This document shows positions 1 through 64,000 of a stretch of DNA of 64,000 bases, piece after piece (position 1 is the stretch's first letter; the number at the start of each line of letters is the position of its first letter). Where the stretch lies: NCBI GenBank assembly GCA_029204225.1, contig CM055096.1, positions 32,240,305 to 32,304,304 on the forward strand. The letters are read 5' to 3'. The translations under genes and the position numbers were made by a program. The stretch is from Diphasiastrum complanatum. Its lineage: Eukaryota > Streptophyta > Lycopodiopsida > Lycopodiales > Lycopodiaceae. Under the pieces are notes generated by a model. That model was not told where the DNA came from and did not search any database. It saw only the letters and a program-made list of their open reading frames with translations.

Positions 1-346
1 ATTTCAAAATTTGCACTTAACCCCAAATTTAAAAGACCAGGCCCTTTCACGTCATTCATGTGAAAGGCCCTTTCATTTGGAGGGCAAAGCATCTATTGTC
101 TAAGTTTGAATTAGATAAGGAATCTATGCTTTTTGTTGAAGGGGAGAGCAAGGGCCCACCGCTTACATCCCAATACTCCAGAGGCCAAGGTGCTCCCCTG
201 GTATGCTGAGTTACCCCAGGTTGGCACCTTTCAATGCCACCTAAAAGCAACTCACCCCGGAAGGCCTCTTGGAGTGGCTCCACCAATCAAAGTAAACGAT
301 TTGGGACTTTTGGACTTACCTTCCACCCTTCCACTCCATGAAGAGG

Positions 347-350
<4 letters not shown>

Positions 351-380
<30 letters not shown>
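351..380. repeat. (GA)15 microsatellite
   Basis: Uninterrupted GA dinucleotide tract of 30 bp directly preceding the 80-bp tandem duplication. Confidence 0.95.
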
Positions 381-383
<3 letters not shown>

Positions 384-541
384 TGTGGCCACATGAACCT
401 CTCAAAAGTTGCTGCGTTTCTCTCATTTGGTGGTCACTGTGGGTTATTTTGATTTTTTAATGGTGAGGCCACATGAACCTCTCAAAAGTTGCTGTGTTTC
501 TCTCATTTGGTGTATTCACAGTGGGTTATTTTGATTTTTAA
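381..541. repeat. Two-copy tandem repeat, unit about 80 bp
   Basis: Units 381-460 and 461-541 both begin with TGGTG(T/A)GGCCACATG and end with a GGTTATTTTGATTTTT stretch. They differ by a few substitutions and small indels. This is a simple recent local duplication with no coding potential seen. Confidence 0.9.
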
Positions 542-1158
542 TGCTAGTTGCTAGCCACAGCTTTTATGCAAAATGCACCTGGATGTAAAAGATTCTGCAG
601 TATAAAAAATAATAAATAAACCTCTTTGGCTTTTTGCAAAGCAATGCCAAAAAAGGTTCAAATGGGAACTTAGGGGGCTCTTTCCATGTGGCCAGTTCTC
701 ACCTAGGTGCATCGTCACCATTTCTTGGCTGATCGGGTTCACCCGTTCTCTCCAACACCTAATTTCTAAGTTTTGTGTGCTCACCCGTGCGTAATATCAT
801 TTTTCACATTTTAACAAAGAGAACGGATGCTCCTTAGGAGGTGCAGTCCATGCAATTCTTTTCACGTGCACCTTCCGATTCCCAAAGGTGCATGTAAATT
901 TTTTACCAACTTTACACATGTTCCGCCCAAAAGCTAGAGTAAAAAAATTTTGCACCAAAAAAAGTTAAAATCTTACGACAGGGAACCCTTTCTCAGGTCC
1001 TTCCTGGGGAGAAAGCCCTTGGAAGGGGAGAAGGCTTATATAATAATTCTGACTGAGGTTTATGCATATGTCTGATTTCTTTTAAATAGTAGTGAGTAGC
1101 TTATGCTACTTTTTAAAATATAATCACACCTTACAGATTGTAAGGTCTCAGAATTTTA

Positions 1159-1465
1159 TCCTGAAGTTTTGCCTGAAACAGAATTTGATACTCGATTCTT
1201 CAGAAAGATCTCCTAAAGTATTCTACACGGATTATAGGAGATTTTCATGATCATTGACAAACTACCGATGGATTGTATACAGTGGTTCTCCAACCAATTT
1301 AGCCTTAAATTTTCAGGCACACAATTTCAGCAAGTCAGGCCTGACGTTTTGCCTCAAAACAGAATTTGATATTTCAGTAAGATCTCCTAAAGCAAACTAC
1401 ATGGATTACAGGAGATGTTTATGAAGATCATTGACAAATTACCAATGGACTGCAGGCACTGGTTG
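1159..1465. repeat. Imperfect direct duplication, about 130-bp units
   Basis: Segments 1159-1289 and 1338-1465 share an ordered series of blocks: GTTTTGCCT, CAGAATTTGATA, AGATCTCCTAAAG, GGATTA(T/C)AGGAGAT, GATCATTGACAAA and ACC(G/A)ATGGA. They lie about 180 bp apart and are clearly older than the 381-541 duplication. Confidence 0.8.
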
Positions 1466-1693
1466 GTTCAGGTCAACCGATATGTCAGAATAGTTTGACT
1501 GGGTTAACTCATACTGCGAAATCAACTTAAGATTATAGAGCATCAACTGGTATATAAAGATGCAGATGTCAAAAAGTTGTTGAAAAAAGAGTGAAAATTT
1601 GACAATAGCACAAAAATGTGGTTAGAGAAAAATACACTCCACCAAGATCCACTCAAAGAAGATACTTCAAAATAGACCCATCACCAAACTTAC

Positions 1694-3033
1694 ATTGCTA
1701 ACTCCTGAGGATCCCTGATCATAAACAGGATATTCATTCGCCAGATTTAGCTGCAAAATCTCTAACTCAGCTTCAAGTTCTGCTTCCAACTCTGCAATCT
1801 CACCAACTTGTTCTGCTGCATCAACTGTCACAATGCTTCGAAAAGGCCTACCATCTCCATTTAATCTTGCTGTATGCAAGTCTTCAGCAGCTGGAGTACA
1901 GTCAGAACTAGCATCAGTGTTCTTTGGAGCAAAATCTTCATGTAGCTGTTGTGAATGCAGATATTCCGTTGCACAGATGACATTCAAGCAGCTACCTTTG
2001 CCATCCATAAAGCTCTTATTTCTGAGCTGTTGTCTCAAATCATGTACCATAACTTCAGCCTCTTTCAATTTCTTGCTGAGGCTTTCAACTTCGCTTCTGT
2101 TAGAATCAAGTGCATACTTGACACCTACTCCTACTCCAAAGCTGAACAGCAAAGCCTCAAAAACTGACCCAGATGCCCCTGCAATCAGAACCAAGATCAT
2201 TGGCATCCCTGAAAATGAAATACGTGCATCCCAATTACATTATAAGGACCTTACAAAAAATCTCCAAAATGATCACCTTGAGCGGGATGTTGGCTGCATG
2301 TCAGATTGGAAAGTATTGAGCTTGGCCGAGACAATGCTTTTCTTTTCTTATTCGAGTCCTTAACCAGCTTTATCTTCCCTTCCGTAGCTTTACGATGCCT
2401 ACTTTTTTTCAAGATTTTGATTCCCACATCCTTGACATCTTGATACAAAATTCCCTTTTTCACTAGTGGAATGACTGAATATTCCTCATTATCTGATTCA
2501 ACAGATTCTCCATTTTTCACAAGACCCTTTTCAGCAGCGAAAGTAAAAAGCTGTGAACTTGAAAAAACATTTCTACCAGGGCAGGACATGTGCTCATTAC
2601 GTTGATGCAAAGGCATCTCATCATGATCTTTTGCTGCAAACGGAGAGAAAACAAGAGAGCTAGAAGCTGGTTGGACGTCTTGGTATCCAGTATCAACAAA
2701 TTGTGCTCTAAGGCAGCTCTCCAATGAAGATATGGGCTTAGGAGAAGTGTGCAAGCACCTTGTTCTACGTGGAAACCGTCGCCCTCGCCCCAGCTTGATC
2801 GGAGTCCTATTCTTTCGAATGGTATTCGATTTCAAGTTGTCCAATCCACCTAATGGTACTCCAAGCCAACGAGCATCAAAACCACTCAAGTTCTGCAAAT
2901 TATCTAAAACGCCACAAGTAAACTCTGAAAGAACTGCATCTTCATTTTCAGCACACACCTTTCTGTCATCAGCATCTTGTAACCACACTTCACTCGCAGC
3001 AGCAGACATGTTTCTTGATTTCAAGACAGCCAT
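1694..3033 (-). CDS. POLAR-like protein, 3'-incomplete in the window
   Basis: Two exons on the minus strand, 3033-2277 and 2208-1694, joined by a 68-bp GT-AG intron (2276-2209) that keeps the frame. Exon 1 encodes a polar, basic, low-complexity N-terminal half with GRGRRFPRRTR and a Lys-rich stretch. Exon 2 encodes a hydrophobic segment followed by FSFGVGVGVKYALDSN, a short coiled coil, and then the repeat ELEAELEAELEILQLNL. The Gly-rich segment plus coiled coil, and the ELEAELE(R/I)LQL box, are hallmarks I recall of plant POLAR and POLAR-like proteins, polarity factors of asymmetric division in the stomatal lineage. The visible part is about 424 residues. Exon 2 ends in GVSN at a gtaagt donor, just where family members continue into another conserved helix, so at least one exon lies outside the window. 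The start was chosen at the first ATG after a plausible acceptor (3049-3045). The family call is from memory. Confidence 0.68.
2209..2276 (-). other. Intron of the POLAR-like gene
   Basis: The minus strand reads CTCAAG then gtgatc at the donor and tttcattttcag then GGATGCC at the acceptor. Removing 68 bp joins a phase-1 codon, and both flanking open frames run into this intron. The size is typical of a short plant intron. Confidence 0.85.
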
Positions 3034-3044
3034 ACTTCAAGTGC

Positions 3045-4543
3045 CTGCTCTTTCAAAGCAGTAAAACAGACACAAGTTCGCCCTTTCTCAAAAATAGTGA
3101 AATAGTTAAGTTTAACACACAGCTAACTTGCTTCCCAGAATGTGATACTGATCCTTATAGAACATGGTTTTACAATCTAACAGTCCCTTTGCTGCTACAG
3201 GTCTATTGCTACAACCGACCAAAGACAAATCACCTTGAATATACCTTCCTTTGTAAAGGAAAGCAGAATCAGAATTTCTAGACTTTTTTTTCCAACATCT
3301 ACAACAAGATAGACCGGCCATCTTCATAGCAGCTTGAATGAAAAATCTGGAAAGCTCTCGAAGGATGTGTACTTGCTTGAGTGGAGTGCGAGTGCCTAGA
3401 AGAGCAAGAAAAATTCTTTGAATGTAGGTAAATCTTTCTATTGCGGCAATCACATCCGGGCACTCGGTATGGACTGTTAACCATAGCGCGTCAAATTTTG
3501 CCTGTCTTTCATAATAGCAAGACAATTTCATTACATGGACAAACAGCGAAACAATCAAAGATGTCGCTATCTCCCTTGATGTTGATCCTTTCTGTATCAT
3601 GTCTACATTTTTCTAGGTGTGGAGCTGCTTCCATGAGGTATTCTGCTAACTGCTGAGGAAAGCGAGTAGTACACCGACCACGCGTTCTCTGTTTCTGAGA
3701 GTCTTTTCAGAAGCATTGAAATCTTACAGAGTTCAAGAAGCTGCTATTGTGTGTCGCACTGTCCTAAAAAGCAGGAGTCCAAGGAGTTTGGAGACTTGTC
3801 GGTCGTACTACAGAATTAAAAAAGGCTTTGATCGAAGTTTTTTTTGTCAGCTACTTGTAACATGTGCTGACCTGCAGGTAGCAGCAAGTTGCAACAGACA
3901 GATGTTTAGGGATGTAAATGTTATTTCCTCTTTGAAAAAACTGAGCGTAAATGTTTCGCGGTTTTAACATATCAACAGTTTTCTTGGCAAGAGGGCGGAT
4001 ATTCACTATATAATGTGAGACGACGGAATGCAATAAATGGAAACATGAATACCATGGGAAAATGCGAACAGATTGAGGCATCCAATTCAAGATGTCAGCG
4101 GAACCAGATTACACACGTAAAGTTGCATTAAACACAAAAGGAAGATCCTAGGGCAATAATGACAACAATCATAGGTATGTAAAACAGTAGAAACCATCAA
4201 TAATAATGGCTGGTAAATTACTGCAAATATACGCAAATCTGAGCAGAAAATTCTACGACCAAAGAAAGCAGAAAAAGAATTGTATCTATCATTCATGTAG
4301 TAGAGAATAATAGCACTGGGAAAACGACAAGCAAGAACCTCACAAAATCTTGCACTTAAGATTTACCAGCAATCCTTGATCGGGAGTCAAGGCTGCTTAT
4401 TAAGCTAAAACTGGAAGATGAAACCCCCTCACATCATAAGATGAAGACATTGAAGTTGAGAACTCAAATCCTTGCACGCACGATAATGAATGACAAATTA
4501 CCGAACAAAATGCAGCAAAACTTGAGAATTATAACAAACTTAC
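3045..4543 (-). other. Probable 5'-leader intron of the POLAR-like gene
   Basis: A consensus gtaagt donor lies on the minus strand at 4543, downstream of a TATA-like box and a GA-rich leader. A pyrimidine-rich acceptor lies just before the ATG at 3033. Splicing between them would give a 5'-UTR intron of about 1.5 kb. A 162-codon open frame (3600-3112) lies inside it; I do not recognise it. It could be an alternative 5' exon or chance. Confidence 0.45.
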
Positions 4544-4641
4544 GAGCATCAGAGGGATTATGCAGAATTAAGATCCAGAGACAAGCAAATCTAGCGATGC
4601 CGCTGCCTCCTCCCTGCCTTCTCCCCTTCCTCTCCCTCTCC

Positions 4642-4687
<46 letters not shown>

Positions 4688-4868
4688 GCAGATCCAAGAA
4701 CAAAGGATTCACAATTTTGCATTACTCTTTATTGAGCTCAACGACCATATCTGAAGGGACTTACAGGCACGGGATATTCCACGCACGACCACTTGAATCT
4801 CCGCCACGTGTCGGACTGCCACTTGGACTGTTTTCAATCTTCGATTACTAAACGTGGCACAATCTGAA
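4544..4868 (-). other. Predicted non-coding first exon (GA-rich 5' leader)
   Basis: On the minus strand this segment lies about 30 bp below a TATAAA (4904-4899). It contains a GA-rich tract, the complement of the CT tract at about 4610-4688, as is common in plant 5' UTRs. It ends in GATGCTC followed by gtaagt. The transcription start at about 4868 is inferred from TATA spacing only. Confidence 0.45.
4610..4688. repeat. Imperfect CT-rich microsatellite
   Basis: CT dinucleotides interrupted by CC and CG steps. On the minus strand it is a GA tract within the predicted leader of the POLAR-like gene. Confidence 0.9.
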
Positions 4869-5300
4869 CGGTGATGATAAAATCCAACGGTGGCCAGATT
4901 TATATCAGTTTCTGCCATAAATATACGAGGGACCATATCCATGACCCATCGAAGAACCTAATCCTCCTTTTCCTTTCCCTTTTCTTCCAGCTCTGCTGGG
5001 GCTTAATCACACTAAGTACTATACACTCCACCGCAGGGATATCTGCCACGTGGTATATGCCACTTGGCCTCTTGTCGATGGTTAGTTTAAAAAGCACGTG
5101 GCAATGTCTGAACGTTGTATCCGAATCCAACGGTGGACCGCTGGAGATTATGGCGTGCAATTGACATAGAAGCTTCTCCTATGACGCGTCTACGAGCCGG
5201 CCGGCCGGCGATAGTAGTTGGGCGGTCACTCAACGGTCGGAAGACGTGACTGGCTCGGGGCGGATGGAAGACCGAGTCACGTCCCATATTCCAAGTCGAA
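4777..5300 (-). promoter_or_regulatory. Promoter region with G-boxes and a duplicated module
   Basis: The region contains several ACGTG cores: GCCACGTGTC near 4802, AACGTGGCA near 4852, GCCACGTGG near 5045, GCACGTGGC near 5093 and ACACGTGTCAC near 5300. A module of about 120 bp occurs twice (about 4777-4900 and 5017-5141). Both copies contain a CACGTG core, a GCCACTTGG block, then ACGTGGCA, a TCTGAACG block and ATCCAACGGTGG. A TATAAA lies at 4904-4899 on the minus strand. G-box pairs of this kind are typical of bZIP/bHLH-controlled promoters. A divergent plus-strand promoter is equally possible. Confidence 0.5.
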
Positions 5301-5930
5301 CACGTGTCACGCATCCGTCGATGAGCTACATCTCCCGTCTACCAACGGCCAATTGCGGGTCCCAGGTCCCGGTTCTCCAGGCGGCGCCCACATGGACCAG
5401 CGAGACACCCGCTAAAAGTTATTTATGTCTTTATGTTTTGTGTGCAATTTTTAATTATATGTATTTCAAAAACCAAGGAGAGAAGAGCACAAGAAAAAGA
5501 CAACAATTATCCCATAAGTATTTCTAAAAGCATGTCAGAACTCATGAGTACATATAGATTCTGAAATCGTCCATTTCTAAGAATTGTGCCTAAAGAGTCA
5601 CAATTACAATAAGATGGCTTTCCAAAAAAGCCAAAATCAATTAGATTTGTTTTTTTATGAGTTCAACACGTTGTTGACACGTGGGCAATTCATATATCCC
5701 ATAAGCAAATGAACATCTATCCACAAAGATAGATAAATCCCCTCCTCATCTCAATAGTTGTCTTTGTTACATAATTTAGAAACCTCAAGCTCCAAGTTTT
5801 TTTCTTCCATGTTTTGATTTTTACCAAGGAAAAGTCTGATTCAATGGTATTTTTCGTTCAATTTTGATGGGGCATAAGTTATCAATTTATAATAAAGACT
5901 ATTTTTATTAATTAAATTGTTGGAAAAAAA
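5301..5930. other. Intergenic, no gene seen
   Basis: The first 100 bp are GC-rich and continue the promoter-like block. The remainder is AT-rich and has no sustained open frame with recognisable protein similarity. Confidence 0.5.
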
Positions 5931-5940
5931 AACTCCGAGG

Positions 5941-6150
5941 TTCTGAGTGTTTCATTTTTTGTTTAAAAAAAATTCAGAACCTCCCGCCGTGGCGGGAGGT
6001 CCTAAGTGTTTCATTTTTTGTTTAAAAAAATTCAGAACCTCCCGTCGTGGCGGGAGGTTCTGAGTATTTCATTTTTTGTTTAAAAAAATTCGGCGGGAGG
6101 TTCTGAGTATTTTATTTTTTGATGAAAAATATTCAAAACTTCCTGCTAGA
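5941..6150. repeat. Tandem hairpin-forming repeats (about 59-bp unit)
   Basis: Four diverging units run in series, each with TTTCATTTTTTGTTTAAAAAAA followed (in the first two) by the near-perfect palindrome AACCTCCCGCCGTGGCGGGAGGT or its variant. Units 3 and 4 have lost half of the palindrome. A further palindrome copy (CTCTCGCCGCGGCGGGAGGT) lies at about 6470-6488, roughly 300 bp away. Confidence 0.85.
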
Positions 6151-6530
6151 ATCGCATGAACTACGGTTGTGGTTATTTGCGGTTCAATGACCCGTTGGTC
6201 GTCGCAAGTTTGAACTTGCGGTTTTGTAGGTTTCCGTCTTAGGCTTGCGGTTTTGTAGATTTGGAAGGTTATGAACCGCATGCTGGCCCTTTGCGGTGTA
6301 GTTGCTGTTTTGTTGAAATGCAGTTTCTGGCTTAGGTAGATTCTTTTGCACAAAAATTAGAAGTATCTGATACCTCTGATCAAACATTTTTAGAACGGGA
6401 GGCTATAAAGCATCTGATACATATATAAAAAATATATATATACATATATAATTAAAAAAATTCAAAACCTCTCGCCGCGGCGGGAGGTTCTGAGGCCACG
6501 TTTCTTAAATTATTATATATGTATATATGT

Positions 6531-6624
6531 GTATATGTGTGTGTGTGTGTGATATATATGCATATACCACATATATATAATTGTATATGTAACAAAAGAT
6601 ATATGATTAAATGATATCTATCTA

Positions 6625-6665
<41 letters not shown>

Positions 6666-6897
6666 TGCCCACAATAGAGCTGCAAAGGATCGCAACAAGG
6701 CCGCATAAAATCGCAATATGGAAGTAGAAGACCGCAATATGGTCGTAATAAATTGAATAAGGCCACATTCCTTACCCTTGCGAGTGCGTATTGTCCTTTT
6801 TAACTTAAACTCGGCTTAGAGGCCTAAACCATAGAGGGTTTATATACTATATACTATATATTATGCATTATATCTATATAAATATAATATATAAAAA

Positions 6898-6951
<54 letters not shown>

Positions 6952-6966
6952 CATATATATATACAT
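6531..6966. repeat. Cluster of TG, TA and CA microsatellites
   Basis: A (TG)n tract lies at about 6531-6551, TATC/(TA)n at 6616-6661, (CA)n at 6906-6940, followed by TA/CATA tracts to 6966. The intervening sequence is AT-rich and contains CGCAA-type words that recur to 7670. Confidence 0.9.
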
Positions 6967-7670
6967 ACACTAGTTGTGAGTGCCCGTCATTGACGAGCAA
7001 TGGCGGCCGATCTAGGTGACGGCCGATGATTTGGAAATTCAGTATGTCATTGACAGACGATAAATTTTTGATCTAGGTGGCGGTCGATGATCTAGTGAAA
7101 TGCGTGGCCTAAAGGACCACAAATGGCCTAAATGCGGTCCTTATGCGTCCTAAATATGGTCATTGTGGTAAGGTTGTGGTTCGTTTCCTTCATTCAAACC
7201 GTATGTAGCCGTAGGCGAGACCCTTGTAGTGCAGTTTGCGGTTCGTACACTTCGTTCAAAATGTAAGCAAGACTTTATGGTGCAGTTGAGGTTCGTTCAC
7301 TTCGTTCAAAGCATAGGCAAGACTTTACGTTGAGCCTTTGTATATGACCGCAATCGTTGACTTTGCGGTCCTTTACGGTGAAAATGCGATGAAATGCGAT
7401 CCTATGTAGTCAAAATGGGGTCTATTGTAGTGAAATGCGTGGGCTAAGGGACCACAAATGGCCTAAATTTGGTCCCTATGTGGCCTAAATGCAAAGGAGA
7501 GGAGGCTTGAAGGGAGGGGCTTCATAAAACCACAAACGACCTCCTTTGCAGTTGTTTGGGACCGCATACGACCACATAGGACCACAAAGGAGGGGAGGGC
7601 TGAAGGGAGGGGTTGCATAGGACCAGAAAAGGACCGCAAACGACTGCAAACGACCTACAAGAGACTTGAA
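6967..7670. repeat. Internally repetitive non-coding block
   Basis: Several words recur. AAATGCGTGG(C/G)CTAA with GGACCACAAATGGCCTAAAT occurs at about 7101 and 7433. The phrase TTCGTTCACTTCGTTCAAA recurs around 7250-7310. GGGAGGGGCTTCATA and GGGAGGGGTTGCATA occur near 7515 and 7602. No long open frame is present. It looks like the non-coding part of a repeat element; I cannot name the family. Confidence 0.6.
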
Positions 7671-7679
7671 TTATGGCTC

Positions 7680-8648
7680 TTCAGCAACAGTATCGATCTG
7701 ATAAAAGAAGACAAACAATGCTATTTTCAGAATTTGACATGACCGATCTGGGCGAAGCTCATTTGTGCCTTGGTATTCAAATCCACAGAGACAGAAAATA
7801 GAAGTTGGTCTACATTACTCAACAGAAGTACATCTACAATATATTAGTCAGATATAATCTGATTAATTGCAAGTTAGCTCTCTGGAACCAAGTCTCAAAT
7901 TGTCAAAGGACCAACGTCCTCAAACAATTCATGAGAAACAGCAGATGCGTGAGTATCCTTACCATTCTATTATAGGATCTCTTATGTATGCAATGATATG
8001 TACCAGGCCAGACATAGCTTTTTTAGTCAGTTCTCTCAGTCAGTTTATGACCAACCCTGGTGTAACACATTGGAAGGCTCTTATCAGAGTCATGAGATAT
8101 CTTCGAGCTACTATGGACTTTTGCATTAGTTATGAAGCAGTCGGGAATGACAAACTCAATTTACTCAGTGGCTACACAGATGCAAGTTGGACAGGAGATG
8201 TAGACACTCGTAAACCACCTATGGATTTACATTCTTTCTCAACAATGGTCCTATTTCCTGGAACAGTCGCAAACAATCTTCGATAGCTCTATCTTCCACT
8301 GAATTAGAGTATATCGCAGCCTCTCAAGCTACAAAGAAAGTAGTTTGGTTGAGAAACTTACTCTCAGATATCGATTTGAATCAATATGCTCTAACGTTAT
8401 TATTTTGTGATAATCAAAGTGCCATTGTCTTATCAACCAACCCTAGATTTCATTCTAGGAGTAAGCAAATTGAACTTAAGCATCACTATGTCAGAAGCAA
8501 AGTTCTCAACGAAGAGGTCAAATTGCATTACTGTAGAACGCAAGATATGACAACATATATTTTTACCAAAGCATTAAGCTTGAAAGCACATAGAAGGTTT
8601 TGTGTTGAACTAAGTTTGAAGGTCAAGGCATTCAAGGAGTCAAATTAA
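7680..8648 (+). pseudogene. Ty1/copia RT (3' part) - RNase H fragment
   Basis: The piece begins inside the copia reverse transcriptase (FDMTDLGEAHLCLGIQI) and runs through the connection domain (YHSIIGSLMYAMICTRPDIA) into RNase H (YTDASWTGD, ALSSTE near 8300, FCDNQSA, FTKAL). An in-frame TAG follows HRDRK near 7800, and the frame shifts near 8240-8290, so it cannot encode a protein. Gag, protease, integrase and the RT catalytic core are missing. It is followed at once by a purine tract and an LTR. Confidence 0.9.
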
Positions 8649-8655
8649 GGAGGAG

Positions 8656-9535
8656 TGTTGGATTATTCTCCTTCTTACTTATTCTCCTTCGATAGTCAAC
8701 AATCGACACTATTGACTCGACACTCTTTGGAAGACGTTCGATCATAACGGCCACAACTCATGTCTCAAGGACTATCCTTACTACTTCGAGACTTCATGCT
8801 CGCTTCACTGTACGGACTATTGGATTATTCTCATTCTTACTAATCGACTAATCGGTTTTAATCCTCATCCAATGTTTATTCAACTTAGTAGATTTTTTCA
8901 TGTTTTCTCAGTCTGCAGAATTACAAGTATTTTTACAATCTGCAGAAATACACGAAGTTTGACAACAATGTCGAGTTTTTCCTCTCTCTACAAAACCCGA
9001 TAGTTTTGCCATTTAGCGACAGTCAACCGACACTGACAGTGTCAACTTTTTTGCGCATTTTGGGTTTTCTCTCACTTCAATTTTTTGTAAAATGCCAAAT
9101 GCCCTAAAAGTCAAGGAAATGACTTTAGCGAAGGACTCGCGTTTTTCGCATTTTCCACCAATGGCAATTTATGTTCATTTCTGCAGAGTGACAGTTATGT
9201 TCATTTATGCAGACAAACTATTTATGGCAATTTTGTCGCCGCCTATGAGTAATCAATTTATGAGAAAAAATCGGATGAATGCCAACGAGCTCCAACCAAC
9301 TGGCAATCGCATTTGACGACCTAACTACTTGGTAAAAATCAGCTGTTCATACATCTCATTATAACAACAAAAACAACAAAAACAAGTAACATGTTGTGAA
9401 TCGTGAAGGAGTTGAGTGTTATTACATGACACTTCCTGCACTCTTATCAAGCAGATCGTTCACAACCATAAAGTATTGTAGTTAGCTCTCTATCAAGCTT
9501 TCAAGCTTGAACTCTCTTGAGCATATCAACTGTGT
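8656..9535 (+). mobile_element. 3' LTR of the copia fragment, 3' boundary uncertain
   Basis: The LTR starts TGTTGGATTATTCTCC directly after the purine tract AAGGAGGAG. The start sequence is repeated near 8818, suggesting an internal duplication of about 160 bp. From 8818 onward it is collinear with the reverse complement of 60372-61168: shared blocks include TTACTAATCGACTAATCG, AAAATGCCAAATGCC, TCTGCAGA and CTTGAGCAT-like words. It appears truncated at about 9535, where an unrelated gag relic begins. Confidence 0.75.
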
Positions 9536-9539
9536 TCCC

Positions 9540-10190
9540 ATCTTGTCTGCATCTCACGCAAGTCTTCTTTTCTCCACCTTGTTGTTTCGACCTCCCTTTG
9601 TTCTTCCAGTTGCCTTTGCTAGTCCCCTCTGCTTGTTGATCATGATCTTGCCTTTGATTCGACTCCCTCTTAGGCTTGGTTTCTTGGATTTTTCTTTGTT
9701 GTCGTAGAGGGCTTGGTCAGAACCATCCTTGTGATCAAGGTGTTCTCTAGCCTCGACTTCCTCTCGAATCTCAACAATTACCTTTTCGAGGGTCATTGTA
9801 GAATCTTTTGCGAACATGGTTTTGGTTGTCTGGAAAGATCTGGGTAAGGCTCTCAACAGGTAAGTGAGTTGCTTCTCAGCTGACACTGCATTCTCTGTTC
9901 AAAGTTATATAGTGATAGAAATAGATCATTCATCTTCCTTACGAAGGAAGTGAGATCTTTGCCGTCCCACTGTAGGTTCGTCAACTGATCCTCCAACATC
10001 ATTATTTGACTTCTTGATTTTGTTTAAAATCTCGTGAGCAGTGTATCCCACATCTCCTTAGCTTTGGAGAGTGTAGCCAAGTCAAGTGTGAGACTATCTT
10101 CGATGGATGAAGATAGCAAGGCTATTGCCTTGTCATTTTTCTCCATCCACTCGTGTAATTTGTATTTGATCATCGTCTAGTCATCCTAAT
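9540..10190 (-). pseudogene. Copia-type gag relic
   Basis: Reading on the minus strand from about 10190, fragments include HEWMEKNDKAIALL, SLTLDLATLSKAKEMWDTL, then KQLTYLLRALPRSF and a Lys/Arg-rich tail ending near a degenerate CxxC. This is the layout of the UBN2-type Gag of plant copia elements. Stops and frame changes separate the pieces, and the zinc knuckle is incomplete. Confidence 0.8.
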
Positions 10191-10214
10191 AACACTCTGT
10201 CAGTTCTACTTATG

Positions 10215-11180
<966 letters not shown>

Positions 11181-11189
11181 GCATAGTAC

Positions 11190-12294
11190 AATACTTGATC
11201 AATATCCAAAACATCATCCATCTCAATAAGAGATTCCATCCTCACTTTCCACAATGAATAGTTACTTGAGGTAAGCCTATCATTGCTCTCCAACATGAAT
11301 CCACCACTTGTAGCCACATTGCATTGACAAAATCACAAAAAATTGAATATCTCAATTGCTACATGCAATTTCTAAAAACTTGATATATCATCTTGTAGCC
11401 TCCAATGAGACCTTCCTAATGCACCAAAAATTGGCTACTTCTAGTAAAACAAAAGTGAAATCAGAATTGATCAAGTATATAAACCTATATTGAGTTTTGA
11501 CCTACAAAAGATAAATTCTACACATGCAAAAATGTTGATTTTTGAGTAGAAATCAATCTAGCATGCTCTAGCATTGGTAACTCCTCTAAATCCTTGCTAA
11601 ATGTGGTTTATCCTTTCACAATCTGAAACACAATAGCTCTGATACCATGTGAAGGATTTCAGATAATTCAAGATCCAATTCATGTCCCTGATCTTTGGTT
11701 ACAAAAAGGAGCAAACCAACAATCCTACCAATGTAGAAAAATCAGCATCTACATACAAAATGAGATGCAAATTCTACAAGATACTGATCAAACATTAAAC
11801 AAAACATAAAATATAGTTGCTTTCTGTACAATTACAGTACCCTACTGTATTTCACACGTGTGGAACTAAAAATAGCAATAAATGATCATTCTACACGTAG
11901 AGTTGCAAGATAACATCATGAGAGTGCACCAATGAGTAGTAGAACCCAAAGAGAACCATGTATAATGATGAAATGAAAGAGAGCAGAGAGAATATGTGTC
12001 TCTCCATGAGTTACATCCTTTTATAATAGGTCCAAACCCTATTTGGCCATTTGGCTTTCCCTCCAAAATGTACACCACCCTACTATTTTTGGGTCTAAAT
12101 TCAATGTACCCGACATTCAAATTTGGATCTCTCTCAAACTCGACTACAAGTTTCTCACACTTTAAAGAGGTCTTTATTGAATGTATTTTAAACTAATATA
12201 ACTTCAAAAAGTTTATCTCTAATTCTGAAATGAGTTTTGGCCTCATATTGATAATTTACCAAAATATGACTAAACTAAATTGAAATCTCTCACA
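11190..12294 (-). mobile_element. 5' end of a copia element: LTR, PBS, leader, gag start
   Basis: The LTR spans 11648-12294, reading TGTGAGAGAT to CCTTCACA on the minus strand, with a TATAAAAGG inside. A perfect copia primer site, TGGTATCAGAGC, follows at 11647-11636. The leader (11635-11318) is closely related to 56830-57350 on the plus strand. The gag starts at ATG 11317 with GGFMLESNDRLTSSNYSLWK, and homology ends near 11190, where the copy is truncated. It belongs to the same family as the plus-strand gag at 57.35 kb. Confidence 0.85.
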
Positions 12295-12375
12295 AAAAGC
12301 TCCAAGCAGTCTACATTGAATCATAAATAGATTCAAAGTCAAGAACAATCATCGAATTCACATTCGTCGAAAAAG

Positions 12376-12720
12376 AAAATGTTTTGCATGTATTGCAAAC
12401 ACAATAACCATGAGATCCATGATTGCCGAATTCTCAAAGCGAAGAATGCAACTAAGCAACTTGATCAACAAGCAAATATAGTTACAGCATATCCTGAAGT
12501 CAAAATAGACGAAGACAATTTTATGGTCAAAGAAAAACACGCAAATTCGGATGATTTGTGGTTTCTAGATTTTGGAACTACTCAACATATGACCAATCAT
12601 CGTGAGATTTTTCATTTCTATACGTCTTACAACACAAAGAAGTATGTTCATCTTGGTGATGATAGCACTCACACTATCGAAGGTGAAGGTACTATAAGAT
12701 TAAGGTTCCAGCATGATTAA
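12376..12720 (+). pseudogene. Copia zinc knuckle and protease fragment
   Basis: The 113-residue frame starts with the CX2CX4HX4C knuckle CMYCKHNNHEIHDC and continues to a protease-like DDLWFLDFGTTQHMTN, where the canonical D-S/T-G catalytic triplet has become D-F-G. It stops at 12720 with no continuing integrase. It is unrelated by position to the oppositely oriented LTR just upstream. Confidence 0.75.
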
Positions 12721-14200
12721 TTCAAACTACTGTCAACAGTTTTGTATGTTTCTAGACATTTGTTTTGGGACTTTGACCTAAAAAAGACTAATCTCTTTTG
12801 GTGCTTTTTAATGGTCCTAGTTTTAGGCCAAAATCATGGTTTTTTTTAAGGATTCTCTAATTTGCAATTAAAAAAAAATGTTAAAAAGTGTCAATTTCAA
12901 TGAAGCACTACAAGTTTTTTTGTGCAGATTTTATAAAACCATCATCATTACATACTACATAACATTTCAAGACAACACATAATTTTTGGAAGTCCAAGCA
13001 CCATTAAAACACAAAAGGGCTTAAATTATATTATATATATAGTTTTTTCAAAGTACATTTTCTAAGGAATTTTTACTGATGATTCTCAATTCAGAACTTG
13101 AAATGTTTTGAACACTCGTTTTCAGTCGATGAGGTGAAAGGCCCGTCTTCTTCATCAGAGTCAATTGGCATATCGTCTTCAGAATTCGCGTCCAATATTG
13201 ATAAAAAACCTTGTAAGTCAGATTTTCTCTATTGTTGATGAGTTGATGACAATGGTTGTTTCATTAATCCAAGTCGTTCATTCAGTATGGCTATAGTTGA
13301 CTTTTTTAGATGATTGGTCATTGTCAACTCAAAATAAAAGGCCAAAACATCTACATCTTGTACATTCAAATCATCAATCCTCAGTTGATATTTTGGCAAT
13401 CAGTTTCTCTTGCCCTTGGATTGACTTGTAACAATTCAAGATCGTACCTTCCCAAAAAAACATTTGTTGAAGTGGTGCGCAACCAATGGATACGTAGTAC
13501 TTTTGTCTAATTTTTGTTTTGAATGAAACCAAGTACTTTGGCAATCCAAAATGCATGTCCTTCATTGTTTTCTGAAGCTAGAAGAGCAACAAGGCTTCCA
13601 ATTTAGATTCGTGACATCTATAGTTGCGTGAACAGGTTCAGCAGGTGTGGGAATATCTGCTTAAACATTAGGTTGTTGTTGATTTGCCTCTGCTGGTTCA
13701 ATAGTTTTAGAAGAATAAAGATTCTCAACAAATATAGCTCTTTTGGATTTGACCAGATTCTGGACTTGAGAAGTGGACCTTTTTCAAATATGTGAAAAAC
13801 TTGCACGTCAAACATGAATTGATTGATGTGGATCTCTAGATTTGCTTGAATCCGTGACTGAGTGAAATGAATCCTATGAATCATCAATTACTAACTCTTC
13901 TAATCTGTCAAAACAATCTTGCAATGTTATTTCTCTAACATCTGAATATGAAGATGAAGGACTCAAATTTGTAACAAGTTGTGTCAAATGTGTCATTTTC
14001 TGAAAAGTAGTCAAATGACAAATTTCAGATAATGTTGTTGAAGGGGAGACACAAAGGGTATTAGGATGAGAACCTGAAGGAGTGACTTCATAATAGTAAT
14101 CTTCATTAGGAATATCAGAGGAGAATGACTCAGATGTGGCTACGTACTGAGTTACAACAACAGGAATAGAAGAACAAGAACTGCTTGCCATTGCAAAAAT
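12721..14200. other. Unassigned; possible minus-strand decayed gene
   Basis: A minus-strand open frame at 14191-13874 starts MASSSCSSIPVVV and is Ser/Thr-rich (105 codons). Further minus-strand pieces, interrupted by stops, continue to about 13080 and end in an acidic stretch, DANSEDDMPIDSDEEDGPF. I do not recognise it. It lies immediately beside the palindromic-motif region and could belong to the same element. Confidence 0.3.
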
Positions 14201-14221
14201 TTAAAAATTTTGATTCTGGTC

Positions 14222-15993
14222 CTATGCCAAGCATAGACGAAAATAAAAATATAATCGTAAAAATAACACAACAAACAAAAAGTTTACATTATGCTATGCT
14301 AGTCATAGAAAGAGTTAAACAGACTATGCCAACACCAATAGAAATACATACTGAAATTCGCAAAGAGCGCATTTAATATAAATTCAACAATTATAACAAA
14401 GATAATTTTCAACTGCAAAAGATCGCTCTTAAATGCTATAAGATTAGGGTTAGATTTTCCTTCTAATAGTAGGGTTAGAGTTGGTACACTTGACACGGGT
14501 TCATTCTAATAGTTGGTCGTCAAAAAACTTGTTTGTGGTCCATGAAAAAGAATGTTGGTCGCGAAGTAAAATGGGGGCCCATTAAAGTTTGAAGGTCAAT
14601 TTTTTTTTACTTAAGGACCCCAAGAGTAAAACATGACACCTCATTGTGAATTTGCGTTCAGGGTGGTTGGTAGAGTAGAATCATTCACTTGATGACCTTC
14701 TATAATCTCGCGCATAGCTATTGACAATTCATTTTTTGTCCAAGTAATATCTGTAAGTTTTTCTTTATGCTCAACATAGTATTGTGTCGTGATAATCTTA
14801 AAAAAAATATTTAATTTATTTTAAACTCTATGATGGGCATAGAAAATTCTTTATTTTGCTACTATTGTCTATGCTCAGCATAGAAACCTTTCTTCCTCGC
14901 TCCCAAGTCTTATGTTGAGCATAACACCTCTTCAATCATTAAGTGGCTTTGTTATGTTCAGCATAAGATATTCTCTAAATTTCTCTGGAGTTCTATGTTG
15001 AGCATAGTGTGCTATCTAACTCCACGCGGATGTGTTATGCTCAGCAAAGCAACTCCTCTTTCACTCGTCCGAATGTTATGCTAAGTATAGATCGTCGACT
15101 AGCGAAAGAGAAGATCTTATGCTCAACATAACATATTTGCGTGGAGTTAGATAGCACACTATGCTCAGCATAGAACTCCGAAAAAATTTAGAAAATATCT
15201 TATGTTGAGCATAACAAAGTCACTTAACGATTGAAGAGGTGTTATACTCAGCATAAGACTTGGGAGCAAGGAAGAAAGGTTTCTATGCTGAGCATAGGCA
15301 ATAGTAATAAAATAAAAGAATTTTCTATGCTTAGCAAGGAAAATAGTTTTTTTTTTTCAACTTGGACCTAAAAATGTTTAAAAAACCTAAAAATCCAAAT
15401 AAAATTATTGATTTTTAATGAAAATTTTGGGTAAATTTATGTCATTCATACTTGTATTTTAAATGATTTCTTTGTTTAAATTCTAATAAATTGTCAATAA
15501 TAACTGTATTTTGCAGACTTAGAGTAAAAATTTTGAGAAATTAAGGATGTCAAAAATTGTCTTTTGGATGCTAGACCGGGCTCAGAATGTTCCTCTAAAG
15601 GACAAAAATAAATACATGTTTTAGTTTACAAGAGGTGTAAATATCAGTAGAATGAATGAACTATTTATCCATGTTGTTGAGAAGAGCGAAAGAGGTGAAG
15701 GTCCATTTTAAGTACAAGGTAGAGTCCTTATTGATCAGTCCAATGATGATGCGGAGCAAGAGAGCTTGGTCATTGTTCTTGTGAAAGAACTTGACAAAAG
15801 TCATTCGATATTTATTTTGGATGAGGGAATACTTAAGATTCGACTTTGCAAAGACGAAGCCATTAAAATGTATTTTGACAAAGCCCTTATGACATTGGTA
15901 TGAACACATTAAAAAGAATAATTATATTATTTACAATGAATTGGGTTTAATATTATTTGGTATTATAATAAATCCGATCTATGCTGAGCATAG
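14222..15993. repeat. Region marked by repeated CTATGCTGAGCATAG palindromes
   Basis: Variants of the 15-bp palindrome occur at 14222, 14294 and 14765, then 13 times in the phased array 14828-15339, and once more, perfect, at 15979. The outermost copies may mark the ends of one element of about 1.8 kb. No transposase was recognised between them. A short open frame on the minus strand (15909-15661) is unassigned. Confidence 0.6.
14828..15339. repeat. Phased palindromic array inside a large inverted repeat
   Basis: Thirteen 15-bp motifs (consensus CTATGCTGAGCATAG or TTATGTTGAGCATAA) start at 14828, 14869, 14910, 14952, 14993, 15035, 15076, 15117, 15159, 15200, 15242, 15283 and 15325. Steps are 41 or 42 bp, mean 41.4. 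The 26-27-bp segments between them differ from one another, but are mirrored about a dyad near 15083: the segment after motif 1 is the reverse complement of the one before motif 13, and so on. The whole is an inverted repeat with arms of about 250 bp and virtually no loop. Confidence 0.95.
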
Positions 15994-16425
15994 ATTACTT
16001 TATCAATACTTGAAGTTCTCTAACATTATTCTTTTGTTTTCTGTCATGTAGAGCCTCAAACAATGTTTAATAAACGTGCTCTGTGTTGTTGTTGAGGGGA
16101 AGGATCCAGTCTTTTCTTCTCATTGTACAAAGTCAATGGCAGTGGCACGTAGCAATATAGCTTCTTCTACTGTCCCATCCCACACATATGTTACTGGTAA
16201 GTTTGCACCCTCCGAATCAGCACTCTTTTCCAACGACTGTACATATTGAATCCGCAACCGACAAACCAAAGTCCAAAAATAAATCCATGGCCAAGTGGCC
16301 TAAAGAAGTTCCTTCTGAAGAAAACAAAAAAAAGTCTAAAGAGACCACTTTAGTTTTGCCTGGAGCCACTATCCAACCGTTGAAGGACTATTTGAGATCT
16401 CTAAAATCAGAGATCAAATTCATAA
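15340..16425. other. No gene recognised
   Basis: AT-rich sequence. A plus-strand open frame begins near 16188, but its first 80 codons have no recognisable similarity; copia homology begins only at about 16426. Confidence 0.5.
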
Positions 16426-19115
16426 AACTACTATCTGTTGGGACGATGGCTGATCAACAACTCAAGGTTGAGTTTGACAGTGACAAATGTCTTGTCAAAG
16501 ACATCAAGAATCACTACAAAGTGATAGTTACAGGAGCTAGAGTCAATGGGAATCAACTCTACAAATTGAATGTGACATCTTTTACTCAAGCTATGATAAG
16601 CATTGTTGATAGTCGAAGTGATCTTTGGCATCAAAGGTTTGGTCATATCAGTGCTCAAACCTTGCAAATTCTTAAAAGAGGTAATCTAGTTGTTGGATTG
16701 TCTGATATCTCTTTTGAAGGAAAAATTTGTGAGGGTTGCATTTTGGAAAAACAACAAAGAAAGAGATTTCCCAAAGATGGAGAAAGAAGAGCCAGTGACA
16801 TTCTTGATCTTGTTCATAGTGATCTGTGTGGACCAATACAAACTAGGTCCATTAGTGGTTGTTACTATTTCATCACATTCATTGATGACTATAGTAGACA
16901 TATCTGGATTTGTTTAATAAGCAAGAAATCTGATGCTTTTGCCAAGTTTAGAGAGTTCAAGGCTCTAGCTGAAAAACAAACAGGTTGTTATATTAAGACC
17001 CTCAGATCAGATGGTGGCGGTGAGTATTTTTCAACAGAGTTTATAAATTCACCACAACAAAACGGAGTTGCAGAATGGAAAAACAGATCCATTGTGGAGA
17101 TGGCTAGGACAATGCTTAAGAGCAAGGGTTTGCCAAATACTTTTTGGGCAGAAGCATGCAACACAGCTACTCATATCTTGAATTGGTGTCCTACGAAGTC
17201 CGTGGAGGGTAAGACACCTTACGAAGCTTTTACTAGAAAGAAACCTAATGTTTCTCATTTACGAGTATTTGGTTGTGATGCTTACGCTCATGTACCTGAT
17301 GAAAAACGAAAGAAGCTAGATGCAAAAGCTGTTAAGTGTATTTTCCTTGGATATGATGAAAGAGCCAAGGCATACAGGATGTATGACACAGATGCACAAA
17401 AGATTGTGATTTCCAGAGATGCTACTTTTGATGAGATGGGTCAAAATGACCAATTGATCCCTTTGATGATAAAGCTAAAGTGCAAGTAAAGGAAGAAGTT
17501 GGTGTTGATATGGAAGAGCCAATGGAAAAAGACAAGGTCAATAATGAGATTCCTAGGAGAGTGCCTAAGTGGTACTTGTCAGTAACAAGTGATGCTAATA
17601 AGGGAGATACTCCCGAATCAAGTGAGTAGGGAGAGCTTAGAAGATCAAGTAGAAATCGAAAACCTCCTACAAGATTAGAGATGAATCTAGCCCTAATGGA
17701 TTTTGTGCTCAAGCTCAAGAACCAAATAATTTTGATAAAGCAAAGGAGCACAAGGAGTGGCATGAAGCTATGGAAACAGAAATGGAAGCTATAACAAAAA
17801 ATAGGACATGGAACTTGGTTGAGCTACCTGATGGTAAGATGCCTATCACTTGCAAATGGATATACAAGATCACATATGGAGCTGCTGGGCAACTCAACAA
17901 GTACAAAGCACGGTTGGTTGCAAGAGGATTTGAGCAGCAGGAAGGTGTTGATTTTGAGGAAACCTTCGCACCCGTAGCTAAGATGGTAAGTATACGTTCT
18001 ATCATTGCTATTTCTATTTTCTATGGTTGGAAGATGGATGTTAATTTGGCTTTTCTTAATGGAGTGCTGGATGAAGAGGTGTATTTAGTAGAACCTCAAG
18101 GATTTGTTGAGCCAGGGAGAGAGCATCTCATTTGTAAGCTCAACAAAGCCATTTATGGATTGAAAAAAGCACCACGGGTGTGGTACTCTTGCATTGATGA
18201 ACACTTCAAGCAAAGGGGAATGGTAAAGAGTGATGCTGATCCTAATCTTTACATTCTAAGGAAAAACTCAGATATAGTGTTCATTGTATTGTACGTGGAT
18301 GATTTGATTATTACAGGAAGTAATGAGAGCTTAATTGATGAAATAAAATCAGATCTTTCCAATGCTTTTGACATGAGTGATCTAGGATTGATGCACTATT
18401 GTCTTGGCATTGAAGTATGACAAAAGGAAGACATGGTCTTTCTTACACAAAGCAAATATGCACGAGATATGCTTTATAAGTTCAATATGCAGGATTGTAA
18501 GCCTTTGAGTACACATATGGATGTCAACATGAAGCTTACTACATATGATGAATATGAGAAAATGGATGTTTATTTGTATAGATAGTTGGTGGGTAGTTTG
18601 ATTTATTTGACACACGTATTCTCAGATACATTTGAGGGACATTGAATTTCGGTTTGAAGTATGATCAGTCTGAAGCGCCAATGTTGGTAGGTTATACAAA
18701 TGTCGATTGGGCAGGTAATATTGATGACAGAAGATCTACCAGTGGTCATACATTCAGTTATGGTATAGCTACAATTTCATGGAGCAGTAGAAAGCAACCT
18801 ACAGTAGCCTTATCATCGACGAAAGCTGAATATCGAGCACTCAACAATGCTACACAAGAAGTGGTATGGTTACGAAGATTGCTTGTGGATTTAGGTCAAC
18901 CACAGGTGGATGTGACTACTATATCTTGCGATAATCAAAATTGCATTCACCTTGCCAAAAATCCAGTTCTACATGCTCGAACCAAGCACATCGAAATACA
19001 CTACCATTTTGTTCGAGAGAAAATTGTTGATGGAGCCATTCATCTCGTTTTTTGTAAATCTGAAGATCAAATGACAGATATATTTACTAAGTCATTAGGT
19101 AGATGTAAATTTTAG
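16426..19115 (+). pseudogene. Ty1/copia integrase-RT-RNase H, 5'-truncated
   Basis: Homology starts abruptly at LLSVGTMADQQLK. The first frame (to 17489) has the pre-integrase HHCC finger (WHQRFGHIS, CEGCILEK) and integrase core, with D in SDLCGP and D in SDGGGEY; about 16 residues before PQQNGVAE are missing. A frameshift precedes the RT frame at 17770-18420 (KARLVARG, DVNLAFLNG, YGLKKAPR, YVDD). A TGA at 18418 and a deletion near 18600 separate RNase H (18642-19115: WAGNIDDRRSTSG, ALSSTKAEY, DIFTKSL). The 5' LTR, gag and protease are absent. It belongs to the same family as the minus-strand copy at 20.7-23.5 kb. Confidence 0.95.
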
Positions 19116-19170
19116 AGGTTTTGTACTCTATTAGGAATAGAAGAATGTAATTTTATCATTGAGAGAGACT

Positions 19171-19432
19171 GTTAGAATTTAATGATAAACTTCATTGTTA
19201 CTGTTTACGAGGTACATTAATGTTGACAACTGTGACCAGTTGTCATTAGCCGTAGGCTAGTCTATTAGTCTACTCGTAGGTTTCCTCTCTCTATTAGGGG
19301 TTCAGGGTTTATTTGTACATTTTACATTCTATATGAGTTAGTGTGATAGAGTGACAGTGCGTGTTTTTCTTTCGCCTTCTTGTGGTGATTGCTTATGGTG
19401 AATGCTTGATGTTGCATATCTAATTCTTGACA
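19171..19432 (+). mobile_element. 3' LTR of the copia element (262 bp)
   Basis: It begins TGTTAGAATTTAATGATAAAC after a purine tract (TTGAGAGAGAC) and ends TAATTCTTGACA. The reverse complement of 23262-23513 matches it along its whole length, which fixes both ends. Confidence 0.93.
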
Positions 19433-19435
19433 ATA

Positions 19436-19836
19436 GGCAAAATGTGGAGGAAAATTTAGTTATTGATACCATACTGCTCCTAGAGTCCACGAGGTATTTG
19501 AAACCCTACCCGAGCCCAAAGCCAAAAAAAATTCAAACCAGGAACCTGCTAGTATCACAAAAACATGATACCAGACCAACACTGGAAGTGACCTTCTGTG
19601 GCATGAAAGCTTTTTTTACTTCTTGTTTTGTTTTAATTTTTTTTACATGCACCTTTCACGCAGAAGGTCATGTAAAAAAAGTTTTTTTACATGCACCTTC
19701 TGCAGCCCGGAATGTGAATGTAAAAGACTTTGGAAAGAAAAAAATAGGCGTAGAAATTACGTTCTTCAAGGCACCTCTTTTTTCATGAAAAAGCAAAAAA
19801 ATGATTTTACGTGAGAGAGATAGAGAGGAGGTTGTG
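19436..19836 (+). repeat. Repeat R1, copy A
   Basis: About 400 bp shared with 43257-43650 and 61169-61505, both in the opposite orientation. It carries the hairpin-forming words TTTACATGCACCTTC and GAAGGTCATGTAAA, the phrase GATACCAGACCAACACTGG, and a 3' block ending GTGAGAGAGATAGAGAGGAGG. No coding capacity is convincing. A 3' companion block of the same element may lie at 20620-20742. Confidence 0.85.
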
Positions 19837-20619
19837 TCTCCTCACATCCAACCACTTTCTAAAAAACCAATTTCACATTGTAAGGACCCATTTAATGACT
19901 TGAGGCACTTTAGGCCTATTTTCCTAAATAGTAATATAATGGCACACAAGCCGATTACTAGCATTATTACTAAAGTCGGATGATTTATTACATATTTTCT
20001 TAAATTAAGTTAATTTTTTTTTGTATAATAAAATCACCTCTTTAGTTTTTGTAATAATCATAATATCCAAGATTAATACATGTGCATTTTTTTACAAACA
20101 CAATCTTTGCTTAAAAAACTCTAACTTCTATAACTCAAAGCTTCTCTTGTATTTCTAAGGCCACACTAAGGAACTTATTAGAGTCCTTGCTACATATACG
20201 CAACAAGTTCGTCTTAGACCTTCTCAACTTTTCAAACACACATTCAAAAATAAATTGCTTATCAAGTCCTAGAGCCATAGATATTGTGTTTGATCTACTT
20301 GTGGCTATGATTTAACAGAAGAAGAAGAACAAATCATTCTTCCAATATGCTTTGGATGCCCATTTGGGCTATAATATTTGATGATTTAATGATTTGTTTG
20401 TTTTCTTTTGTTTTGTTTTATGGACTTCCTTTTTTTTGTCAAGAATTCCAAAAATTAAAAGTGCTTTCTATATATTAAATTATGTATAGAAAATCCCGTA
20501 GAAGAAAACTTGCGGTTATTGTCATGTTTGCATTAAGCAAAGCTTTAGCTTCATGGAGTAGAAAATGTTGGACAACATTCTAACAACTAAAACAAGATAT
20601 TTAGATCGGAAGTGAACTC
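19837..20619. other. No gene recognised; possibly the interior of the R1 element
   Basis: AT-rich with no sustained reading frame. Copy B joins the blocks on either side of this stretch directly, which suggests either an internal deletion in B or an insertion here. Confidence 0.4.
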
Positions 20620-20742
20620 CTTAAAGAAACTCTCAACTAGACGACAATACTAAAAGTAGTTTTTTTTTTCTTGCTTGGATAAAGTTTCTTCTCTAAATCA
20701 CGTAGGATAGATGATTACTAATCTCATATTATCATTTCCTTT
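20620..20742 (+). repeat. R1-associated 3' block
   Basis: Matches the reverse complement of 43138-43256 (CTCAACTAG, CAATACTAAAAGTAGTTTTTT, CTTGCTTG, AATCACGTAGGA, GATGATTACTAAT, ATATTATCATTTCCT). In copy B it directly follows R1; here it is about 780 bp downstream and abuts the broken end of a copia integrase. Confidence 0.75.
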
Positions 20743-22499
20743 GAACAAGATAAAAAATGCCATTGGCTCTTCTTGCTCCATCTTTGGGAAATCTCTCTGT
20801 GTGCTGTTTTCCCAAAATGCAACCCTGACAATTTTTCTTATCAAAAGTAAAAACCACTAATGGACCTAGTTTGTACTGGTCCACACAGATCACTATGAAC
20901 AAGATCAAGAATGTCATTGGCTCTTCTTGTTCTATCTTTGGGAAATCTCTCTCTATGCTGTTTTCCCAAAATGCAATCCTCACAAATTTTTCCTTCAAAA
21001 GAGATATTAGGCAATCCAACAACTAGATCACCTCTTTTAAAGATTTGCAAGCTTTGAGCACTAATATGACCATACCTTTGATGCCAAAGGTCACTTCGAC
21101 TATCAACAGTGCTTACCATAGCTTGAGTAAAAGATCTCGCATTCAATTTGTAGAGTCGATTCCCGTTGACTCTAGCTCTTGTAGCAATCACCTTGTAGTG
21201 ATTCTTGATGTCTTTGACAAGACATTTGTCATTGTCAAACTCAACCTTGAGTTGTTGATCAGCCATCGTCCCAATAGATAGTAGATTGTTAGCTAAGCTA
21301 GGTACATATTGCACATTGCTTATTTGCTTTATCTTCTCATTGGCTAACTTCATTGGTACCACTCCAATTCCTTTAACAGATAGCAATTTGCCATCAGCTT
21401 GTCCAACTTCATCACCATTGTCAGTTTTCTTGAGTTCAGTAAAACCACTCTTTCCTTAAATTCATGTGCTTGGATGCACCACTATCAATGTACCAGGTAT
21501 CCTTGGCTTCATCACTTGTCATTAATGCTGTAATGAACAATTTTGAATTCTCACTTGTATCATCTTCATATCGATCATCATCGTATTGGATGTTGATCAG
21601 TATAATTATCTTCATAATAATAGTGATCAAATTGATTTTGATCAGCATAATTTCCCGCTTGCCATTTGTCTTTTCTTTGTTCCATCTCCTTCTGTTCTTG
21701 AAGCATTCACGCTCCCAGTGGCCAGGTATATTTTGTCTTGAATAGCCACGTCCTTGACCTCGGCCTTGATTCCAATTGCCTCGATTCGAACTATCATTGA
21801 CTTGCTCATAAAATTGTTGAAATGGTCCCTAGCTTGAGTTTCCTCCTCTCGATTGATACTTTCCACAGCCAAATCTTCTACCTCGTCCTCTAACTGCAAG
21901 AGCTTGATCATAGCTCCTGTTACGATGATTCAAGTTCTCTTGATGTTGCTCTTCTTGCAAAATCAATCCACCTAGTTCTTCATAGGTTGGAAGATTTTCT
22001 CTTGTGGCTATACTCGTCATAAACATCTGATGTGACTCACTCAGACTATTCAATGTCAGTTGCACGATCTCATAATCTTGTACTCGCTCTCCAACTGCTG
22101 CTAATTGGTCACAAATCTCTTTGATCTTCAGTATGTGATCGACAATAGTTGCACCATCATCCATCTGCAATCTATGCAACTTCGTCTTCAGAAATAGTAT
22201 TCAAGATGTATTTGTCGTTTTGTATCCCACGTTTCTTTTGGTCCTTTTGAATCTGAAATATAGAGAGTAATTGCATCTCTAACTGATAAGTTGATGACAT
22301 TCTAGGCTTTCCGTTTTCTCCTATCAAATGCCCGCTGATCTTCTTCAATCACTGGCCTTGTCTCTTCATTGTCACGATCTCCCATAGCTCCTTTTCCATC
22401 AAAAAATTTTGAGTTTGAATTTCCAAACTACATATTTGTCGACAGCTTCCAATTTGCTTGACTCATTGAGGACACGCTCGCTTAGAGTTGCCATTACTG

Positions 22500-23249
22500 G
22501 ATAGATGAGTTTGGATCATCACACCACAAAACTGTAAATTTTTTGTTGTACACCTGATATCGGTACGACGTGCGGGTGCACGACTATTCGGGATTCTCTT
22601 TAGCTCACACGTGTGGATCCGATATTGATACGGGTATGCGATATTGGTATGATGCACGGATGTATGACTGCTCCATATTTTCTTTACCTCTGGCGCATCG
22701 GTCTGATATTGATACGAAAAAGATGAAAAGTAGAAGAAATATAAGAGCTTTTAGAGGGAATATTCTACATTTCTCACTTCGGTGTGATGGTTATGTCACC
22801 TCCTCTTTGCAAAGATTTTGAAATGTGTAATTGTTCAAAAGACAGAGATCAATAATGTGAAAAGTATGAAGCCTCTAACTCCGAATGACAATACTAGACA
22901 CTGTCTAGTGTGATTTGCAGTATCCCAAATAGACAAATGAGAGATTTCTTGGCAAACCTCTCACACAAATGGCACTTTTCACAACAACTAGAAAGTATTG
23001 TAAAAATCTCTCCACTCAGTAGATTTTCAATCTGTCTGATGCTGTCATGACCTTTCTGATGCCTCCGAGACTTTGTCTTTGTTCCCCACTGATGATTCTA
23101 AGTTCCAAACCTGCATAATACACCAAAGAAGAATTTCTTCCAGCCGTTTTTGTCTCTCCAAGCTTTCACCTCCCGTGAAAGACTTTCTCACTTCATTGCG
23201 GAGCCTGTGACAAGCTGTATCCACTGATCAGGCACGTAGGACTATCGCT
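22500..23249. other. Untranslated leader between PBS and gag of the copia element
   Basis: About 750 bp between the primer site and the gag start. It contains repeated GATATT(G)ATACG words near 22620-22710 and no coding similarity. Confidence 0.6.
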
Positions 23250-23261
23250 GCTCTAATAGCA

Positions 23262-23513
23262 TGTCAAGAATTAGATATGCATTATCAAGCATTCACCATA
23301 AGCAATCACCACAAGAAGGCGGAAGAAGAGCACGCACTATCACTCTATCACACTAACACATATAAAATGTAAAATGTACAACTAAGCCTTGAACCCTGAT
23401 AGAGAGAGAAAATCTATGAGTAGACTAATAGACTAGCCTACGCTTGGTCACAGCTGTCAACATTAATGTACATTGTAAATAGTAACAATGAAGTTTATCA
23501 TTGATTTCTAACA
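23262..23513 (-). mobile_element. 5' LTR (252 bp) of the copia element
   Basis: Reverse complement of the 19171-19432 LTR with scattered substitutions; termini TGTTAG and TTGACA. The divergence between the two LTRs cannot date one insertion, because they belong to separate copies. Confidence 0.92.
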
Positions 23514-23549
23514 AGAATATGACATTAAGCTCCAATATATCAGAATTGC

Positions 23550-25571
23550 AAATTATCAAGTTATGCTGAGAGACGTTGAGAATTTTAGAAGAGAAAGCTT
23601 GAGTGCTATTGCTGAAGGTGAAGTTCTCAAGAGAAAATTAAATATAAGAAAACACAAACGACTTCCAAAAAAAGACATAGATGATTTGTCTTCAAGAAGT
23701 GGAAACAAGAAGAAAAAGATTCAAGCATTCAAGTAAGTATTAATTAAAAGAGCAAATGACACGCTTGCTAAGTTTTTATGTGCTTGTTTTTCTAATGCTT
23801 GCTAATTTTATTATTCATTATGTCTTGCAGATCATCTTTGGTGGCGAGAGAATATTTTAAAGATTCTACGAGTATTGGAAAATCTTTGGGTTCCATATTG
23901 TCATCAAAAACTACAAAAGAAATGTTAAAGAATTGTCATTATGACAGGATTAAGAATGATATTTCTGCAGTGATTATAAAGAGCATTCAACATGTCTTGG
24001 ATGCAAGAGTTATCCAGGGAGCATGTGATGATTCAGGAATTAGTCGTAAAGCATATACTCTATTGTTTAAAATTGTACATGAAGCCTTTGCACATGTGAA
24101 AATTTGAAAGCTACCTCTTCCTCGCCCATTTAGAGTTAAAAAAAAACCAGATATTAATGAGAGTATGACTATGCTTATAGGTGAACCATTTCATATCAAG
24201 AAATTGTATACATGTTAGAGTGGAACATTGGAATACAATGAGTCCAACAATTTATTTTTGGATATTAACAAAGTAGTGACATAAATGATTAAATATTACA
24301 AAATATTTGAAAGAGATGTCCAAGGAAAATTAATATTGGTTATTAAACTTGATGAGTCTGAAATTGTTAAGGGACAAAAATTGGAACGGGTAAGTATGAG
24401 CAGAGCATTGAACAATACTGAAAACAATGCAGATGATTCATAATTTAGTGTTCAATCAGAGAATGAAATATGGTGGTTAGCAACATTTCAGGTAAATTTC
24501 AATTTTACTTATTATTGTATTTTATCACCTAAGTTTGCTAATGTCAATATTCGTAACTTCGTATGTGTTTATTATTTATCAGGTTTAAAATATATGTGCC
24601 AAACTATGGCACGTTTCAAATTTTATGGCATCTTGCAGGTGATTTAAAGACACTGAAATGTATGTATAATATTTCGCATGCGACAAATACTAAACATCCT
24701 TGTTTGTATTGTATGAAGAATTGTAAAAACTTGAATTTGACAAGATCAAGAGTTGGTCCAACAAGAGATCAAGAAAATCCGAACTTTAGACCTGTGTTGG
24801 CAATTCCATTGATCAGTGTTCACATATGCACATTGCATGCTGAGATACGAATTATTGAGAAATTGATTTACAATCATATTTTCCATTTTTGGAGTACCAA
24901 ACCTGAATCGGCCTCTAAAATTGGAATTGAGAGATTAGAACAAGTACTTTCAAAAGCAGGTTTGCACAAGGGGAATGTAAAAATAGAAAAAAGTGAAAAA
25001 CTATAAGGTATATCAGGGAACGTTCCAAATAAGCCATCTGTTGGAGGTGCAAAAGCTAGAAGGTTTTTATCCAATAACATTGGAAAGTCTTCTACCGTGA
25101 CATACAATGTTTGGAAAGATGTTGTTGCAGCATCAAAAGATTTTGAAGATAGGGGCAACACAAGATTAGAAAAAACTGCAATATGGCAAAATTTCGACAA
25201 TTTGATTGACATGTTGTGAAAAAAAAAGTTATCTAAAATCGACATTGCAAATTTACAAAAATATTGTGAGAAATTTGTCAAATCGGTAGCAGAGTGTTGG
25301 GGAGAAGATCATGTTACACACTATATGGTAATTCAATATTTATTTTTGTGCAAAAATTGTTTAACGTCATATATTTGATTTCTGATATATGTATTTTACT
25401 GGTCGCAACATTTTCTATTACATCACACCACATTTTTTTGCAAAAGAATATGGAAGTATGAGCATATGGTCTTCTCAAGGTATGGAAAAATCGCATTGGC
25501 AAGCAAGAGGAGCTTTTCATCGAGCAACCAACCATGGAGAAGTTGGCAACAAAATTTTGTGAACTTGTCAA
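23550..25571 (+). pseudogene. SQGMEKSHW-family gene, copy 1 (spliced, decayed)
   Basis: Exons with GT-AG borders can be traced. About 23550-23730 is basic, with a donor gtaagta and an acceptor at 23830 that keeps the frame. The next runs 23831-24489 and ends NEIWWLATFQ then gtaaat. A third runs from about 24585 (YVPNYGTF, WHLAGDLKTLK, KHPCLYC, GGAKARRF) to WGEDHVTHYM near 25325. A last piece reads IWSSQGMEKSHW near 25470 and stops at 25561. Stops at about 24105, 24220, 24440, 25006 and 25217 show it is dead. Copy 2 at 32.0-33.4 kb has the same motifs and the same intron positions after WWLA-F and after THYM. I faintly recall multicopy cnidarian proteins with QGMEKSHYQA-like motifs. A mobile-element origin is inferred. 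Confidence 0.6.
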
Positions 25572-25919
25572 AAACCAGAAATTCTGTTATTTTATTTTAT
25601 TTTTTGCTTCTTTTTTATTCAAATATTCTCTGTAATTCAATCTGAATAGCTAGCATTGTAGAGCATTAAAAAGGCTTTCTAGTCATAATTGTTTTTGGAT
25701 TCCGTTCAGTATTGAGCAAGATACAGATTTTTTAAGTTGGCCACAAAATTCTGTGAACTTGTCAAAAACCAGAAACTTCTACATTTTTTATTTTTCTGTC
25801 TTGTTTGATTCATTTTTACGATAGCTAGAGTTGTAGAGCATTGAAAGGGCTTTCTTGAAATATAATTTTTTTCTCATTTCATTAAGTGTTGAGGAAGTTA
25901 CAAATTTTTGACAATGTCA
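25553..25919. repeat. Tandem duplication, about 185-bp units
   Basis: Units start at 25553 and 25744 with ACAAAATT(T/C)TGTGAACTTGTC and share CAAAAACCAGAAA, TTGTAGAGCATT(A/G)AAA and GGCTTTCT. A third, partial start lies near 25920. The first unit overlaps the last exon of the SQGMEKSHW gene. Confidence 0.8.
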
Positions 25920-26154
25920 AAAAAAAGAAATTCTGTAACCTTGTCATTAGCTTCAACAATGTCATTCCTAGTAGGTGCACATCAAATTAACAAGCATTAT
26001 TTTGGGATGCTTTTTTGGATTGTGTCGACTACCCATTTGTCAATGAACATGGTTATCATGAATGGCCACCGGACCCATATGGCTATTATTGAAAATTTGC
26101 ATTCAAGCTTCGAGGCAGGTGTCGTGAGACCGCCACCAGTTTTGGTGGGGGATA

Positions 26155-26780
26155 CTGTTGGAGGGTTTGCGGATCCCAAGGCAACCCTAACCTTAGTTAA
26201 TAAGTGAGAGGGTTATGGCACCGTGCGTATTTAAGTCCAACTCGATGAACAAATAGTTATTCGATTAGTTACAAGTCAAAGAAGAACTTTAGGTCTTTTG
26301 CGGACTTTTAATGTCACAAGGCCTAAATGTCAAGTTAGTGAATAAAATAGGGGTTCTCACTAAAATTGGTTCGAATTCAATTTCAAATTGGTTCCCTCCA
26401 ATTTTGAATGGATTATCACTCTTTTTTAAATATGAATAGTTAGGGAGATAAGAATGGGCCAATAGGATTTTGAGGCCAAGGACCTCCTCTCCACTGTAGA
26501 TAGGAGCAAACTCGAGTTGTTCCTCATGTTCAGATCTTCATTTCAATACAAGAAGATTGGTTCTCTTATGGAATGGACTTGTGAATGTCCTTGCTCTCTA
26601 TTCCTTTTCCTCCATCTCTCATGCTTTTGTTGTATTTTGCTAATTGTTGGATGTGACTGTTAATTGGGATTGTCATTTCTTATTCTTTTTGTGAGAGAGA
26701 TGTACGAAAGGTTTTACGAAACTGTTAGAAAGGTTCTGCGAATTCTTCCTTAGAGAATGCGATTAAAGGTTGAATAAATC
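26155..26780 (+). mobile_element. Possible LTR (unassigned family)
   Basis: A purine tract GGTGGGGGATAC precedes TGTTGGAGGGTTTGCGG. The interior has no coding frame and contains TTTCAATACAAGAAGATTGG, a phrase resembling the polyadenylation region of plant LTRs. I could not fix the 3' end or find a matching second LTR. It could also be part of another repeat. Confidence 0.35.
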
Positions 26781-26839
26781 ACACAAATATCAGCATTTTT
26801 AATCATGTCTGAATCTAATGTATGTACTAATAGAGCAGT

Positions 26840-27638
26840 TCTATTATGATTAAATTATGCATGCAAAAATATGGGTGCAAAAATTTGAAATATATGCACA
26901 AATGTGATAGACAATTAGATAATCAGATAAACGACTAAAACTTTGATCAGAAAATGAATTTTATAATTATGAGTCTGAATCAATATACATTTTTCTTGCT
27001 GCTTTGTGGTATCTCTTTCAAGAAGAGTACGTAAGTGCACAAGTGCATAAGTAAATAAGTCAGTCTGAGTTTTATTCTGAGCTTGAATCTGAAAGTGTAT
27101 TATTACTATAAGTGCACATGTATTTATATTGTTACAGGATAAGTCCTTTGGCCTTTTCCCTTTTGTAATTGAATCCAATCGTTTTGATGGTTGATATTCA
27201 ACAAACTTCTGGTTTTTAGGGTCGAATAATTTCTGTTCACGAAAGTTTTGTGACAGTCTGTCTCTTTGTTTTAGCTTCGTGTTTCGCGAATTGTTCGTGA
27301 CACTTATCTCTTTGCGACATTTTTGTCATTTGCAAATCGTTCACGACAGATGACAATTCTTGAGCTTGAAGAATAGTCCAGAAGATTTTGCAAATTGTTC
27401 GCGACATCTGAGGCTTGAATAAGAAACTAAAAAAATTTTGCGACAAGATTTTGTTCGCAAATCTTTCAAGCTTCAACAAGAAAGCCACGAGCTTCCACAA
27501 GACACTGTTTTGCAAATCTTTTTGAGTTGGTCACGAATAGAAAAGTTTTGAGTTCGCGTTCATTTCTTTCTCATCCTTTGTTAAGTAAACGCGTGCTTTG
27601 CTGGTAGAATCAAGATCTGTCTGATCAGTTGTTCTACA
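26840..27638 (-). mobile_element. Probable 3' LTR of a copia fragment, inner end approximate
   Basis: On the minus strand the purine tract GAGAGGGAGC is followed by TGTAGAACAACTGATCAGAC at 27638. A TATA-like AATATAAATA lies near 27130. The distal boundary could not be fixed. Confidence 0.55.
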
Positions 27639-27646
27639 GCTCCCTC

Positions 27647-28076
27647 TCAAAGCTCAAACAAGGCTTTACTTAGTGGCTTTGTAAAGATATTAGCTGTCAT
27701 TTTCTCTGTAGGTATGAAGACTGTCTTCAGTATCTTTTTCTCGACTAAGTCCTGAATAACATGATACTTGATAGCTATGTGCTTCGTTTTCGAGTGAAAT
27801 ACAAAATCTTTTGTAAGATAGATTGCTGAAGTGTTACCCATTAACAAGACATAAGGTTCAAAAATAGATTTATCAAATCCTTCTAATATCTATTTGATCC
27901 AAATTAGCTCATTTGCCATCTTAGCTGCTACTACATATTCAGCCTCATAGGAAGATTGAGCTATTGCTGTTTGCTTCTTGATTATTCAGAGTATGGTTGC
28001 GCCAGAGGTAGTGTACAACCTCCTGAAATGCTTTGTTATCATCCTTCATGGATGTCCAGCTTGCGTCACTGTAAGA
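27647..28076 (-). pseudogene. Copia RNase H fragment
   Basis: The minus strand reads SYSDASWTSMKDD near 28070, then TSAIYLTKDFVFHSKTKHI and the terminal MTANIFTKPLSKALFE at 27847-27647. Stops lie between the two pieces. It joins directly to the LTR above. It differs from the other copia families here (FHSKTKHIAIKYH). Confidence 0.88.
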
Positions 28077-28093
28077 TTCAATGTGAAATTACA

Positions 28094-29250
28094 ATGAGAA
28101 AGATGAAGCTGATAACTGGAAGCCAACAAAATATACGAAGAACTCATGGATATTGCTGCATCCATCATCAAAGGGCAATTTTAACAAAAGAAAAGAGAAA
28201 AAATAGCTTACAAAAATTATTGGAAAGCAAAAGAATTGGAGTTTAAGACTACCTCGGGAGGTCAATCGATATCAGAATTCTTAGTACAACATGTATATAT
28301 GCATTCAGAAATCAAAGTACATAATATCAATCCTCATGATCATCAAAAATGTAATTGTAAGTATATCAAAACATATGCACTCTACAACAACCATAGGTGA
28401 TTTCCTTTATTGATGTTCTTCATATTATGATTTAAATGCTTCAACATTGTTTTTTCTTTCAGATTTATATTTATCATGCATAAGTGAATGGGAGCCCGCA
28501 CAATCACTTGCAGGAATATTAGACGTGATTTACTCTGATGTTGGAAAGCTACAATACAGAGGAAGAAGTCCAAAGAAACTTGCAGATTGTGGTATCTATT
28601 TTTATGAATCTTTATATATGCCACAAACAGATGGAGATTTTGGCAAGCTCAAAGCAATTCCATTGCCTAGTTTTCAAAGTGATGAGTGGCCTACTCCTGA
28701 CAGCATTGTTTCTGAATCCTTGAGATGCAAGCTACTCATTGATATTAGAAATGCGATGAAGATAAGCACATGCTTGAAAATTGTTTACCTAAGTTGGTTT
28801 ATCTGATTACATATATTTGTTGATTTTTTCTCGAGTGCTAGTGTTCGTAGAACACCAACTTTATTGTTTGCAAGGATTTATCAGATGAAACTTTGTCAGA
28901 TCTCATGGATCAAGACTGGGATGGTAAAACAAATAATGACATAAAATGCAGGATTAAAAAGTCCTCAATGATCTTTTGTTATCATATCAAAAAAAAAATG
29001 CTTAGTCTCACATTTAGCTACTAGAGATACAAGAAAATTAGAGGTACATGGCTACCACTGGATCAAGACTTTGAGCTAAATATTCACACAAACCGAATGG
29101 ACATAATCATTATCTACAATGGGGAATATTTGACTATGGTTGAGGTGGAAGAGCATTGGAAGCTTGATTTTATTAGAACAGAGCTCATGCTATTACAAAC
29201 CAATCTACCAACATATTTCAGATTTATTATCAACGGAAGACTTGTAAGTA
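28094..29250 (+). other. Exon-like reading frames, unrecognised
   Basis: Three plus-strand segments look like exons. One is about 28180-28345 (KNYWKAKELEFKTTSGG, ending HQKCNC at a gtaagt donor). The second follows an acceptor tttctttcag at 28462 and runs to about 28760 (SCISEWEPAQSLAGILDV). The third, 29030-29250, reads TNRMDIIIIYNGEYL and ends at a gtaagt donor. I cannot name a family. Stops around 28805-29030 mean the pieces may be separate or decayed. They lie between the two SQGMEKSHW copies. Confidence 0.4.
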
Positions 29251-29624
29251 CTTTATGTTTATTGCCATATCAAAATAGAACAAAATAATAGAAAATGTCA
29301 TCATTTTGAATTGCACATTCACTAATATTTGTCATGTCACAAATGCGAAAAAGACAGGAGCTGATAACGTGTTGCAAAGATCTACCTACAACAATCACCA
29401 TTGTGAGAGAACAATAGTTTCAAATAAACTTTAGTAAAAATCTGTGTATACACTCTTTCATTCAATAAATGAAAGCCCAAGTTGGGCATCAGTACATGTA
29501 TTTTGTGCTCCCAAATTCATAAAATGGAACAGCATATGATATATCAATATATATTTTTCTATGAATTATGTACATGTATTTTTGTTCTATGCTATCTATA
29601 TTTGTTCTTATCTTAATTTAGTAT

Positions 29625-30590
29625 AACTACATCATCCTTTGCACCATCATCAATAACGAGAGGCTGAAGCCTTGCCCTAGCCAGTATACTCAGGATAATT
29701 TCTTGTCTAAATCTGTACACCTGGCTTGATGTGTACTCAGGAAGTGTAAACTGCAAAATAGAACATTCATGTATTAGTAATGGCTAAAAACATCAACAAA
29801 ATAGAAAATTTCTAATGATTCCAAAATAAGAATAAACAGATCATCTTAGAAATATCAACATCTTGTTGAAGGGTGAATCACTCAAAAAATAACTTTGCAT
29901 TGTATAATGTGTACCACCCACAACTGAATGAATCATTTTGTTGGGGTGATTGCAAAAAAATTCAGCACACAAGAAATCAATTATGAAACAGAATGAATTA
30001 GAATGAAACAATTACATTAGAATACTGATTTCAAAATGCTATTAAAAAAGAAAGAGTTTATCTCCAAATTGACGATCTGCCAGTCCACGGAATGTAAAAC
30101 ATTTGTGGGAATATATTTACTTAAATATGGAAGGTATATATCTACATCCTTATGCGTATTTCTCGCCGAATTCATCTTGACACAAAATCCTTTAATACTA
30201 TTATCTATAGATCTCTTAATAGAGATCAGGTTCAAACTCCAGTGGTCACTGCAAAATAAGATTTAAATTTCTTTAGCTGCAATTATGAGAACTATTTCCA
30301 TTGACAATGCCAACGTTAATGCATAAAACAACAAGAAGCATTTAATATATCTTACTTAGTATGATAAGGGATGAGCAGATACTTTGTTGCTGGTGTGAAT
30401 CCACTTGTCAGATACTGTGACAATGTGTCATTATTCTCCTTGAAGGCCTGAAACAGAAAGTTACTCAGCACCAGCAACTCATTGGATGAATCTCTTGCAA
30501 TGTCATATTGCAAGAGTGTAAGCCCGGACTCTATCACAGGATCACTGATAGAAGCCCGTCTGTCTTTGAGATCCAAGCAATCTAGAACTC
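29625..30590 (-). pseudogene. Ulp1-like (C48) cysteine protease remnant, spliced
   Basis: Exon 1 (about 30589-30355) ends LLIPYHT at a gtaagat donor. The acceptor ttttgcag at about 30250 restores the frame and creates LLIPYHTNDHWSLNLISI, the His block of Ulp1/C48 peptidases. The following VKMNSA sits where family members have a YDS-type block, so the catalytic Asp appears to be Asn. A later minus-strand piece (about 30000-29840) contains DFLCAEFF, where DCG-VF would be expected. A last exon after a ttttgcag acceptor (about 29753) gives YRFRQEIILSILARAR and a stop near 29625, like the C-terminal helix. Frame breaks lie near 30050. Plant transposons of several kinds carry Ulp1 domains; assignment to one is inference. 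Confidence 0.5.
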
Positions 30591-30647
30591 TAAAATTAAT
30601 ACTAAAATCAAGTTCAACTATTCTAAAACAAAAAGGAGTATGATAGA

Positions 30648-31817
30648 ATGTTCAGCAAATTGTTTGGTCTATTCAAAAGCAGTTCAATGTGTCCTTATTG
30701 CAACAAGAAATGTCGATTGGTAGAATATCAGAGTGGTTTCGTACTTTTTCTTTTAGTTCAGATCCCAGATGATGAGAAAGTTTTTGTTGCTGACCCTCCT
30801 TTTGCATCATCCTCTGTTCAGTCAGCCATTAAGGATATCAGTCACTTCCTTATCGACACTCCTGATAAGAAAAGTGACTTTATTGATGTAAATACTAATT
30901 TTCTCCGGGATTCTTTTATTGGCCAAACTTCATTTGTGTATAGTTTATCATTGCTGATTTATGTAAATTTTTTGACTATCGTGAAGATGAGGTTCTATGT
31001 TTATTATCTGGCACAATTTTCGAATTCTCCGACTTTGTAGATTTTGAAACACATGACCTTGTTGCTGGTATTGATTTTGATGATGAGGAGGGCTTTATGA
31101 CCGGTGAAGAATGCCTGACTAACACTTTATCAAATATTGCTGAGGATGGGCGAGGCAGACCATCTGATGAAGAATTCACAACATTTCAATCCCAGATGGG
31201 CTTCCCTTGTCCATCATTAATGCATTTCACTGATGATTCCACTTCAGTACGTGGTCATTATATTGATCATCCCGATCTGGTTGCTGCTGATGATGAAGAA
31301 TGTGTAAGTGTTTAAACTTCTTTTCATTAGAATGTTTTAATCACTGAATGTGTTTTTGCTAACATATTTCCTATTGCAAGATGCTTTCATAATTGATGAT
31401 TTTGCTGTGAGACGAGATGGTTTCAGACAACACGCATCCTTGTTCCAGAGAGATAGTGGACTTGGCCACTACCTTAGGCATTTCCTGAAGAATGAGATCT
31501 ATATTGCTTATTCCAAGCTGAGCCCAGTTGGGGAGAGTCTTATAATGGCAGTTAAAGCTTTACCATTTTACCTAGGAGGACATAAATTTGTTAAGACAAA
31601 TAACATCATTTATGTCAAAAGATCTTATGTTCTGAACATTTTAGGGTTTACTGATGGGAATGTTCCTTTAAGGAGCTCTCATTATTCATTGTATTCCACT
31701 TATATTGAGCTTAGTGGAAATAAGGATAATGCACATCTATTAGATGCATACGCTAGCAGAGAATTTCTTCATGACAATACTGCCATAGAATCTGACACAC
31801 GATCTGATGATGAATAA
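30648..31817 (+). CDS. Unrecognised gene, at least two exons, probably decayed
   Basis: The first frame starts at ATG 30648 and has a CPYCNKKC motif (two CxxC-like pairs). A frame change near 30980 leads into the acidic stretch FDDEEGFMTGEECL, to a donor at about 31305. The acceptor (ctattgcaag) at about 31379 leads to the second exon, ending with a stop at 31817 and containing FRQHASLFQRDSGLGHYLRHF. The GT-AG intron keeps the frame if the donor is GAAT then gtgtaag. I know no matching family. It lies divergently beside the Ulp1-like remnant, 60 bp apart. Confidence 0.4.
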
Positions 31818-32040
31818 TTGACACTTTGTATTTTGTTATAATACAATCAATACATTTACATTGAGTATTTCTCCTCTCTTGTTCAATGAATTTGCAAAGC
31901 AATTCTAAACATGTCATGATTTGATGACAATGATGATCTTCTATCATCTAATTTTCTCTTCCTGTATAAACTTGCATGCTTTTCTAAACTTGAACTCTGT
32001 GGTAGAACCACTGAAACAATTGACAAATGTAGTTCCGTTT
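31818..32040. other. Spacer, nothing recognised
   Basis: AT-rich sequence between the plus-strand unknown gene and the end of SQGMEKSHW copy 2. Confidence 0.4.
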
Positions 32041-33420
32041 TTCATTGTGTTTAGGGTTTAGGATGTGCCAGTGTGACTTCTCCATCCCTTGTGATGACCA
32101 TACACTCAAGCTTCCACACGTGCTTGCAAAAAATGCTATATGATCTCTTACTATGTGCTGCATATGTCAAAATCATAATGTTAGTCTTATGTTTGGATCT
32201 AAATATATATGAAAAATTGAAAGCATCTTGAAAATTTTATACTAACCATGTAATGAGTGATATGATCTTCTCCCCATGCTTTTGATACTGCATTAACAAA
32301 CTCGACACAAGTCCTTTGGACAGCTTTCTTATCAATATCAGAGTATTTTTCTTTTCTTAAAATAGCAATCATACTATCAAGCTTCTTCCATACATCAACT
32401 TTTAGTACTCTGGTTTTGCCGTCTTTCTCGAAGTCCTGAGTGGCAACAAAAAAATCCTGTCCAAACTGAGTGTTGAATATTAGAAGCCTTACTAGTATGA
32501 TTTGATAGGAAACAACGTGCTTTTGCTCCTCCTATGCTTGGCTTAGTTGGCATGTTCCCATTCTTTCCTGAAAGCTTTTCATCTTTTTGAGTTTTGACAT
32601 GTCACCTGCTAAGTGCCATTCAACATTGAAGTCTCCAACTCTTGGAACATTGAGCAGTCCTCCATCCATATGGTCCTTGATGATCCTAGGATAAGATGTC
32701 CTTGAGAATATCCATGATAATATATCATGATCCTCCTTTAGAACCTGTCCAAAAAATTAATCAGACTTAGTTTACAATGAATTAATACTATTCAATGAAT
32801 GTAATGTAGTATTGAGGCTAGTTACCTAAAACGCTGCCAACCACCATATATCATTTTCTGACTGGACACTAAATCTAAAATCTTCTTGGTTCTCTGTTTG
32901 TGATAGAGCACCATTCATGAGAGTTATACTAACCCTCTCCATCTTCTGTCCTTTCACAATTTCTGACTCAATTAACTTAAGTACTATGATTATTTTGTCA
33001 TTTACCTTTTCATAGGTTATATCATAGAATGTGACAATGTATCTCAGCAAGTAATTTAGATCAACAAATAAGTTGTTTGATGAATTATAGAATACCAATC
33101 TTCCTTCAGTTTCATACACCTCCTCAATATGAAATGGAGTTCCAGTGATCTTATACATACCTATGTTTAATGTATCCCTCTCTTTCTTCAAGTGATATCT
33201 CCTAGGGATTGGGACTTTTCTAATTTGAACATGTTTAAAAGATTCTCTAATTAGTGTAAATATTGTTGCATATGCTTCCCTGCTTATACCTGCAAAATCA
33301 CAAGCACCTTGAACTATAGTCTTATCTAGATTTTTTGAATGTCCACCATCAAAGACTCTGCTATTTTACACTTTATATTTGAACTCCTATTGTTCATCAT
33401 GATACGCTCAGTCTTAGTCA
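32041..33420 (-). pseudogene. SQGMEKSHW-family gene, copy 2 (spliced, decayed)
   Basis: The minus strand from about 33360 reads VQGACDFAGISREAYA, KVPIPRRYHLKK, GTPFHIEEVYE, LIESEIVKGQKMERVS and SENDIWWLAAF to a splice site near 32826. After an intron it continues with VLKEDHDILSWIF, VPRVGDFNVEWHLAGDMSK, then frame-broken sequence matching GGAKARCFLSNH, AWGEDHITHYM and, after another intron (acceptor acatatgcag), SVWSSQGMEKSHW near 32070. The KHPCLYC segment of copy 1 is deleted. It is in inverted orientation to copy 1, about 6.5 kb away. Confidence 0.6.
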
Positions 33421-33591
33421 AGTTATACTGCGAACTGTTTACAGTTCTTAACTGTGACTATAGACACTGTGGTTAGACCATTGGGAGTTGGGGAGGCCTC
33501 GGGAGTGGTGGGGGCGAGCAAATAAACAATATTGTTTTTTTTTATTTTGATATTTATTTATACCCTACATGGCATTCCTTAAAGGGTCTTT

Positions 33592-35891
33592 TTGATATTA
33601 AAAACTCTAATGTGTTGTGCCTTAGGTTTGCCTATGGACGGCAGTATGCCTGTTACAAAGCCAGACTTTATCACTGAGAGCAAAGTTTTTCAAGAAGAAG
33701 CTTATCTTGAGAAAAGGGGATATAAACTCTCTTATATCAGAGACCCCAATCTCAAAAGCTTTGTGCGATTTGCTCTTGCTTCTATATTCTTACTGGAGCA
33801 AGAGTGTACCATTTCCAACACGAATATGAGATATTTGCTGAGAGCCCTAAACGAAGAACCCATTGTCTTTGAACATATTGCTTTTAAGCAATTCTGTAAA
33901 TTAGTAAAGATTAATCAGTTTTCCAGGGTTGGTTTGCAGATTGGTATTCTATGTATGCATGCCGGTGTGTTAACTGTGCAGGAAGATATCAGAATTGCAC
34001 CGGTACTGCTAGAGTTAGCTCGTTCAGTTGAGGCTAATTCCCAAATGCAAGCATCAAAGGCAACCACCATAGAAAAGGCATCATCATCATCATCAAGCCA
34101 ACACGAAGGGAGCTCGGTGAGGATGTCCTCTCCGTCGTCACAATATAAGACGCCTTCCAATGCAGAAAGGAGCAGAGAAGTGGAAGAAGAAATAGGAAAT
34201 GTAGCTGAGCAGGAGCAGAACCAAGAAGATATCCAACAAGAGCCAACACAAGAAGAAGAACAAATTCATGATATTCAGCAGGAAAGTGAAAGTGATGTCG
34301 AGGCACCAAACCTCGACGAAGAATTATATGAGAAGACTTTTGGTACATTGTTGTCAGACACACAAGCATCTATTAAACATTTTGTCAGCCTAGAGAAAGT
34401 CTCTAGGAAACTTGGCTCAAAGTATGATTCCATCCGAACAGACCTAATCCAAAAAAATGTAGAGGAAATCAAGACTGAGCTGTCACACAAGAGTAAAGAG
34501 CTTGAAGCAGTCCAAGCAGAGCTGAGCAGGAAGGATATAGCCCTCGAAGAAGCAAAAGGAAGACATGATGCTACGTTGGAGGTACTTGAAGTAATTCAAG
34601 AGCAGTCCAATGCTTTTGAAAATGAAAATTTATTGCTCAAACAATAGATCCAGACCCTGCAGGCTTCTTTGCAGGAGGAACGACATGTGCGAGCTACTTT
34701 CCAGAGTAGTAACGAGGAGCTGAGTGACAAACTCAGCAATGCCATTACCGACAAGGAGAGTGCTGAAGCAAATCAAAGATAGCTCTAGGACTCTGTTGCC
34801 CAGCCGCAGAATTCTGCAGATATTCTGAGGAAAGGCAACCAAATCTATAATAGACGGAACGAAGAGGCAATTCTATGGCGGATAAGCGCCGAAGTCACAT
34901 TGGGAGCCTGTGTATCTCATGGGAGATATAAGATCGACCCAACAAATTGGAAAGGTATTTAAGAAAGAACGATCCAAACCTTCCAGCTACAACATCTGCA
35001 ACCCCAGCTGAATGCATATGAGAAATTGAAAGAAGAACTAGAAGAGGCTAAGTTTCAATCAAGCCAGATCTAGAATTTTGAAGAGAAAGAACATGTTTAG
35101 CGCTAGGACCAATCTACGCAGATGGATGAGCCAGCCAAAGATACATCAGAAAAGGCCATCCAGACAGATATTATTTTTAAGCAAATTCAGAAAGATCAAG
35201 AGGTGCAGACTGACCCTGAGAATGTTGTGAAGCCAAAAGCAGCCAGTGACACAACTGCTGCAGACCAACCAGCAACGCTAGCAATCATTCCGTAGTAGGC
35301 TGAAGCATCACAGAATGGAGCTGTCGAGAGGAAGAACAAAGTAGTGTATTCACTACTAAAGACAGATTTTCAGACATTCCAACAAGAACTGGCATTTTTT
35401 CTTCCACCTTTTTGTAGTTCAGAACTCCAATGGAGAATGGATTACCTTCTTTTACCTAAACTTTTTGGTTATACTAAAGAACAATGGGAAAGCCCTTGGA
35501 CTTTTTCTAACCTCAACACTTTTGGGGCCAAACTAACAGTGTACCAAAAAGGTATCCTTGCTCTTGCCATTGTTCAGAATAAGTTCAATGTGCAAACTAA
35601 CTATATCCATGTTGTTACAGAATCTTTGTATATATATATATCCTAGAATATCTAAAAACATTTGAAAACAATATTTTTCCAGTTTTGGATGAGTATCATA
35701 ATAAGCTAGACTCAATTAGCATTTTTGATGTTAAAGAAGTTGTCCCTAGCCTTAATCCAATTACTTCCAGAATCTCCAGTCAGCTGTTATTCCCTGATCC
35801 GTGGGAAATCTACATAGATTGGGAAGCTAATTATTCTCATTATTTGGAGGAAGTTGAAGCAAATAATATACTTCGCTCTCCTATCCAATAA
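33592..35891 (+). pseudogene. Decayed coiled-coil protein gene, unrecognised
   Basis: One reading frame (position 1 mod 3) stays protein-like from 33592 to 35646 but contains nine internal stops: TAG at 34645, 34780, 34786, 35071, 35098, 35104, 35293 and 35296, and TAA at 34960. The first 351 codons encode a globular start (DFITESKVFQEEAYLEKRGY, SFVRFALASIFLLEQ), a Ser-rich linker, a Glu/Gln-rich segment and a long heptad-like coiled coil. The second part contains LPPFCSSELQWRMDYLLLPK. A final frame (35685-35891) may be the next exon, but phases of the visible splice sites do not match. It resembles a structural gag-like protein in style only; no family is claimed. Its upstream flank (about 33570-33610) resembles 45631-45670. 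Confidence 0.5.
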
Positions 35892-36518
35892 CCAGACCAT
35901 ACCATACTTACAATTATATAAATATTGCTTCTCTTATTTCATATGCCCTTTTGTCCATTCAAAAATTGTACATTAAAGAAAAATTCCCAGAATATACATA
36001 TGCAGCCCTCTCACTAACTGTCCCTTCTGCTGAAATAGTTGGTACACTCATCTTGAAAATAACACATTGATCGACAACCCCCTTGCACCATTGGGAAATC
36101 AAGGAATGGGAGGTTATTCGAATCTATCATTTCAAGAAGATTACAACCAGAAGAATAATTACTACCTTGCTACAAAAGGGATGACCTTAGAGCAAGTCAA
36201 TGAAATCCATATTTAGGTTAAAACTCGCGACGTTTTGTGCGACGTTCTGTAGAGACGCAGTAGCAGATCTCAACCGACATCTTAATAGTTGGTAAACGAC
36301 ATTGAGGCCGATGATCATTCTTGTAAGGTCGACACTTCGTTCTTGAAATAAGCTGGGCCACTACCTTTTCCGACAAAATCTTTTTTGGCCTCAATGGACT
36401 TTCCTACATTAGAACTTGCAACAACGCCTTCTAACAAAAGCCTGCACTCCAAGAAAAAGCTCTTGATAGGCCTTTCTTCTATTGCCTATCCTTCCCTCAT
36501 CTCTATCTTCTCATATTT

Positions 36519-36520
<2 letters not shown>
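35892..36520. other. Continuation of decayed sequence
   Basis: Short protein-like fragments (EWEVIRIYHFKKITTRR near 36110) appear on the plus strand but shift frame repeatedly. They may be the tail of the coiled-coil gene's element. Confidence 0.3.
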
Positions 36521-36521
<1 letters not shown>

Positions 36522-36603
<82 letters not shown>

Positions 36604-36722
36604 CACACGCACGCACGCACCCACACACTCACACACACACACACACACACATTTGGCTTTGGCATTTTGTCATCTTGGTCCCCTTTCTTCTTTTTTTGGA
36701 AAAGAGGGGGGGGGGGGGGGGG
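36522..36722. repeat. (CT)n-(CA)n microsatellite followed by a 17-G run
   Basis: CT covers 36522-36600. CA with CG interruptions covers 36601-36650. A run of 17 G lies at 36706-36722. A second CT plus G-run pair occurs at 44368-44541. Confidence 0.95.
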
Positions 36723-38380
36723 TGCACATTCTTGATTCTTGAATTAATCATTGATTTAGGATCAAATGCAACCTCGTTAGGTTTTATGACGCTCATTTGA
36801 TACCTGTAGGAATTATAGTTTTTTGTTTTGCCATCATGCATGTTTTGTCGTGTTTCTTAACACAGACCGCAGTACCTGCAAAGCTACTCTCATTCTATGT
36901 GCAGAGTAATGCCTGGTAATATACACGGGTTTATGTGCAACAATTTGACACCTACGACATTCAACACATAATCGAATCAGCCGAACTATTCGAAGGACGA
37001 ATGTTTTGACCTTCTGGCAAATCTTTATTTCTGGAGTAAAGGGTATCCATTCATGTCAATATCCACATTCGAATGTCATTTCAAACTATTCGAAGAAGCT
37101 CGAAGACCTGGCCATCTATGAACTACTTCACCTATTCGTATCGACATCAAATCAAAGATTGTTTCGACCATTCGAATACCTCGACAACACTTTCATGGGG
37201 GTGTTTGAACATTTGTTCGAACTCGAACATTTGGTCATCCAATTGTTCAATGGTCAACCGAACATCTTCGATTTGTAGCACACTGTACATATATTACACA
37301 TAGTAAACTGCACACTTGCCTACTGTCTATAGGTGTACCGATTTACATGTACATGTTTGTATAGAAGTAATGCCACATCAAATATCTGCAAATTACATTC
37401 ACGACCAACATCTGGTCACATTAAACTAGACTTATAATTGCAGATTAGTTAAGCATGCAAATCAATTTTTTTAATCACAAGTGTCATGTGTATATATACG
37501 TCTAGCTCACACTCACTATGCAGAGGAAGATTGAGCATCAAAAGTTATGCCACATTAAGGTTGTAGCCGCTTGTGTTGTTTGTGCTCCATATTGAGCAAA
37601 CACTCTTATGTCAAGCATTCACTAAGTGTAAAATATCAACAACACCTTTTACTATATGTGTCTAATCTCGATATGCGTGTGCTGTGATTGATTTCACTTT
37701 CCTAACTGCTTGTCTCAGTTCGCTCACTCAGTCTGATCGAATCACGAACGTCTACGACTCCTTAGAATTCAATAAGACTATCTCCGATGCTTGAGGAACG
37801 AATGCTATCTTTCTACATTACTACATCAATTTTGAATTGAGCTTCACTTTTGAACTAAACACTAGTAATTGTATATGCTATCTATTCTTTTTGGTGATTG
37901 TACTCGAATCACTCAATTCGTTCGAGTATGAAACTATTTCTAGCGGTCCTTAATGCATGAGCCGCAGGATAGGGCCTTCGTTTGAGGACAAGAGCTCAAG
38001 GGAAAGGTCCGTAGAAGGTCCCTTTTGAAGGTCGAGGAAGCCAATCTTTCCCTTGAAAACAACTTTTACTTTCTTTATTTTTTCTTATCAATTTATTTAT
38101 TTATTTCTGCAATGCACATTTAGCTTTGGTGCTTACAAAAATTTGAAAAAAGAAACAACCCAAAGTGTGTACATGCCGCTGAGGTGCTTTTTCTTCATAA
38201 AATAATGTAATGCGAAGTCTTCAATATTTTTTTTGTATTTTGGATGCACCTCTAGAGGTGGAATTTGATTGCAAGTGCAAGTGGAATAATCACTCGTTTT
38301 GTCTAGAATCCTCATCCTTGAGTGAAAGCAACACCTATGGACATTGTCCAGAATTTATGAAATAAAAAAAAATTTCAGAC
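36723..38380. other. No gene recognised; TTCGAA-rich repeat debris
   Basis: From 36970 to 37270 the sequence is rich in ATTCGAA and TCGAA words. Later parts have the look of an LTR or leader without a recognisable primer site. No conserved protein domain was found. Confidence 0.4.
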
Positions 38381-39606
38381 ATGACACTAGTAAGTTTTCC
38401 CGCCCAAGTGGGTGGGCTTCACATTTTGAAAAATATGAGTTTGGTCCGAGCAGCTCATGCTGCCCATCACAGCGTGAACTGCCCGGAAACCCAATTTCTT
38501 TTAGTATATATAAATAGATTACGTAGTGGAAGGCCCGAGGCCTGGCCTATGCTCCCACCCTTGAGCAAGGCCCCTCCCTGCAAGGAAAGGCCTCGGACCC
38601 GAGCCTTCCACCCCCCAGAAGCGATGGAAGGGACTAGTAACCAAATATTAGTTAGATTCTATAAAACAGAAAGATCAAGAAAAGATGACAATTCTTTGCC
38701 GCTCGCTGCTGATATTGTTGCTTTCACTAATTAATGTACTACTAATTACTGGACAACGGGGAAGTTCGCCGGCGTCCGAGACATCTTACCCAGACTTATT
38801 GGATTATGGTTCACAAAGATGGTAAAAATAAAGCATGAACTTATTATATAAATGCTATAAGAAAGAAACCAGTGCAAGAGATGTGCAAGACACAAAAATA
38901 TAACTCTGTTATCGTCCTCCAAACATGGCCTTGTGTTGAGTCTTATTTAACTCGACCCAAGAATTTGCAATTCTGTTTCAGTGGTTCACTAGGAAGGGAC
39001 AAACAAAAAATTTACAATGCAACTCAGCAGTGGCAACAAGAAGCAGTTGATTGTACATTTTGAGCACGAGCTACTACTAGTTTGATCCATATGTAAAATC
39101 TAAAGCAGCAATTAATTAGTAGCCTTAGCAGCTTCACAGAAGAAAAGTTCAAATCTAATTTTTCAAGAAAATCGAAACGACAAAGCCAATAACTCCTGAC
39201 GAAGCATTATTTTCTTTTCTATGCTCTTTCCACAGGAACTATAAACCGCCTGTAAGCAAATTCATGTTGACGATATCAATCTTTGAAATGATTGATTACA
39301 AATTATACGTCAAAGTTCATTATGTGAAGCTGATCTCTCTTTTCCTTAAAGCTTACGCCTTAAGAATTCGTTGCGCTATGAAATCAAACTATAATAACAT
39401 GAAACAATGGAATATTTTGAAATTCAATTCAAAACAGAAAATGGAAATCGCTTATGGTTTCCATTTTTCACTTGATTAGTATTGTCCTTTATGGAACATG
39501 TCTAAAAAGGCTGTGACGCTTGCAACCTCTGCATCTACAAGAGGTTTCTTACGATCATAGCCTGAAATATCTTCTGCTTGGATCAATTATAGTAGTAGGA
39601 CCTCGG
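38381..39606. other. 3' flank of the GT47 gene, no gene recognised
   Basis: A GC-rich patch at 38530-38620 has a hairpin-like pair of AGGCCTCGG/CCGAGGCCT words and creates a 117-codon open frame that I judge non-coding. The rest is AT-rich and would include the GT47 3' UTR. Confidence 0.45.
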
Positions 39607-41421
39607 TCACCATTTGTTGAGCTTTTTAAATTCAATCCGTTGCAGGATATTCCTGATAGAAATATCGAACGCATCCTCATATTCTGAAAGCTTTGACCCC
39701 GGTTCTGCATAGAGGAGTCCAGGCACAACATCATAGATAATTTTCTTCCGCATCTTCTCTATCACCCTTACGGGTATCTTCTGGAGTACTTCGATAACAT
39801 TGATCCGATCATCTTTCAAGGCCTTACTGGGAATGAAAATAGAGTAGCTAGTTTCGTTTATAGGCAGATGCCAAGGATATTGCAAATAAGCCGTGAAAGG
39901 ATCAAACAGAACGGGAATGCAACCGGCTACTAAAGAATCAAAGACCGATCGTCGCGTAGGGCTGTCTCCTGGAGGCTGCAGGCAAAAATGAGAATGGAGA
40001 AAGAGAGACATGGTGGATTCTGGACGAAAGCATACGCCTCCACCGCAATCTAGAAGATGACAGATAGCTGGATACTGTTGACACTGCTGAATTAACCTGT
40101 TTCGAACATTGTGCGGTTGATTAGGTCTAGGCTGCCCAGCAAAGCTTACTAGATTGCCTCGTTGAGCTGTGTGGATGTGTTCCTGCCAAGAACGAATAGC
40201 AGTGTCTGACTTGGGGTGGAAAAACGTGGGATGCGGAACGCCAATGTCATTTTCATGCCACGCGTGCCTTTCTATGAGAAGCTTTAACACGTTCTGCATT
40301 TGAGGATGTGATAAGAAATTGCTACCCCAAGCTTTGGGATCATTATCAGCTCTCCGAAAATCATAAGAAATCTTTCCAAGAGCCATAACGTGATCATGAC
40401 CGTGATGCCTCCTCCACCAGCTTTGCTCTTCAAGCCAAATTTCAAGCTCCGAACCAAGTTTATCTTTTCTATCGTTCGTTATATTTTCTGCAAAATGCCA
40501 TCTCATAACGTCCAGGCCTCCGTAATAAGGGATGTAGAAAACCACGGCTTTTTCAGGGTCATTTGTAAGGCAGGGGTGCTTCAAGACACGAGCATGGAAA
40601 ACTAGTTCTAGTGCATATTGATTGGTGTCATACCATTGTCCCTCAGGAAGAAGAACGCTTTCATCACGGTTTATCGCAGGCGTTCCTAGTCCAAAGTTAG
40701 CAAACGAATCGCACATGTTGAGCCATGGAATGAGAGAGTCGCATTGCCTCACAAGATCGACATTGAATTTCGGCGGCAAATTGTAAACATAAATTGCTTT
40801 TCTTTCGCAAGAACTAGCTCCTTCAGACAGCTTAACGGAATCTTGTCCTTCCTCTTGCATCGTTTTGAAGATCCGAAAAAGTTCCTCCATAGCTTCTACA
40901 TCATCTCTTGTATCGTACTGTTCAATTGCCGTAGAAGAATTATTGTCCAAACCTACTTGAACTTCATCTTCCCAAAGAATTTCAGGATGAGATCCATTTT
41001 TAAAGATCGAAGGGATTCTCGCCGATGCACCAGCAGATGCATTATCATGTGCATGCAATGACCTTTCACTTTCGAGCTGGTTCTCCTTTTCTTCTGATTG
41101 TTTCGACGCGTATTCACGATCCGTTTTCGTAGATTTTAGCATGTTTCTGCCAACAAGGCTTTTTGTGTTGGCCTGTCTATCCTCCCCAAGGACATCACCT
41201 CCACGAGAATATTGGACCGGGTAAACAATCTTTACTCCTGGTAGCATGGTGGTGATTTCCTTCTGCAGATTCTCAGAATTCACCTCCCCGCTGTGGGATC
41301 GTTTTATAATCATGGTTACACATCCATTTTCTTGAAGATCGTTGTGGTAGAAAGATATGTACCATAAAAAAACTACTGACATTAGAAGTACTGGAGGAAG
41401 TAGCAATCTCCGATTGACCAT
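39607..41421 (-). CDS. GT47 xyloglucan galactosyltransferase-like (MUR3/KATAMARI1 group)
   Basis: A single uninterrupted frame of 604 codons. Residues about 5-25 are a hydrophobic signal anchor, giving a type II Golgi protein. A variable, charged stem follows to about residue 205. The exostosin-type GT47 domain runs from AIYVYNLPPKFN (about 209-220) through WYDTNQYALELVFH, the H-W-GRDH-like HHGHDHVMALG, HPTFFHPKS (about 397) and the signature FCLQPPGDSPTRRSVFDS (about 479-496) with AGCIPVLFDPF. The length and lack of introns fit the plant clade that adds galactose to xyloglucan side chains in the Golgi. Which side-chain position it uses cannot be told. The start is ATG 41421, immediately before the anchor; the frame stays open 62 codons further upstream without another ATG. 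It looks intact and is the best-supported host gene here. Confidence 0.9.
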   Translation of the reverse strand: MVNRRLLLPPVLLMSVVFLWYISFYHNDLQENGCVTMIIKRSHSGEVNSENLQKEITTMLPGVKIVYPVQYSRGGDVLGEDRQANTKSLVGRNMLKSTKTDREYASKQSEEKENQLESERSLHAHDNASAGASARIPSIFKNGSHPEILWEDEVQVGLDNNSSTAIEQYDTRDDVEAMEELFRIFKTMQEEGQDSVKLSEGASSCERKAIYVYNLPPKFNVDLVRQCDSLIPWLNMCDSFANFGLGTPAINRDESVLLPEGQWYDTNQYALELVFHARVLKHPCLTNDPEKAVVFYIPYYGGLDVMRWHFAENITNDRKDKLGSELEIWLEEQSWWRRHHGHDHVMALGKISYDFRRADNDPKAWGSNFLSHPQMQNVLKLLIERHAWHENDIGVPHPTFFHPKSDTAIRSWQEHIHTAQRGNLVSFAGQPRPNQPHNVRNRLIQQCQQYPAICHLLDCGGGVCFRPESTMSLFLHSHFCLQPPGDSPTRRSVFDSLVAGCIPVLFDPFTAYLQYPWHLPINETSYSIFIPSKALKDDRINVIEVLQKIPVRVIEKMRKKIIYDVVPGLLYAEPGSKLSEYEDAFDISIRNILQRIEFKKLNKW

Positions 41422-41607
41422 CGTCACCAAGCCGGACCAGCTACAGCACAAGCAAAGGTCTTTGTGATAAACGCTTCCAGAATACCATTCACTGTCGTCC
41501 TTGTTGCTTCTCCTCCAGTGCCATAGCAGCTCAACTTCATGGAACAGGTCCCTCAAAGATGAAAGATCTTGGAATTCGGAAATGGCGCGATTTTCTTTCT
41601 CTGTTGA

Positions 41608-41802
41608 TTAGGATATACCGAACATCTTTCTGCATTTCCAGGCAGTAATTGTCTTGAACATCTTTTCAACTGAGATATCGTCGACTTCTGCCATGGTCAC
41701 TCTTGGCAATCCGGGCAGCTCTTTCTTGCTTGCCCGATCTGACAAGCGAGATCGTCGCACATACTCGTCGACGCTTCTCCTTCTGCTACATTCACAAACC
41801 AT
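41608..41802 (-). other. Upstream ORF (64 codons) in frame with the GT47 gene
   Basis: It begins at ATG 41802, the first ATG below the TATA-like box, and stops at a TAA at 41610-41608. The main GT47 frame follows in the same phase, with no further stop before ATG 41421. The peptide is Arg/Lys-rich (CSRRRSVDEYVRRSR) and unrecognised. It may be a regulatory uORF, or an N-terminal exon if an unseen splice removes the stop. Confidence 0.45.
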
Positions 41803-41955
41803 GATACTGCAATTCCTGTTACAGATCTTCTAAATCACAGATCCAGATACTGATTAGCACTTACCCCCACCTTCCACGAGCCATTTACCCATTCAAACTA
41901 TTATTCATCATGTCGTCCATGTCGTGTCCACGATGATGGCCGCAATCTCCACGCT

Positions 41956-41965
41956 GGATATATAG
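41956..41965 (-). promoter_or_regulatory. TATA-like box of the GT47 gene
   Basis: CTATATATCC on the minus strand, about 155 bp upstream of the first ATG of the leader ORF. Transcription would start near 41930. The assignment rests only on sequence and spacing. Confidence 0.5.
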
Positions 41966-42317
41966 CGAAGAAAGAGACGATCACGATGATTGATTGATTG
42001 CCATTTACCCTCTGTAAACTAAGCGCTGAACACTTGCAAAATTTGCCAATTGTCCCAAACATGGCGAGCCAGAAGGAAAACCAGAATAAAAACAATACAA
42101 TACGTAAATTAGTGAAGTTAGTGCTATGTTGTAAGGGTGGTTTCACGGGGGGAAGGGGGGGGGGGGGGGTTGGGGTTTGGGGTTTAGGCCAATACCAAAT
42201 TTTATTGATGACTAGGTGAGAGCTAATCTTTCATGTGCAAAATTTTTTTGCTTCTAGATTTATATGAAAATTTTACTTTTGGAAGTGCCTCCATGATACA
42301 TAAAAATGAGCACATGC
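41966..42317. other. Upstream flank of the GT47 gene
   Basis: No gene. It contains a G-rich stretch (about 42148-42185) of G-runs separated by one T or TT. Confidence 0.5.
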
Positions 42318-42457
42318 TACTATGGATGATGTATGTTGTTCTGATAATCATTAGGGCTTGTTTCACTAGGAGTGTAGACCTATAAGTTACTATGGATGAT
42401 GTATGTTGTTCTTATAATCATTAGGGCTTGTTTCACTAGGAATGTAGACCTATAAGT
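42318..42457. repeat. Two-copy tandem repeat, 70-bp unit
   Basis: Units 42318-42387 and 42388-42457 both begin TACTATGGATGATGTATG and differ at only a few positions, so the duplication is recent. Confidence 0.95.
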
Positions 42458-43137
42458 CTTATACTTTAGTAGTCCCACTTGTTCACCCAAGCTAGTATTC
42501 CCTTGGTGGCACACTATAAAAGAGACCACAATGTTGCCAATTGCATGTCAATGTGCCTTTTGCCCTCATCCAAGGGTGGTGGGGCCTTAGTGGGTGGGAG
42601 TGACTTATGTCCACCACCACCCTTGGGATTAGGGTGGACCCACGCTTGCCATCTCATCTAGGTTGGCAATGTGATGCCCTTTTGAAAAGCCACCTTAGGC
42701 CAGCTCACAAGTCTTGCATCAACAAGTGAGAGAGCTTAGCATCTTGAAAAGTTTGGCTCTATTGTATAGAAGTGGGGCACAAATCTTGCATTGACAAGGA
42801 AGACAAGTGACAATATCAAATAGGCGGGCGACTAATTTTAGAAACCAACCATCTCTCTTGTTGTATATAAGTGGGGTAGATTATATCCATGCATAAGGGT
42901 CACTAGTGATCAAGTGCACACTCTAAGGCATTTAATTGCAAGTATGTGTTCAAGAAAAAAGAACTATTCTCTCGAGCTCTGACATGAACGAATATGCAAG
43001 TGTAATCTTCAAAATAAGTGCTATAGTTATATTCAAAATGATTAGTTACATGGAAACCGTAGCTATGGTGGCTAGGTAACAAGATCGAGGAGAGTAAGTT
43101 GGATAGAGTGGATTGTAATGTAAGCTATGTGAGAGAG
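42458..43137. other. No gene recognised
   Basis: It contains GTTGTATATAAGTGGGG near 42860, an LTR-promoter-like phrase, and two short related phrases (AAGTGGGGCACAAATCTTGCAT near 42770, and an earlier CAAGTCTTGCAT). An old LTR is possible but has no visible ends. Confidence 0.35.
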
Positions 43138-43650
43138 GAAATGATAATATGACATTAGTAATCATCTGTCCTACGTGATTTGGAGAAGAAAGCTTATTCA
43201 AGCAAGGAAAAAAAACTACTTTTAGTATTGTAGTCTATCATGCTAGTTGAGAATTACCTCCTCTCTATCTCTCTCACGTAGAATCATTTTTCGCTTTTCA
43301 TGACAAAAAAAGGAGGTGCCTCGAAGAACGTAATTTTTGCGCCTATTTTTTTCTTTCCAAAGTCTTTTACATGCACCTTCCAGGATGCGGAAGGTGCATG
43401 TAAATTTTTTCCTGAAAGGTGCATGTAAAATTTTTTTTACGTGACCTTTGGCGCAGAAGGTGCATGTAAAAAAAATTACAACAAAACAAGAAGTAAAAAA
43501 AGTGTTCACGCAATGGAAGGTCACTTCCAATGTTGGTCTGGTATCGTGTTTTTGTGATACCAGCAGGTTCCTGGTATGAAATTTTTTTTGGCTTTGGGCT
43601 TGGGGGTAGGGTTTCAAATACCTCGTATAAACTGGACTCTAGGACCAGTA
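43138..43650 (-). repeat. Repeat R1, copy B with its 3' block
   Basis: On the minus strand 43650-43257 matches copy A and copy C (GGACCAGTAT end; TTTACATGCACCTTC and GAAGGTGCATGTAAA hairpin words; GAGAGAGATAGAGAGGAGGT end). It is followed directly by 43256-43138, which matches 20620-20742. Its 5' end is cut by an LTR starting at 43652. Confidence 0.85.
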
Positions 43651-43651
43651 T

Positions 43652-44138
43652 TGTCATGCCCATGCCTAGTCTCGGATAGCGTGTCCATACTAGAGACCGG
43701 TAGACCATCAACCCGTAAGTTAATTTTGACTATAAGGGAATTGGGGCCCTTATGTGTACATGGTCATAATTAATGGTTGTAGGCCTAAACACATGGTGGT
43801 GGAGCTGGTATGGGTCTGTCAGTGAGTCACTAGAGAACTGGATGACGTGGCCCAGATAGGTTGCAGAGGTGTCCAGTGAGGTGTCACAGTGCACTACTAG
43901 TGGTGCATGGGCCTTGGAGGGTATAAGTATATCTATTGGGCTCTCACTAGTGTATGCTTGATTCTGTGATTGGTAGCTACATGCTGCTAGTGTGATTGAT
44001 CCATAGCTTGGAGGCTAGATCCGTACGATCTAGGTTTGGTTGGTTTGGTTTATCCACCACCCATTCCCTTTGTTGTTGCTTTGTTTGGCATGCTTAGGAT
44101 AGTATCCTGTGTGTAGGACTTTATATTGGTATCAAAGC
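43652..44138 (+). mobile_element. LTR plus primer-binding site
   Basis: It begins TGTCATGCCCATGCC exactly at the point where R1 copies A and C continue, so the element inserted into R1. A TATA-like GGGTATAAGTATATC lies near 43918. A copia-type primer site, TGGTATCAAAGC, is at 44127-44138. The internal region after it is short and runs into a microsatellite; no gag was recognised. Confidence 0.75.
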
Positions 44139-44365
44139 TGAGCAAATGGTAAAATAGGCTGCTAATTGCAAAAAATAGCAGATGCATTCACCTCATTGCT
44201 TCTTGCAAGAAACATAAAGGAAAATTGGAAAAAAGATAGCATGTGGTTGCTTTAGAAATTGCGCCTCTGTGCGGCCCTCCCGCACGCCCATAATCAGTGA
44301 ATAGCCTGTAGAAAAGAGGGAGGGTGGTGGGGAGGGAAGGCGTGACTCCATCCCTCACCCACCAG

Positions 44366-44367
<2 letters not shown>

Positions 44368-44446
<79 letters not shown>

Positions 44447-44511
44447 GCTCTAGGAGGGAAAGCGCGGGTGTGCTGGCTGACCCGAGGTCTATTGTGTTTT
44501 GGAGGGAACAA

Positions 44512-44541
<30 letters not shown>
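44368..44541. repeat. (CT)n microsatellite and 30-G run
   Basis: CT covers 44368-44445. An uninterrupted run of 30 G lies at 44512-44541. The G-run length may not be exact if it reflects sequencing of a homopolymer. Confidence 0.92.
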
Positions 44542-44542
<1 letters not shown>

Positions 44543-45075
44543 GTGCGCTTAATTATACATGCACAATGGTTTTCCCTGCAATTGTGATTTTGTTGTTTTT
44601 TTCTATGGGTATTGCCAGACCCTCATTGGACAAAGTAAATGTGATTGCAATTGTCTTACAATAGCTTATGTAACTGAGTTAATAAGTTTTTGATGGCATT
44701 ATAAGATTATACTCCATTTTTAGTTGCTTAAAGTCAAAATTGCAAGATTCGTTGGTATAATTTAATAAGCACATAGGTCTATTTAAAAAAACAGTGTTTT
44801 TTTGGACATTGTCTTATTAACGATACATTAGAGGAATTCCAAAATAAAAAAAGACCCTTTGTAAAGATGCTTTTTTCTTTTTTTTCAACTTTGAAAGCTT
44901 TTTTTGGACCAATAATAAAAGTACATGTGTACATTTACGTTATGTAAAAATCTGCCCAAAAAATCTTGGGGCACATTTTTTAAAAATAAACATCTACAAA
45001 GAAATAGAAAAAAAAAATTCCCATTAATTAGTATTGGAGGAAGAGAAAAGAATATGGGAGGGTGTGTTAAATAAT
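44542..45075. other. No gene recognised
   Basis: AT-rich sequence with poly-A and poly-T stretches between the G-run and the fold-back element. Confidence 0.5.
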
Positions 45076-45440
45076 AAACTTAACTTAAAAAAATTTGGGG
45101 GAGGGGGGGCGCCCCACTTTGAGGCACTGGCCTTGTTTGGGGCGTGGGCCCTGTCCGAGGCCAGTTGCCCCCCGCACCCCACTCTTTTTTTTTAAGTTGG
45201 GGGGTGTGCGGGCCAGCGCGCCGTCACCTCGCTGGCTCCCCAAAGTGGGGTGCTAGCCCCCTCTCTTGCGGCCCGTGCCACGAAGCACGGGCCCCGAGCT
45301 ACTAGCGTGCCCCCCCCAAAAAAAAAAACAAGAGTGGGGTGGGGGGGCAGCTGGCCCTGGACAGGGCCCGCGCCCCGAACAAGGCCAGTGCCTCCAAGTG
45401 GGGCGCGCCCCTCCCCTCCCAAATTTTGTTTAACTAAACC
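45076..45440. repeat. GC-rich fold-back element (inverted repeat)
   Basis: The left arm, about 45091-45205, matches the reverse complement of about 45306-45425. Shared blocks include AAATTTGGG, GCGCCCCACTT(T/G)GAGGCACT, GGCCTTGTT(T/C)GGGGCG, GGGCCCTGTCC and CCACCCCACTCTT. The outer edges extend weakly into AACTTAAC/GTTAAAC words. The central 100 bp hold two further hairpins (GCCAGCG with CGCTGGC; GGCCCGTGC with GCACGGGCC). No transposase is present; it resembles a non-autonomous fold-back or MITE-like element of unusually high GC content. Confidence 0.85.
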
Positions 45441-45689
45441 TTGTCATTTAAACAAACACCCCCTTCCCTCCTATCAATGTCATTTTTTTCATTTACGATG
45501 TTAAAATTTTTTGCCCCTCTTTAATTTTGAGTTTTTTCAATGTCTTACACCCTTTATTCTACCTTTTTTTTTAGTTTAAAAGAATTAGCTTTAGTTTATT
45601 TGGCTGCCCGAGTTGTAAACTCGGGTAGCCTATGTGGCAATTCTTAAAGGGTCTTTTTAACATTAGTAACTCCTCTAATGATTATACTT

Positions 45690-46324
45690 GTAGTGGAATG
45701 GAACTTCACCAAAGTAATAAGCAATGCAATAACCAAATGCAGAATCTCTTTAACCAATTACAAGCTAGCACCTCAACTAACTTGGGCTACCAACCGGAGG
45801 TATTTTTTGGCGATAAAAAATTCAAGCGCCGGAAAGTTGTTGAGGTCGTTGGTCAAGCTATTTTAGCTTGCACAATGTCCCAACGGATAAGGGGAGATCC
45901 TCGGTTCTATTGTTTTGGGAACCTCCTCATGGTGGAGGGAACTTTCCACGAAACCAGTGACTTGGGCTGAATTCCTAGCGGAATCCCGTAAAGCTTTCGT
46001 CACGATAGACGATTCTGAGTTATATATCCGTTTCATTAACTGCAAGATGGGCAACCGAGAACTGGACGATTATGTTCAAGAGTTGTTGGATTCTTTGGCC
46101 AAGGTGCTGCTATTTGATCGGAAGTTGGCACAGTGGCAATTCATCTCTGGACTGACTATCAAAACGAGTGTAAATGGAATATCCTCCATTCACTCGAAGA
46201 TGCTATCCGTGTGGCCAAGGCCTATGATAGCACTCTATTATTTTATTTACAACTTCACTTGCATGCTCATTGGGCCATGGGCTTATACACGCAGGATGCC
46301 ATGCCCTCGCAACACATTTTATTG
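45690..46324 (+). pseudogene. Gypsy-type gag relic
   Basis: The frame-broken plus-strand pieces read FFGDKKFKRRKVVEVVGQAI, then, in another frame, VTWAEFLAESRKAFVTIDDSE, MGNRELDDYVQELLDSL and WQFISGL. The order of W-x-F-x-R-x-F, then V-x-Y-x-x-x-L, then F-I-x-G-L is that of a retrotransposon Gag of the Ty3/gypsy type. At least two frameshifts separate the parts. Its upstream flank shares TTCTTAAAGGGTCTTTTT with 33575-33605. Confidence 0.65.
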
Positions 46325-48086
46325 AATGATTTTATTTATTTACACTTTGTTGGGAATACCCCCAACAAATGCACAAAGTTTTAATACAGCTCTGCATTAA
46401 ATCATCTAACTCTGTATATCTCTAGCTCATTGAACCATATGACTAGCATTTAGTAAACTACAAATAAAATAAAGCATTCCGTGAATGAAGCCATTACAGT
46501 AAGCAAAACCGATATTCACGCTCTTGGTACAAAATTATGCTCCTAAAAAGTTATTCTATCCTTTGTGATGCTCATCATTTACTCATTATTGTAGGAATAA
46601 TAGTATCAACCCCAGGATGATAGAGCCTCAGACAATGGTCAATTAAGCTATTTTACTAGGCAGAACACAGTACTAATATCATAGGCATGTGCGTGCAATG
46701 GCCTCTCCCATGTACAAACCTCTGTAAATAATGTTAAGTATTATTGATGTTTACGTTTTCTATTTGTTCGTGTATGTGTTTATGTTCAGAGCGCGGGCAA
46801 TGCTTGACAAATATGCGTGGATGTATCGATAAAGTGAAAAGCCTGGCTAGCAACACTACTCTTTATGAGCAGTCCATTTCTTTTTTTTGTCCAACTGAAA
46901 CGAGCCAAGTCATTCTAGGCAAATTCCACCAAGTTACCACTTTTAGCTGTTTCAGAATGTATGAGTGAATGTTGCTTGGCTAGTTTCTAGTCTAATTTCA
47001 TGCAAGAGATTGCCTCCAACACTACGAGCTACAATTTTATCAGAGCCATTGTAGTTTTTGTTGCTAGGAATCGAATCCACAAGTTGATCCTTTTGAAAGT
47101 GTGATTAAAACTAGCTCGTTGAACCATACGAATAGCATTGAACTGTGTCAACCCCAAACCGTAAACCAGAAAGAAGGCAGATAATAATATTATGATAGAA
47201 GCACTTAGTTTCTTCAAAATCTTCCAATTAACAATAATAATACTAAATGATAAGCTGAAATGTTGATACAACCATTGTATAAACAATTGTGATGGTGCAA
47301 AAAAGATGGTTGGGGGCCTTGTACACAAATATTGCCTTGATTTCAACCTATATATACTATAACATTACTTTCCAGAGAGGAATCTATCCAGAAACAAAGG
47401 ATTTAAGGTTGGCACCCTTCGAACTTGGAAGAAGAGTTTGTCCGGAGAGATCTCTCAGCTAGCTACTATCCATTTATGTCCAGCTCGACCAGTTCACCAC
47501 TTTCAGTGGCCGCCTGGTCCATTCCCTTTCGTCGTTGATAAATTTTTTGAAATTTTAAATCAATGGGGGTCAAGTGACCATGTACTTTTTATAGTCGCAT
47601 TATTGTATGTTGATTAATACACACGCACATTGGGTTAAAATTGTGTCTTCAGAAGGTGCATGATTCTCACATTTTTTTGTAGATGAATAGTGGAGCACCC
47701 TCCTCTTATGTCAAGTGCACTTGCAATTACAAATGTGGACGCACTCCATCTGGTGAACATATGCCAAGGCTGACCACATATGGTGGAGATCCCGTCTTAT
47801 GATGAGATTTTTCATGTGCCAAAAGTAATAGGCAGGACCCCATGAAAATTGTATGGTAAACATGCCTTGAAAAGAAATTTTAAAGAACAACACACTTTAT
47901 CTATCCAATATGTGTGTTGTTCGGAAGTGGCTAAAAGCCGCAAAGCTAGAGGAGGAACATAGTTTGGACCTAAGAAACAACAGAGCAATGCAAGATAAAT
48001 TAAAAGGTTTGATTCGAACAGGGCTCTCAAAATTAACATAAGTAAAATATTTACATGACTATGCTGATTAGATTATTGTCATTTCA
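46325..48086. other. No gene recognised
   Basis: AT-rich sequence with short frames on both strands. The phrase AGAAGGCAGATAATAATA occurs near 47172 and again near 49132, indicating a shared repeat fragment. Confidence 0.4.
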
Positions 48087-49420
48087 GGTTGCTGAAAATG
48101 AGCCCATTCGGTTGACAAATGTTGAAACAAAAGTGCAACTTGGAGTGGAGGTTAGTTCTAATTTTATCTTTTCTTGACTAGTATTCGATGGTTTTTTTGT
48201 ATGAAGTGAAATTTCTACTTCTTTCATGCAACTTGTAACGTGCTGTCAGGGATTATCTATCAGTTAAATGACTTGGCAGAGGTTGATCAACCTACCTCAT
48301 TGATGCAGCTTTATCATTATGAGGTATGCAAAAATGTTTCGGATTGTTCTATATTCACTAAGTCTAATATATTGAATGTGCAATGTCAATCTTGTAGGGC
48401 TTTTGTTGTTTTTGTTCCTTTTCAAGAAACAAATGTTCGAAATGAGGAAACACCACATGTAGGTCATGTTTTATACATGACTTTGTGGATGGGACGTCTG
48501 ACAACGAGGCCCCCGACACGGAAAAAGTGGAGTTGTAGTAGATAATTGCATCTAACTTGCTTAATTCACAGATAAATTATACAATTGTTATAAATCATTT
48601 TTTTGTCTTTTTTTTTCAAGACAATGAGATGTCATGTACAAAGTTAGAATCGGCGTCATGCAAGATAACTCGCAATACTAGAAAACGGAAGGTGTGCAAA
48701 GAATGTGATGTTAACTATAGGAAATTACTTTTTATTTTCTTGCTATTGATCAAATCCGTTATATTGCCTTGTAGATGACGCCAAAGTATCTGGAGAGTCT
48801 ACAAGACAATCGATGCAACAAAAGAGAAGTCAATGGAGCTCTCAAAGAAAAAATAATGAAGGTAATTAGCCGTTTGTCCCAATATTGATTGGATTTGCCT
48901 ATCTTTTGCATGCAGCTAGTATAATTCATTGTTTTATAGAAATCATATGTATATTTTACTATTTTTACGAGAATTTCATTATGTTTTGGTTGTGTTTTAT
49001 TGCTTTTAAAATGTGTTTGGAATCTTAAGTATTCATAGCTACACCATTATGTTTTTTATTTTCTACGCACACTTCAATTTGACATTCTGAAACTTGTTTG
49101 AACTTTTTCAGCCCCAAACTATAAATAAAAGAGAAGGCAGATAATAATACTCAAATGCAGGTTTTGTCTTATGTTTATTGTAGGTGGCTGACTTAGAAAA
49201 TTTGACAGAAAAAGATGGGAAAACAATTTTAATGAAGTATGTTTTGATCCCCACTGTGAATGAATTATATAAAGATATCAAAGTATACTACTCTGCATTA
49301 TCTAGAACTGCCAGGTCTGGATTTCTATTTGCAAAAAGTACTGGCAATGATCACTCTATTACGAATATGATAACAGATTTCGCAAATTTTTTGAGTAGAG
49401 AGAACAGAATTTCGATTTGA
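48087..49420 (+). other. Chain of exon-like segments, unrecognised gene
   Basis: Five short plus-strand segments are each bounded by AG and GT signals. About 48088-48150 reads VAENEPIRLTNVETKVQLG. About 48250-48323 reads LNDLAEVDQPTSLMQLYHYE. About 48621-48690 is basic and ends TRKRK. About 48777-48860 reads TPKYLESLQDNRCNK. The terminal segment, from an attgtag acceptor at about 49183, reads LENLTEKDGKTILMKYVL and stops at 49420. Phases are not all compatible, so splicing is uncertain or the gene is decayed. It lies 1.3 kb upstream of the DUF7869-like gene on the same strand. Confidence 0.35.
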
Positions 49421-50690
49421 AATTACTCTCCTGGGAAGTTGAATGTAGAGGATATAGACCTTTTGTGATGGGTTCCAGCCTTATTAGACCTATTTTGTGA
49501 GGGTTCTTCATACTCGTGCAGTTCATAAGATTTGTCGTAGTCTTTTTGTACCTTACTCTTTTTTTTTATTGCTTTGTAAAAATGCAAGTCTAGAGGTGAA
49601 TTAAGCACTCCATGCCTATCTATTGAGAGATTGATCATTACTATTTGGCACTATTTTATCTGTTACCAAAAATTTGTGTTTTGATATTGAATTTCTCAAT
49701 GCTCTAAGTTATATTATATCCTTCGTACTCATCTAAAATAATGATCGTCTATAGTGTTGAGAAGTGGAATATTTGGTTTGTAGCTTAAATTTTTTCAATA
49801 AAATAGACAACATTATATCTTTTGTATTTGAGACAAATACTGACTTCTAACATCATAAAAGTTTGTCTCTTCTATTTCCCTTTTGATAGTGGATGAGTGA
49901 TTGATCAGCACAAGTGCGCATTATAGTGTGTTGCTGCTGGTAGCTTTACTAGGTAAGAGTCTGCTAGTTCTCAGAATGCTTTGGTCGAGGTGAGCGATGT
50001 TACTGGCATTCCCAAAAATAATCAGCACCTACGCATGGTCAAAACACAACAAGTATATGATCCTTGAGGTTTTTCTGTTCTTGTTATGCTCAAAAAATTG
50101 GCAGGTGAATCATATTCAATAAAGTTGAAATGAAATTTCTTACAATAAACTCTTCAATACCATTTCAGATCTCAATTTTAGTTTTGCTACTTATTGTACA
50201 GATCTTTGCTTTTTTTTTGGGCAATATCGAAACAACTAGACCTAACGTTGTTAGCTCATTGCTCAAAGATTTGACAGGCCCAGCCCAGTGTTTGGTTCCT
50301 ATACCCTTTTAATAAAGCAATCAATGCAAATGATCGCATATCAGCAAGGAGGGGGAGATCTCAATCCAGAACTTTCTCTGTTCAGTTAGTTGTAGTTATT
50401 GATGTATTTAGATTTCTATTCCAATCACAGATAGTTTAATATTGCTTTCTTATTAGAATCTCAGAACAAAGCTAGTGAGATGATCCTAACTGTGGCTTGT
50501 GATAATTTTCAGGTACGTGCACAGACAAGAACATTGACATAGGTCTAGGTCCTGATAGCTCGGGATATGGCATATGGCAATACATTATCTAGATAATCAA
50601 CACCTGCCTATATGAATGTGCTCCTTCTGACATCCATTTGTCTTGTGGATGGTTTGCTTTAGCTCTACTAGTCAATCCGGCTATTTTTAG
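49421..50690. other. No gene recognised
   Basis: AT-rich spacer between the exon chain and the DUF7869-like gene. Short frames only. Confidence 0.45.
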
Positions 50691-52477
50691 ATGAAGCATA
50701 TGATGACTGCCTTGTACAATGGTGAACTACTTAATAGTGGTGAAATGATTATGTTTTTCAAAAGAAAAGAAAGATATAAGAAAGACTTAAAAGCTTCACC
50801 TATTTTGACAAAATGTCAAAAACAACCAATTACAAGAGAGGAGATTCAAAAGGTACGATGCATTATTTGTTGTTCATCTTGTTGCTTGCAGAAATTAAAC
50901 AACAAAGAGATCGAGGAGAAGAGATCCAATTTCTTTTTGCAAAGTAAAGATGAAAAGAATTACTATTTGTGTGCCACAGTGAGACCCGACAATTATTCGT
51001 ATGCATAATTTTTAAATGCAACAAAGGTTTGTCAAAAAGCCTACAAAGTTGTTCATGCATGCCCTCAAAGAATGCACGCACGACTTCAAAAAGATCCAAC
51101 ATTGTGAGGATCGTTGCAGGGTAGAACTGTGTCTCTGAATGCTTTGAATGCAACGGATTGGCTAAAGCATTTTGTGGATGTGCATGGAGAAAAGTTACCA
51201 AATTCATTATATTTTCACCTGCCAGATAATTTTACAAAATTGGAGATATTTTTGATGTACAAGGAGTTCACTAAGACAAAAAATGTTGCCTATTTAAGTT
51301 ACTTGTATTTTCTTAGGATTTGGAAGAGAGATTTTGGTTTGGTGAAGATTCCTAAAAAATCATGAATGACAGTTTGTTCGACATGCGAGTTGTTAAAATC
51401 TGCCAAACAACTAGCAAAGACCAATGATGAGAAAGGTAAAAATTAATTAGCTTTCAGTATTTAAAAACTATATTTTTTTGTTAATTTTTTAGTTTTCAAA
51501 TTATTAATGTTATGATATTATCATAATTTTATTGAATATTTTAATCGTTACATTTTGTAGTGGATGCTGCAAAAGTGCTTCAAGCGCACAAAGATCAACA
51601 AACAATGGAAAGACAAAAATTAACGAAACATCAAAAGAAATGCTTGAAAATTTCACAAAAGTATCTGGGCCTTGTCATCGATGGCATGGATCAGAAGAAA
51701 ACGATGTTACTTCATTTCGTTAGAGTGCCAAAAAATTTGAACGAGGCAGATTTTATTTCAAGTTCATCTCGTTGGAGCACTTGTGTTTAATGACACATTG
51801 GAGTCGAAAGTGTTTTTCAATTATCCCAATGTTCGAAATGATTCACCATTATATAAAAGATAATTTGCGAATTTGGTGATAATCTTCCAGAAATATTGTA
51901 TTTGCAACTGGACAACACCGCTAGGAAAAATAAAAATCAAACTGTACTAGCTTACTTGTCCATGTTGGTAGAGAAAAAAGTTTTCAAAAAAATAAAAGTA
52001 AGATTTTTGTTGGTGGGTCATACCCATGATCAAATTGATCAGATGTTTAGTTGTTTTTCCAAAAGACTAAGACACAAGAAGACATTTTCTTTACCAGTGC
52101 TTCAGAGCATTGTTGAAGAATCATATGTGCCAAAGCCAAATGTGTCGTTAATCAGGCATACATATGATTTTCGTGAATATATTAAGGCGTCCAATGAAAC
52201 AAGTCATCAATGTGTTGCTACCATTCATGATATTAGCTTTCAACATCAGTTCAAAATCAAATGTAATGAAACTAGCATCACATTGCTATGGGACAAACAA
52301 TTTTCAAGTTTAGTTTCATGGTTTTTGTTCAATATACCATCTGGTCAAATCAAGTTTGTTGCATTGTCTCCCTTGAAGTCCATTCTAGAAGAACAAAAAG
52401 CACAAAGAGAGCATCGTGAGGTTGACCCATTTGCCTCGTTAAATTTTTTGGATTCAAGTATTGAAGAAACTTATTAA
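50691..52477 (+). pseudogene. DUF7869-like gene, decayed
   Basis: Ordered pieces on the plus strand. 50870-50990 reads CCLQKLNNKEIEEKRSNFF. 51020-51365 reads VCQKAYKVVHA, then WLKHFVDVHGEKLPNS and SYLYFLRIWKRDFG. Next is VCSTCELLKSAKQ to a donor at about 51436. An acceptor at about 51560 (cattttgtag) leads to LVIDGMDQKKTMLLHF. The last piece, 51896-52477, reads YLQLDNTARKNKN and LVGHTHDQIDQMFS. The D-G-M-D-Q, Q-L-D-N and GHTH-x-x-ID-Q-x-F series is what I recall of proteins named DUF7869, multicopy in many eukaryotes; the spaced acidic residues suggest a DDE-type enzyme (inference). A TGA at about 51109, a stop at 51363 and frameshifts near 51760 and 51870 disable it. Confidence 0.65.
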
Positions 52478-52510
52478 TTTTTTGATGAGTTTGATCAACA
52501 TTGGTGGATG

Positions 52511-53201
52511 TGTGAAAAGTACAGTACTAAGGACCATAAATGGATCTTTGAATGATCCACAAGGTGATTGTATGCTTGTTAAACAATCTATCAGAAACTA
52601 GTCATCAGAAAACAAGATTTAGTTTAGCAGCTTGATAGGAAACAAGTAGAGACAATCAAAGCATTGATCAATTAGTGTAATCCAACTCCACACGTGTGGA
52701 AATAAGCCTGTAGTACGGCCTGTAGACAATGTTTACAAAGTGCCAAAGCTGGGTTTCATTGGAAATCAAGAGTAATCACCATACAATAAGAGGAAACTCG
52801 AGTTTCTCCTTGAGGCTCCAAAAAGTTTCTATCTTCTCACTATGGAAAATGGGAATACATAGTAAAACACACTTCCTTTGCTAAGTTAGGTGAAAATCCA
52901 GCATGTAATAAGAAAGTAGACTCCACTTTCTTGCCCTAATGTGAAAACCCTAGCCTAGATCCAAGAGTCATGCTTGGTAGGTGCATGGTAGGTACAAATT
53001 TCATCATAAATCACGGTCTAGATCCTATAAAGTAGGAATCACTACCAAATGGACACAACCACTCCTCTTGACTCGTGGTAACCTACTTTAGGTGTGTATG
53101 TACAAGTGGCACTTTGGCCATTCAAGTAACCAACAAACAATATTGACAAAATGTACAATATTCTACATGGCTAGATTTGCCAATGTAGGCAATTTTTCAC
53201 A
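52511..53201 (-). mobile_element. 3' LTR (691 bp) of the minus-strand copia element
   Basis: On the minus strand it starts TGTGAAAAATTGCC right after the purine tract TTTGAGGAGAG and ends TACTTTTCACA. The termini TGTGAAAA and TTTTCACA are mutual inverted repeats. The polyprotein frame stops at 53171, so its last codons overlap the LTR by about 30 bp. It contains CCACACGTGTGG (near 52692), a word also in the 11.6-12.3 kb LTR. Confidence 0.88.
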
Positions 53202-54720
53202 CTCTCCTCAAATCTAGCCTTGGAGATCACAATGCTTTTATCAATAACTCCAATTGAAGATCTAAGCTTGACAAATGAATCTTTAGATAAAGATTTAGTA
53301 AATAAATCAGCCAAGCAACTTGATGATGGCACGTGTTGGAGCTTGATCTCTTTAGCTTGCACTTTTTCCCTCACGAAATGATGAGCAATTTTGATGTGTT
53401 TGCTCCTTGCATGGAATGTAGGATTAGTTGCAAGTAATTGGGTTGATTGGTTGTCACAATAGATGATAGGGATCTCCTCCTCCATGACATGAAGCTCCAC
53501 CAATAGCCTTTTGAGCCACAAGACCTCCTTGCATGTTGATGTCAAGGCCTTGTAATCAGATTCTGTAGAAGATAGGGAGATGGTATCTTGCTTTTTGGAA
53601 AGCCATGATACTACTCCATCACATAGAAAGGTGGAAAAGGCACTTGTTGATCTTCTATCCACTTTGTCAACTGCAAAATCCGAGTCACTATAGGCTCTTA
53701 AGCCAAGATTAGTTCCTCTATACAAAATACCAAAATTCTTAGTGGATGAAATATATCTAAGAACTCTTTTGGCCATCTTCCAATGTGAAACTAGAGGACT
53801 TTGCATGAATTGGCTTACCTTTCCAACACTATAACTAGAATCAGGTCTAGTTACAGTTAAATAGATCAAGAAGCCAATAAGCCTTCTATATAATGTGATG
53901 TCCTCAAAGGATGCTTCATCACAACGAATAGATGCTTTTACATGTTGCTCCATTGGTGTCTCAATGCCTTTACAATTCTGCATTCCAAATCTATCTAGGA
54001 TGGATGTAGCATATTTAGATTGACAAATGAAGCTAAAATCACATCCTCTAATAACCTCTATTCCAAGAATGAAGCTTAATAGGACGAGATCTACCATCTT
54101 AAACTCTTTTGCTAAAGCAATTTTTACATCTCTAATTCCATCTAGATCATTACCACTCAAGATAATGTCATCTACATACAAAACAAGAATAATGATCATG
54201 CCATCATGAAAACTTATATACAATGATGGATCATAGGTGCTCATTACAAAATTGATGGAAATGAGAAAAGAGTTTAGCCTAGAGTACCATGCTCTAGGTG
54301 CTTGCTTGAGCCCATAAAGGCTCCTCTTCAAAAAACACACCTTTCCTTCATGCTTTGCCTTGATGAAGCCCTCGGGTTGCCTCATGTAGATCTCTTCCTC
54401 CAAATAACCATTGAGGAATGCATTTGTGAAGTCAAGTTGGAATAGCTCCCAATTGAAGGTTGTAGCAAGATTAATTTTCAACCTGATAGTAACAAGCTTA
54501 GCCACAAGTCTCATCATAATCAATGCCTTTGGTTTGTAAAAAACCTTTGGCAACAAGCCTAGGTTTATGCTTGCTTATTGATCCATCTTGATTATTCTTC
54601 AATCTAAATACCCACTTGCAATCAAGAGGTTTCTTCCCTTGAGGAAGATCTACAAGATCTTAAGTATGATTCTCAATAAGAGCATCATACTCTACTTGCA
54701 TAGCATCCATCCAACTTTTA
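53171..54720 (-). CDS. Copia reverse transcriptase - RNase H (nearly intact)
   Basis: The open frame 54556-53171 holds RT motifs FQLDFTNAFLNGYLEEEIYM, SLYGLKQAPRAWYSRL and VLYVDDIILSG, then the connection (YRRLIGFLIYL) and RNase H (YSDSDFAVDKVDRRSTS, SLSSTESDYKAL, IYCDNQSTQLLATNP, LADLFTKSL). The upstream RT start (near 54720-54560) is separated by a frameshift. Of all copia copies in the window this is the best preserved catalytic part, although the surrounding polyprotein is broken. The listed first codon is not a true start, since it belongs to a polyprotein. Confidence 0.92.
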
Positions 54721-54740
54721 GACTTACAAGCATCTTCATA

Positions 54741-56115
54741 TCATGTTGGCTCATCTAAAATTGAAGTAAGAAAGGTGTAAGATGTGAAAGATGATGAGCC
54801 TTCCCTTTGATCACCTTGACCATCATAGGTGAGCCTCAATGGCTCGGATCTTGCCCTTGTAGATCTTCTTAGAGTTCTTGGAGTTCTTGCATCTTGAGGT
54901 GGATCCTCAAGTTCTTCTTCACTTGGAAGCTCCTCCTCCATCCTAGCATGATCCTTGGCATCAATATGATTAGTAGCATTATCATCCAAATCACAAGCAT
55001 GTCCTTCATAAAAAATAACATCCCTACTCACTATCACCTTGCTAGTGATGGGATTAGAGACTCTATAACCTTTGCTATTCTCACCATATCCCACAAAGAT
55101 GCCTTTGATGGATGTTGCATCATCCTTCCTTCTCTTATCCAAGGATTGGTATACATAGCAAGTGGATCCAAAAACTTTGAGATCCTTGAGATTGGGCTTC
55201 TCTCCAAATAGAGCTTCAAATGGTGTGATTCCTCCAATGGCTTGGTTTGGCAATCTATTGCACAAATAGTTAGCACAAGTTATTGCTTCACCCTAAAATG
55301 GTTTGGATAGATAAGCATCTAGCCTTAAGGCCTTAGCACACTCACAAAGAGATCTATTTCTTCTCTCACTCACTCCATTTTGTTGAGGGGTGTATGGACA
55401 TGACAACTCCCTCTTTATGCCATTAGAACTACAAAAGTCAATCAACTTATTGGAGATATATTCACCTCCATTATCATCTCCTTAATACCTTAATCTTGGT
55501 ACTAAGCTGATTTTCTACCAAAGTCTTGAATTTTACAAAAGAATCAAACACCATTGATTTGCTAGACAAGAGGTTCATCCAATAAAATCTAGAATAGTCA
55601 TCAATGAAGATTACATAGTACTTGGCACCACCATTAGACTCATGTGAAAAACTATGAACATCCGAATGGATGAGTTCAAGAGGAGAGTTTGATCTTGATG
55701 TAGATCTGGAGAAGGGTAGTTTGTGAGCCTTTGAGAGACTGCATGCTTCACATCTCTTCCCACACTTTGACAAATGCTTGGGGAGTCCAACTCCAAGCTC
55801 CTTTGCAACCATAGATTCCATGGCTTTGTAGTTGGGGTGGCCCAACCTTTTGTGCCACAGCTCCACCTTTGATAACTCCACCTTTGCCAAGTTAACACTC
55901 TCCACTGCAACATTAGCATCAAGCTTAAACAATCTACCTTGCTTAAAGCCTTTGGCTATACATTCTTCATTTCTAAGGATGGAACAAACTCCATGCTTAA
56001 ATTGTACATCTAGGCCATTATCCATTAACTGGCCAACACTAAGCAAATTCTTGGTTAACTTAGGAACATAAAGAACATTATCAAGATTCATCCTTTTGGA
56101 TGATCCCACATACAA
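54741..56115 (-). pseudogene. Copia integrase (same element), one or more frame breaks
   Basis: The pre-integrase finger (LWHKRLGHPNYKA, CEACSLSKAHK) and the integrase first Asp (IHSDVHS) are in 56115-55474. A break near 55480 follows KVLR, with GGEYIS and PYTPQQNGV in another frame. From 55265 the C-terminal part continues (TPFEALFGEKPNLKDLKVFG, IFVGYGENSKGYRV) to an acidic tail with RRSTRARSEP. Confidence 0.9.
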
Positions 56116-56126
56116 GGGAATTGTTC

Positions 56127-56830
56127 CTATTCCATCTTACATTCTTGACTACTTGCAGTATAGATTGATCTATGTAAATCATTGTAAGAAAGTAAAGTGG
56201 AGAATATGTCCTTTTGATATGTCATGTGGGAACTAGCCCCACTATCAATCCACCAAGAATCATTGGTGTTGCTCTTGGATGATGGTGGTTTGTTGGAAAC
56301 CATCAAGGATGACTCTTCATCCTCCTCCTCCTCCTGATGTGCAATGTTGCTTTGTTTGCTCTCTCTTGTGCCTTCTTCTTCTTGAGACATTCTGATGCAA
56401 AATGTCCTTTCTTTCCACAGAAAAAACATTTGTACTTGGACTTGTCTTTGATCTTGCCCTTTGAGCTTGAAGCCTCATCCTCTTCCTTGGTCTCCTTGAA
56501 GTGCTTCTTCTTTCCATTGGTCATCTTCTTGCCTTTGAATGAAAAATTAGCTTTCTCATCACCATCCTGCAGAGAAATAGCATTCATTCTTGCATTGGTA
56601 TGCATCATCCTACACTCTTCAGCCACTAATACACTGTGTAGCTTTTCTATAGTAGGCAAAGTGTTTTGGATTGCAAAGCTTTGGACCAAATTTGTAAAGC
56701 CACTCCCTAGACCATTGAGGACAATCTGAACAAGCTCACTATCTTGAATCTTTTCTCCAATGGAAGCTAACTCCCTATTGAGAGACTTGATTCTTAGCAC
56801 ATAATCCTATGCACTCTCATCAATGCTAGA
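56127..56830 (-). pseudogene. Copia gag C-terminal half and protease (same element)
   Basis: From about 56812 the gag reads YVLRIKSLNRELASIGEK, ELVQIVLNGLG, LVAEECRMM, then a CX2CX4HX4C knuckle (CFFCGKKGHFASEC) and, in another frame, the protease DSWWIDSGASSHMT. The 5' half of gag and the 5' LTR are missing: at about 56830 the sequence switches to the leader of the plus-strand copia element. Confidence 0.9.
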
Positions 56831-58376
56831 GCATGCTAGATTGATTTCTACTAAAAAAATTAGCATTTTTGCATGTGTAGAATTGATCTTTTGTAGGTCA
56901 AAACTCAATATAGGATTATATACTTGATCAATTCTGATTTCACACTTGGTTTACTAGAATTAGCCAATTTTTGGTGCATTAGGAAGGTCTCATTGGAGGC
57001 TACAAGATGCTATATCAAGGTTCTAGAGATTGCATGTAGAATTTGAGATATTCAATTTTTTGTGATTTTGTCAAAATCCTAATTTTGATTGGATCTCTAG
57101 TTTGTGAGGTTACTGAACTTCATTTGAGAGTGTTTCAATCTTAGGAAGTGGCAAAAATTACTAGATTGAGGATAGATCATAGGTTGATCAAGGTTTCAAT
57201 ATTCTATGTGTTGATTTTATAGTTAGAAGTGCTAGAAAGGATTTGAGAGGTTCCATATCTTTGTGATTTCTTCTTGAGTTCATTTGTTGAAATTCAAGAG
57301 AGTGCTTTGTGCATTGTAATAGGTTGAAAGAGAAGATCAGGTCATTGCAACATGGATACAAGTGGTGGATTCATGCTGGAGAGCAATGATAGGCTTACCT
57401 CAAGTAACTAACTATTCATTGTGGAAATTGAGAATGGAATCACTTCTTGAGATGAATGATGTTTTGAATATTGTTTCAGGTTTGGAGGAGAGACCAGCAA
57501 CTCAACAAGATCAAGTGAGGTATGACAAGAGAGCTAAAAGAGCTCTACACATGATTAAGATGAATGTTACCAATGAACTTCTCAAGGAGATTGGTAAGTG
57601 CATATCATCTTTGGATGCTTGGGAAGCTTTGAAGAAGCTTAATCAATCCAAGTCTACATAAAGAGTTCTTACTCTCAGGAGGCAAATCTTTCAAAGTTTG
57701 CAAAAGAAGGAAGAGAGTACTCGTGCTTTTGTTTTGAGGGTAAAGCATTAAATGATGAGTTAGCATGTATTGATGAAAGCATTAAGGAGATAGAACTTGT
57801 TCAAGCTATACTTAATGGCTTGTTATACTTAATGGCTTGTTGGATGATCATGCTAATCTTCCTCAAAGTTTTGCTATTCAAAAGACTTTGCCAAGTATTG
57901 TGGATCAAGAGATCTTGGTGAATGAGGAATATAGGCTTCAATCAAGAGGAGGTGGATCTACATCGATATGTCATTATGAAGAGGATGTTATGTTCATCAA
58001 AGGCAAGTTCAAGGGCAAAGGCAAAAGCAATTGGTCTAAAGAGCAAGATCAAGTTGAGGCTTCCTCTTTTGGCAAAAAGAAAGATAAGTCCAAGTTAAAA
58101 TACTTCTATTGTGGAATCAAAGGAAATTTTGCTAATGAATGTTTGAAGAAGCAAAGAGATGAAGGTAGCAAGCAAATCAACTTTACTACTAATGATGAGG
58201 ATCTAGGTGGTGGTGATTATCTTTTGATGTGTTTTTCAAGTCCAATATCAAGTGAAGGTCACAAAGATTCATGGTGGATTGATAGTGGAGCTAGTTCACA
58301 CATGACTAGTCACAAGGAGTTCTTTACTTCTTTGCCAAGACAGAAATTCACATGGCCAATGGTGGTGAGTGTGTGA
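56831..58376 (+). pseudogene. Copia leader, gag and protease
   Basis: The leader 56831-57351 matches 11570-11318 of the minus-strand copy. The gag starts at ATG 57352 (GGFMLESNDRLTSSN). A 4-bp duplication, TAAC, near 57405 shifts the frame, and the gag resumes as YSLWKLRMESLLEMNDVL to 57661 (stop) and beyond. The second frame, 57837-58376, has a defective knuckle (YFYCGIKGNFANEC, with the first Cys replaced and His lost) and an intact protease signature DSGASSHMT. Confidence 0.88.
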
Positions 58377-58439
58377 TTGAAGGTATTGGTTCAATTCCTA
58401 TTGTCTCTCTACTAATAGGAAAACAATACTTGATGGTGT

Positions 58440-60373
58440 TTTTTACATTCCTTTACTTTCAAAGAATTTGCTAAGTGTTGGCCAAATGATAGAGAAAGGA
58501 TACATGGTAAAGTTTGGTGGTGATGCTTGTTTCATTACAAAGGAAGAAATCTTGGTTGCTAGGGGCAATAAACAAGGTAGGTCAACATCTAATATGCTTC
58601 TTGGAGATTTTCATCTTTGTGCTAACTTGGCTAGTCTTGTCGATAATGATGGTGTTTTAATGGTTCTTCATAACTTCATCAATGGAGGTGGTGAAGGTTC
58701 TTCCTTGGAAAAGATTGTTGTTAATGATACCTTTGATCATATGGAAAAAGATGTTGCTAGGTGCATGCATGAAGGAGGTGGTTCTTCTACATTCTTTTGT
58801 GATGAGACCAAGAAAATCATTTTTCCAGCAAGTGGAGTCACATGTCTTTATAAAGAGAGTAGATCAAATGGTTCTATCAAGAGACTTGGTGAGGGAGATA
58901 GTCACAACTCAAGAAGAAAAGAAGTATGTGAAGAGTTCAAAGTAGGATGTACTTTGAATGATGTCATTGTGAATGATAGTGAGGAAGAATCATTATCATA
59001 TGAGTCATTACCTAAAACATTGATTAGAATTTCTTGTTCGAAAAAAGAGAGTACTTCACTCATCCTTATGTTGAAGGTACTAATCATTTTTTTCATGGCT
59101 TCTAGTGTTTTTGAGGTTTCTACTTCTTATGATGCAATCATTAAGAGGGAGTCTTATGAAGGAAAGAGCAATGAAAGATTGGTTCTTGGAAAGATCCAAG
59201 ACATGGATCTAACATCTCTTCATCAACTCAAAGGATTCTATGATTGTAAATTGATCACTCATGATCAAGATGACAAAAAGTTGGTTGGAGTAGACTACAT
59301 GGAGCAAATCGAGAGGCAAGTTTCTTCAAGGCAAGGGAGATCTCATTGGTGAGCTTATTGAGGTTTTTTATGGACTCAAGATGGCTGGATTTTTTAGGTT
59401 TGATACTCATCTTGACCTACTCTATTTCATGTTGGATGGAAAGTTTGGAATCTATCTTTTGATTTATGATGGTGACATTGGTGGCATTGTTTTCACTAAC
59501 CTTTGTGAAAATTCGAAATCAAGCATTGATGAGATCTTGTTGGATCTAGATCATATGTTTGAGAGGGAGTATTTCTAGAGGTTCAGGTCTAAAGATATTC
59601 ATATCTTTGATATCTTTGATGATCAAGAGAAAGGTAAGCAAGTGGAAGTGACACATTTTGCTTTACTCACATGTTTTGGAAAATCTTCTTGTATAGATGA
59701 TGCTATGCAAGTGAATATTGGTTCTCATGGTTTTCATACTGTAAAATCAAGTAATGGATATGAAAAACAAAGTTTTATCGATGACTTTGATGGTCAAGAG
59801 GAAGATCAAGAGGTTGGTCTCAAAGGGCTTCAACAACACAAAAGGAAAGGTGACAATTTGGAGCTAGTCAAGAGCATCAAAGGAAGGTTATTTGGCAAAG
59901 ATGTTATGGATCTATTTTTACAGGTTATTGAAGATTCAAGTAAGGTCAAAGGAGCAATAAGAAAGTGTTTTTCAAGTTTAATTTACTTGTTCTATCTCAT
60001 GTAAGAGCTATTTCATGTGAATGTGTGCAAATTGTCAAGATATCAACAAACTAGCTACATTGTTTTGCAATATCTTATTGTTGGAGTTGTACTAGCATTC
60101 TTGGCTGGTTTTGCTGATGGAATTGAAGCTATTGGAGGTTCATTATGTCACTCATTCATGGCCAAGTCATCAAATGTTGATGATATCTTGTGGCAAGATG
60201 GAGATGGAGGCTCATTCATGGAGTTTTATGGTGGAGACATATCAAGAAAGGACAAAGTTGGAAGAGACAAGCAAGAAAATGGTCATCACTCACATTTATT
60301 GTTTGGTTGCTGCAATTTTTCAAAGAGTTCAAAGTTTGAAGCATGGAGGGTTCATTTCATTCACATTCTATGA
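58440..60373 (+). pseudogene. Eroded remainder of the plus-strand copia element
   Basis: The first residues (LLSKNLLSVGQMIEKGYMVKF) are the normal copia pre-integrase lead-in, but no HHCC finger or integrase core follows. Three open frames (58468-59352, 59381-59578, 59642-60004) and a fourth (60017-60373) fill the space. VFYGLKMAGF near 59370 and IYLLIYDGDIGGIVFT near 59450 align with the RT blocks LYGLKQAP and YVDD, with the second Asp pair altered. These frames are longer than expected for pure decay, but the catalytic residues are lost. It may be a non-autonomous derivative. Confidence 0.55.
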
Positions 60374-61168
60374 ATTATCAGACAAATAATCAGTCGTGAA
60401 GAACTACATAAATGCATACATTCTAAGATGAAGTTGAACGCAATAAAAGATAGTATTGATTCAGTATGAAAACGAAACAGATGTAAATGAGTACAAGAAG
60501 TTGCGGATAAAAGCTGCGTACTCTAAGCTATCTCTGAATGGCTAAATATAAGTCTGAATTAAGTGCAATGATGATAAGCAGTAAGCGCAATAACAATCTC
60601 TAATCAACTCTGAAGAAGTAAGCTAGAATGCTCAGGAGTGTCCAAGCTCGTAGGCTTGAGAGAGAACGCTAACTATTCAATACTTGATGATTGATCTTCA
60701 TGCTTCAATCTTTGATGTAGGAATATGAACATCTATTTATAGTAAACAATTAGGTTGCCAAATGCGTCATCCAGTTGGCTGTGATGTGCTGGCATCCATC
60801 CAGTTAGGACTTCTCAGAAATTACTTGCTGATGAATTAATGTAAGTCGGTGGTTTTGAACACAGACAGTCTGTCTGCAGATTTGAATGTAAACTGTTACT
60901 CTGCAAAAATGAATGTAAACTGTTGAAAAATGCGAAGGTCTTCGCCAACGTCATTTTCTTGACATGTGAGGCATCTGGCATTTGGCAAAAAAGCCAAAGT
61001 GAGAAAAAATCTCAAAAGACGAAAAAATCCCGAAAATGCCGACACTGTAAGCCGTTTCTAAGTAGTTATACAGACTGTGTAAAAACACAAAAAAATCTGC
61101 AAGTCTGGATAAAAGTTGGACGAAGATTAAAATGTCGATTAGTCGATTAGTAAGAGAATAATCCAACA
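60372..61168 (-). mobile_element. Copia LTR inserted in R1 copy C
   Basis: On the minus strand it starts TGTTGGATTATTCTC at 61168, contains TTTACTATAAATAG near 60745, and is collinear with the 8656-9535 LTR. The 60372 end (CTGATAATTCA) is tentative. Flanks are CCTCG on the right and TTCTA on the left, so no target duplication is visible and the copy is not a simple solo insertion. Confidence 0.7.
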
Positions 61169-61505
61169 CCTCGAAGAATGTAAATTTTGTGCCTATGTTT
61201 TTCTTTCCAAAGTTTTTTACATGCACCTTCCGGGATGCAGAAGGTGCATGTAATTTTTTTTTACATGACCTTCTGCGCGGAAGGTGCGTGTAAAAAAAAA
61301 ATTACAACAAAACAAGAAGTAAAAAATGTTTTCATGCCACGGAAGGTCACTTCCAGTGTTGGTCTGGTATCGTGTTTTCGTGATACCAGGCAAGTTCTTG
61401 GTATGAATTTTTTTGGCTTTTGGCTCGGGTAAGGTTTCAAATACGTCTTATAAACTGGATTCTAGGACCAGTATGGTATCAATAACTAAATTCTCCTCCA
61501 CATTT
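61169..61505 (-). repeat. Repeat R1, copy C (truncated)
   Basis: Matches copies A and B in reverse orientation. The outer flank CATAAAT-like sequence, ATACTGGTCC, and the GTGGAGGA(A/G)AATTTAGTTATTGATACC block are shared with copy A. The other end is cut at CCTCGAAGAA by the LTR. Confidence 0.85.
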
Positions 61506-63604
61506 TGCGTATCAACAACAACAATGATATTTGAGTTCCTATACTTGCCATACATGAATCCGGCTACCATCAATCATAGTTCAGAGTTGTTGAAGCGGCC
61601 ATTCAAAGCAGCTTTCGTTGTGATTGTGCTTCTTAAATGTACTAAAGGAGCGCAGCTATCCATGGCCACCGCCAAGGCCTTCTTGTTCATACTAGGGTAA
61701 ACGTTTTCTTTAGAAAGTCAGCACATTATCATACTAATACGTCAGCTCACTATCAACTAAGTAAAATCCAGTCCTCAGTAACAAACTCTGATTTAGAAAG
61801 GAAGATAAAGAGAGATTCATTCTCTTAGCTTCTGTTTTCTGTTGTAGAAAGAAATGTAGTCATGAAATAATGAGCGAGGATCATCTTATGATAGCTTGCA
61901 ATTTTCTTGCTGAATTCTATGGGCAAAATTCATGATGTGAGTGAGGAATGCGCAATATCGTAACCAACCTTTTGTTGTTGTGCGAATCCTTCTTTGAGGC
62001 ACTCGGTAGTGGAGCAATGCCTTCTCCGTTAAGGTTATCTTGTTTGAAGGCATGGATTCTTGCATCGAAGATCTGTAGAACACGCTGCCTTTGTGAAGGC
62101 CATTGCATTTTTTGAGAAGGCATGCAAATCTCCTACTGATGATTGTTGTAGTTCTATGCATTCTTGAAGCTCCTGGGGTAGCAGATTTTGCAGTGTGGTT
62201 GCCATTTTTTGACTGTGGACTCCATTTCAAGACCACGTCCCTATCTGACTTGTGTGATTCATCTCCGTGTCTGCTGGAAACTAGTTGCTAAATCGAACGT
62301 CCAGCAAGATAATCACTATCCCAATGGTTGGATGCTCATTGCTGGCTGCGTATAGAGCGACATTTGTGATAGGACTCATGTGCCTGATCAGAAAACAAGT
62401 GGCATAATTGTAGCATGGCCAACCCTGTGCTCAAGTCAAGGAAAGACGTTAGGAAGACTTGACAGGAGCAACTGATTTGTTGAAAGCTAATCTGCTCAGC
62501 TCTGCTACTGAAAAAGAAGAGTGTATTTGAAGTCTATGGCAAGTTTGTTGAAGGCTTAATGCATATTTACAGCCCCAAAACCATGGAAGGATCTGGCGAT
62601 GTCAAGGATGAATAGAATAGCAAGATCTACTTGGAACTCATGCATCTTCTGCAGTAGGAATCATAGGAAATAGATAGATTTCATGTCAGGAGGAATCAAT
62701 GTCAAGGTTTAATTTGTGCGAAGGACAGTCGTTGATTAGATTTCTCCTACAATGATTCATAAGTTGGTCGTGCCCTATTCTTTGAAGGTATTTTCAAACT
62801 TTCAGCCTTTAAATTGAAGAGAGAACTTGCTTAGCATATCTCTTAAAGGTGAAGTACTTTCTTCAATGCAACTGTAGCAGTCATGAGCAGTGATAGCGGA
62901 CATGTGGCATTACGTCATTGGTTGATAGAAGGTTGATTATGTTTCATAGTGGAAGCTGCAAACAGCTTTAGATCTTGACCGTCTATCTCTCTTCCGCATA
63001 CTGCTACAGCTTGCAGCAGTATGTCTCAGCCTGCTACACGCAGTAGCCCACCTCGAGATGAATGATAGCTAGTCCCTAAACAACAATCGAAGTTATGGAT
63101 GACCATTTTAATTTCAAGCTGTCATGAAGAGCACTAAACTTGAATTCTGGCATTATGAATTTACAGCAAATTAAAGGTTTGTCGTACAAAATTGTTGAAG
63201 TGAACCCTAAATAAACATTCAAAATGAAATTATGTCATATATGAAACTGTAAGTTTAAAAGATTGTCAAAAGAAGAACTAGTTCAATAGCCTTTGCAAAC
63301 TTCAAATCTGAAATTCTGCTCTTCTGTTATGAAAAATTGAAGCTTTTTTGAAAATATTCATAATGTAAAAAGTCACCAAATTCATTTGGATTCTATTATT
63401 TGCCCAACCTGAATATTAAATTACTACTGTTATTCCATTATGAAATCTAGTTATTCATTCTAATTTCTCAACAATTGAAGTGTGCTCAAATCTGATTACT
63501 CAACAATATATTTTATAATCTAAATGACGAATATTCCTAGTCAAGGTGACGTCTAATGCCCTCTCTCTCAGTTACACATAACAACTGTTATTTAGCTAAT
63601 TAAA
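61506..63604. other. No gene recognised; leader or LTR of the following copia element possible
   Basis: Several short frames on both strands (for example 62236-61886 minus) have no recognisable domain. A strong hairpin, CATACTGCTACAGC with its partner, lies at about 62996-63022. I found no copia primer site before the gag at 63605. Confidence 0.4.
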
Positions 63605-64000
63605 ATGGCCGAAGCTGCAATAGAGGATTCAATGTCATTTGAAAAATTGAATGGAGAGAATTATCTGACAGAGAATTTAAAAATGTAGGCTATCCTTATG
63701 GAGAAGGATTTTTGGCCAATGGTTAGTGGCAAAATTAAACCTGATGAAGGTGATGCCGCTAAAGTTTGGACACAACACGATAGTAAAACTAGAGCGCTTA
63801 TTCAATTGAGCTTATTTGATAATTTGCTTCTTCAAATGAGTATATTCTTGACTTCTAGAACTATGTGGGATGCATTGATTGATTTATTTGAAAGTAAAAA
63901 CATAGCTAATAAATTGTACTCGAAGAGGAAATTGATGCAATTAAAGATGAATGAAGGTGATTCAATGTCAAATCATCTTTTTTCCATCCAAGCTCTTCTT
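63605..64000 (+). pseudogene. Copia gag start, cut by the window end
   Basis: ATG 63605 begins MAEAAIEDSMSFEKLNGENY. The copia Gag blocks follow (DFWPMVSGK, LSLFDNLLLQMS, MWDALIDLFESKN, LYSKRKLMQLKMNEGDS). An in-frame TAG lies at 63686-63688, where related proteins often have a codon for Gln or Lys, so this copy is disabled. The frame is open to the window end. Confidence 0.85.

Follow-up and report, generated by a model that had tools for sequence, protein, structure and literature searches.

What are thirteen short palindromes, set at regular steps and mirrored about a central point, doing in the genome of the lycopod Diphasiastrum complanatum? They lie in a stretch of 64,000 nucleotides (hereafter the window, that is, the whole stretch of DNA that was analysed). 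An earlier reading of its letters, made without database searches (the sequence-only reading), had taken them for a repeat-spacer array folded on itself within a transposable element, and had offered protein binding or the production of a hairpin RNA as possible roles. The analysis shows the array to be the noncoding centre of a DNA transposon family that is abundant and, for the most part, decayed.

The array (14828-15339, no strand assigned) consists of 13 palindromes related to CTATGCTNAGCATAG, with starts running from 14828 to 15325 inside an inverted repeat of about 500 bp. Successive starts are 41, 41, 42, 41, 42, 41, 41, 42, 41, 42, 41 and 42 bp apart, and each start and step is as it was first written down. 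The two arms (14843-15069 and 15097-15323) are 87% complementary, with 27 nt between them, and the mirror axis passes through the seventh, central motif (15076-15090), which contains the dyad proposed at about 15083. With up to three mismatches allowed, the window holds 34 strand-matches to the motif versus 1.53 (sd 1.17) in 100 shuffles. Pairing between the arms of each palindrome is 7/7 in three sites, 6/7 in six and 5/7 in four, and the window palindromes are therefore partly worn. Folded as a single strand, the array is much more stable than its shuffles (z -29.6), and it matches no known RNA family or tRNA. An extension of the inverted repeat beyond the array into its flanks is unsupported (score 27.8 vs 28.7 +/- 3.4 in 100 shuffles).

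The spacers had been described as different from each other and mirrored across the dyad. The mirroring stands, but the unrelatedness does not: within one arm of the window, spacers carry a faint common ancestry (mean score 11.27 vs 9.16 +/- 0.42, with none of 1,000 shuffles as high), and at the level of sequence comparison they retain traces of a common tandem unit. The idea of a repeat-spacer array falls with this, and a CRISPR-like array (unrelated spacers, identical repeats) is not supported, as the spacers are related and the repeats vary. Between the two window arms the motifs are not better kept than the spacers (17 mismatches in 98 positions vs 24 in 158).

The genome searched comprises 1.74 Gb in 5,176 contigs. 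Allowing at most one mismatch, the 15-bp motif has 5,679 matches when one strand is read and 5,662 when the other is; as the motif is palindromic, most of these are presumably shared sites. The reversed motif, used as a control, has 10 and 8. When the 512-bp array is the query, at least 89 matches are returned, many of them one place on both strands, and a near-whole array (at least about 480 of 512 bases) occurs at 25 places including the window's, a count that may contain duplicate contigs given a few pairs with equal scores. Phased clusters are thus found in many copies with the same period, and an assembly artefact or a single copy can be rejected: the motif matches number in the thousands, the array recurs and its consensus keeps the steps. 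A phased motif pair gave 0 matches in the viral and 0 in the prokaryote collections searched, and five spellings of the motif were not found in print in open-access PMC.

For a closer view, 20 motif-rich regions were fetched from contig C1 (20 of the 22 with at least two exact motifs among the first 100 places listed, which span its first 34.9 Mb). One multi-kilobase family accounts for 18 of them by DNA similarity; loci L010 and L014 fall outside it. Some loci were joined into longer element copies: E23 is L030+L023+L029 (one contig stretch), E09 is L031+L009 reversed, E27 is L032+L027 reversed and E16 is L016+L033, while any other E number stands for the one locus with that L number, oriented like the window.

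Breakpoints common to separate insertions place the ends of the element at AACAYGATGAC and GTCATCRTGTT. These terminal inverted repeats of 11 bp are imperfect, with 10 of 11 positions paired in the best copies and fewer in E11. The left end, with up to three mismatches, has 772 matches in the genome and the right end, as an exact gapped pattern, has 44 (controls 0 and 0). Five of eight copies tested carry exact 4-bp A/T-rich target-site duplications (AATA, AAAT, AATA, TATA and TTAA), a sixth has ATCT/ATTT, and none is present in a copy on C5 or in E23, a copy located within a TC repeat; by chance, random 4-mers of three tested loci agree 0.75% of the time. Many copies, common ends and duplications at the target site thus bear out the transposable element that had been proposed. 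Its size does not: four complete copies measure 5,967 to 8,545 bp (6.0-8.5 kb), and an element of about 1.8 kb is rejected. The array centre lies at 0.40-0.47 of their length. Foldback elements are also built of long inverted repeats made of subrepeats, which form their ends; here the inverted repeats are central in all four complete copies.

Four further end pairs are spaced 1,488, 2,819, 8,259 and 9,044 bp. The two short ones (C5:69073713-69075200, 1.5 kb, and C7:53782887-53785705, 2.8 kb) are likely to be short non-autonomous derivatives. Among copies chosen by the left end alone, neither L059 nor L060 has a full array: the former, a divergent relative, carries six irregular motifs, and the latter is unmatched in the element centre, with three motifs in the gene B part and one elsewhere. 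Right ends for these two were not found in the stretches fetched, which is why they are not among the eight copies tested for duplications.

The window copy is itself a worn one. Its left end and the 3' part of gene A occupy 12747-13609 (minus strand), with the terminal 8 bp or so degenerate; homology runs from about 12755, and the breakpoint is common to six other copies (L009 6817, L011 1262, L016 457, L017 1662, L018 2126 and E23 2955). The left end is worn at about 12747, the middle of gene A is lost, and similarity to the element stops at a Ty1/copia fragment at about 16425. Ty1/copia pieces are also present in the window and, with an exostosin-type gene, give it the look of plant DNA.

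Two divergent genes flank the array. Gene A encodes a DUF7869 protein whose fold is RNase-H/DDD transposase-like in a structure model. In the window its 5' part (13611-14191, minus strand) is decayed, with an open reading frame at 13874-14191 (MASSSC...) and without the DUF7869 middle. A detached piece at 50756-52510 (plus strand, thus opposite to the main copy; DUF7869 domain at 51857-52477) matches the part of gene A missing at 13.2-13.6 kb, and could be the product of a 37-kb inversion or another copy of this or a related element. The 5' reading frame of gene A, used as a query, has no homologue at E <= 0.01; no relatives of gene A or B were found in viral contigs, and 'DUF7869' as a word was not found in the open-access literature searched. 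In one gene A relative (P0006), the C-terminus (residues ~490-600) is matched by Foldseek, at prob 0.99 and E 0.025-0.055, to structures of EBS and DNMT1, in regions that we take to be BAH domains. A chromatin-reading tail on this transposase-like protein is possible from such modelled structures.

Gene B, on the strand opposite gene A, consists in other copies of a long N-terminal part followed by an N6/N4 DNA methylase domain. The Pfam model PF01555 matches above its curated cut-off in L027 (E 1.8e-12) and L009 (E 4.3e-9), and below it in L012 (E 0.088). The latter locus also has, at 7415-8569, a PIF1-helicase reading frame where the 3' part of gene A is expected, perhaps a nested Helitron. 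In the window, exon 1 (15547-15897, plus strand, limits set by eye) begins MSKIVFWMLDRAQNVPLKDKNKYMF..., contains two in-frame stops and has counterparts in L028, L023 and L024. Intron 1 (15898-16051, plus strand, GT...AG by eye) is followed by the start of exon 2 (16052-16424, plus strand), where similarity ends at the Ty1/copia fragment; a search of the window did not turn up the methylase half. The middle of gene B shows a ParB-like pattern by eye only: searches of Pfam, NCBIfam, PHROGs, PDB, plasmid and phage collections found no ParB match there, and the structure model of a relative was unusable (pLDDT 40). Four among the phage methylases nearest to the methylase end of gene B, when scanned against Pfam, have methylase domains and no ParB, and three of these four give no alignment to the gene B middle. 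A comparable layout is that of the partition site sopC of plasmid F, which loads ParB on palindromes carried by tandem repeats of about 43 bp. That site serves bacterial plasmid segregation and has direct repeats, whereas the repeats here are mirrored and ParB is unproven.

Motifs also occur outside the array. The lone ones first reported at 14222, 14294, 14765 and 15979 are all present, the last as an exact motif (15979-15993) inside gene B intron 1. The palindrome at 14222-14236 stands 31 bp upstream of the gene A ATG (32 bp in E23 and 28 bp in E16). The next (14294-14308) is 72 bp from it, and pairs 71 or 72 bp apart are seen again in L036, L043-L046 and L048. The third (14765-14779) lies 63 bp before the array, a step found in 9 of 12 window-type copies. 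The intronic motif also occurs in E23 (7867) and E27 (4701), and, judged by position, in E11 (4935) and E16 (5031). With at most one deviation, E23 has 17 motifs and none of them is in exons (read by eye): one is that upstream of gene A, 12 are intergenic, one is in intron 1 of gene B and three are in a later intron. The window repeats this layout outside the array, with the motifs at 14222 and 15979.

These positions bear on whether the palindromes are transposase-binding sites for transposition itself, acting in synapsis or end recognition. Many transposons carry multiple sites for their own transposase and the modelled fold of gene A is transposase-like, but the sites are intronic or central (40-47% of the length in four complete copies) and away from the ends. 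In addition, end pairs recognised by their end sequences lie only 1.5 and 2.8 kb apart. We regard this explanation as quite improbable.

The design of the array becomes clearer when copies are compared. A consensus was drawn from the 20 loci of the array search, leaving out seven opposite-strand duplicates, L039 (a near twin of L038) and L052 (partial). In the resulting 11 window-type copies the consensus steps are an exact mirror (42,41,42,41,42,41|41,42,41,42,41,42), and 11 of the 13 motifs fit the degenerate motif exactly, while the other two each differ from it at a single base. Mirror symmetry holds at 464 of 513 consensus positions (90.4%) and at 83-89.5% in single copies, which points to an ancestor more symmetric than the present decayed copies. 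A second main group has typical steps of 84,42,41,54,40,41,42,41,40,54,41 and is mirror-symmetric over most of its length. Across 16 copies the main cluster holds 6 to 15 motifs.

With motifs masked, spacers cannot be aligned between the two groups (scores 15-28), in contrast to arrays within a group (54-590) and to opposite arms of a single array (100-439). E26 gives weak scores in both of the latter comparisons, and in E15 and E26 the self-mirroring covers fewer than 100 positions. Arm identity within the 11 arrays compared ranges from 84 to 98.6%. The arms of E12 and E16 are 98.6% and 97.7% alike within each copy, and the two copies are 93-94% alike (a difference of 6-7%), whereas E18, E23 and E24 have arms 84-85% alike and are 93-96% alike to each other. 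Arms are sometimes closer than copies; mirror symmetry has therefore been re-established in some lineages, but not of late in others. In the former, the two arms of the inverted repeat co-evolve around a motif that does not change.

Could all of this be an inert, satellite-like expansion with a chance inverted duplication and no function? The spacers of one arm do share ancestry as in a tandem repeat, and after insertion motifs and spacers decay similarly (3.6-8.2% and 3.6-12.9% of positions changed relative to the 11-copy consensus). Such equal decay is as expected of dead copies, and the case for constraint consequently rests on the comparison between groups. There, mirror, motif and step are common to two groups whose spacers cannot be aligned, and the consensus motifs are near perfect, which makes a functionless array very improbable. 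The array is real, genome-wide, structured and kept up across the split of the two element groups.

Spacing adds to this picture. The 36 stretches examined (L009-L033, which include five flanks of other stretches, plus 11 of the 20 array-search loci) give 354 motif steps between 20 and 160 bp. Of these, 302 fall in near whole-turn classes: 233 at 40-42, 30 at 53-55, 9 at 63, 12 at 72-73 and 18 at 84-85 bp, or about 4, 5, 6, 7 and 8 helical turns. The spacing of nearly four turns noticed in the window is thus the commonest. Among the remaining 52 steps, 28 bp occurs eight times (L010 has seven, L014 one), and 44, 47 or 50 bp a few times. Helical phasing is an imperfect test here: the best-fit period is 10.7 bp over all steps but 10.15 bp for steps of at least 50 bp, and L010 and L014 do not fit. 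Since the copies are related by descent, the spacing supports, without proving, selection for one helix face.

The motifs also carry a mark of their past. Their sixth base is a C, which in some sites has decayed to T. With both strands read, T occupies it in 104 of 265 CTG contexts versus 27 of 465 others (CTC 13/279, CTA 7/86, CTT 7/100). The CTG excess is seen in 28 of the 31 loci with enough sites, one locus showing the opposite and two being equal. In plants, CHG-methylated cytosines decay from C to T in this way, and it follows that the arrays have probably been targets of host silencing.

Silencing could also be the very purpose of the structure, if read-through of the hairpin gave a long double-stranded RNA that triggers or decoys small-RNA silencing. 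Arms 84-98.6% alike in 11 arrays and homogenised in some copies, a very stable fold and the CHG-decay signature are all consistent with such an RNA. Yet the element would thereby silence its own promoters; moreover, motif phasing need not be fixed in a hairpin, the mean step of 41.4-41.5 bp is below 2 x 21, and E15 and E26 hardly mirror themselves. On balance, we consider a hairpin function improbable.

A comparison comes from the VANDAL/VANC anti-silencing transposons of Arabidopsis. In the published passages on VANC21, its motif lies mainly in noncoding regions and forms tandem repeats, upstream and within introns, that differ from copy to copy (PMC5735166), and RNA-directed DNA methylation (RdDM) is described as targeting the noncoding regions of VANDAL elements (PMC10398659). 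The family described here resembles VANDAL/VANC in its dense short motif in the noncoding parts of one family, both upstream and in introns, and in tandem repeats that change fast between related copies (PMC5735166). It differs in that the VANC21 motif is 9 bp long and in one orientation (PMC5735166), whereas ours is a 15-bp palindrome mirrored about a central dyad, and in its near whole-turn phasing, 4-bp duplications and DNA methylase gene. VANDAL elements are characterised by a VANC protein and a MULE-type transposase; gene A is a DUF7869 protein.

The methylase has a parallel in Ectocarpus. According to the sections of the report on Sola1-1_Ec32, a gene combining ParB and methyltransferase (N4C/N6A-type) domains lies opposite the transposase, and its authors suggest that proteins of this sort may attach to, and modify, the transposon that encodes them (PMC12477816). 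Our element likewise has a DNA methyltransferase gene of this type opposite its transposase-like gene A, but gene B has no database match to the reported ParB domain, and the brown-algal element is 21.5 kb long, with no palindrome array mentioned in those sections (PMC12477816), versus 6-8.5 kb in four complete copies here. The Sola superfamily, in the descriptions consulted, has 4-bp duplications, a DDD transposase, ends from 11 bp up and mostly 2-9 kb of length, and is known in the moss Physcomitrella (PMC10741241, PMC9033089). On that published description, the 4-bp duplications in five of eight copies and the 11-bp terminal repeats are Sola-like.

Taken together, dense noncoding palindromes, a fixed motif among fast-changing spacers, divergent promoters and a methylase gene fit self-recognition of the VANC kind. 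Our preferred reading, to which we give about an even chance, is that the array is a binding platform and two-way promoter by which the transposon recognizes itself, much as in VANC/VANDAL. The multi-site protein-binding array first suggested is thus held as the best reading, with a putative binding protein. The palindromes would bind a dimeric element-encoded protein, most likely the gene B product, and near whole-turn spacing would set many dimers on one DNA face, with the dyad symmetry serving both divergent promoters alike. Dense binding may mark the DNA as self, and the bound protein would bring the methylase, and perhaps the transposase, to the array. Binding would keep both promoters open against host silencing, as VANC does on VANDAL motif arrays, and episodic copying of one arm onto the other would keep the arms alike.

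Against this stands the view that the array is an ordinary divergent promoter: a transcription factor of the host would bind the palindromes, and the element would simply have accumulated many such sites. The array does lie between divergent start codons, and the same palindrome in two loci of other repeats, L010 and L014, makes a host binding factor possible; the second of these lies beside a different transposon-like family. However, the motif is concentrated in one element family (18 of the 20 motif-rich regions fetched), and a host promoter leaves the mirrored spacers and the intronic motifs unexplained. We consider it unlikely, though to be taken seriously. A bolder form of self-recognition, which we would put forward only tentatively and with more doubt than belief, is that the symmetric, helically phased palindromes load the element's own methylase, which would write a bacterial-type base mark (4mC or 6mA) on the transposon DNA and so let it escape host silencing, and that other transposon families of this genome have acquired the palindrome and share the protection.

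The array is a transposon control region, a variant not found in the literature searched, where no paper came nearer than those cited above, and not a new kind of system. Within the open-access literature searched, it would be the first candidate site read by a transposon methyltransferase-type protein. It therefore offers, in a land plant, a concrete and testable cis-element for transposon DNA methylase accessory genes, whose purpose has so far been guessed. From the mirror array one would expect a binding protein that acts as a dimer, a two-way promoter that is symmetric, and a base modification that long reads could reveal.

The two loci outside the family each have their own setting. In L010 (3814-4633), groups of palindromes at 28-bp steps are embedded in a tandem repeat of greater length, whose units are about 80% alike and in which no similarity to the main element family was found. 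In L014, palindromes at 4031-4162 with 26-32-bp steps lie beside the exons of the different transposon-like family. Its gene (4125-4673) resembles, with kinship judged by eye, two decayed copies of a transposon-like gene (IQGACD.SGIS...) in the window, at 23796-25642 (plus strand) and 31987-33365 (minus strand). The window also contains a single-ORF exostosin GT47 gene (39607-41607, minus strand, E 9.5e-73), which is probably a host gene.
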